The notes under the pieces are model-generated. The model ran no database searches. It was not told where the DNA came from and saw nothing but the letters and a program-made list of their open reading frames with translations. From the IMG/VR virus record IMGVR_UViG_3300038456_000006, positions 1 through 31,340 of that record: 31,340 nucleotides of DNA; one strand, given 5' to 3'. Shown one piece after another: positions 1-31,340 of the stretch; within the stretch, counting starts at the first letter, position 1; each line of letters begins with the position of its first letter. The position numbers were made by a program, and so were the translations under genes. This DNA is from a virus.

Positions 1-3
1 GCA

Positions 4-1788
4 TTATTTAATCCCGTAATTTGGTTGCGATACGAAATGATAATCTAAGGCGCTTCCAAAGTCCGAGCCAATGCCGCCCATATCCGAAGACGACGTATAG
101 ACGTTTACGTTACCAACTGATACCGAGCGTGAACTATTATTTGTCGTAGGCGACGCCCGCATTTGACTTGAATAATCTTGTGCCGCGCCCGCATTTGCGG
201 AAGCCCCGATAATGCCCGTAGCAATGTTAGATAGCTTACGCACATAATTGGGGTCCGTGGCATAACCGCCAGCCTGTAAGCCGCGCGCGTATCCTCCGGC
301 CGTTTGAGCGCCAACCGCTTGCGGAAAGCGTTTCGCTATAACATTCGCGTAATCATTCGCCGCGTCTTCAACGCTCGAATATGAACGGAAGTTTGCGGGC
401 TTAGTGTCCGACCTACCATTTTTATCAAATTCGAGAACGTCGCGCGATACTACGTTGCCACTATATCCCGACCCGGCTTTGATATTGCCGTAATTAAATG
501 CACCAACGGTCTTACCTCCGTCCGCGCCAGTTTCAAGACGTAATTGTGCGTCAATAACGTTGGAAGGTACGCCCAATTTATCGGCGGCCGTCGCAATGAA
601 TTTATCGCGGTCGGTTTTTGGCGCTCTACCGTAACGTTCTCTATTGTCGGAAAACGCTACGTCAATCATTTGACCGGCGCTCTTAAAGTCACCGTCCCAA
701 AGGAACATAAGGGCGGCGCCAACGTGCGCGGCTTTAAAAAGTAAATCGGATAGAATATTTCTCAAACCTTGGAATGCGGCCGTCGCAAGATTAATGGCGG
801 GCGCCCAATTGAACAGACTTTTACCGCCGTTCTCCCAAACCTTATAGTCTTCATACGCTAAACCCATCGCCGCGCCGAGCGCAGTAATGGCAACCACGGT
901 TAGATTTATGGGTATCAACGCTATACCTATGGCGCCGAGTGCCACGGCAATTGCCGTAAGTGCGCCTTCAACAAGCGTTTTATGAGAGGTCAACCAATCG
1001 CCTAAATCGGCGAAAATTTGCACAATCTTTTCAAGCGCGGGCGCAGCGTCAAAAACAATCGCTCGCCCCAAGGCCGCAAAGACCTGTCGCGTCGCAATCA
1101 TCTTTTCGTTTAATTTTTCGGCCTCTTCGCCCTGTGCCTTCGTAACGGCGGTCGTTTCTTTTAACCGCTTTATCATAAGTTCGGTTTCGGTACGTCCGCG
1201 CAACAATACATTCATTGTGCCTTGGTCTATACCCATGGCACGGCCCATATTATTAGCCGTTTGACGGTCCATATGAGAGAAACGGTCGGCAAGGTGTAGG
1301 AATATGCTTGCCGCACCGCCCGCGTCGCGTAGGTTGACGCCAAGCGCGGAGAAATAAGGGATAAGGCTACTTTGGCCCGTCAACATAAGTTCGGTTTGCG
1401 CACGGCTCAACATATCCATTGTTCCGCGCAGGCCGTCGGCGCTTCCGCCGAAAATTTCCACGGCTTGGCCCCACGCGGAAACGTCGCTTATTGATTTTTC
1501 GATATTTTGGGCAAAACGTTGAAGCGCGGCGCTTGACGCTATAGTGTCTTCGATAAAATCTTTAAGTGCGACAGTCCCGCCAATAACGGCAAGGAACTTG
1601 GCGGCACCTTTTGCCATTTCTTCAAAACCTTGGGAACTTTCTTTTGACGCCTGCTTAATTTGGGCGCGCATTTCGTTTGCGCTTCCCTTAATTGCAGTCA
1701 TTCCCTTAACAACGTCCTTGCGCTTCTTATCGAAGTCGGACGCGTCCATTCCAAGACGAACAAGTAAACTGTCAATGATAGTCGGCAT
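4..1788 (-). CDS. Tail tape measure protein with C-terminal lysozyme-like domain
   Basis: This 594-aa protein is the likely tape measure that sets tail length and is ejected with the DNA. It lies directly downstream of the tail chaperone pair, the classic tape-measure position. The N-terminus resembles phage tape measures, residues 10-260 are rich in helix-forming residues, and residues 275-312 are strongly hydrophobic. Residues about 393-525 look like a glucosaminidase/lysozyme domain: RLETG (E419 a candidate catalytic acid), FNYGNIK at 431-437, FRSY at 467-470 and GGYATDPNY at 507-515. That fits local peptidoglycan digestion during DNA entry. The family call is from pattern recognition. The protein is short for a tape measure, implying a short tail. 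The ATG lies 5 nt after the stop of the frameshifted chaperone product. Confidence 0.85.
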   Translation of the reverse strand: MPTIIDSLLVRLGMDASDFDKKRKDVVKGMTAIKGSANEMRAQIKQASKESSQGFEEMAKGAAKFLAVIGGTVALKDFIEDTIASSAALQRFAQNIEKSISDVSAWGQAVEIFGGSADGLRGTMDMLSRAQTELMLTGQSSLIPYFSALGVNLRDAGGAASIFLHLADRFSHMDRQTANNMGRAMGIDQGTMNVLLRGRTETELMIKRLKETTAVTKAQGEEAEKLNEKMIATRQVFAALGRAIVFDAAPALEKIVQIFADLGDWLTSHKTLVEGALTAIAVALGAIGIALIPINLTVVAITALGAAMGLAYEDYKVWENGGKSLFNWAPAINLATAAFQGLRNILSDLLFKAAHVGAALMFLWDGDFKSAGQMIDVAFSDNRERYGRAPKTDRDKFIATAADKLGVPSNVIDAQLRLETGADGGKTVGAFNYGNIKAGSGYSGNVVSRDVLEFDKNGRSDTKPANFRSYSSVEDAANDYANVIAKRFPQAVGAQTAGGYARGLQAGGYATDPNYVRKLSNIATGIIGASANAGAAQDYSSQMRASPTTNNSSRSVSVGNVNVYTSSSDMGGIGSDFGSALDYHFVSQPNYGIK

Positions 1789-1793
1789 TTAGC

Positions 1794-2410
1794 TTATCCC
1801 TGTTGACTAAGCGCCTCATTATAGCTGTCGACGGCCACGATTTCTAGCAAATCGTATAGGTCTTTAACGCCGCAAACACTATCGAGTTCAACCAGGGTCG
1901 CCAGTTTTCGCGAAATAACAAGGCCAATCGTGGCCGGTAGATTTAAGTAATTGGCGTATCGTTTTGGAGGCCGTCCACCGGGGCTTTCCTCAATCCGTCT
2001 AAGATTGAGAGGTTTCCGGCCTTCAAAAAATCCGCGTGAAGCTTGAAAACCTCCACGCGCAATTCGACTCGTGTTTGAATTTCTTCAATGTCTTGTTCGA
2101 TAAGTTCGCGGATTAATTCCGGCCGTTGAGGGTCGGGTTGCATCTTTACGCATTCCATCATTTCTTCAAGAAGCGGTCGCGATATTTCCCATTTGAGATT
2201 TGAAAGAGCGCGAACGCCGACTTCCGCCAGGCCTGACATTCCCATACGCTCAAAACCTTCGGGAAGGTTCACGCCGCCGGACATAAGCGCGAGAAGGGCG
2301 CGCATTGCCCATGCCTCGCCGCGACTTGCCGACATTTCGGTTATTTGAAACTTCTTGCCTTTGTCGCGGTTATCGGTCTTGACCGTATAAATTAGGGTTC
2401 TACGGGCCAT
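1794..2410 (-). CDS. Tail assembly chaperone, -1 frameshift fusion product
   Basis: This is the long product of the tail chaperone gene, analogous to lambda gpG-T. Ribosomes that slip by -1 at the TTTTTTG heptamer (2024-2030) leave the short frame after codon 129. They continue in an open frame that has no start codon of its own and ends at TAA 1794-1796, giving 205 aa. The extension contains the segments LPATIGLVISRKLATL and DLYDLLEIVAVDSYNEAL. These resemble the second part of chaperones in other phages with DUF2184/DUF3383 virions; that is recognition from memory, not a search. It ends 5 nt before the tape measure ATG. The product should bind the tape measure during tail assembly and be absent from the virion. 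The frame geometry is read directly; the slippage itself is inferred. Confidence 0.75.
1943..2410 (-). CDS. Tail assembly chaperone, short (unshifted) product
   Basis: This 155-aa protein lies between tail tube and tape measure, where the gpG-like chaperone normally sits. It is charged and mostly helical by composition, for example ELIRELIEQDIEEIQTRVE at about 98-116, and has no membrane segment. The ATG at 2410 has AAGGAA upstream. The last 26 residues follow the slippery heptamer and are replaced in the frameshift product. Its expected role is to bind the tape measure before the tube polymerises. Homology is not proven here; the assignment rests on position, size and the overlapping -1 frame. 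Confidence 0.75.
   Translation of the reverse strand: MARRTLIYTVKTDNRDKGKKFQITEMSASRGEAWAMRALLALMSGGVNLPEGFERMGMSGLAEVGVRALSNLKWEISRPLLEEMMECVKMQPDPQRPELIRELIEQDIEEIQTRVELRVEVFKLHADFLKAGNLSILDGLRKAPVDGLQNDTPIT
2024..2030 (-). other. Candidate -1 ribosomal slippery heptamer
   Basis: Read on the minus strand the heptamer is T TTT TTG in the frame of the tail chaperone (codons 127-129, GAT TTT TTG). This fits X XXY YYZ with X and Y both T. A shift here joins the short frame to the open -1 frame ending at 1794. I found no better heptamer in the overlap. A downstream stimulatory structure was not established. Confidence 0.7.
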
Positions 2411-2426
2411 TATGTTTCCTTATGGG

Positions 2427-2864
2427 TTAGAGGGGCGCAGGGTCCACGCTTTGCCAAGTAATGACATAATCCACGGGTTGCAAAACTTTGTTTGCGTCGG
2501 GGATTTGTTTGACCGTGCGCAAAATGCCACGGGTAAGGGTGAATTTTTCGCCGGTCGACGGAAGGGACAAAAGACCGGTCAAATAGAAAACATCACCGCT
2601 TACTTTGGTCGCGGCGATAATTGCGTTGAAAATGGCGCGGCTTGGGCTATCCGCCTGCAACACAACCGTTTGATTTACCGGGTTCGGAACGTAACCGGCC
2701 GTCATACGACCGTCGACGCCCATATTGATTTCGGCAAGTTCGAGCGCATCCGTGGCAAAGGCCTTATCGCTTGAATAACCTTCAAGCTGCACGGGTGCGG
2801 GAAACAGGCTTGACGCCGCAATGGTAAAGATACTATTGGCGGCGGTAATTGTCGTGTCGGCCAT
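2427..2864 (-). CDS. Tail tube-like protein (DUF3277-type)
   Basis: This 145-aa protein sits directly after the sheath-like gene and before the chaperone, the usual place of the inner tail tube of contractile tails. The size and the beta-rich composition fit. Recognisable stretches are GYSSDKAFATDALELAEINMGVDG (named by its ends GYSS and GVDG, residues 29-52), TAGYVPNPVNQTVVLQADSPS just after it, and a C-terminal VDYVITWQ. The pattern matches my recollection of DUF3277 structural proteins, which are found with DUF3383 sheaths. An AGGGGAG ribosome site lies about 9 nt before the ATG. Confidence 0.7.
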   Translation of the reverse strand: MADTTITAANSIFTIAASSLFPAPVQLEGYSSDKAFATDALELAEINMGVDGRMTAGYVPNPVNQTVVLQADSPSRAIFNAIIAATKVSGDVFYLTGLLSLPSTGEKFTLTRGILRTVKQIPDANKVLQPVDYVITWQSVDPAPL

Positions 2865-2878
2865 ATTTCAAACTCCCC

Positions 2879-4591
2879 TTATTGAATGTCAACGGACGCG
2901 ACGGTGAATTTCTGGATAGAACCGCCGTCGGTGTACCAAAAGTTGATTGTCGGCGACGTGCGCGCCGTGCGCGCCTGGGCGCCAGGGTCAAGAACTTGAA
3001 TGTAATAACCGTTACTTTGGATTGCGCCGGTTACGTTCTTGCCTGCCGCCGCGTTGACTTCTGCCGCTTCGGCCGCCGACAACTTTACGCCGGTTTGGAA
3101 GGCGCCGAAATTACCCATAGCGTTAATCGGGTCTTTCAAAGCGGCTTCAACCAAATCATAACCCGATTGGTCGTACGGGATAGAATTTGTGTTCATTGCA
3201 AGTTCGACAAGCGCAAGTTGGAATTGGCTGTTGAAATAAATCTGGTTAACGTAGGTGTCGGCCCACGTCCATTCGCCCGAAACGCTGCCGGGCTGTAAGA
3301 AATTAAAGTTGTCGTTCGCGGTCGCATAATTTCCGTAGAAATTATAATTGTTCGACAACAAGTTTGCGGCAATCGTGGCGTCGGTCACGACCGGCGTTAA
3401 TCCGGCCTGCGCTTTATACGCAAGCGTGATACGGCCGCTCGTCGCCGAGAAGTTGATACTCGCAATCATGCCCATAATGAACGCGGCGGACGCCGAGTTG
3501 TTATAAACAGGCATGACGGCATTGTATTCGTTCAAGTCGGCGAAATAGCCAAAGCATGACGTTGAATTAGCGACAATCGCTTGGCCGTCGGTATCCCAAG
3601 GAACGTACAAATATTTCTGATTCTGCGCATTAACCCAAGTGGCGTGGGCTTCTTTGCCCGCCAAATTTGGTTCGATAAGCGACGTGTAGGTTGCCCAATT
3701 GCGGGTATTCTTGACGACGTTCGCCATGGCCGTTGCGGGCGTATCGGCGGCCGCGCCTTGCGACAAAATACCACCGGTCGCGGAGGTCAAAAGCAAGCTT
3801 GCGGCGACTGTGCCGGTCGCGTAAGCAATCGTCGACGCGACGCCGGTAAATCCGGAACTTACCAAGAATGTTGAGTTGAGCGCGTTCCACGTCACGACAA
3901 CAGGGGTTGCCGTAGTCGTTGCGGCAATCGAACTACCGACGGTCGAACTTTGCGATAGCGAGTATGTACCCGCCGCGCCTGCCGTGCCGGTAAGCTGCGC
4001 CGTAATAACGCTGTTCGCGGTAACGCCAGTACCCAAGAGAGTTTGACCGACCGCAAATGCACCGGTAATCGTACCACCAACCGTGGCCGTCGTGCCGCTA
4101 ATCGTAACGGCGCTTGAAGTCGCTTGCGTAGCGGGCGACGTGTTCAAGAGTGTTTGAATTGAAGTTGCGGCCGCGCTGAAACTTGACGCGCTCGAAAGAT
4201 TTAAGCTACCGCCGCCGCGTGAGTAACCGTCAACAACGGCCGATAACGTGCCGCTATATGCCTGTAACTGTGCGAGCGTCACGCCCGCGAGGCTACCCGA
4301 TTGCAACCATGCTGCAACACCGCCGGACGGAATGTACGGTGCGATAAATAAATTCGACGGTTTTTGCGTCGAATTGTTGTTACCAAGAAAATATGTTTTG
4401 GCAAAAGTCAATTCGGCTGACGCAATGCCGAAATAGTTTTGAACAGCCAACGGATTTGCAAAAGGCAATACGCTTCCGGTTGGAATGAGAGGATTTTGCG
4501 AAAGCAAAACGCCGTTTAGAACTTCGGCGGTCCCGCCCCCACTTATGACGCCTGGATTAATTGGAACCAGCGAGTCGACGGGAATACTCAT
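2879..4591 (-). CDS. Tail sheath-like protein (DUF3383 family)
   Basis: This 570-aa protein has the DUF3383 signature: an N-terminus with INPGVISGGG, then LNGVLLSQN, an FANPLAVQNYFG stretch and KPSNLFIAPY. The C-terminus carries TYVNQIYFNSQFQLALVELAM and QVLDPGAQARTARTSP. DUF3383 proteins occupy the contractile sheath position in many myoviruses, so it probably forms the sheath around the tube gene that follows. Residues about 161-228 are a low-complexity Gly/Thr/Ser/Ala beta-type insertion. It closely resembles the modules in the cement protein (7902-9038), including an identical 18-nt stretch of DNA. Such an insertion would be expected on the outer surface. GAGGGG lies about 7 nt before the ATG. 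Confidence 0.8.
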   Translation of the reverse strand: MSIPVDSLVPINPGVISGGGTAEVLNGVLLSQNPLIPTGSVLPFANPLAVQNYFGIASAELTFAKTYFLGNNNSTQKPSNLFIAPYIPSGGVAAWLQSGSLAGVTLAQLQAYSGTLSAVVDGYSRGGGSLNLSSASSFSAAATSIQTLLNTSPATQATSSAVTISGTTATVGGTITGAFAVGQTLLGTGVTANSVITAQLTGTAGAAGTYSLSQSSTVGSSIAATTTATPVVVTWNALNSTFLVSSGFTGVASTIAYATGTVAASLLLTSATGGILSQGAAADTPATAMANVVKNTRNWATYTSLIEPNLAGKEAHATWVNAQNQKYLYVPWDTDGQAIVANSTSCFGYFADLNEYNAVMPVYNNSASAAFIMGMIASINFSATSGRITLAYKAQAGLTPVVTDATIAANLLSNNYNFYGNYATANDNFNFLQPGSVSGEWTWADTYVNQIYFNSQFQLALVELAMNTNSIPYDQSGYDLVEAALKDPINAMGNFGAFQTGVKLSAAEAAEVNAAAGKNVTGAIQSNGYYIQVLDPGAQARTARTSPTINFWYTDGGSIQKFTVASVDIQ

Positions 4592-4609
4592 ATTAGCCCC
4601 TCATTAGGT

Positions 4610-5137
4610 TTATGTTTCAACATCGACCGCACTAAATATTCCCACGTTTAGGGCGTCGGGGAATTGCATCGGAACGGCCACGCTTGGATTATATTGCATA
4701 GACGCGACCAAAATCCAACGTATTTCGTATTGGTCTTCGCCGTCGGTAAAAGGGGCTTGGTGGCCCCCGTCAGTATAGAGCGGTTTGATACCGTCGGGGA
4801 ACTGCGTTGAAGCCCACAGGGTGCGGAATGCCTGGGCGACGGCTTTATTTACGTCGCCTGCGTTCGTCCCGTAAAAGTCGATTTGGACGTTAATTTGTGT
4901 TGGGCCGGTGATAGTTTCCGTTCCGTCCGTCGAATCATAAGAGGTCGTCGGGGTGCTTAATTCTGCCCCAATCATTTCGGTTAGAACGACGCATGGCGCG
5001 GCGGGTAAAGAAACACGGTTTTGCTGCGCGCGGACAATTTTAGTAGCGTCGCCGCCGGTAAAAGGTAACAAGAACGCGGTAAGGGCGTTAATTACGTCGT
5101 CTATGGCGATTGATACAATGAAATTTGGAGTTGTCAT
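4610..5137 (-). CDS. Neck/tail terminator protein (gp12-like, LIC_12616 type)
   Basis: This 175-aa protein lies between the neck genes and the sheath. It resembles the phage neck terminator family: an early QQNRVSLPAAPCVVLTEM segment at about 40-57, a central INVQIDFYG at about 83-91, and FRTLWAS with a C-terminal IRWILVASMQYNP. These proteins cap the tail and join it to the head. Its ATG overlaps the stop of the upstream gene as ATGA, so the two are translationally coupled. The family name is from memory of conserved stretches and position. Confidence 0.65.
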   Translation of the reverse strand: MTTPNFIVSIAIDDVINALTAFLLPFTGGDATKIVRAQQNRVSLPAAPCVVLTEMIGAELSTPTTSYDSTDGTETITGPTQINVQIDFYGTNAGDVNKAVAQAFRTLWASTQFPDGIKPLYTDGGHQAPFTDGEDQYEIRWILVASMQYNPSVAVPMQFPDALNVGIFSAVDVET

Positions 5138-5505
5138 TGTGGCCCCTGATACTGAATTGCCGCTTTAGTCCAGGTCGGCCAGTTTTCAAGAACTTGGACG
5201 ACCAACCAAACTTCGCCGCAAATTATAATCAAATCGCCGCCTTTTTGCTTTGGTTGCACGACTCCGGCAAGCTTGCCGCGTAAATAAATTGCTTTAAGGG
5301 TTCCCTGGATATTAAGACCGTCCAAATGCCGCAAATCGGAACCGGTAAGCGCCTGAATTTGCGCCGGGCCGGTAACGTCCGGGGCATAGCTTGGAATTTG
5401 GCGTTGCCCCGCGCCAATCGTGTAGCCGGTTGACCGCCGCACCGCGACAATCTGGTTAGGATTGACCGTTGACGTTACGCCATTTACGAGGCCGCGAAGT
5501 TCCAT
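5134..5505 (-). CDS. Head-tail joining (head completion) protein, putative
   Basis: This 123-aa protein starts immediately after the stop of its upstream neighbour. It contains a stretch seen in neck-region proteins of related phages: DGLNIQGTLKAIYLRG, then KGGDLIIICGEVWLVVQVLENWPTW (residues about 88-112, given by its ends). The composition is beta-rich and there is no membrane segment. Its place between the HK97 gp10-like protein and the tail terminator suggests a head-closure or connector role in the neck. The exact function is inferred from gene order. Confidence 0.55.
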   Translation of the reverse strand: MELRGLVNGVTSTVNPNQIVAVRRSTGYTIGAGQRQIPSYAPDVTGPAQIQALTGSDLRHLDGLNIQGTLKAIYLRGKLAGVVQPKQKGGDLIIICGEVWLVVQVLENWPTWTKAAIQYQGPQ

Positions 5506-5976
5506 TTAGTCCACCAAATTTACAACAGGGCTATCAACCATTTTCTTAGTGTCGATAAGCGGTTTGTCGAAGCCCTTACTTTCTACCGTACTTTCCGCAA
5601 GCGCGGGCGACGTTAATTCGTTTATGCTTTGAATAAGTTTACCACGGATATGGTCGCCGACCTGTTTTAAAGTAAGTTTTCCGTCAAAATTATTATATTT
5701 TAAACCGGCCGCCAAAAGCCCCGGCCACGACGGGCTATCTTTCGCAATCATGTTGCGGAAGAAGGGGCGCGGTGGTTGAAATCTTGTATCACCGTTTTTC
5801 AATTTGATTTGCCGGCCGAATTCATTCCACCAGGCGACAAGCGCAACAAGTGTTCCGTCCGCATATTTCGCCTCGCTATCAAAACCAACTTCGACCGCTC
5901 CGGCATTCATCTTGCGCGCAATTTCTTCTAATTTTGCTTCTAATGCGTCGCCGCCGCTAAGATACTCGGTTGCCAT
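5506..5976 (-). CDS. HK97 gp10-like / virion morphogenesis neck protein, putative
   Basis: This 156-aa protein has features of the tail-completion group: an N-terminal helical segment, VEVGFDSEAKYADGTLVA followed by WWNEFG, and then PPRPFFRNMI. The step from 'A..NEFG' to 'PPRPFFR' is typical of this family as I recall it. It overlaps the start of its upstream neighbour's end by 20 nt, a tight coupling usual in neck operons. Its expected role is in joining heads and tails. No catalytic motif is visible. Confidence 0.6.
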   Translation of the reverse strand: MATEYLSGGDALEAKLEEIARKMNAGAVEVGFDSEAKYADGTLVALVAWWNEFGRQIKLKNGDTRFQPPRPFFRNMIAKDSPSWPGLLAAGLKYNNFDGKLTLKQVGDHIRGKLIQSINELTSPALAESTVESKGFDKPLIDTKKMVDSPVVNLVD

Positions 5977-6385
5977 TATAACTTACCGGCACAGGGTTGA
6001 CGACATAACGCATACCGCGCAAGGAACGTGTCGCTTGCCAGAATGCCGCACCGTAAGGGGTTTGATTGAACCAGGCGCCGCTACCAGCCGTCGGCGTTAC
6101 ATATTCGAGCGTGGCCGACACGGAACCTTCCGAAGCCTGCGACACGCGGCCGACCGGCGGCGGCTTACCGTCGGCGGATAAAACGCCAGCGAGGTAGCCA
6201 ACATGCGCCGTAAGCATATTCAGTAATATGGCGCGGCGTTTGATGCAGGGAACAGGTGAGTTGTTTTCGTTCGACAGGTATAGAGTCGCTTCCTTGAAAT
6301 ACCGCCCCAAAACGTTTCCGTTAATGGCGGCGAATTCCGGGTAGTCGGTTCTAAAACATGACGGGTCGAAAACAACAACGCCCAT
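5957..6385 (-). CDS. Head-tail adaptor, DUF4054-like
   Basis: This 142-aa protein shows the usual DUF4054 layout: an N-terminal FRTDYPEFA, a central helical LLNMLTAHVGYLAG, then GRVSQASEGSVSATLEYV and WFNQTPYGAAFWQA. DUF4054 proteins lie between the major capsid gene and the tail genes and probably form the adaptor ring below the portal. The ATG has AAGGAA upstream. It lies within the unidirectional neck cluster downstream of the terminator at 6782-6816. Confidence 0.7.
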   Translation of the reverse strand: MGVVVFDPSCFRTDYPEFAAINGNVLGRYFKEATLYLSNENNSPVPCIKRRAILLNMLTAHVGYLAGVLSADGKPPPVGRVSQASEGSVSATLEYVTPTAGSGAWFNQTPYGAAFWQATRSLRGMRYVVNPVPVSYNGNRVS

Positions 6386-6390
6386 ATCGT

Positions 6391-6720
6391 TTATTCCTTT
6401 TCGACGGTCTTAATCCCATGTGTGTTGGGGTTGATAGTTTCAAGGCCCGTACGTTCTTTCTTAAACTCGTCGCCCATAGCGTCGGCGTCGGCCTTATTTT
6501 TTGCGACGAAAAGGGCTTTGGATTTGAGCGGCGCAAAATCTTTGTTCGCCATTTCCCATACGGTCCAAAAGTTGGCGTCCACAGGGGTAAGAACGTAAGG
6601 CACGATAAGTTCGGAACTGTTTAGCCCCTTAATCGCAACGGTTTTTGTATTGTCGACAGGGCTATGCAGAATAATCCCGTGCGGTAGGCGGCAACCGATA
6701 ACAACAATCTCTTTAGCCAT
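6391..6720 (-). CDS. Conserved virion-region protein of unknown function
   Basis: This 109-aa protein is the first gene after the intrinsic terminator that follows the capsid gene. It begins with EIVVIGCRLPHGIIL, continues with beta-type sequence, and ends in a charged Lys/Glu-rich helix with the segment ETINPNTHGI. Similar small proteins occur between capsid and DUF4054 genes in related phages, but I know of no assigned function. A strong AAAGGA site lies about 7 nt before the ATG. It could be a minor head or decoration component; that is inference from position. Confidence 0.6.
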   Translation of the reverse strand: MAKEIVVIGCRLPHGIILHSPVDNTKTVAIKGLNSSELIVPYVLTPVDANFWTVWEMANKDFAPLKSKALFVAKNKADADAMGDEFKKERTGLETINPNTHGIKTVEKE

Positions 6721-6781
6721 TTGTTTGTCCTTTAGTTAGGGTTAGGGATAACGTTTCGCGCAGTATATGCCTCAATTCCAC
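6721..6781 (-). promoter_or_regulatory. Leader of the neck-tail gene cluster
   Basis: This stretch lies between the terminator and the ATG at 6720 and contains no gene. On the minus strand it holds a TATACT box that could be a -10, but no convincing -35 at the right distance, and then the AAAGGA ribosome site. A promoter is expected here if the terminator is efficient, but I cannot define one. Read-through is the alternative. Confidence 0.25.
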
Positions 6782-6816
6782 AAAAGAAAAGGACGAGGTT
6801 ACCTTGCCCTCGCCCT
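6782..6816 (-). terminator. Intrinsic terminator after the major capsid gene
   Basis: On the minus strand GGGCGAGG (6815-6808) pairs with CCTCGTCC (6798-6791). With an extra A-T pair the stem is 9 bp, including one G-U. The loop is 9 nt, and TTTTCTTTT (6790-6782) follows at once. It lies 28 nt beyond the capsid stop and so would end or attenuate the high-level head transcript before the neck genes. Confidence 0.85.
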
Positions 6817-6843
6817 AATCCTCTACCGCCCTACCAGTAGCTT

Positions 6844-7890
6844 TTAGACGCCAAGCATTTGCGAAATGAAGACCGGCAAGTAAATAATGGTTCCCCATGT
6901 ACCTTGCGACTTCTTTTGCTTAAAGCTTGAAAGTTCCACTTTCACAGGGTGAGCGCGGAGTTTTTCAGTAAAGCCGCATTGCGCCACGCGTTGGCCGTCA
7001 ACACTTTCAACAATAAGCTGAACGAGATTGCCCGACGCGGTTGCATATTCCGGCGCCGTTTTGACCTTCATGTTCGGGAAGTTCTTTTTCAAGAGGTCTT
7101 CAACGTTGACGTTATATTGCGTCGTGCGGGTCAAAGCGACTTCGGAAACGGGCGACATGGCGAGAGTCATTTTCTCGTCAAGCTGAATCGTGCCGTTCGC
7201 CTGCGTTTGAAGCTGCGTAAAGATTGCCTGAATGTCTCCGTAGACTTCAAGGCCGGTCGCACCACCAACGGGCGGTCCCCAAGCGGTCCCACCGTAAGTT
7301 TTAACGGCCGGGCTAATTGGAGCCGACAAAGACGGGTCGTTGAACAAACCATAATTCTTCAAGCCTGTGACGCCGAAGAAATAACTCTTGTTCTGGAATT
7401 TATTGAGGGTCAAAACCGAAGCGATATTGACGCGGTTCGCCCAATCAATGCGAGCCAAACCGGCCATTTCCAATTCGCGTTCGCCCCATTGGGTAATAAC
7501 CTGGTAATGGTACGATTGACGTTGCGGGAAGTTGGTATTCGCGCCCGCTTGGCCGTTGTTTGAATAATCGCCATAGCTGGACGTTTCGCCAGTGCTTTCA
7601 ACAACCGGGAACATCGCAGTTTCGGTAACCCAATCGCCCTTTTTAACTTCGTCGCCGACAATTTCGGCGGCTTTCATGGGGGCAACAATGATTTCGATAA
7701 CGGCGGGGTCAACGTATGTCGACAAGAAAGCGGGGATACCCGCGTTGCTTACCGTTACGAGCGTGGGTTGCGCGTCCATTGCGATTGCAATGTTATGTGT
7801 GACGCCCTTTTTCTGAAAGTCCAGATTAGGCTCGCCCATAAAGTGGACACCGGCTTGGTCGCGCAAACTCTGCAAGACTGGATTTAGCAT
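6844..7890 (-). CDS. Major capsid protein (DUF2184-like)
   Basis: This 348-aa protein makes the icosahedral shell. It fits the DUF2184 major capsid family: an N-terminal arm, then VIEIIVAPMKAAEIVGDE, a TAMFPVVESTGETSSYGDY segment, and later LNKFQNKSYFFGVTGLKNYGLFN (residue ends LNKF and GLFN). A C-terminal KKSQGTWGTIIYLPVFISQM closes it. Position downstream of protease and cement protein agrees. I place the start at ATG 7890, with AAGGGG about 7 nt upstream, 11 nt after the cement gene stop. A TTG seven codons earlier would overlap that stop and has no better ribosome site. An intrinsic terminator follows. Confidence 0.85.
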   Translation of the reverse strand: MLNPVLQSLRDQAGVHFMGEPNLDFQKKGVTHNIAIAMDAQPTLVTVSNAGIPAFLSTYVDPAVIEIIVAPMKAAEIVGDEVKKGDWVTETAMFPVVESTGETSSYGDYSNNGQAGANTNFPQRQSYHYQVITQWGERELEMAGLARIDWANRVNIASVLTLNKFQNKSYFFGVTGLKNYGLFNDPSLSAPISPAVKTYGGTAWGPPVGGATGLEVYGDIQAIFTQLQTQANGTIQLDEKMTLAMSPVSEVALTRTTQYNVNVEDLLKKNFPNMKVKTAPEYATASGNLVQLIVESVDGQRVAQCGFTEKLRAHPVKVELSSFKQKKSQGTWGTIIYLPVFISQMLGV

Positions 7891-7901
7891 GTTTTTACCC
7901 C

Positions 7902-9038
7902 TTAACCCCAAGTTGAAATTTTAACGAGTTCGCCGACAGCCGCAACACTCTTGGCCTTCCACGACGTGGCGACACCCGCAACGACGGTAAGGGTCGTCGA
8001 AGCTGCATACGCGGAAGCCGCCGTGCCGATAGTGTAAATACCGGTGCTGCCTACCGTGCCGGTAAGCTGCGAAGCGATAACCGCATTGGCTGGAACGCCC
8101 GTACCCGATACCGGGTCGCCGACAGCAAGAGCGCCGGAAGCGACGGCCGTAACGTCAAGAGTGACGCCGAAGGTCGTAACGCCCGTCGCGCTCGCGACAT
8201 AAGCCGTGGCCGGTGCGGACATACGATAAAGGCCTGCGCCGTTTGCCGTACCGCTAATCTGTGCGGTAATTGTTGCGCCCACGGGGAAGCCTGAACCACC
8301 CGAAACCGTATCGCCAACGGCGATATAACCGGTCGTTGCCGAAACGTCCAATACCGTACCATAAGTGGTAATGGTCGCGGAACTCGCGGTTGTGGCCTGG
8401 CTCGTAACGTAAGTACCCGCCGCGCCGGTCGTGCCGGAACTTTGCGAGACAATGGTTGTACCGGCGGGAACTCCAGTACCGGCGACCGTATCGCCAATGC
8501 TTACATAGCCGGTTAAGCTTGTAAGAACGAGGCTTGTGCCGGTCGCTGTACCGGTCGAAGTCGAACCGATAGCCGCCGTATTCGTCGAACCGAGCGAACC
8601 GGTTGCGCTCGCGCCGCTAGGGGCGCTTGCGCAGAATATGGCGCCGTCGGAATAACGGGCATAAATCTGGTCGTTGATATTGGAGGTCGACGGACCGTTG
8701 TTGACCGCCCAAAAGTCGCCCGCCTCGTCAAGAGTAACGGGGAAGCCTTGGGGAATCTGCATTGAACTAATTTGCAGATAATTTTCGATAAGCGCCTGTT
8801 GATTCCGATGAACGAAACCGCGCGGCGCTCCGGCCGAAGGTGAACCGAAGTTATTGACGGTGATATTGTCGGAGGCAATCCACGCGAACAAGCCGACATT
8901 GACGCCGGAAGCGCCCGCAACCAACCCGCCCGGACCCGCATTAACGGAAGCGCGGGGATTGGTAGAGGCCTGGTCACCCGCAACGGCGGGAGCCGGAGTA
9001 AGGTTGACGACATTTTGGAAACCGCTTGGACTTGACAT
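7902..9038 (-). CDS. Capsid structural cement protein (Gp24-like) with three inserted repeats
   Basis: Residues 1-137 match the cement/decoration pattern: NLTPAPAVAGDQAS, NPRASVNAGPGGLVAG, GFVHRNQQALI and IPQGFPVTLDEAGDFW. The C-terminus SVAAVGELVKISTW also fits. Cement proteins bind the outside of the capsid lattice and stabilise it. Between these halves are three Gly/Thr/Ser/Ala-rich modules of about 60-65 residues (about 166-226, 227-291 and 292-353). Each has a variant of VGDTVxGTGVPAG, then I-x-x-Q, GTxGxxGxY and an Ala/Ser-rich end. The insertion raises the length to 378 aa, well above what the cement fold alone would need. A similar module is present in the sheath-like protein. AGGGAG lies 9 nt before the ATG. 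Confidence 0.75.
   Translation of the reverse strand: MSSPSGFQNVVNLTPAPAVAGDQASTNPRASVNAGPGGLVAGASGVNVGLFAWIASDNITVNNFGSPSAGAPRGFVHRNQQALIENYLQISSMQIPQGFPVTLDEAGDFWAVNNGPSTSNINDQIYARYSDGAIFCASAPSGASATGSLGSTNTAAIGSTSTGTATGTSLVLTSLTGYVSIGDTVAGTGVPAGTTIVSQSSGTTGAAGTYVTSQATTASSATITTYGTVLDVSATTGYIAVGDTVSGGSGFPVGATITAQISGTANGAGLYRMSAPATAYVASATGVTTFGVTLDVTAVASGALAVGDPVSGTGVPANAVIASQLTGTVGSTGIYTIGTAASAYAASTTLTVVAGVATSWKAKSVAAVGELVKISTWG
7979..8542 (-). repeat. Three tandem beta-rich modules in the cement gene
   Basis: The repeats encode residues of the cement protein from about 166 to 353. The copies align around I/VGD-TV/PV at residues 181, 241 and 306, then GTGVP or a variant, and GT-x-G-x-x-G-x-Y. 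They differ enough at the DNA level to be old duplications. The DNA CCGTGCCGGTAAGCTGCG (8054-8071, plus-strand reading) recurs exactly in the sheath-like gene at 3982-3999. Confidence 0.7.
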
Positions 9039-9062
9039 ATTTTAAACTCCCTTTCGGTATTG

Positions 9063-10409
9063 TTAAGCGTGGCTGAAACGGGTAGCGGCCGGAAACATCG
9101 TTTCGAGGCCTGCCGCGTCCGTCGCAATATTCGGTGTCACGTCGACCCGGCTTGTCGCAACTTTGTAAAGCGCGCGTAATGCCGGAACTTCGGAAACACC
9201 TGTGCGGTCAACTTTCAACTGGTCGAGCGCGAAGCCGTAAACGGCGGCGGCGCTATCCATAGCAACCGAAACGTCGCCAACGGTTGAGCGTACGTCCGCG
9301 CGAGCCTGCGCGGCGTCCTGCAACTGCTTACGCAATTCGCCGTTTGATTTCTTAATAGCTGCGTCCATAGCGGCCGCAACTTCTTCTTTTTTCATTGGCT
9401 TGTCGGTGTCCATAGCCGCGTCGGGCTTTTTGCCTTCGCCCGGTTTAGGCGCGCCACCTTCGGGAGCCTTTGGAGCGTCGGGGTCGGCGTCTTCGGCGGG
9501 CTTGGCGCACATTGCACAAATCGCTTCAATAACCGATTCGTCGACTTTGCCTTTCAGCATTTCTTTGATTTTTTCGGAAGGGTCTTCATCGTTCGCGGCG
9601 GCGGGCGACTGTGCGGCCGACGGTTCTTGTTCCACGTCCATAATTGCGTCCAACACGCTATCAAGCTTGTTGCTGTCAAGCGACGCGTCCATTGCGATAA
9701 GCTTGGTGCGAATGGCCGCCTTGTCGAAACCGGCTTTCTTTACGCCGCTAAGTAAGGGCTTAAAGGCCGCGTCGTTCGCCAGTTTAGGGGAGACGGCGGA
9801 GAGAGCCGCGATAAGTGCCAAGCCAAGTTTCGTATTTTTCATATCGGTTTGCCTCGCAAAAGGGTTGTTGTCAGCTACTAAAACATCGCTACCGGCTCGC
9901 CCATTTGGGACCAAACAAACATGACTACCTTTAATCTCAGTCATGCGCCCATCGTAGGGTTCGCCTTCGTATTCTCCTGATTCCATAACCGCAACATAAC
10001 GGTACGCGCAAGACAATTCTTGCATGTCGCCCGTTTCGATACCGGCAATGGCCTTCGCATCCCAAACGGACATGTCCGAATCGAGATAGGGAGAATTAAA
10101 AGAAACGTCGGAACCAAGCGCGCCAACGACAATATCGGGGCGCGGCGCGTCGGCCGTCGTATGAACATGTTCAATCTGGACGGGGAGCCGTGCGAAAGTT
10201 TGCGCGCCGCGTTCCAATTCCACAGGGTCGCGGAACATGCGGTAAACTTTATCAGGGTCTAAGCCTAATTCCTGATATTTAGGGATTTCGCGACCATAAT
10301 ATGGGTTTACGGCGGCCTTTGAAATGTGGGTTTTGGCAACGTGCAAACGTCCGTCGGCGTCCATACTACGGACACTTGCTCGGTCGAACGCTAATTTAAT
10401 CGTTTCCAT
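9063..10409 (-). CDS. Prohead protease with scaffold-like C-terminus (DUF2213)
   Basis: This 448-aa protein combines an N-terminal protease domain with a long acidic, helical tail. Residues 1-185 fit DUF2213: IEHVHTT (H81/H83), MQELSCAYRYV (S133), EYEGEPYDGRM, and GSHVCLVPNGRAGSDV (H163). Ser and His are candidate catalytic residues. The tail (about 190-448) has an Ala/Pro/Asp/Lys-rich linker around 290-345 and a helical region, as in scaffolds fused to their own protease. It should direct capsid assembly and then be degraded. I chose ATG 10409 because GTGGGG precedes it and the family match begins there; earlier TTG starts lie inside the MuF-like gene. It overlaps that gene's end by 14 nt. 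Confidence 0.8.
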   Translation of the reverse strand: METIKLAFDRASVRSMDADGRLHVAKTHISKAAVNPYYGREIPKYQELGLDPDKVYRMFRDPVELERGAQTFARLPVQIEHVHTTADAPRPDIVVGALGSDVSFNSPYLDSDMSVWDAKAIAGIETGDMQELSCAYRYVAVMESGEYEGEPYDGRMTEIKGSHVCLVPNGRAGSDVLVADNNPFARQTDMKNTKLGLALIAALSAVSPKLANDAAFKPLLSGVKKAGFDKAAIRTKLIAMDASLDSNKLDSVLDAIMDVEQEPSAAQSPAAANDEDPSEKIKEMLKGKVDESVIEAICAMCAKPAEDADPDAPKAPEGGAPKPGEGKKPDAAMDTDKPMKKEEVAAAMDAAIKKSNGELRKQLQDAAQARADVRSTVGDVSVAMDSAAAVYGFALDQLKVDRTGVSEVPALRALYKVATSRVDVTPNIATDAAGLETMFPAATRFSHA

Positions 10410-11196
10410 ACGGCAAAACCCCACGCCAACTACATCTACAATTAATTTTCTCGCCCGGCAAGATTTTTTCACCGTCAATCAAGCAACCCTCGGCAATTTT
10501 AAAGCGGCGTTTCTCTTTCCCGGCCGCAAGGTGCGAAGGGCGCGGCACTTTTCCGGCGCCGGAGTGCATCCAAATACCTTCGACAATTCCTATTTCTAAT
10601 TGCCGCGCCTGGTTGACAACGGCGTTCGCTTTATTCGATTGGTCACGCGCGATTGTTTCGGCGCGGTCGGCGGCTTTCGGATAACAAAGTTTTAATTCCT
10701 TGACCATTTGTTGAAGGTCACGGCCGCCGCTATATGTCCGCGATATAATGCCTTCGACTTCGGTTAAATATTCTTGTGGTATCGACTTAATCAAACTTAC
10801 GTTGCCGTTTAGCGACGCGTCGAAAGCGTCACGCATTGTCGGGTTGAATTTAAATTGCACCGACCAACCAACGTCATTAAGGGCTTTCTTCAAAGCCGTA
10901 TCCGACGCGCTATACATGCTTTTAACGTAGGCTTCGGCAACGGACGGCGCCGCGTCTTCAAAACGCTTTATCCATTTCTTTGCGAGTTCGGCAAGAATTT
11001 TACGCACCTTATCCGACGGGCTTGCATCCTGCGCAATAAGCGCGGCCATACGCGGCGGATTTTTATTATAGGCGGCAACTAACCAATATTCGATTGACCC
11101 GTGCATTTCCGCAATCATTTCTTGAAGCTTACGCCGATAATGACTTTCGACGCCTCGGTTAGCCCGGACGTGCGCAATTGTTTTTAGTTCGGCCAT
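10396..11196 (-). CDS. Phage Mu F-like head morphogenesis (minor head) protein
   Basis: This 266-aa protein follows the portal gene, as SPP1 gp7/Mu gpF proteins do. The C-terminal part carries the family hallmark: AETIARDQSNKANAVVNQAR, then IWMHSGAGKVPRPSHL and a final KINCRCSWRG, where NCRC is diagnostic. The N-terminal half is helical. These proteins associate with the portal and are needed for DNA-filled heads; a few are packaged and ejected. An AAGG site precedes the ATG. The downstream protease gene starts inside its last codons. Confidence 0.85.
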   Translation of the reverse strand: MAELKTIAHVRANRGVESHYRRKLQEMIAEMHGSIEYWLVAAYNKNPPRMAALIAQDASPSDKVRKILAELAKKWIKRFEDAAPSVAEAYVKSMYSASDTALKKALNDVGWSVQFKFNPTMRDAFDASLNGNVSLIKSIPQEYLTEVEGIISRTYSGGRDLQQMVKELKLCYPKAADRAETIARDQSNKANAVVNQARQLEIGIVEGIWMHSGAGKVPRPSHLAAGKEKRRFKIAEGCLIDGEKILPGEKINCRCSWRGVLPYGND

Positions 11197-11204
11197 AAGT
11201 AACC

Positions 11205-12704
11205 TTATTCAACGTTCGGTGCGGGCTTATCCTCTTCGCGCTCCAATCCGTCCGGCGGGGTTTCATCTTCCGGTGGGGCGGAAGGTACGGGTAGTTTTCC
11301 AACATCAAGGCCGATATAACCGCTCTTGGGGTCGCGCGCGAGTTTGCCGCGCACTTCCTCCGGCGCCAGAACCGAAGCCGTGACATATGCGCAATCGGTC
11401 GCGCCGTCGGCTGTACGAATTTCCGCTTCCTCTTTACCGGTAAGCTGAAACAATGGAATGAAACGAAACGTCAAGTTCGGGTCGATTTCGCCGAACAATG
11501 ATAATTGTACGAGTTGAAAAATCGTATTGATTGGTTGGTAATAATCGGCTTCCTGTGACGCGGCAACCCAATCGTACCAAACGCGCATTTCGCCGTCGCT
11601 TGACGCGTTTAAACCAGTCGGGCTTAGGCCGGTCAATACGATAGCAGGCATACGACCGACGGCGCACATGTGTTCTTGCGATTGGGCTTGCAACTCGCTT
11701 AGACCAGATAGCGGCGTGTTGACTTGCACCAACTCTTCCGTTTCCTTGTCGAGCAACATCATGTTGCGATTATTTTTATGCGCCAAAAATAATTTAACGC
11801 GGTCAAGAAGGCTTTGCCCGGTTACGTCACCTTGCAATTCCTGTTCCATTGCGGTTTTAAGAACCGTCATTGAAAAGTTTTTAATCAGGTCCGAAACGCT
11901 TTGACGAGTTGTAAGCCAATTATCAACGTAAGGTTCGGCAAGCTGCGATAGGGATATGCCGCCGAAATTAAATGCGGGTTTGAGCATGTCGGCCACAGGT
12001 CGCGTAACAATTGTCAAAAGCCGCGTCGCGTGAACTTCCTGGCCGAGCATAAACCATTTGGACGGGTTATAAAAATCAGGCGCGGCGGGGTCGAGCACAT
12101 TGTAGGCGGTCGGCGTCGTCCAACTCGCTTCGACGGTCTTAATTCGCTTCAACGAACCTTTCGGTACGGTAGCTTTATGAATGATAAGAGGTGTCTTGCG
12201 GTCTTGTCCGGCGAGGTCAACAAATATTTGCGCGCGGCCATAATAACAATCGTGTTCGCATGATTGGCGAATAACGTTGCGCACGTTGAGCCGTTCAAAT
12301 TCCTCTTCAATAGCTTTAATTTTGTCTTTGTTGTCGGTGTCGTCGGTATCGTCCTTGCTGCCGAACTCAATCCATTCCCGCGTTAATTCGGTCGATAGCG
12401 CCGCTGCGAATGCGCGATACTCGGCGCGGGTCGTCAATTGCGAAAGGTACGGATAGCCCGGAAAGCCCGTTACGTTGCTTATGCCGTTAAAAAAATTGTC
12501 GCCATAGCAGGGGTTGTAATCCATTGCGAGAACGGGGGCTTTCGTACCTTCCGGCACGACGCCAGGCAACAAGGTAGGCGGCTTAATGTCGTAACTGTAT
12601 GGCTTTAACGCGCCGTCTTTGCCGAGCATTTCCATTTTGGTAAGTGCCGCGCGCAACGCGGCGCCGTTGGACCCCGGCTTTTCGTTTCGTTTAAGCTTTT
12701 TCAT
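11205..12704 (-). CDS. Portal protein (DUF1073 family)
   Basis: This 499-aa protein forms the dodecameric DNA entry ring. It fits the DUF1073 portal group: FPGYPYLSQLTTRAEYRAFA near 83-102, then an acidic linker, RVKLFLAHKNNRNMMLLDKE, LSGLSELQAQSQEHMC, and LTGLSPTGLNASSDGEMRVWYDW. It lies between TerL and the MuF-like gene as expected. Its ATG overlaps the TerL stop in ATGA. Pfam labels DUF1073 as the N-terminal region of Acb1-like anti-CBASS proteins because some members carry a C-terminal Acb1 phosphodiesterase. Here the C-terminus is only a Pro/Glu/Asp-rich tail, with no sign of such a domain. Confidence 0.85.
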   Translation of the reverse strand: MKKLKRNEKPGSNGAALRAALTKMEMLGKDGALKPYSYDIKPPTLLPGVVPEGTKAPVLAMDYNPCYGDNFFNGISNVTGFPGYPYLSQLTTRAEYRAFAAALSTELTREWIEFGSKDDTDDTDNKDKIKAIEEEFERLNVRNVIRQSCEHDCYYGRAQIFVDLAGQDRKTPLIIHKATVPKGSLKRIKTVEASWTTPTAYNVLDPAAPDFYNPSKWFMLGQEVHATRLLTIVTRPVADMLKPAFNFGGISLSQLAEPYVDNWLTTRQSVSDLIKNFSMTVLKTAMEQELQGDVTGQSLLDRVKLFLAHKNNRNMMLLDKETEELVQVNTPLSGLSELQAQSQEHMCAVGRMPAIVLTGLSPTGLNASSDGEMRVWYDWVAASQEADYYQPINTIFQLVQLSLFGEIDPNLTFRFIPLFQLTGKEEAEIRTADGATDCAYVTASVLAPEEVRGKLARDPKSGYIGLDVGKLPVPSAPPEDETPPDGLEREEDKPAPNVE

Positions 12705-14194
12705 GCTCCGTCCCCTATGCCTAATGCTCTATTAATCGCTTCTTGCGTAATTATCAACTTTTGTCGTAACGGGTACAGTTTCCGTAGGGCTTGCGTCATA
12801 CTGTCCACCTGGTCGTCGTTCGAGGCGGCCGGGAACCCGGTAACTTCGCTGATAAAGTCTTTTACCCATGGGTAAAGGTCGGGGTGCGGTATCCACACGT
12901 TGCCAGCTTCCCAATATGACGTTACGGCATGGGCGCGCGCCAATTTCGAGCCGTCCGGTTCGATTGGGATAAGGCCGGGTACAAGCGGTTTGAGCGTATC
13001 GAGAACGGCCGGACCGTTGGCTTTGTCTTCAACATAAAAAGCGGTAATCGCAGGCCATTTCTTTTTGATATTGACAACCTCTTGCAAGGTTTTCGTAAAC
13101 GACATGCGCGCGCGTACCTGGTCGAGCAAATAGCAATGCGCCGCCTTCTTTCCCCAAACCTGAATAACAACAAAATCCGTGCCGTCCGTGTCTTTAAACG
13201 TAGCGTCAAGTGAGGCAACGACCTTATCGAATTTCTCCGGCAAATCTTTCGGCAACCAATAGCGTAGGCCCGCTTCCTTGAAGACGTTACCGCCGAGCGC
13301 GCGCGGATTCTGTTGGTACATAGCTGCCCACCAATAATCCGAAAACAACCCTTTAATTTCGCGCAGGAACGTAAGACTTTTGAGGTTAGGCACAAGCGCA
13401 CCTTCGGGCAACTTGGGGTCAAACCCGACTTCGCCCGGCATGTTGATTGCAGGGAACCGCAAGATACGCAAGCGCGGGTCGCCCTTGAAGTGCGCACAGA
13501 TACGCGCGGACAAATCGTCTTCGGCCCAACTCGTCGCCATGATAATTTGACCGGATAGTTCGCTAAGTCGCGTCGTGAAAACGGATTGATACCAATTCCA
13601 ATGGGCTTCTTTCGTCGTTTCGCTTAGGGCTTCCTCTTGGTTCTTGGTCGGGTCGTCGATAATGCCAATGTCGAGCGGCCGACCTGTCAAACCGCCGCCA
13701 ACACCAACACCGATATAACCGCCGCTCCCGCCCGGCGAAGTGAACTCGGCTTGGGTGTCAAGGTCGTAACGTTGCTTATCGCTTTGCGGAGGAAATAAGT
13801 TTTTATGTGCATTCGACGCCAACTTGCGGCGCACGTCGCGCGCCATGCTTCGCGCAAGTTTGTCGTTGTACGAGGCGGCGCCAACGTTCCAATCTGGAAA
13901 GCGCCCAATGATAAACGACGGCAAGTTGCGGCTCGCAATATCGGATTTGCCGTGTTGTGGTGGCGCTTGAAGAATAAGAATTGGACGCTTGCCCGCGCGT
14001 ACGTCTTCAATGAATTGGTCGAGCGCGGCGCATACTGTGGCCGAAAAATATGAAGTGATATAATTAGGATTAACGTATGAAATATAATCGGAAAGATATT
14101 TACGCGCCGCGCGACGTGCAAGTAATTCAGTCGCCGCCGCTTTCTTCAAACTCTGTTGCATTTCCGGTAATGATTGCCGCAAGTTGGTCATCAT
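12701..14194 (-). CDS. terL: Terminase large subunit
   Basis: This 497-aa protein is the packaging motor. The ATPase domain has Walker A in QAPPQHGKSD (76-85) and Walker B in IGIIDDP (176-182), followed by an ATSWAEDD coupling region at about 220-227. The nuclease domain has the RNase H-like acidic residues D330 (ASLDATF), E389 (FYVEDK) and D461/D464 (NDDQVDSM). It threads DNA into the prohead through the portal and cuts concatemers. I keep the ATGATG at 14194/14191, preceded by GGGTGA, although this overlaps terS by 68 nt. A later ATG at 14161 has a badly spaced site. Confidence 0.9.
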   Translation of the reverse strand: MMTNLRQSLPEMQQSLKKAAATELLARRAARKYLSDYISYVNPNYITSYFSATVCAALDQFIEDVRAGKRPILILQAPPQHGKSDIASRNLPSFIIGRFPDWNVGAASYNDKLARSMARDVRRKLASNAHKNLFPPQSDKQRYDLDTQAEFTSPGGSGGYIGVGVGGGLTGRPLDIGIIDDPTKNQEEALSETTKEAHWNWYQSVFTTRLSELSGQIIMATSWAEDDLSARICAHFKGDPRLRILRFPAINMPGEVGFDPKLPEGALVPNLKSLTFLREIKGLFSDYWWAAMYQQNPRALGGNVFKEAGLRYWLPKDLPEKFDKVVASLDATFKDTDGTDFVVIQVWGKKAAHCYLLDQVRARMSFTKTLQEVVNIKKKWPAITAFYVEDKANGPAVLDTLKPLVPGLIPIEPDGSKLARAHAVTSYWEAGNVWIPHPDLYPWVKDFISEVTGFPAASNDDQVDSMTQALRKLYPLRQKLIITQEAINRALGIGDGA

Positions 14195-14864
14195 CTAAAT
14201 CACCCGCTTTTAATCCAACTGTCGTTATAGGGCGGCCGCCTGGTCCGCTAAGTTCTTTCTTGTCGACCAGAATACCGAGATAGGCCGCGAGATTTTTAAG
14301 CGCGGCGTCCTGGTCGCGCGTTTGAACTTCAATACCGCTCTTGGTCACCTTGACGCCCGCGTAAAGACGCTTCGACGCGCCACGCAACTTTCGTGTATCG
14401 GCAAAATGGATTGTCTCAACGCCAACGCCGTTACACTCCGGGCAATTAGGGTTCGGCTCGCGCCGCGCGTCAAACCCGTAGCCGCCGAGGCCGTCCGGTG
14501 GCGTTAGGCCCGCTTTAATCGTGCGGCCAACTTCCGCACGGTACGTCGCTTCCGTCCATTGGTATTTATGCCCGACGCCGTAACAGTAATGGCAACAGGT
14601 GCGTTGAACTTGCGAAATTTCGTTAGGGTCAGCCGTCGCAATTTGCATCCATTGTTCGACGACAAAAGCCGCGTCAAGTTTTGCAACAGTCGCGGCCCGT
14701 TCTTGCAGTTCTGCTATGTAATTACAGGCATTTATATTTTGTAAGGTCTGCCAGCCGGAGACGTGCGCGGAGGTTTCCGAATACCCGGCGCGAATAGCAG
14801 CTTGCGTTGCGTTAAAATCCACAACGTATTCTCTACAAAAGGCTATTTGCTTTGGGGTGAGCAT
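14127..14864 (-). CDS. terS: Terminase small subunit
   Basis: This 245-aa protein recognises phage DNA for packaging. The N-terminus LTPKQIAFCREYVVDFNATQ and AAIRAGYSETSA is the helix-turn-helix typical of small terminases. An unusual middle part carries two DnaJ-like cysteine pairs, CHYCYGVGH (about 91-99) and CPECNGVG (about 141-148), likely one zinc site. The C-terminus has GGRP and an acidic end. I take ATG 14864 as start because the family match begins there; the longer frame starts only at a TTG. GGA lies just upstream. It is the first gene of the virion operon and starts beside the AT-rich control region. Confidence 0.85.
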   Translation of the reverse strand: MLTPKQIAFCREYVVDFNATQAAIRAGYSETSAHVSGWQTLQNINACNYIAELQERAATVAKLDAAFVVEQWMQIATADPNEISQVQRTCCHYCYGVGHKYQWTEATYRAEVGRTIKAGLTPPDGLGGYGFDARREPNPNCPECNGVGVETIHFADTRKLRGASKRLYAGVKVTKSGIEVQTRDQDAALKNLAAYLGILVDKKELSGPGGRPITTVGLKAGDLDDDQLAAIITGNATEFEESGGD

Positions 14865-15018
14865 GTTTCCATAATTAACGTAACGGCCACGGAAAAACAA
14901 TAGTTTTATATGGGGTAAGCGGGGTGGTAACGGTGTGGTAAAAATTATACAATCAAAACTTAATGTTAACTACATATACCCCACATACCCCTATATATTT
15001 AATATTGCTGGATAGAAT
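14865..15018. other. AT-rich divergent intergenic region, left part
   Basis: No gene is visible here. The sequence changes from a G-rich stretch (14911-14940, with repeated GGGGT and GGTAA) to AT-rich DNA holding repeated ACCCC tracts (14978-14991). The G-rich and C-rich tracts could pair partly with each other. A packaging or origin signal is possible but not shown. Confidence 0.4.
14944..14949 (-). promoter_or_regulatory. Possible -10 box for the packaging operon
   Basis: The minus strand reads TATAAT here, a perfect sigma70 -10 hexamer, about 80 nt before the terS start. Seventeen nt upstream the -35 position reads TAGTTA, a 3 of 6 match only. It may need an activator, or may be a chance match in AT-rich DNA. 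Confidence 0.35.
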
Positions 15019-15070
15019 ACCGTATTGTACTATATATTATGTGATACAATACAATATTGTACAATACGGT
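15019..15070. promoter_or_regulatory. Inverted-repeat operator-like region between divergent genes
   Basis: ACCGTATTGTAC (15019-15030) and its exact reverse complement GTACAATACGGT (15059-15070) flank a 28-nt spacer. The palindrome TACAATATTGTA (15050-15061) overlaps the right arm. ATTGTAC/GTACAAT units recur inside. It lies between the leftward terminase operon and the rightward orphan gene at 15163. A repressor or initiator binding site is likely; a large cruciform is also possible. The repeats are read directly; the role is inferred. Confidence 0.6.
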
Positions 15071-15103
15071 TTAGCAATAGCGAGTTTAGGACATGTCGGG
15101 GTG

Positions 15104-15132
15104 TTGATTTTGAGGTAAAACTATTGTATATC
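15104..15132 (+). promoter_or_regulatory. Possible promoter for the orphan gene at 15163
   Basis: TTGATT (15104-15109) and TATATC (15127-15132) are 17 nt apart, each matching four of six consensus bases. The start point would be near 15139, followed by GAGG and the ATG at 15163. It lies just downstream of the inverted repeats, so it could be controlled by them. Confidence 0.4.
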
Positions 15133-15162
15133 TACCTAATAAAATCACATAACGAGGTTAAA

Positions 15163-15738
15163 ATGCACCTAACACCACGCCAACTAGCCAAAGCATCCAA
15201 TAATCCAAAATATGAAACAGGTCAACCATGCAAAAACGGACATATTGTATATCGCTACACAAAGAACGGTAGTTGCTCCGCCTGCATTAACGGTATCAGA
15301 AAAGGGGGCAAGCCTCCACAGTTTGACGATAAAAACAAATCCATAATCGAACGTTTTATAACGATAGGTCTACGGGCTTTCGAAGGTGACTATAAGAGGC
15401 TTTGCGATATTGTTTATGCCTGCGCGTTACTTCGTATGCCGAACGTCCCACGGGGCGTTATTGAGACGCGTATTGCACCGAAAGACCATGTTTCAGGAAC
15501 GGCTTTTTATTCGTTCTTTTGCCATGAAGACGACATTGCAATTTTACGCCAAGCCTCTAATGATTTGTTGCGCGCGAGCGGTCCGACGAGTGACCAACTA
15601 AAAGTTATGGCCGCGCAAGCCATTGGTGTTCGTGCCGAACGAATTGTGCCGGTTAACCCTACGCCCATGTTGGTCGATGATAAGGGTAAAATTATTCCGG
15701 GCGCATTCGGTAAACTCAACGCCGCGTTAGAGGATTAA
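15163..15738 (+). CDS. Zinc-finger orphan protein of unknown function
   Basis: This 191-aa protein has an N-terminal zinc-binding motif, GQPCKNGH followed by YTKNGSCSAC (C23, H27, C38, C41). The form resembles the zinc knuckle that precedes HNH nucleases and intron-type proteins, but no HNH motif follows. The remainder (about 60-190) contains FITIGLRAFEGDYKRLCDIVYAC, given by its ends FITI and VYAC, and SGTAFYSFFCHEDDIAILRQ. I do not recognise it. It is the only plus-strand gene between two long minus-strand operons. I use ATG 15163, preceded by GAGG 6 nt away, rather than an upstream in-frame ATG at 15025 inside the palindromic region. Its TAA overlaps the stop of the facing gene. A DNA-binding regulator is possible. 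Confidence 0.65.
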   Translation: MHLTPRQLAKASNNPKYETGQPCKNGHIVYRYTKNGSCSACINGIRKGGKPPQFDDKNKSIIERFITIGLRAFEGDYKRLCDIVYACALLRMPNVPRGVIETRIAPKDHVSGTAFYSFFCHEDDIAILRQASNDLLRASGPTSDQLKVMAAQAIGVRAERIVPVNPTPMLVDDKGKIIPGAFGKLNAALED

Positions 15739-15929
15739 TACCTGGTCCACCAATAGTCGACCGGCGCGGCCGAGGGTGTAACGTTTGGTAATTTTGGCGC
15801 CTTACGATGCCAGGCGGACAAGGCGCTGTCGCAAGCCTGCAAAACGCATTCACTAAAGAGAGGGTCTTTACGTTTCTGCAATTCGATTTGTTGGCCGCGT
15901 ATAGCTTCAATTTCTTTTAGCGTGAACAT
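15735..15929 (-). CDS. Small protein of unknown function
   Basis: This 64-aa protein is the last gene of the leftward operon. It has a charged N-terminal helix (FTLKEIEAIRGQQIELQKRK), then two cysteines, and ends VDYWWTRY. GGAG lies about 9 nt before the ATG. It overlaps the end of its upstream neighbour by 13 nt, and its TAA shares two bases with the stop of the convergent gene on the plus strand. No function is recognised. Confidence 0.55.
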   Translation of the reverse strand: MFTLKEIEAIRGQQIELQKRKDPLFSECVLQACDSALSAWHRKAPKLPNVTPSAAPVDYWWTRY

Positions 15930-16153
15930 GCGCGTTGCTCCAACGGTAAAGTCATTCCAACGTCAAAAGCGGCGCGCACCATACGTTCGGCAACTGTTGA
16001 AACGTAAGAGGCTTCAACCGCGTATCGACGAGGCGCGCGACGAACCGCCGACATTGTTTTATCAAGCGCAACTATACATGTCTGGTTTGTCATGTCGATA
16101 AGGCGAACCAAAGTTTCGTCATAATCTAAAAACGTTTGGTCGCAGTTATTCAT
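15917..16153 (-). CDS. Small protein of unknown function
   Basis: This 78-aa protein begins MNNCDQTFLDYDETLVRLID and is mostly helical by composition. Its ATG at 16153 overlaps the upstream stop as ATGA, with GGAG 8 nt upstream, which is why I prefer it to a TTG three codons earlier. No domain is recognised. It is probably an early accessory protein, as are its neighbours. Confidence 0.6.
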   Translation of the reverse strand: MNNCDQTFLDYDETLVRLIDMTNQTCIVALDKTMSAVRRAPRRYAVEASYVSTVAERMVRAAFDVGMTLPLEQRACSR

Positions 16154-16710
16154 TCGCCACACTCCGGTAAGGGGATTGCGTCGATAGCTTTTCGTTGTTC
16201 CGTGGCGCCTTTATAAAATCCCGCGTCGTAACTGCGCGTATCGTTCGCGCGCACGTCGTCGGGTAAAACATTGTTGGCAAACCGTGCGCGCTTTTTCATA
16301 CGCTCCGCACCGTTATTGAACGCTGCTTTTAATGCTTGGTCTATAATCGGCCGTATCGCGGCCGACATAACTTCCCAATCGGGATATTCATAAGGTGGAG
16401 CAAGGCGCCCGTCGTCAATTGACGTAATGGCCTCAACAATTTTTGCGAGTAATTCCGGCGGATTAATTTTACGACTGTCGGCAAGGCAGTTCGCGTACAT
16501 AGCATTTATCGTCGCTTTATTATTATCGGTCGGGCATTTACAAAATGCGAAATGTTTATTGCAAGTGCCGCACGTTCCGTCGGCGACCTTCTGCCTTTCT
16601 AAACGTTTTTCGAAAGGCATAGTCTCAATGCAACGTTCGCATTCTTCGCAAGCCGTACCTAGCGACCAACAACCACGGCAAACAGCGTTCTTATAAACTT
16701 TGTCAATCAT
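16150..16710 (-). CDS. Cysteine-rich, probably zinc-binding protein of unknown function
   Basis: This 186-aa protein has nine cysteines in its first 60 residues: C11, C14, C21, C24, C27, C47, C50, C57 and C59. They form CxxC pairs that would suit two zinc sites. The C-terminal half is helical, with AAIRPIIDQALKAAFNNGAE and RSYDAGFYKGATEQRKAI, the latter a motif common in small phage proteins of unknown role. The ATG at 16710 overlaps the stop of the small membrane protein by 8 nt and follows GTGGA. The in-frame extension upstream of this ATG lies within that gene and was not used. Confidence 0.6.
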   Translation of the reverse strand: MIDKVYKNAVCRGCWSLGTACEECERCIETMPFEKRLERQKVADGTCGTCNKHFAFCKCPTDNNKATINAMYANCLADSRKINPPELLAKIVEAITSIDDGRLAPPYEYPDWEVMSAAIRPIIDQALKAAFNNGAERMKKRARFANNVLPDDVRANDTRSYDAGFYKGATEQRKAIDAIPLPECGE

Positions 16711-16885
16711 GGTTCCACCACTTCGCAATTTTTGCGCAAATAAGCCACACCAGGCCGACGACGAATAAAATTGGGCCTTCAAAGTATCCGTTGACGGTCA
16801 AGCCGATACCGATAGCCACGACAAATATTGACGCGACAATATGGGCTTTAATGTTCTTAGAAGTCTTTTGGATTGTTGTTGTCAT
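16703..16885 (-). CDS. Small two-helix membrane protein
   Basis: This 60-aa protein has two hydrophobic segments, about residues 13-31 (AHIVASIFVVAIGIGLTV) and 35-52 (GPILFVVGLVWLICAKIA), with a short NGYFEG turn between them. GGAGG lies 8 nt before the ATG, a very good site. A two-helix protein of this size could be a holin or an inner-membrane exclusion factor. No lysin gene adjoins it, so holin is only one option. Confidence 0.6.
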   Translation of the reverse strand: MTTTIQKTSKNIKAHIVASIFVVAIGIGLTVNGYFEGPILFVVGLVWLICAKIAKWWNHD

Positions 16886-17051
16886 TGGGTAGCCTCCACG
16901 CGTTAAAGTGAATATCGACCGGCACGGCGATACCGATAGGGATTGGGATTAGAAACGACGCTTCCTCTAGCGCGTCGCGTTCAACGTCCCATAGATGGCC
17001 GAAAAGAAAACCACCGCGCCCGTCGTCGCAAATATTGACAAACCTTTTCAC
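16857..17051 (-). CDS. Small protein of unknown function (GTG start)
   Basis: This 64-aa protein starts at GTG 17051, which overlaps the preceding stop as GTGA. It has FVNICDDGRGGFLFGHLWD, then a hydrophobic FLIPIPIGIAVPVDI segment and a polar end. The hydrophobic part is too proline-rich for a standard membrane helix. It overlaps the next gene by 29 nt. No family is recognised. Confidence 0.5.
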   Translation of the reverse strand: MKRFVNICDDGRGGFLFGHLWDVERDALEEASFLIPIPIGIAVPVDIHFNAWRLPNDNNNPKDF

Positions 17052-17251
17052 ACACGCCCCGCAAGTTTACGCATTCCAAACCGATAACAAAGCCTCGCCA
17101 ACCAACTTACCGGACCGCAATCGTGAATGCCACTCGTAATTCCCGACTCACTACGGCCTATCGGCGGGCGCGGGTGCTTGCGCAGCTTGGCGCCGGTAAA
17201 GCCAATAAACGAACCGTACTTGGTATAAGTCACATGACGTTTAAGCTTCAT
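17048..17251 (-). CDS. Small basic protein of unknown function
   Basis: This 67-aa protein is basic (KLKRHVTYTKYGSF near the start, LRKHPRPPIGRSE in the middle), which could suit nucleic-acid binding. I chose ATG 17251, with AAGGAC about 8 nt upstream, rather than an upstream in-frame start inside the neighbouring gene. It overlaps that gene's end by 11 nt. No domain is recognised. Confidence 0.5.
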   Translation of the reverse strand: MKLKRHVTYTKYGSFIGFTGAKLRKHPRPPIGRSESGITSGIHDCGPVSWLARLCYRFGMRKLAGRV

Positions 17252-17594
17252 TGGTTTTGTCCTTAATTGGGTTGTAAGAATCACAATATTTTTTAGATTG
17301 TTCTGCCCATATCGGTTTTTCGTCTTTACCTAACCAATCGCCCCAATTAAACGGCGCGTCGGCAAGATACGAAAAGAAGGCTAAAACTTTTGTTTTGGCT
17401 TTACCGTTTATTTTTGCAGGGCAACCAATCGGCAAGCCTGTATTAAGGTGGATAACTTGCCAAAATTCACTAGCGACGGTGTGACCCAACGCAAGCCCGT
17501 TCGACTCAACATAAACACGAAACGTTGTTGGTTGGCCCATGTAACCGTTATTGGTAGCGGTTCTAATAGGCTCTTTCGGTATTTTGTGAGACAT
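17241..17594 (-). CDS. Protein of unknown function
   Basis: This 117-aa protein has an N-terminus with RTATNNGYMGQPTTFRVYV, a middle FWQVIHLNTGLPIG, and FNWGDWLGKDEKPIW toward the end. The composition is that of a soluble mixed alpha/beta protein. The ATG at 17594 has AAGGG about 10 nt upstream and follows the previous stop closely. No family is recognised. Confidence 0.55.
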   Translation of the reverse strand: MSHKIPKEPIRTATNNGYMGQPTTFRVYVESNGLALGHTVASEFWQVIHLNTGLPIGCPAKINGKAKTKVLAFFSYLADAPFNWGDWLGKDEKPIWAEQSKKYCDSYNPIKDKTNEA

Positions 17595-17598
17595 GGGG

Positions 17599-17817
17599 TT
17601 ATTTACCCTTCTTATATGGACGTAACGCCGAGGCGGGTATTACGGCCGCTATCTTGTTGCGCTGTTCGCCAAAATATTTAGAAGGCTTCAACGACTGATA
17701 GACAAGAACGTGCCGCGTTATCGTTATCGGTGGTTGCCGTACACTCATTCCACCAATGAAGGTCGAAGCGAGAACGGTTGCAGCAAAAAGAACCTTAGCT
17801 TTTGTGGCGATATTCAT
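17599..17817 (-). CDS. Small membrane-anchored or secreted protein
   Basis: This 72-aa protein starts MNIATKAKVLFAATVLAS and has a hydrophobic stretch to about residue 24 (FIGGM), which is a signal peptide or single membrane anchor. The rest is basic and polar, ending ALRPYKKGK. AGGAG lies 8 nt before ATG 17817; the longer frame upstream lacks support. Spanin, superinfection-exclusion or envelope protein roles are all possible. It follows the primase-helicase gene. Confidence 0.6.
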   Translation of the reverse strand: MNIATKAKVLFAATVLASTFIGGMSVRQPPITITRHVLVYQSLKPSKYFGEQRNKIAAVIPASALRPYKKGK

Positions 17818-17889
17818 AGGGAAAATCTCCTGGGCGGGTTTCGATTTGGTGACCATATTCGTTATTAACGGAGCCGTCAATAAGAAAAA

Positions 17890-20268
17890 TTAGACCGGAA
17901 AGGGGACGCGGGTATGATTATTAGCATTTTGGTAAGCATGGGAAGCCTCGGCCGGGGTGGTTAGTTGAATGGCCGGGCTGTCTTTATGTATGAAAAGACG
18001 AGGTTTTCCAGCGTCCGGCATGACTGTATTGTTAACCCGGCCTTCGGCAAGCGCAGGGTGATAAATATATCCCATATTTTCTAAAAGTTCTTTACGCTTT
18101 AGGTGAGTAAGACGGCGTTGCATTCCGATTCGCTCCAACAACATTTCAAGTTGTATAGACGAAATCCAACCGCCACAGAAACCGGGTTTTTCCTGGGCTA
18201 TAGCTTCTAAAATTTCCTGTTCGACCGCTCCGGACCCGGCTTTAATTGCCGCCGCCGTCGACGTTGTGACCGGCGCGCGCTGGCAATCCGTGGCGGGATT
18301 AAATTCATTTGGGATAGGGAATGTATGTAACAGTTCCGAAACGATTGCGTAACCTTCGGCGCGAAGCCATTTATAGAGATTGGGGAAATAGTCGCCGTCC
18401 ATACCGTCACGTTTTAAATCTTGCATTTGTTGTTGCGCGCAGAACAGAACGCAAATGCGACGGTCGTTTTGTGTCTTCCGTAAGCCGTCCTTATGGTTAC
18501 TGTTGAATATAAAATTGGCGACGACCGATTGCATAACCTGGTCGGTTTGCATGGCACGTTTGGCGAGTTTGTCGCCGGTAATCATCGGCTTTAATATCTC
18601 GAAAATTTCCTGTTTCTGGTTCGGAACGTAAATGTCTTCCACGCCAATAAAGACCATATCGAAAAGCCAAGAATTAAACTTTTCGCTAATTTCATGGGCG
18701 GGCGGGAAGTGAACGTAACGCGTCCCAATTGCCTCGGCGACGCACCGTGTAAATAGTGTTTTTCCATTGCCTTCTACCCCCTGCAAAAGCGGCGCCCATT
18801 GGAACTTGACGCCTTTGTATTGAACACACGCGGCCATATAACAAAGTAAAATATGGCGGTCCCGCGCATCCGGCAACACTTTCGCCAGGTGTTCGAGAAA
18901 CGGTTTCGGATTACCTTCTTTGCGCGCGACTTCAACCGGCCAAAAAGTATTTACGAACCGTTGCCCGTTAATTTCGATAATCGCGGCCGGGTGCAAATCA
19001 GGGCGAAAAATTGGGAGGTCAACCTTTGGCGCGCGGAACGATTGGCTTTGTGTAAAAGCCTCGAACGCGTCTTTGCTTGTCTTTGAATTGGCGGGGTCAA
19101 TTGTAAATGTGTAACCACCGAACGCGACGCGAAATTGTTCCGGCCGCAATAAGTTTCCGCCAGGCACAAGGACACGGTGAATATCGCGGATATAGACGCA
19201 CCCGGAGAATAGGTCGGCTTGCATGTCGGCATTAAGATACGTCGCTCCTGTTACGGGAACGGGTCTAGGCTTCTCCGGATTAGTCGCGGAAGGCAACGGG
19301 CCGGTGGGTTGTTGGACGGGTTCGGGCGCCTTGTCCGTAAGAACGTCGAATTGACGCCCCACCGCACCGATAATCGTACGCGGTAAATAGTCTTCACGTT
19401 CCCATTTTTCGCGCACCAACGCCGACCGGTGCATAAGTTGCATCATTCGTTCGCAGTTCTTGCCCGTCCAGAAAGCCAAATGTTGCGCTAAGGCGGCGTC
19501 CGCGCTTGACGCGTCATATGGGCGTATGGCGTCGGGATAGCAACGTGAGAGTGCCGCAAGGTTGGCGGTCCATAAGTCGGCAAAGCTTGCCCGTCCGCCG
19601 AACGCGGCCGCGCTTGATTGCGAACGCAACATACGGCGAATCAATTCGTCGTCGTCGGAAGGCCCGCGCCACTCGGCCACGGGTTCGGTTGTCCAACCCT
19701 GCGCGACGCCTTGACTTGTACCGTCAGGTGGGAAGTATAATTGCACAAGCGACGGCAATAGGGCGCTTAGGTCCGTTGAGGCGTCGCCCACGGCGTCGCG
19801 GCCTGTCAGAGCGACGAACCTCCCGGTATGGTAAAATTCAAGGCCGTACGTCTCGTTCTTGCAACCGTGGAGCGGCGGGCGGCCGGAACCGAATATATGA
19901 AGCCCCTTACCGCTTTGGGACACTTCCACGGCGGCGCCCGCCAAGCTTTGGCATAAGACCTTTGCGACAGGCGACCAATCGGAGCCGTCGGGTAATAGGC
20001 AATTGTCCAGGTCGAGAAACCAAAACGGGTCGTCTTCGGTAAATACAAACCCGACACCGTAAGTTTCTCCGTACTGCGCGGCCGACGCAATAGCCGTGGC
20101 CGCGTCCGTCCAATACGCCGCGTCATGTGCGGACACGACGCGCCCGGTCCTAAAATCAACGGGGAACTTATCAGTTTTGCCCGGCCGATTTTTACTAGGA
20201 ACAGCAACGTAATTTATGAATTTCTTATACCTAGAAAATGGCTCTAGCGCGGCGGGCAATTCACGCAT
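17890..20268 (-). CDS. Primase-polymerase/helicase (NrS-1-like, DUF5906 helicase)
   Basis: This 792-aa protein probably primes and unwinds DNA at the fork. The N-terminal archaeo-eukaryotic primase domain (about 1-180) has FLDLDN (D86, D88), SQSGKGLHIFG (H124) and LEFYHTGRFVALTG (E144 near the third motif), with GVGFVF at 71-76. A linker follows, rich in proline near 315-340. The SF3-type helicase (about 440-660) has Walker A GVEGNGKT (497-504), Walker B VFIGVEDIY (539-547), a sensor region NFIFNSNHKDGL (585-596) and R603/R604. This is the architecture of the NrS-1 phage polymerase. The start lies next to the TetR-like gene's stop with a weak ribosome site, so coupled translation is likely. 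Whether it also extends DNA cannot be told from sequence. Confidence 0.85.
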   Translation of the reverse strand: MRELPAALEPFSRYKKFINYVAVPSKNRPGKTDKFPVDFRTGRVVSAHDAAYWTDAATAIASAAQYGETYGVGFVFTEDDPFWFLDLDNCLLPDGSDWSPVAKVLCQSLAGAAVEVSQSGKGLHIFGSGRPPLHGCKNETYGLEFYHTGRFVALTGRDAVGDASTDLSALLPSLVQLYFPPDGTSQGVAQGWTTEPVAEWRGPSDDDELIRRMLRSQSSAAAFGGRASFADLWTANLAALSRCYPDAIRPYDASSADAALAQHLAFWTGKNCERMMQLMHRSALVREKWEREDYLPRTIIGAVGRQFDVLTDKAPEPVQQPTGPLPSATNPEKPRPVPVTGATYLNADMQADLFSGCVYIRDIHRVLVPGGNLLRPEQFRVAFGGYTFTIDPANSKTSKDAFEAFTQSQSFRAPKVDLPIFRPDLHPAAIIEINGQRFVNTFWPVEVARKEGNPKPFLEHLAKVLPDARDRHILLCYMAACVQYKGVKFQWAPLLQGVEGNGKTLFTRCVAEAIGTRYVHFPPAHEISEKFNSWLFDMVFIGVEDIYVPNQKQEIFEILKPMITGDKLAKRAMQTDQVMQSVVANFIFNSNHKDGLRKTQNDRRICVLFCAQQQMQDLKRDGMDGDYFPNLYKWLRAEGYAIVSELLHTFPIPNEFNPATDCQRAPVTTSTAAAIKAGSGAVEQEILEAIAQEKPGFCGGWISSIQLEMLLERIGMQRRLTHLKRKELLENMGYIYHPALAEGRVNNTVMPDAGKPRLFIHKDSPAIQLTTPAEASHAYQNANNHTRVPFPV

Positions 20269-20272
20269 TGAC

Positions 20273-20581
20273 TTAGACCAAGGTTTGAAGTGCTGCCGTT
20301 CTTATTTGTGTCGGGGCTTTCGCGGCAATACCGTCGTTACAAGCGATACCTTGCGCAACGATTGCAAGGTTCTCTTTCTGGACGGCGGCGCGCATGACGG
20401 CACGTTTAAGACTTATCATTGTGCCGAAATATCGCGACACAAGACCTTCCGTGCAAGTCGCCTCGGCCGCCACGGCCGCGCGCGTGAGCCGGGCGTAACT
20501 GCCCGGTTTCTCCGCGACACGGATTGCGGCCGTAAGAATCTCCGATTTTCGGTCGCGTGGACTAAGGCGCTTGTGTGACAT
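20273..20581 (-). CDS. TetR-like DNA-binding protein, minimal
   Basis: This 102-aa protein has a TetR-type N-terminal domain: KSEILTAAIRVAE (helix 1), then a helix-turn-helix LTRAAVAAEATCTEGLVSRY (32-51) followed by F52 and SLKRAVMRAAV (57-67). The Y-F pair and the following helix are typical of TetR. The usual ligand-binding and dimer domain of 120 or more residues is absent, with only about 35 residues after it. It may therefore be a phage regulator or accessory DNA-binding protein of the replication operon. It lies just before the primase-helicase gene, and its stop is 4 nt from that ATG. Confidence 0.65.
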   Translation of the reverse strand: MSHKRLSPRDRKSEILTAAIRVAEKPGSYARLTRAAVAAEATCTEGLVSRYFGTMISLKRAVMRAAVQKENLAIVAQGIACNDGIAAKAPTQIRTAALQTLV

Positions 20582-20583
20582 TA

Positions 20584-20874
20584 TTAATTTCTTTCTTCGT
20601 TTGTCGCATCGTCAGGTGAGGGAGTAGGTGCGACAGGCGCCGAAGGTAATACGACTTCGCCGTAATCCTCGTCGGTAACCATGACGGTTTCGTTCTTGAT
20701 GCAACCTAATTGCATAAGATTTTGCAGGCGTTCGCGCAGATTGAACGGCACGGCCATAAGGTAGACGAGCGGTTGAGTGCCGTCTTTAATGGCGATAACG
20801 TTGGTACAAGTTTCCGGATTGATACGTTCCAAAAGCTGCGCCACTTTATTAATTGTAACGGTTTGAGTTCCCAT
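20584..20874 (-). CDS. Protein of unknown function
   Basis: This 96-aa protein begins MGTQTVTINKVAQLLERINP, has LVYLMAVPFNLRERLQNLMQ in the middle, and ends in a Pro/Asp/Glu-rich tail. AAGGA lies about 9 nt before the ATG. Its TAA is 2 nt from the TetR-like ATG, so the two are coupled. No family is recognised. Confidence 0.55.
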   Translation of the reverse strand: MGTQTVTINKVAQLLERINPETCTNVIAIKDGTQPLVYLMAVPFNLRERLQNLMQLGCIKNETVMVTDEDYGEVVLPSAPVAPTPSPDDATNEERN

Positions 20875-20888
20875 AGCGATTATCCTTT

Positions 20889-21083
20889 TCAGTTGGTTGG
20901 AGTGAAGCCTTTTACTTTATCAAACGCGGCGCGCGCTTCGGGGTATGACGCCATGTTGCCTTCTATTTCGCGCCAGTTATAACGCGAAACACCATTAAAG
21001 GTTGTTTCTCTCTCAACAACACGCCATAGCTTGAAGCTTGCCGGTTCGATTAAAATCAAAGTCGTGGGGTGTTGTTTAGGCAT
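20889..21083 (-). CDS. Small protein of unknown function
   Basis: This 64-aa protein has an N-terminal LILIEPASFKLWRVVERET and a C-terminal YPEARAAFDKVKGF. The form is that of a small beta-beta-alpha protein. The ATG at 21083 lies 3 nt after the TAG of the frame ending at 21087, which supports that frame being translated. No function is recognised. Confidence 0.55.
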   Translation of the reverse strand: MPKQHPTTLILIEPASFKLWRVVERETTFNGVSRYNWREIEGNMASYPEARAAFDKVKGFTPTN

Positions 21084-21086
21084 TAC

Positions 21087-21205
21087 CTAACCTTTCTTCT
21101 TCAAGCCGAGCGTTACGTTAATCTCGTCAAATCGAATCGCGGGCAAACCCCCGCGAATCTTTCCGTCTTCGTCCAGGTGGTTTTAGTTTTCTGGTTCTCC
21201 ATCAT
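21087..21205 (-). CDS. Possible small gene that needs a -1 frameshift
   Basis: Translation should start at ATGATG (21205), which overlaps the previous stop as ATGA and has AGGAG just upstream. This frame reads MMENQKTKT and then loses protein-like quality, stopping after 30 codons. The -1 frame downstream reads HLDEDGKIRGGLPAIRFDE and INVTLGLKKKG, ending at TAG 21087-21089, exactly 3 nt before the next ATG. Joined near the AAAA tract (21181-21184, TTTT on plus) they give 39 aa. Either one base is missing from the assembly, or the gene is broken, or ribosomes shift. The slip site is not a canonical heptamer. Confidence 0.4.
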
Positions 21206-21396
21206 TTTTCTCCTCTGCTCGTTAGATGTATGCCGCGACAGACGGAGCATTCATAAGGCGATTGCCACTTGAATCCGTTCATCGAATAGACAGCCGCAGC
21301 CTTAACCGCATCCCAAGGCGTCACATAAACTTTCTTCTTCGCGCATGTTCGCTCATGCTGGCGTTCTTCGCGGTTTGGTTTGCCGTCTAGCCTCAT
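21202..21396 (-). CDS. Small CCCH-type zinc-binding protein
   Basis: This 64-aa protein has C18 near the start, then KVYVTPWDAVKAAA, and ends with YECSVCRGIHLTSR (C50, C53, H57). This layout recurs in small phage proteins and probably binds one zinc ion. Its ATG overlaps the stop of the 51-aa gene upstream as ATGA, and GAGGG precedes it. The function is unknown. Confidence 0.65.
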   Translation of the reverse strand: MRLDGKPNREERQHERTCAKKKVYVTPWDAVKAAAVYSMNGFKWQSPYECSVCRGIHLTSRGEK

Positions 21397-21548
21397 TTTG
21401 CCCTCGCCAAAGTTTCCCTGACAATCACTCTGACTTCCGGCTTGAACGTGCCAAGATCAATCAACAGATCGTCCAAGTCTGAGTCTGTCACAACACCGAA
21501 GTTGCTTTCTATGATTTTGCATATTTCTAGTGCGCGATCATCAGTCAT
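21393..21548 (-). CDS. 51-aa protein of unknown function
   Basis: This short gene fills what would otherwise be a gap. It reads MTDDRALEICKIIESNFG, then VVTDSDLDDLLIDLG and a C-terminal ETLARAK. The protein is acidic and helical. AGGAG lies 7 nt before the ATG. It overlaps the upstream gene by 8 nt and the downstream ATG as ATGA. The good ribosome site and coupling at both ends argue that it is real. Confidence 0.65.
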   Translation of the reverse strand: MTDDRALEICKIIESNFGVVTDSDLDDLLIDLGTFKPEVRVIVRETLARAK

Positions 21549-21843
21549 GCCGCTCTCCTACTATGCCTACCTTCAGGAAAAATGCCTCAGCTATATCATC
21601 ACCCTCAAATTCTTCTTTCTTATCCTCTAAAAGATAAACTGCTTCTTTCAGCAAATCACCTTTCGTCATTTCTTCCTGCGTTGCATATCTGCGATTTTCG
21701 ATAAAAGAGATCGCTGATTTTACCAAATCAATATGATCGGGAAGAACCTCGAATGATCCTCTTTCGACTCCATCTTGCATAACAGCAAGGAACGCTAAAA
21801 TTTGATCGGCTGATTTCATCGCTTTAAATTCACGTTCTTGCAT
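21541..21843 (-). CDS. Acidic helical protein of unknown function
   Basis: This 100-aa protein is mostly charged helix: KSADQILAFLAVMQDGVERG, then DLVKSAISFIENRRYATQEE and LLKEAVYLLEDKKEEFEGDD. I take ATG 21843 because GGAG lies 6 nt upstream; in-frame starts at 21855, 21873 and 21879 have weaker sites and overlap the 28-aa frame more. No family is recognised. Confidence 0.55.
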   Translation of the reverse strand: MQEREFKAMKSADQILAFLAVMQDGVERGSFEVLPDHIDLVKSAISFIENRRYATQEEMTKGDLLKEAVYLLEDKKEEFEGDDIAEAFFLKVGIVGERHD

Positions 21844-21916
21844 ATTCTTCTCCATCTTTCCGCCCCGCGTCATAAGCATCTTCAAGAGCAATCATTACGA
21901 TGTCTTGCAGTGCCAT
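21830..21916 (-). CDS. Possible 28-aa overlapping small gene
   Basis: The frame reads MALQDIVMIALEDAYDAGRK followed by DGEEYART. The YDAGRKDGEEYA part resembles the Y-x-A-G-x-x-D-G motif that ends many small phage proteins. GGAAG lies 5 nt before the ATG. It overlaps the end of the 190-aa gene by 35 nt and the next gene's start by 14 nt in different frames. It could be a real short gene bridging the two or the relic of a longer one. Confidence 0.4.
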   Translation of the reverse strand: MALQDIVMIALEDAYDAGRKDGEEYART

Positions 21917-22454
21917 TGTTTCTTCCGTCCCCATGCCATGGCCGAGCTTTGACCAGAACAAATTTATGATCCCTGTAGCGCGGTTGCATGAGGAGAAGGC
22001 CGTCTTTATAGAATTTAAGACCCTCCGGCCAAAGTTCTTTTAATTTTTTGAAGGTACTTACGCTTGAAAGCATCGTTCGCAACTTAAAATCAGTCGCCGC
22101 ACGTTCTGTTTGATAAGCGTATTTGTCTTCGGCAAGTTTTGTAATCTGGTTACCTAAGTCACCGGCAATAACGCCTAAATAGCCGTTCTCGTCAAAATGG
22201 AGAACCGCCACGCTCGCTTTAACGCGTAACCTATGACGTTGACCGCCAACGTTAAAATCAACCCTATCGTTCGTCCGAAGCCAATTCTTGGGAAACTTTT
22301 TTGTTAAGTTGCGAATAGAAATAATAACGGCTTCGTTATAGGCCAGCATACCTATTTTCGATTCTTCTTTCAAAAGGTCTTCATTGCGCTTATCGAACGT
22401 CTCTTTCATAACGCGCGCAATAATAATGTCGATTTGATATTTGGTAAGGCGCAT
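21882..22454 (-). CDS. Protein of unknown function, possibly nucleotide-modification associated
   Basis: This 190-aa protein starts MRLTKYQIDIIIARVMKETF, then a charged helix, KKFPKNWLRTNDRV, and a beta-type VGGQRHRLRVKASVAVLHFD. The opening and the position among early genes recall Nmad5-like phage proteins, but I could not confirm a match. GGAG lies 8 nt before the ATG. The 70-nt gap upstream carries the 19-bp motif and a short hairpin, so it may have its own control. The last 12 residues overlap the 28-aa frame and look less protein-like. Confidence 0.5.
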   Translation of the reverse strand: MRLTKYQIDIIIARVMKETFDKRNEDLLKEESKIGMLAYNEAVIISIRNLTKKFPKNWLRTNDRVDFNVGGQRHRLRVKASVAVLHFDENGYLGVIAGDLGNQITKLAEDKYAYQTERAATDFKLRTMLSSVSTFKKLKELWPEGLKFYKDGLLLMQPRYRDHKFVLVKARPWHGDGRNNGTARHRNDCS

Positions 22455-22503
22455 AGGGGACGCTCCATCATGGTAGGATTGATTGTGCGGGCAGTTTGCC
22501 CGT

Positions 22504-22522
22504 TACTAACGGTATAGTCAAT
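22504..22522 (-). promoter_or_regulatory. 19-bp intergenic motif, copy 2
   Basis: The minus strand reads ATTGACTATACCGTTAGTA, differing from copy 1 (25301-25319) at two positions. Its 3' end is 49 nt before the ATG at 22454, nearly the same distance as copy 1 from its gene. A 5-bp hairpin (CGGGC, 22488-22492, with GCCCG, 22498-22502) follows it; no U-tract is present, so it is not a terminator. Confidence 0.55.
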
Positions 22523-22524
22523 AG

Positions 22525-22992
22525 CTAAAAAGTTCCCTCGCCACTACAAAACGCCGCGTCACCTCCGGCCGACGCTACAAGTTGCAACCAAGCGAGTTGC
22601 GCGCGCTCGCGTTCGTCGCCTGTATATTTCCAACCTTTTTCTTTGCATTCCCGCGCGACAAACTGCGCGATAGTAACACCGCCGACGGTCACAGGGCGCC
22701 AACCGATTAAGTCGGATGATTTAATAACTTTGTTGACGGCGGGCGAATCATTTGCCAGGCCATAGCGAACAGGTCGACCGGTCAAATCTTTTAAGACGCC
22801 CACGTTGTTGCGGAATAGGCGAACACCTTTGCGCGCGGCTTCCAATCTAACGGTACTTTGCACGGCCGCTTCCGACACGCCTTGTTTCGGCGCCACATGC
22901 TCGCCGTTCATTCCGAAAATGTATTGCAGTTCGTGTAACGCTTGGGCGCTAACCCTGTTGCGTATCGCCCATTGCGTTATTGCGTCGTTCAT
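22525..22992 (-). CDS. VRR-NUC domain nuclease
   Basis: This 155-aa protein is a PD-(D/E)XK nuclease of the VRR-NUC type, as found alone in many phages. Conserved points are VRLEAARKGVRLFRNN (E51), SSDLIGWRPV (D94) and FVARECKEKGW (E115 and K117, the E-x-K pair), then ERAQLAWLQLV and DAAFCSG. It may act on branched DNA in recombination or repair. I use ATG 22992, preceded by GGTGGAAA; an ATG seven codons earlier lacks a site. It overlaps its upstream neighbour by 44 nt in another frame. The SF2 helicase and other DNA genes share the operon. Confidence 0.85.
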   Translation of the reverse strand: MNDAITQWAIRNRVSAQALHELQYIFGMNGEHVAPKQGVSEAAVQSTVRLEAARKGVRLFRNNVGVLKDLTGRPVRYGLANDSPAVNKVIKSSDLIGWRPVTVGGVTIAQFVARECKEKGWKYTGDERERAQLAWLQLVASAGGDAAFCSGEGTF

Positions 22993-23158
22993 TTTCCACC
23001 ACCATTTTTGCATATTTCATAAAGTCCATTTGCGCACAGTATTCGAGCGTAAAACAACCGTTATATGCTCGTTGCCGCGCCAAGAAGTCGGCGGAATAGG
23101 CTTCCCTTTCGTACTCGAACGGAAAGCCGCAAATTTTGCATGGTATCGTAATTTTCAA
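22949..23158 (-). CDS. Small cysteine-pair protein of unknown function (TTG start)
   Basis: This 69-aa protein probably starts at TTG 23158. AAGGTGG lies 6 nt upstream, and the TTG overlaps the previous stop as TTGA. It opens with ITIPCKICGFPFEYEREAY; CxxC could be half of a zinc site, with C34 and C40 as other candidates. The helical C-terminus overlaps the VRR-NUC start. An in-frame GTG at 23167 has no site. The function is unknown. Confidence 0.5.
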   Translation of the reverse strand: MKITIPCKICGFPFEYEREAYSADFLARQRAYNGCFTLEYCAQMDFMKYAKMVVENERRNNAMGDTQQG

Positions 23159-23535
23159 ATTAGCCACCTTATAAGTTCTTTTATCGCTTCCCAATTATGC
23201 ACGTCTATTGCCGCCTCAAATTTGGCCAATGTTTCGTTGCTAAAAATGGACAAATCGCGTTCGCGGCATTCGTCTAATAACGATTCGTCGTCGGTCCAAC
23301 TTAATATTGTTTTGGGTGGTATAATCGCATCTTCACCGTCTTTAAGTTCTGGAAATTCTGGCATCGCGTTTCGCCGTTGCATTTCTCGAATCAAAACATC
23401 GTCAGGAAAACAACGCAAGGCGGTTCTCATTTGGGCGGCGTTCGGACGCATACTAATTTCGAGCGCCATTTTATGATAGTTCATGCTTTGTTTAAGCAAC
23501 GCATCAGCCCATGTTTTAAGCTCTTTATTATCCAT
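23155..23535 (-). CDS. Protein of unknown function
   Basis: This 126-aa protein begins MDNKELKTWADALLKQSMNY and is helical throughout, with FPDDVLIREMQRRNAMPEF, then LSWTDDESLLDECRERDLSI and NWEAIKELIRWLI. I chose ATG 23535, whose A is shared with the helicase stop (TAATG), with AAGGAAG 6 nt upstream. The longer frame upstream is only an overlap with the helicase gene. No family is recognised. Confidence 0.6.
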   Translation of the reverse strand: MDNKELKTWADALLKQSMNYHKMALEISMRPNAAQMRTALRCFPDDVLIREMQRRNAMPEFPELKDGEDAIIPPKTILSWTDDESLLDECRERDLSIFSNETLAKFEAAIDVHNWEAIKELIRWLI

Positions 23536-25289
23536 TACGCTTCCTTTCGTGAAAAATAAGTCGCGGCATTTACCGTACCGTCGACACCGAATTTCTTTAG
23601 TTCCGCCATGATGCGCCCGGCCAGGTCGGACGCCTCGCGGGCGCCGAGCGTTTGCGCGTTCGCAACGTCCGTACCAAACTTGAAATAGAACCGGCGGTAA
23701 CTCTCGCTCTCGCCGCGCCCAAATGAACTTTCGACGCCAGCCCACCAGGCAATCGCGTTACGCAAATTATGTTGCGCCGTTTGCCTTGCCATGTGGTTAC
23801 GACGTGCCGCTATTTGGGCTTCGGTCGACAAACCTTGCGGCGCGTAAAAGTCGCCGTCAATTCGGTTTTTCTCTCCGCGTAACGCCTTCAACGTTTCGGG
23901 GTCAAGTTCGGTCAAGTCGCCGTCAACATATTCCGGCGCGCTCCGCAATACCGGTTCGGGGTAATGTCCACAGAAAGGGCAACGTTTTAGAATACGTTCG
24001 TAAGGTTGAACGCATACGGGATTGCCGCAAACGCGTAACGGGATGCCGTCAAAGTCTTTCTTGGCGCGGCGCTCCCGCCGTCCCAAAGACCATTCGCGTT
24101 CCGCGTCCGGCAAGCCGTGGCGTAGAACATTGCTTACATGGTCAATAATCAATGCTACCGGCTTCTCACTTGCTGCAATTGCCGCGCGGCGCCCTTCGTC
24201 GGTCAATGACATATGAACCTTGGCCGCTTCCGGTGAAAGCATAAGGCGCAACGCCCGGCCGAATTGTTGGCAAAAAAGCGCGAATGATTCGGTAGGTCGC
24301 GCAAAGCTTACGACTTCAATTGCAGGAAGGTCGAAGCCTTCGCCGAACAAATCGACATTGACGAGTTGCAAAATCTCACGATTGCGGAAGCGCCTTAAAA
24401 TTTGTTGGCGTAACCCGTCCGGCGTTTTGGCGCTTACAACTTCCGCCGGTACGCCGCGCGCGCGAAATGCAGCGGCAATTTCCACGGCCGCGTCAACGTC
24501 CACGGCAAAGGTTACGCCAAGTTTGCCCGGCGCGAGTTTCAAATAATGGTCTACAACGTCGCCCGTGATATGGGATTTATGAACCGCCTTACGCACCTGG
24601 TCCGCGTTAAAGTCGCCGGTCGTGCCGCTAACTGCGACGTTGCTTAAATCAAGGTCGGACGGTGGCGCGAAAATGCGATAATCGGTAAGGTATCCTTTGT
24701 TGATAATATCCCGCATTGACGGGCCGGTAACCATAGCGTCAACTAATCCCTCCGCGTGTCGGCCTAAGCCGCGACCGTCCGCGCGACACGGCGTTGCCGT
24801 GGGGAACAATCCGTGTGCGTATGGGAAAAGCAATACCGTCTTGCCCCATTTATTTTCTTTCAAAACATGGTGTCCCTCGTCTTGAATTTGCAAACGAACT
24901 TGTCTAAACCAATCGTCCATAGGGTCCATACGCACGACGGTATCAACACCACCGACGCCCGTTTTAGCGTTAGGGTCAAAATATGAATAACCGAGTTCCG
25001 CCATATGAAGCGCGGCAAGAACGCGAATCAAGTTCGAGCCTTTACGGGCGCCAATAAGTCTATGCCGAACACCGTTGCGCGCGAGCGCAATAGACATTTG
25101 ACTAATCAATTCTTGCCTGTGGGCGATAGCGGCCGAGGCGCCCGGCTCGTCGCTCGCAATCTTGGCGAAAATGGCGGTTTTACCGCCACCGGTTGCAAGA
25201 ACGGGCATTACATTTTGAGCGCCCGATTGCCAGGCATTATATATATCTAACTCAATTTGTTGTTGGTAGGGTCGGAGTTGGACGGGCAT
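23535..25289 (-). CDS. SF2 helicase with C-terminal zinc ribbon
   Basis: This 584-aa protein is a DEAH-type superfamily 2 helicase of the phage type. Motifs are RPYQQ (6-10), Walker A ATGGGKT (32-38), DEGHH (137-141), TATP (164-167), LFGEGFDLPAI (314-324) and QQFGRALR (341-348). A four-cysteine zinc ribbon follows (C421, C426, C437, C440). A charged C-terminal helix completes it. It likely remodels forks or recombination intermediates with the phage nuclease and primase. It heads the leftward operon: a good promoter lies 27-55 nt upstream and AGGAAAAG precedes the ATG at 25289. Confidence 0.88.
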   Translation of the reverse strand: MPVQLRPYQQQIELDIYNAWQSGAQNVMPVLATGGGKTAIFAKIASDEPGASAAIAHRQELISQMSIALARNGVRHRLIGARKGSNLIRVLAALHMAELGYSYFDPNAKTGVGGVDTVVRMDPMDDWFRQVRLQIQDEGHHVLKENKWGKTVLLFPYAHGLFPTATPCRADGRGLGRHAEGLVDAMVTGPSMRDIINKGYLTDYRIFAPPSDLDLSNVAVSGTTGDFNADQVRKAVHKSHITGDVVDHYLKLAPGKLGVTFAVDVDAAVEIAAAFRARGVPAEVVSAKTPDGLRQQILRRFRNREILQLVNVDLFGEGFDLPAIEVVSFARPTESFALFCQQFGRALRLMLSPEAAKVHMSLTDEGRRAAIAASEKPVALIIDHVSNVLRHGLPDAEREWSLGRRERRAKKDFDGIPLRVCGNPVCVQPYERILKRCPFCGHYPEPVLRSAPEYVDGDLTELDPETLKALRGEKNRIDGDFYAPQGLSTEAQIAARRNHMARQTAQHNLRNAIAWWAGVESSFGRGESESYRRFYFKFGTDVANAQTLGAREASDLAGRIMAELKKFGVDGTVNAATYFSRKEA

Positions 25290-25300
25290 ATTCTTTTCCT

Positions 25301-25319
25301 ATTGACGATACCGTTATTA
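25301..25319 (+). promoter_or_regulatory. 19-bp intergenic motif, copy 1
   Basis: The plus strand reads ATTGACGATACCGTTATTA. It lies in the 78-nt divergent spacer, 48 nt before the ATG at 25368, and covers the -10 box of the leftward promoter. Relatives occur at 22504-22522 (17 of 19 identical) and 30922-30940 (16 of 19). TTGACG could be a -35 box, but no -10 follows at normal distance, so an activator or a phage-specific polymerase site is possible. Confidence 0.6.
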
Positions 25320-25344
25320 TCTGCAAGTGTGCGCAACAAGTCAA
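25316..25344 (-). promoter_or_regulatory. Sigma70-type promoter for the leftward early operon
   Basis: On the minus strand TTGACT (25344-25339) and GATAAT (25321-25316) are separated by exactly 17 nt. Each differs from consensus at one base. The expected start is near 25309, about 20 nt before the helicase ATG. The -10 box overlaps the 19-bp motif copy at 25301-25319, so a protein bound there would block it. Confidence 0.75.
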
Positions 25345-25367
25345 CCACTCAAACAAGGAATCGCCCT

Positions 25368-26174
25368 ATGAAAGTCACCATTGACACCAACGAACTTACC
25401 GCCGAACAACGTCCGGCATTTAACGTCTTGATGTTGAAGCTTATCGGCGTGGTAAAAGAAAAAATGGAATATACCTCGCAACTTGTCGAGCAAAATTCCG
25501 AACCAACAACAACACCGGCCGTCGCCAATCCCCCTTTACCACAAAACGTTATTGTTACCGGACCCGGCGGCGTCGAACTCGACTCAAACGGTTTACCTTG
25601 GGACGCTCGTATTCATTCCGAAGGTCGCGCTAAACTTACCGACGGTGGTTGGAGAAAACGACGCAACGTTGCGCCGGAACTTTTCGCACAAGTTGAAACG
25701 GAACTTCGCGCGCTTATGGCCGTTCCGCAAGGACCAACTCCCGAACAAGCGTTTGCCGCACAGGTTACGACCGCAACGGGTATTGTTCCACAAGCGCCAG
25801 CCCCCGCAACGTTCGTACCGGCGCCCCCACCACCCGCGCCTATTGCACAACCTACACCCGACCCGCTTGCAATTCCTGCTTTCCTTGACCGTTCGTTACA
25901 AGCTGCACAGGTCGCCCCACCACCTCCACCCGTCGTTACCGCAGCGCCCGCACCGGCTCCCGTCGTAGCAACAGGTGCAACACAACAAGACCTTTACATT
26001 GCTCTTGTTGGTCGTGCGTCAGCCGCCGTACAGGCTGGTAAAATTACGCAAGAAGAAATCGCGACCGCTTGCACCAAATTTGGTGTTCCCGCGCTTCCTC
26101 TCGTTTGTAATCGCCCCGATTTGCTCGGTGTTATTGCAAACGAAATCGACACTATCATTGCGAGTCGCGTATAA
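25368..26174 (+). CDS. Replication-cassette protein with WDARIH motif and proline-rich linkers
   Basis: This 268-aa protein has a helical start (1-45), then LDSNGLPWDARIHS and LTDGGWRKRRNV (71-101). I recognise this motif pair from uncharacterised proteins encoded beside DUF2800/DUF2815 genes in other phages. Two long Pro/Ala segments follow (about 142-167 and 183-200) and then a helical C-terminal domain with QDLYIALVGRASAAVQAGK and LLGVIANEIDTI. The linkers suggest two domains that tether partners. ATG 25368 has AAGGAA 8 nt upstream; the 37 in-frame codons before it lie in the control region and were rejected. Its TAA shares one base with the next ATG. Confidence 0.7.
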   Translation: MKVTIDTNELTAEQRPAFNVLMLKLIGVVKEKMEYTSQLVEQNSEPTTTPAVANPPLPQNVIVTGPGGVELDSNGLPWDARIHSEGRAKLTDGGWRKRRNVAPELFAQVETELRALMAVPQGPTPEQAFAAQVTTATGIVPQAPAPATFVPAPPPPAPIAQPTPDPLAIPAFLDRSLQAAQVAPPPPPVVTAAPAPAPVVATGATQQDLYIALVGRASAAVQAGKITQEEIATACTKFGVPALPLVCNRPDLLGVIANEIDTIIASRV

Positions 26175-27319
26175 TGGCCGGGTTACACTCGCCGTTGCCC
26201 CCTTCGGGGGCGGCGGCTTGGGTAAATTGCGCGATGTGGCCCGCAATGAACCTACGTTTCCCGCAAGACGATACGCCGGAAAGTCGAGAAGGTAACGCCG
26301 CGCATTGGGTTTTGCCTGCGATGCTTAAAGGCGAGACGGTAGCCGTCGGCACACCCACGCCCTTTAACATGGGCGTTACCGAAGAAATGATAGAAGGGGC
26401 GCAACTTTTCGTAAATACCGTGCGTAAATATATTCCACAGGGAACGCCGATTTACGTTGAACAACCCGTAGCAATCCCTGCCGTCCATAAGGAAAATTGG
26501 GGAACCCCCGACCTGTGGGCTTTAATTGACAACGACACGCTTACGCTCGAACTTTTTGATTATAAGTTTGGTCACAAGTTCGTCGACGAGTTCGACAACT
26601 GGCAATGCCTTGATTACTATTCGGGTATTCTTGACGTTATCGCCAAGATGCTTGGGCGCGGCGCCGGAGAAATCGACCAGGAACTTACGGTTAATGTTCG
26701 TATCATTCAACCGCGTTGTTTCTACAAAGGCGAATCGGTTCGTACCTGGACGTTCTTAGGTTCGGACGTACGCGGTCGAATCAACCAACTCGCAAATGCG
26801 GCGACAAAAGTTTACGACCCGATTAACGGAACCACCGCAACGACAAATCCGGAATGTGACCATTGCCCCGGCCGCCATGCCTGTAGCGCATTGCAGCTTG
26901 CGGCATATCACGACGCGGAATTTGCCGTGCAATCCGCACCGGTTGAGTTAACTTCCGAAGCCGCCAGCCTTGAACTTAGAATGTTGGAACGTGCGAGCGA
27001 GCGGCTTAACGCCCGTGTTGAAGGGATGCAAGAATACGTTAAAGCCTGCATTCGTTCGGGTAAGCAAACGCCGTACCACCGTGTCGAACAAGGATACGGC
27101 CGTGCGAATTGGACGGTCCCAATTCCACAGGTTATTGCGTTAGGTCAAATGCTCAACGTTGACTTAACAAAACCGGGTGTGAAAACACCCAAACAAGCGC
27201 AAGATGCCGGTATTGACGGTAACGTTATTAAGGCATACAGTCTTGCACCACCGGGAGAATTAAAATTGATTCCGGTTAATCCCTCCGATGCGCGCCGCGT
27301 ATTCGGTAACTCGAACTAA
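26174..27319 (+). CDS. DUF2800 Cas4/RecB-like nuclease with Fe-S cluster motif
   Basis: This 381-aa protein is a PD-(D/E)XK nuclease of the DUF2800 type. The catalytic set is visible as E39/H44 (EGNAAHW), D113 (GTPDLWALID) and D129-x-K131 (LFDYKFG). C19 (AWVNC) and C228, C231 and C237 (PECDHCPGRHAC) form the split four-cysteine pattern of 4Fe-4S nucleases such as Cas4 and AddB. It probably trims DNA ends for recombination or replication. The C-terminal helical region (about 250-381) is of unknown role. It is coupled to the upstream gene by TAATG and followed by the ssDNA-binding protein. Confidence 0.82.
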   Translation: MAGLHSPLPPSGAAAWVNCAMWPAMNLRFPQDDTPESREGNAAHWVLPAMLKGETVAVGTPTPFNMGVTEEMIEGAQLFVNTVRKYIPQGTPIYVEQPVAIPAVHKENWGTPDLWALIDNDTLTLELFDYKFGHKFVDEFDNWQCLDYYSGILDVIAKMLGRGAGEIDQELTVNVRIIQPRCFYKGESVRTWTFLGSDVRGRINQLANAATKVYDPINGTTATTNPECDHCPGRHACSALQLAAYHDAEFAVQSAPVELTSEAASLELRMLERASERLNARVEGMQEYVKACIRSGKQTPYHRVEQGYGRANWTVPIPQVIALGQMLNVDLTKPGVKTPKQAQDAGIDGNVIKAYSLAPPGELKLIPVNPSDARRVFGNSN

Positions 27320-27333
27320 AGGAAAGCCCTACT

Positions 27334-28338
27334 ATGTCACAGAAAGTAAACATTACGTCCCCGGTTGGTCGTATCGTTCGCGGCAATCTCTACGAACCGC
27401 AGAAAACCGATATGGACGGCCGACCCCTCGTTATCAAAAGCGGCCCTAACGCCGGTCAAGCGCGGGTCGATTTTAATTTCGCGCTCGCCATTCCGAAAAA
27501 TCCCGGCGAACAGCATTGGGCGCAAACCCCTTGGGGCGCTCAAATATGGGCGGTTGGTCACCAGGCTTACCCGCAACAAGCCGGACTTCCGGGTTTCTCT
27601 TGGAAGGTCACCGACGGCGACGATCAAACGCCAAGCATGAAAAGCAAACCCCCCGGCAAGCGCCCATGCGATAATGAAGGTTGGAAAGGCCATTGGATTA
27701 TTAAATTTTCGGGCGGCTTTGCTCCGAAGATTTACCAAATCGTCAACGGCAATCCCGTCTTGGTCTTGGAAAAAGATTTTATCAAGCCGGGCTATTATGC
27801 CGAAGTCGCGTTTTCGGTCGACGGCAATACCGGACAGACACCGGGCGTTTACATGAACCATTCAATGGTTTGTTTCCGGGGCTTCGGTCCTGAAATCAGC
27901 TTTGGGCCGGACGTAAGCGCGGCGGGTTTTGGTCAAGCTGCACTTCCACAGGGTGCGAGCGCAATACCTCCCGCAAGTTTGGTCCCTATGCCGGTCGGAG
28001 CTCCGCAACCACAGGTCGGTTACACCCCACCGCCTCCCGTCCTGGGAGCCCCGGCTCCCGGCCCGGTTCCTGGGTATGCCCCTGCAAGCGTTGGTATGGT
28101 TCCGACACCGACGGGCTTTGTTCCGCCTGCCGTCGTCGTACCACCCGCTCCCGTCGTTCCTAACATGGGCTTCGTTGCAGGACCAGGCCCGGCGCCTGCC
28201 CCTGTGGCCGTCCCATTGCCTCCGGCCCCACCGGCCAAGCAAATGACGGCGGCCGCCGGAACAACAGGCTATGCCGCTTATATCGCGGCGGGTTGGACGG
28301 ACGCGTTGTTAATCCAAAACGGCTTGATGATGCCGTAA
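27334..28338 (+). CDS. DUF2815 single-stranded DNA-binding protein with long proline-rich tail
   Basis: This 334-aa protein fits DUF2815, the phage ssDNA-binding family. The N-terminal 200 residues hold the OB-type domain, with KVNITSPVGRIVRGNLYEP, ARVDFNFALAIPKNPGEQHW, and GVYMNHSMVCFRGFGPEISF. Then comes a roughly 95-residue Pro/Gly/Ala/Val-rich linker (about 210-305). The end is a conserved-looking peptide, YAAYIAAGWTDALLIQNGLM (313-332). Tails of ssDNA-binding proteins usually recruit replication partners; here the peptide is not strongly acidic as in T7 gp2.5. GGAAAG lies 8 nt before the ATG. A structured intergenic element follows. Confidence 0.8.
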   Translation: MSQKVNITSPVGRIVRGNLYEPQKTDMDGRPLVIKSGPNAGQARVDFNFALAIPKNPGEQHWAQTPWGAQIWAVGHQAYPQQAGLPGFSWKVTDGDDQTPSMKSKPPGKRPCDNEGWKGHWIIKFSGGFAPKIYQIVNGNPVLVLEKDFIKPGYYAEVAFSVDGNTGQTPGVYMNHSMVCFRGFGPEISFGPDVSAAGFGQAALPQGASAIPPASLVPMPVGAPQPQVGYTPPPPVLGAPAPGPVPGYAPASVGMVPTPTGFVPPAVVVPPAPVVPNMGFVAGPGPAPAPVAVPLPPAPPAKQMTAAAGTTGYAAYIAAGWTDALLIQNGLMMP

Positions 28339-28350
28339 AGGTGTTCCTTG

Positions 28351-28370
28351 TCTCGTCTTAACCGACGAGA
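28351..28370 (+). other. Perfect hairpin after the ssDNA-binding protein gene
   Basis: TCTCGTC (28351-28357) and GACGAGA (28364-28370) form a perfect 7-bp stem with a TTAACC loop. It begins 12 nt after the stop codon. The following bases are not T-rich, so it is not a standard terminator. It may protect the mRNA end or pair with the next element. Confidence 0.5.
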
Positions 28371-28387
28371 TTAATAAGGGACGGAGT

Positions 28388-28440
28388 GCGGCGGGGTGCA
28401 AGTAGCCCGAAAGGCAGACTCAACGCCCCGCCGTATTTTC
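28388..28440 (+). terminator. GC-rich stem with nested hairpin, terminator or structured RNA
   Basis: GCGGCGGGGTG (28388-28398) pairs with CGCCCCGCCGT (28424-28434) in an 11-bp stem with two G-U pairs. Inside the 25-nt loop a small GCC(CGAAA)GGC hairpin (28405-28415) is present, and GAGT just before the stem (28384-28387) could pair with ACTC in the loop (28418-28421). ATTTTCT follows. It may be an attenuating terminator. The nested structure is more elaborate than terminators usually are, so a regulatory RNA or riboswitch-like element is a second option. No gene lies in 28339-28463. Confidence 0.6.
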
Positions 28441-28446
28441 TATAAT
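28441..28446 (+). promoter_or_regulatory. Possible -10 box after the stem
   Basis: TATAAT lies just after the GC-rich stem and 18 nt before the ATG at 28464. The -35 position is occupied by the loop of the stem (ACTCAA) and is poor. A restart promoter for the polymerase genes would make sense after a terminator, but the evidence is only this box. Confidence 0.25.
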
Positions 28447-28463
28447 CACAACGATAAGGAAGA

Positions 28464-28676
28464 ATGACGATGATTGGAACGATGAAAAATATGGACGTAA
28501 CTATGGCCGGGCTTGCCGCCATTGCAGCTTTGACCGGCGCACCGCAACCGCCGCAAATATATTGGGGTCGTCCTAGCCAAAATAAATACGCCGGTAAATG
28601 TAAGGCCATGGCAAGCAAAAAGCCGCGTCATATTCACCTTACGGAATTTATGCGCGATTGGACACCTCGTTACTAA
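28464..28676 (+). CDS. Small protein of unknown function
   Basis: This 70-aa protein reads MTMIGTMKNMDVTMAGLAAI, then APQPPQIYWGRPSQNKYAGK and a basic HIHLTEFMRDWTPRY end. It is cationic. AAGGAAG lies just before the ATG; a second ATG two codons on has better spacing. It precedes the polymerase cluster. No family is recognised. Confidence 0.55.
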   Translation: MTMIGTMKNMDVTMAGLAAIAALTGAPQPPQIYWGRPSQNKYAGKCKAMASKKPRHIHLTEFMRDWTPRY

Positions 28677-28689
28677 AGGAACTACCCAT

Positions 28690-28884
28690 ATGGTCTACGC
28701 TAACGATGTTATACGCTCCCTTAAAGACCTTCCTAACCATAACGGTTTTAAATTTATTGGCGTCAAGAAAGACGGAACGTGCGTTGACTGTCATGTTGAA
28801 CGCGATAGCCAAACAAACACACATTTTGTCGCGGGCGGCGCGGGGTTTGACGAACTACAGGGTTGGAAGTATAAACCAAAATGA
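28690..28884 (+). CDS. Small protein of unknown function before DNA polymerase
   Basis: This 64-aa protein has NDVIRSLKDLPNHNGFKFIG, then KKDGTCVDCHVERDSQTNTH and ends GFDELQGWKYKPK. The alternation of strands and turns suggests a compact beta fold. AAGGA lies about 9 nt before the ATG, and its stop overlaps the polymerase ATG as ATGA. It is probably translated with the polymerase, and could be an accessory subunit; that is inference. Confidence 0.6.
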   Translation: MVYANDVIRSLKDLPNHNGFKFIGVKKDGTCVDCHVERDSQTNTHFVAGGAGFDELQGWKYKPK

Positions 28885-30905
28885 CAGCACCGCCGCCCCC
28901 ACCGGCTACCGGAGGTCGCCCGCGCGCGCTATACGACACGGAATGTTTTCCGAACTATTGGCTTTTGAAAATCAAAGCCTTGACGACGGGCATTATCTAT
29001 ACGTTTCGTCTTCGTGACGGTGAGACGTTCGACACGGCCACGATTGCGCAAATACGTACCTTGTTTGAAATATTTTGCGTAATTAGCTTTAACGGTAATT
29101 ATTACGACGTTCCCATGATTTGCGCGGCCATGTGTGGTTATCGCCCCGACCAACTTAAATGGATGAACGACGAGATAATTTTAAACAAAAAGAAGCCGTG
29201 GGAACTCGGTTTGCCGGAATGGAAGCCGACCGACCATATCGACGTTATGGAAGTTGCGCCAGGCATGGGGTCGCAAAAACAATACGCCGGGCGTATTCAT
29301 TGTAAATTAATGCGCGACCTACCCTATACGCCCGACCGCCGATTGACCGAAGCCGAGATTGTCGAAGTCGAATCGTATTGCGAAAATGACTTGACCGTTC
29401 TAGGCGCGCTTTTTGACGCGCTAAACGCTCAAATTAAGCAACGCGAAATGTTAGGCAAACGCTACGGTATCGACTTGCGCAGCAAATCCGACGCGCAGCT
29501 TGCCGAGGCGGTTCTAAAGTTACGATGCGAACAGGCCACAGGGCGGCGTATTTACAAGCCCGATGTTGATTGGAATATGCGTTTTGTTTACAACGCGCCG
29601 TCATACATTCAATATCAGTTACCCCAACTCCAACGCGCTTTAGAACTTGTCCGGCAATCTATTTTTACCCTCGGTACATCGGGCGGCGTTGAAATGCCTT
29701 CGCAGCTTGAAGGGTTGGAAATAACAATAAATCAATCAACCTATAAAATGGGGATTGGTGGCTTACATAGCCAAGAAAAAAGAACGGTTCATAAATCAGA
29801 CAACGATAACGTACTTTTGGACAAGGACGTTGCCGCCTATTATCCTGCACTTATTCTACAATCCGGCGAATATCCGTCGGCGCTCGGCCCCGCCTTTATC
29901 CAAGAATACGCCGCCATTAAAGCCGAACGTCTCGCCGCGAAAGACTTGCAAGGTAAACTTAAAAAATCCGGTAACATAAAAGGTCCGGAGTTTGAGAAAG
30001 CAAGGGTCGAAAACGAGGGCGGAAAGATTATGATTAACGGGACTTTCGGTAAAACCGGAAGTCCATATAGCGTTTTGTTCGCGCCGACCATGCTTATTCA
30101 AACGACCTTGACCGGGCAACTGTCACTTTTAATGCTTATCGAATGGCACGAACTTTCGGGCATTCCGATTATTTCGGCGAACACCGACGGTATAATTCTC
30201 AAATGCCCGCGTCACCTGGTCGACCATAGTAACCAGCTTGTTGCGGAATGGAAGAAGCGTACGGGACTTGAAATGGAAACGGTCGAATATCGCGCCGTTT
30301 ACTCCCGCGACATTAACAACTATTTCGCAATCAAGACCGACGGTGAAGTTAAGCGTAAAGGTGAATATAGCCAAGCCGGGCTTAACGAAAAGAAAAACCC
30401 CGACGTTGAGATTTGCGCCGACGCCGTGGCCGAGTTCTTATCGAAAGGAACGCCGATAATCTACACGATTGCAGCTTGCCGCGACATTCGCAAATTCGTG
30501 GCCGTCCAGAAAGTTGCGGGCGGCGGCGTCAAAATGTGGGGCGGCGGTGCGCGTAAGGACGCTCGCGTTATGGATATGGTCGGCACACTTGAATCCCACG
30601 GTTGGGTAAAAGAAGGCCGTAAGTGGCGACATGGGGAAATAGTTACGGACGCGCGCACGGCTTATGGCGCATGTTTTAAACCTCAAACGCCAGAATATTT
30701 AGGCAAAGTTGTTCGTTGGTATTACGGATCAAACGCGCCCGGCCCAATTGTTTACGCGACCAACAATAAGACCGTGACCCTTTCTTATGGTGCTAAACCT
30801 TGTATGACGCTCCCCGACGAGTTCCCGAACGATATAGATTATAATTGGTATATTCAACGGGCCGAAGCAATGCTTCAAGATATTGGTTTTTATGTCTTGA
30901 CGTGA
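28881..30905 (+). CDS. Family B DNA polymerase with 3'-5' exonuclease
   Basis: This 674-aa protein replicates the phage DNA. Exonuclease motifs are YDTE (D19, E21), FNGNYYD (N71, D76) and YCEND (Y166, D170). Polymerase motif A is DKDVAAYYPALI (D316), motif B is KIMINGTFG (K382-G390) and motif C is SANTDGII (D436). In motif C the first Asp of the usual DTDS is Asn and the Ser is Gly, a form I recall from other phage polymerases. The N-terminus has APPPPPATGG, resembling the linkers of the two other replication proteins. It has no terminal-protein primer signature, and the primase-helicase at 17890 could supply primers. It overlaps its upstream gene as ATGA. Confidence 0.9.
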   Translation: MTAPPPPPATGGRPRALYDTECFPNYWLLKIKALTTGIIYTFRLRDGETFDTATIAQIRTLFEIFCVISFNGNYYDVPMICAAMCGYRPDQLKWMNDEIILNKKKPWELGLPEWKPTDHIDVMEVAPGMGSQKQYAGRIHCKLMRDLPYTPDRRLTEAEIVEVESYCENDLTVLGALFDALNAQIKQREMLGKRYGIDLRSKSDAQLAEAVLKLRCEQATGRRIYKPDVDWNMRFVYNAPSYIQYQLPQLQRALELVRQSIFTLGTSGGVEMPSQLEGLEITINQSTYKMGIGGLHSQEKRTVHKSDNDNVLLDKDVAAYYPALILQSGEYPSALGPAFIQEYAAIKAERLAAKDLQGKLKKSGNIKGPEFEKARVENEGGKIMINGTFGKTGSPYSVLFAPTMLIQTTLTGQLSLLMLIEWHELSGIPIISANTDGIILKCPRHLVDHSNQLVAEWKKRTGLEMETVEYRAVYSRDINNYFAIKTDGEVKRKGEYSQAGLNEKKNPDVEICADAVAEFLSKGTPIIYTIAACRDIRKFVAVQKVAGGGVKMWGGGARKDARVMDMVGTLESHGWVKEGRKWRHGEIVTDARTAYGACFKPQTPEYLGKVVRWYYGSNAPGPIVYATNNKTVTLSYGAKPCMTLPDEFPNDIDYNWYIQRAEAMLQDIGFYVLT

Positions 30906-30921
30906 ATCGGCGTTTCGTATC

Positions 30922-30940
30922 TATTAACGATAACGTCAAT
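30922..30940 (-). promoter_or_regulatory. 19-bp intergenic motif, copy 3 (diverged)
   Basis: The minus strand reads ATTGACGTTATCGTTAATA, matching copy 1 at 16 of 19 positions. It lies in the 56-nt gap between the polymerase and the GcrA-like gene, 21 nt before the latter's ATG but in the opposite orientation. The orientation argues against a simple promoter here and for a protein-binding site. Confidence 0.4.
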
Positions 30941-30961
30941 TAGCTTAGGGAAGGCTCAAAA

Positions 30962-31216
30962 ATGACGGAATCGCCTTGGTTGCAAGATTTAAACGGTAAA
31001 TGTAGGTATCCTAAAGGTGAAAACCGCCCATTTATTCCCTGTTGCGAACCCACCATACCGGGTAAAGTTTACTGTCCCTGCCATTATAAGGAATGTTATA
31101 CCGGAACTTATAAAGCGTCGAAGAAAATTCGTGGAGAAGTTCCCGCCGTAAAACAGATTGCGTACAGGGGCGCGCAAGCTGTTTCAAACCAAGTCCCCGT
31201 TGAGGTCACGACGTGA
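30962..31216 (+). CDS. GcrA-like zinc-domain protein
   Basis: This 84-aa protein has NGKCRYPKGENRPFIPCCEP followed by GKVYCPCHYKECYTG. The run C14-R-Y-P, C27/C28, then V-Y-C38-P-C-H41 resembles the C-terminal zinc region of GcrA, the alphaproteobacterial cell-cycle regulator, where CRWP and YC..H are conserved. The N-terminal helix-turn-helix of GcrA is absent. Phages of Alphaproteobacteria often encode GcrA-like proteins. It may interact with host transcription, or be an unrelated small zinc protein. AAGG lies 9 nt before the ATG. Confidence 0.55.
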   Translation: MTESPWLQDLNGKCRYPKGENRPFIPCCEPTIPGKVYCPCHYKECYTGTYKASKKIRGEVPAVKQIAYRGAQAVSNQVPVEVTT

Positions 31217-31340
31217 TTAAAGTTCTTGAAGACGCCGAACGGATTGCCAAAGAAACCGGTAAAGATATTGTCGAAATTTACGACCATATGATTGCCGTTC
31301 TTGAAGGTAAAAGAGCCGAAGCCAAAGCCAAACCCGTCGC
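31213..31340 (+). CDS. Protein of unknown function, cut by the window end
   Basis: The gene starts at GTG 31213, overlapping the previous stop as GTGA, and runs open to the end of the window (42 full codons). It reads IKVLEDAERIAKETGKDIVE, then IYDHMIAVLEGKRAEAKAK. The start is a charged helix and could lead into a coiled coil. No family can be told from this part. Confidence 0.5.
   Translation, partial: MIKVLEDAERIAKETGKDIVEIYDHMIAVLEGKRAEAKAKPV

Follow-up and report, generated by a model that had tools for sequence, protein, structure and literature searches.

Palindromic sites in a replication module

The window covers the whole of a 31,340-bp IMG/VR record, in which gene starts come from a simple caller. 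Its replication region comprises leftward genes for a primase/helicase (17890–20268, minus strand, phrog_1829), a small TetR_N-type helix-turn-helix (HTH) protein of 102 aa (20273–20581, minus, phrog_8723, 1.6e-30; the TetR-like protein below), a nuclease (22525–23013, minus, phrog_93, with a weak VRR_NUC match) and a DNA helicase (23535–25289, minus, phrog_16), and rightward genes for a DUF2800 or PD-(D/E)XK-type exonuclease (26174–27319, plus), a Gp2.5-like ssDNA-binding protein (27334–28338, plus, phrog_7011) and a DNA polymerase (28881–30905, plus, phrog_1252). A protein matching Nmad5, a nucleotide-modification-associated domain (E = 4.9e-8), is encoded at 21882–22454, directly behind a predicted operator at 22506. 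An AT-rich non-coding stretch (14907–15160), flanked by the terminase genes and a rightward ORF, holds repeated TACAATA/TATTGTA-like words.

The initial annotation described three copies of a 19-bp motif in intergenic gaps of this region. All three (25301–25319, 22504–22522 and 30922–30940) are present, the identities of 17/19 and 16/19 given for the latter two were reproduced, and the distances of 49 nt to the ATG at 22454 and 48 nt to the ATG at 25368 are correct. The list was incomplete, as the window contains two more copies: one at 17863–17881 (minus), in the gap ahead of the ATG at 17817, for which the intergenic description also holds, and one at 27212–27230 (plus, 17/19), for which it fails, this copy lying inside the DUF2800 ORF. 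The tally for the window is four gap sites and one embedded site. Allowing up to three mismatches, the 19-bp motif has 4 matches in the window against 0.01 expected, a count reached in no shuffle.

The motif proves to be not an asymmetric 19-mer but an imperfect palindrome, TTGACR-N4-YGTCAA (core within the window TTRACG-N4-CGTYAA), predicted to be an operator fused with sigma70 promoters. Because it is palindromic, the strand assigned to a copy means little; the minus orientation given to 30922–30940 was arbitrary, and the promoter there reads rightwards. In the Klebsiella phage MEW1, a de novo search for intergenic palindromes that made no assumption on sequence returned TTGACG-N4-CGTCAA as its top pattern (9 intergenic vs 2 coding sites).

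Two promoter registers

With sites oriented by the following gene, the palindrome sits on sigma70-type promoters (TTGACA-like -35 box, TATAAT-like -10 box, spacing of about 17 bp) in two exact registers, and a 17-bp peak is seen in both classes. In class I the left half of the palindrome is the -35 box and the -10 box follows exactly 17 bp on; these sites usually lie 40–52 nt ahead of the start codon, and a strong -10 box stands exactly 17 bp from TTGACG/TTGACR in 38 of 60 sites. It is this register that accounts for the 48- and 49-nt start-codon distances. The class II palindrome starts with the final two bases of the -10 box, from which a TTGACN is separated by exactly 17 bp on the upstream side; such sites are about 12–22 nt ahead of the start codon, and the register is found in about half of 21 sites, including the helicase promoter of the window and the site at 30924.

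Within the window, the palindrome TTGACGGCTCCGTTAA (17865–17880, minus) forms a class I promoter with -35 TTGACG (17880–17875), a 17-bp spacer and -10 TATGGT (17857–17852) ahead of the ATG at 17817. The palindrome TTGACTATACCGTTAG (22506–22521, minus) is class I by position, with a weak -10 box, CAAACT, and lies upstream of a gene run from 22454 to 17890 that includes the Nmad5-like protein, small ORFs, the TetR-like protein and the primase. In a divergent gap, TTGACGATACCGTTAT (25302–25317) has the class II register relative to the leftward helicase gene, whose promoter (25316–25344, minus) has -35 TTGACT (25344–25339) and, 17 bp on, a -10 box GATAAT (25321–25316) that overlaps the palindrome; relative to the rightward ORF at 25368 the same palindrome has the class I placement, with a weak -10 box, AAGTGT. 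A class II promoter-operator at 30897–30939 (plus) has -35 TTGACG (30897–30902), 17 bp, -10 TCTATT (30920–30925) and palindrome 30924–30939, ahead of the ATG at 30962. Overall, the -10 boxes are good at 17865, 25302 (leftwards) and 27213, and weaker at 30924, 22506 and 25302 (rightwards). Two overlapping promoters face each other in the helicase gap (25289–25368), with TTGAC ... GTCAA at a distance of about 40 bp, a layout also present in TetR-bearing phages that have no palindrome.

The fifth site is a class I promoter-operator within the DUF2800 coding sequence (27213–27241, plus; palindrome 27213–27228, -10 TACAGT 27236–27241), 105 nt ahead of the ssb-like gene at 27334. This copy is matched at the same place in 12 other relatives, 82–94 nt before the stop codon, as TTGACR-N4-YGTCAK-N7-TAYAGT or a near variant. 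The site encodes a G-[IV]-D-x-x-V-I stretch, and its codons GAC and GTC are used even where the preferred codons of the gene differ, the window having GTT for valine. Codon choice and the conserved in-frame -10 box rule out that this copy is a by-product of a conserved peptide; judged on these patterns, it is an embedded promoter and not background.

The second half-site of class I palindromes is conserved as well as the -35 box, though sigma70 has no need of it. Among 94 intergenic promoters of motif-bearing genomes, picked solely by TTGAC and a -10 box, 61 have GTCA at the palindrome position, against 0/26 in TetR-bearing genomes without the motif and 0/13 in genomes without the gene. By this measure of conservation, the second half-site is predicted to be a binding site in its own right.

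Conservation and co-occurrence with a TetR-like gene

IMG/VR relatives recovered through the polymerase and the primase have this module too, with palindromes in the corresponding gaps. Relatives have up to 12 intergenic sites (0–1 mismatch) per genome. Beyond these, the motif is common to many distantly related phages: with at most one mismatch, palindromes number 11 in JD001, 16 in PEAT2, 15 in Geezett, 13 in Pantoea phage AAM22, 9 in CP-T1 and 7 in MSW-3, and the reversed pattern occurs in none of these six. A pattern scan of IMG/VR recovered 55 stretches, whereas a permuted palindrome gave 2. The proposal of the initial annotation, that the motif is a phage regulatory site, is thus supported at the level of sequence, in that IMG/VR relatives and named phages keep the palindrome and in that its copies occur mainly in gaps and on promoters rather than being equally frequent inside genes.

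Each of the 21 motif-bearing genomes encodes the TetR_N protein within this replication module (in G011 and G013 its gene was detected by profile search); the ssb family is likewise present in 21/21. In the 33 TetR-bearing genomes there are 171 palindromes against 16 reversed patterns (91 vs 0 with a promoter), whereas the genomes without the gene, a small set of 7 of which one has a weak match, hold 9 palindromes against 6 reversed (0 vs 1 with a promoter). G014, a relative of the module that has no TetR-like gene, also has no motif. Of 49 IMG/VR records collected solely by the promoter-palindrome DNA pattern, those 20 kb or longer carry the TetR-like gene in 11/12 cases with at least three sites and in 1/16 with fewer; Jedunavirus-like phages dominate the large-count records, so that these cases are not independent and phage kinship inflates the counts.

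In MEW1, G003 and G017 a palindrome stands 42 nt ahead of the TetR-like gene itself. A site at this gene has the same deviant half, TTGACC, in MEW1 (L022; 19937), JD001 (29902), PEAT2 (14143), Geezett (44399) and AAM22 (40278), and this half, shared by Jedunavirus-like phages, looks as if the gene had its own tuned operator. A TetR-bearing relative, L012 (G010), has the same half-site with a shorter spacer at 34782 of its record (ATTGACACAACGTCAAT), and a de novo search there favours TTGACA-N3-TGTCAA.

About 11–12 TetR-bearing relatives have no palindrome, and in most of them the recognition helices differ, which would fit a changed operator. A search for an alternative operator in these phages established none; their helicase gaps keep facing TTGAC boxes.

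Taken as a single sequence, the protein at 20273–20581 matches Pfam TetR_N at E = 7.9e-4, below the gathering score, and a profile of 20 of its relatives matches TetR-family chains with a best E of 3.5e-9. Its predicted structure (pLDDT 93.8) reaches Z of about 9–11 to TetR-family chains in structure comparison, and Foldseek alone gave no match below E = 0.001 for this short model. A TetR_N HTH is therefore present; beyond it and helix 4, short helices spanning only about 30 aa stand in place of the usual C-terminal ligand-binding and dimerisation domain (about 120–150 aa); since this large domain is missing, we class the protein as a TetR_N-domain protein and not a full-length TetR regulator. 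Searching with the window protein, tblastn found matches in 63 of 50,697 phage-collection records, and a single-protein scan of IMG/VR found no relative. Several relatives encode a longer form of about 167 aa (L018:9504–10001, L014:9394–9891, L119:6523–7026) with a second HTH-like segment at the N-terminus (INLSR..LCE.AGI..GSFPHVMG).

A candidate genome-wide repressor

On these sequence patterns and the structural model, we consider it likely that the motif, built into promoters of the host sigma70 type, serves as operator for a genome-wide repressor encoded by the phage, with the TetR_N-type protein at 20273–20581 as the likeliest binder; this protein probably reads the palindrome as a repressor. 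A dimer would bind TTGACR-N4-YGTCAA, covering the -35 box and upstream spacer at class I sites (about -36 to -21) and the -10 end and start region at class II sites (about -8 to +8), and in either position would exclude RNA polymerase. Because occupancy of either interval would block the polymerase, repression would be the likeliest outcome. Host polymerase would fire the helicase and replication promoters early, and the accumulating TetR-like protein would then shut them off; as its gene lies in a run behind two operators, self-repression would follow. Such negative autoregulation, together with a shut-off of early replication genes, is suggested by the palindromes 42 nt ahead of this gene in several relatives and by its position downstream of operators in the window. 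It is from the palindrome, the promoter registers, conservation, co-occurrence with the TetR-like gene and the predicted fold that we infer binding, repression, timing and autoregulation.

It is unlikely, in our judgement, that the same promoter-operator layout is read by something else, be it a host regulator or a different phage protein (the VRR-type nuclease, for example), with the TetR-like protein merely travelling along. The whole replication module is shared, so that its genes co-occur in any case, and the presence of the ssb family in every motif-bearing genome likewise counts against our preferred assignment; the nuclease matches HTH_ParB, though very weakly (E = 0.067). However, among predicted sequence-specific DNA binders the TetR-like protein alone is common to all 21 motif-bearing genomes, and binding of a short palindrome by a dimer is typical of the TetR family. 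A single host regulator is disfavoured because phages with the motif have hosts in many genera (Klebsiella, Pectobacterium, Pantoea, Acinetobacter, Shewanella, Vibrio and Edwardsiella).

Activation is improbable: the regulator would bind the palindrome and recruit polymerase, the sites being middle promoters. Class I palindromes do lie close to the -35 box, and some -10 boxes are poor, two of them in the window (22506 and 25302 rightwards), which also counts against repression. Yet class I sites include the -35 box itself and mostly have good -10 boxes, and class II sites cover the start region, which is not a normal position for an activator; it is solely by this geometry that we favour repression over activation.

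We reject, as very improbable, the reading of the palindrome as back-to-back -35 boxes that serve bidirectional transcription with no dedicated regulator. TTGAC can be read on both strands, and -10 boxes flank both sides in 6/21 divergent class I sites, but a reverse-side -10 box is found in just 1/39 non-divergent class I sites (background 2.5% per position) although the second half is fully conserved there, and class II uses the second half in another register. We give hardly any credence to chance or composition, that is, to a functionless motif of AT-rich gaps: the fragment has only five copies, but the expectation for the window, the near-zero reversed-pattern controls and the permuted scan speak against it, and conservation in relatives refutes it.

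The proposed repressor resembles TetR acting at tetO and Escherichia coli RutR in its TetR_N HTH and in a short palindromic operator overlapping promoter boxes, and the RutR site, TTGACCANNTGGTCAA, is closely like the phage palindrome. It differs from the bacterial TetR family in being only about 100 aa long, with short helices after the HTH and without a large ligand-binding domain, and in that it appears to serve many promoters genome-wide. Many copies occur in the gaps of one phage genome, as expected of dispersed operators. Phage P1 provides a parallel, in which one repressor, C1, acts at many scattered operators overlapping promoters; however, P1 has asymmetric operators, unlike the sites here, and its repressor does not belong to the TetR proteins. 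The L5-type repressor of mycobacteriophages, with its dispersed stoperators, is likewise a phage repressor with many operators in gaps (PMC9283540, PMC6550527). According to PMC9283540, stoperators are asymmetric, bind a monomeric repressor and in addition halt elongation; the sites here are, in contrast, palindromic, fused to promoters in two fixed registers, and present also in phages described as lytic.

TetR-like genes have been noted in phages phiPLPE, CP-T1 and 138, with no binding site given (PMC3391216). The gene of CP-T1 (JQ177061.1) belongs to the same HMM family as the window protein, and the CP-T1 genome carries nine palindromes. The repeats listed for these three phages in Table 3 of PMC3391216 are other sequences and do not represent this motif. 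CP-T1 is described as temperate, with no recognised lysogeny genes (PMC3391216). In a speculative extension, which we doubt, the TetR-like protein would act as the master switch of a broad phage group and, through the same operators, would supply the missing immunity repressor of the Vibrio phage CP-T1. A search of genome contigs for a prophage relative of the primase found none, the hits being one 12-kb metagenome-assembled contig and one weak 34-residue match.

Literature searches of openly accessible papers found no earlier description of the operator. If our reading of the sequences is right, it would assign a function, together with a target sequence and predicted regulon, to a family annotated solely as "TetR-like" or "unknown", in phages among which is the Klebsiella Jedunavirus group. 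It would also predict the controlled promoters to the base and account for a promoter hidden inside a gene, and the protein would be a specific candidate for the cause of the temperate behaviour of CP-T1, so far unexplained.
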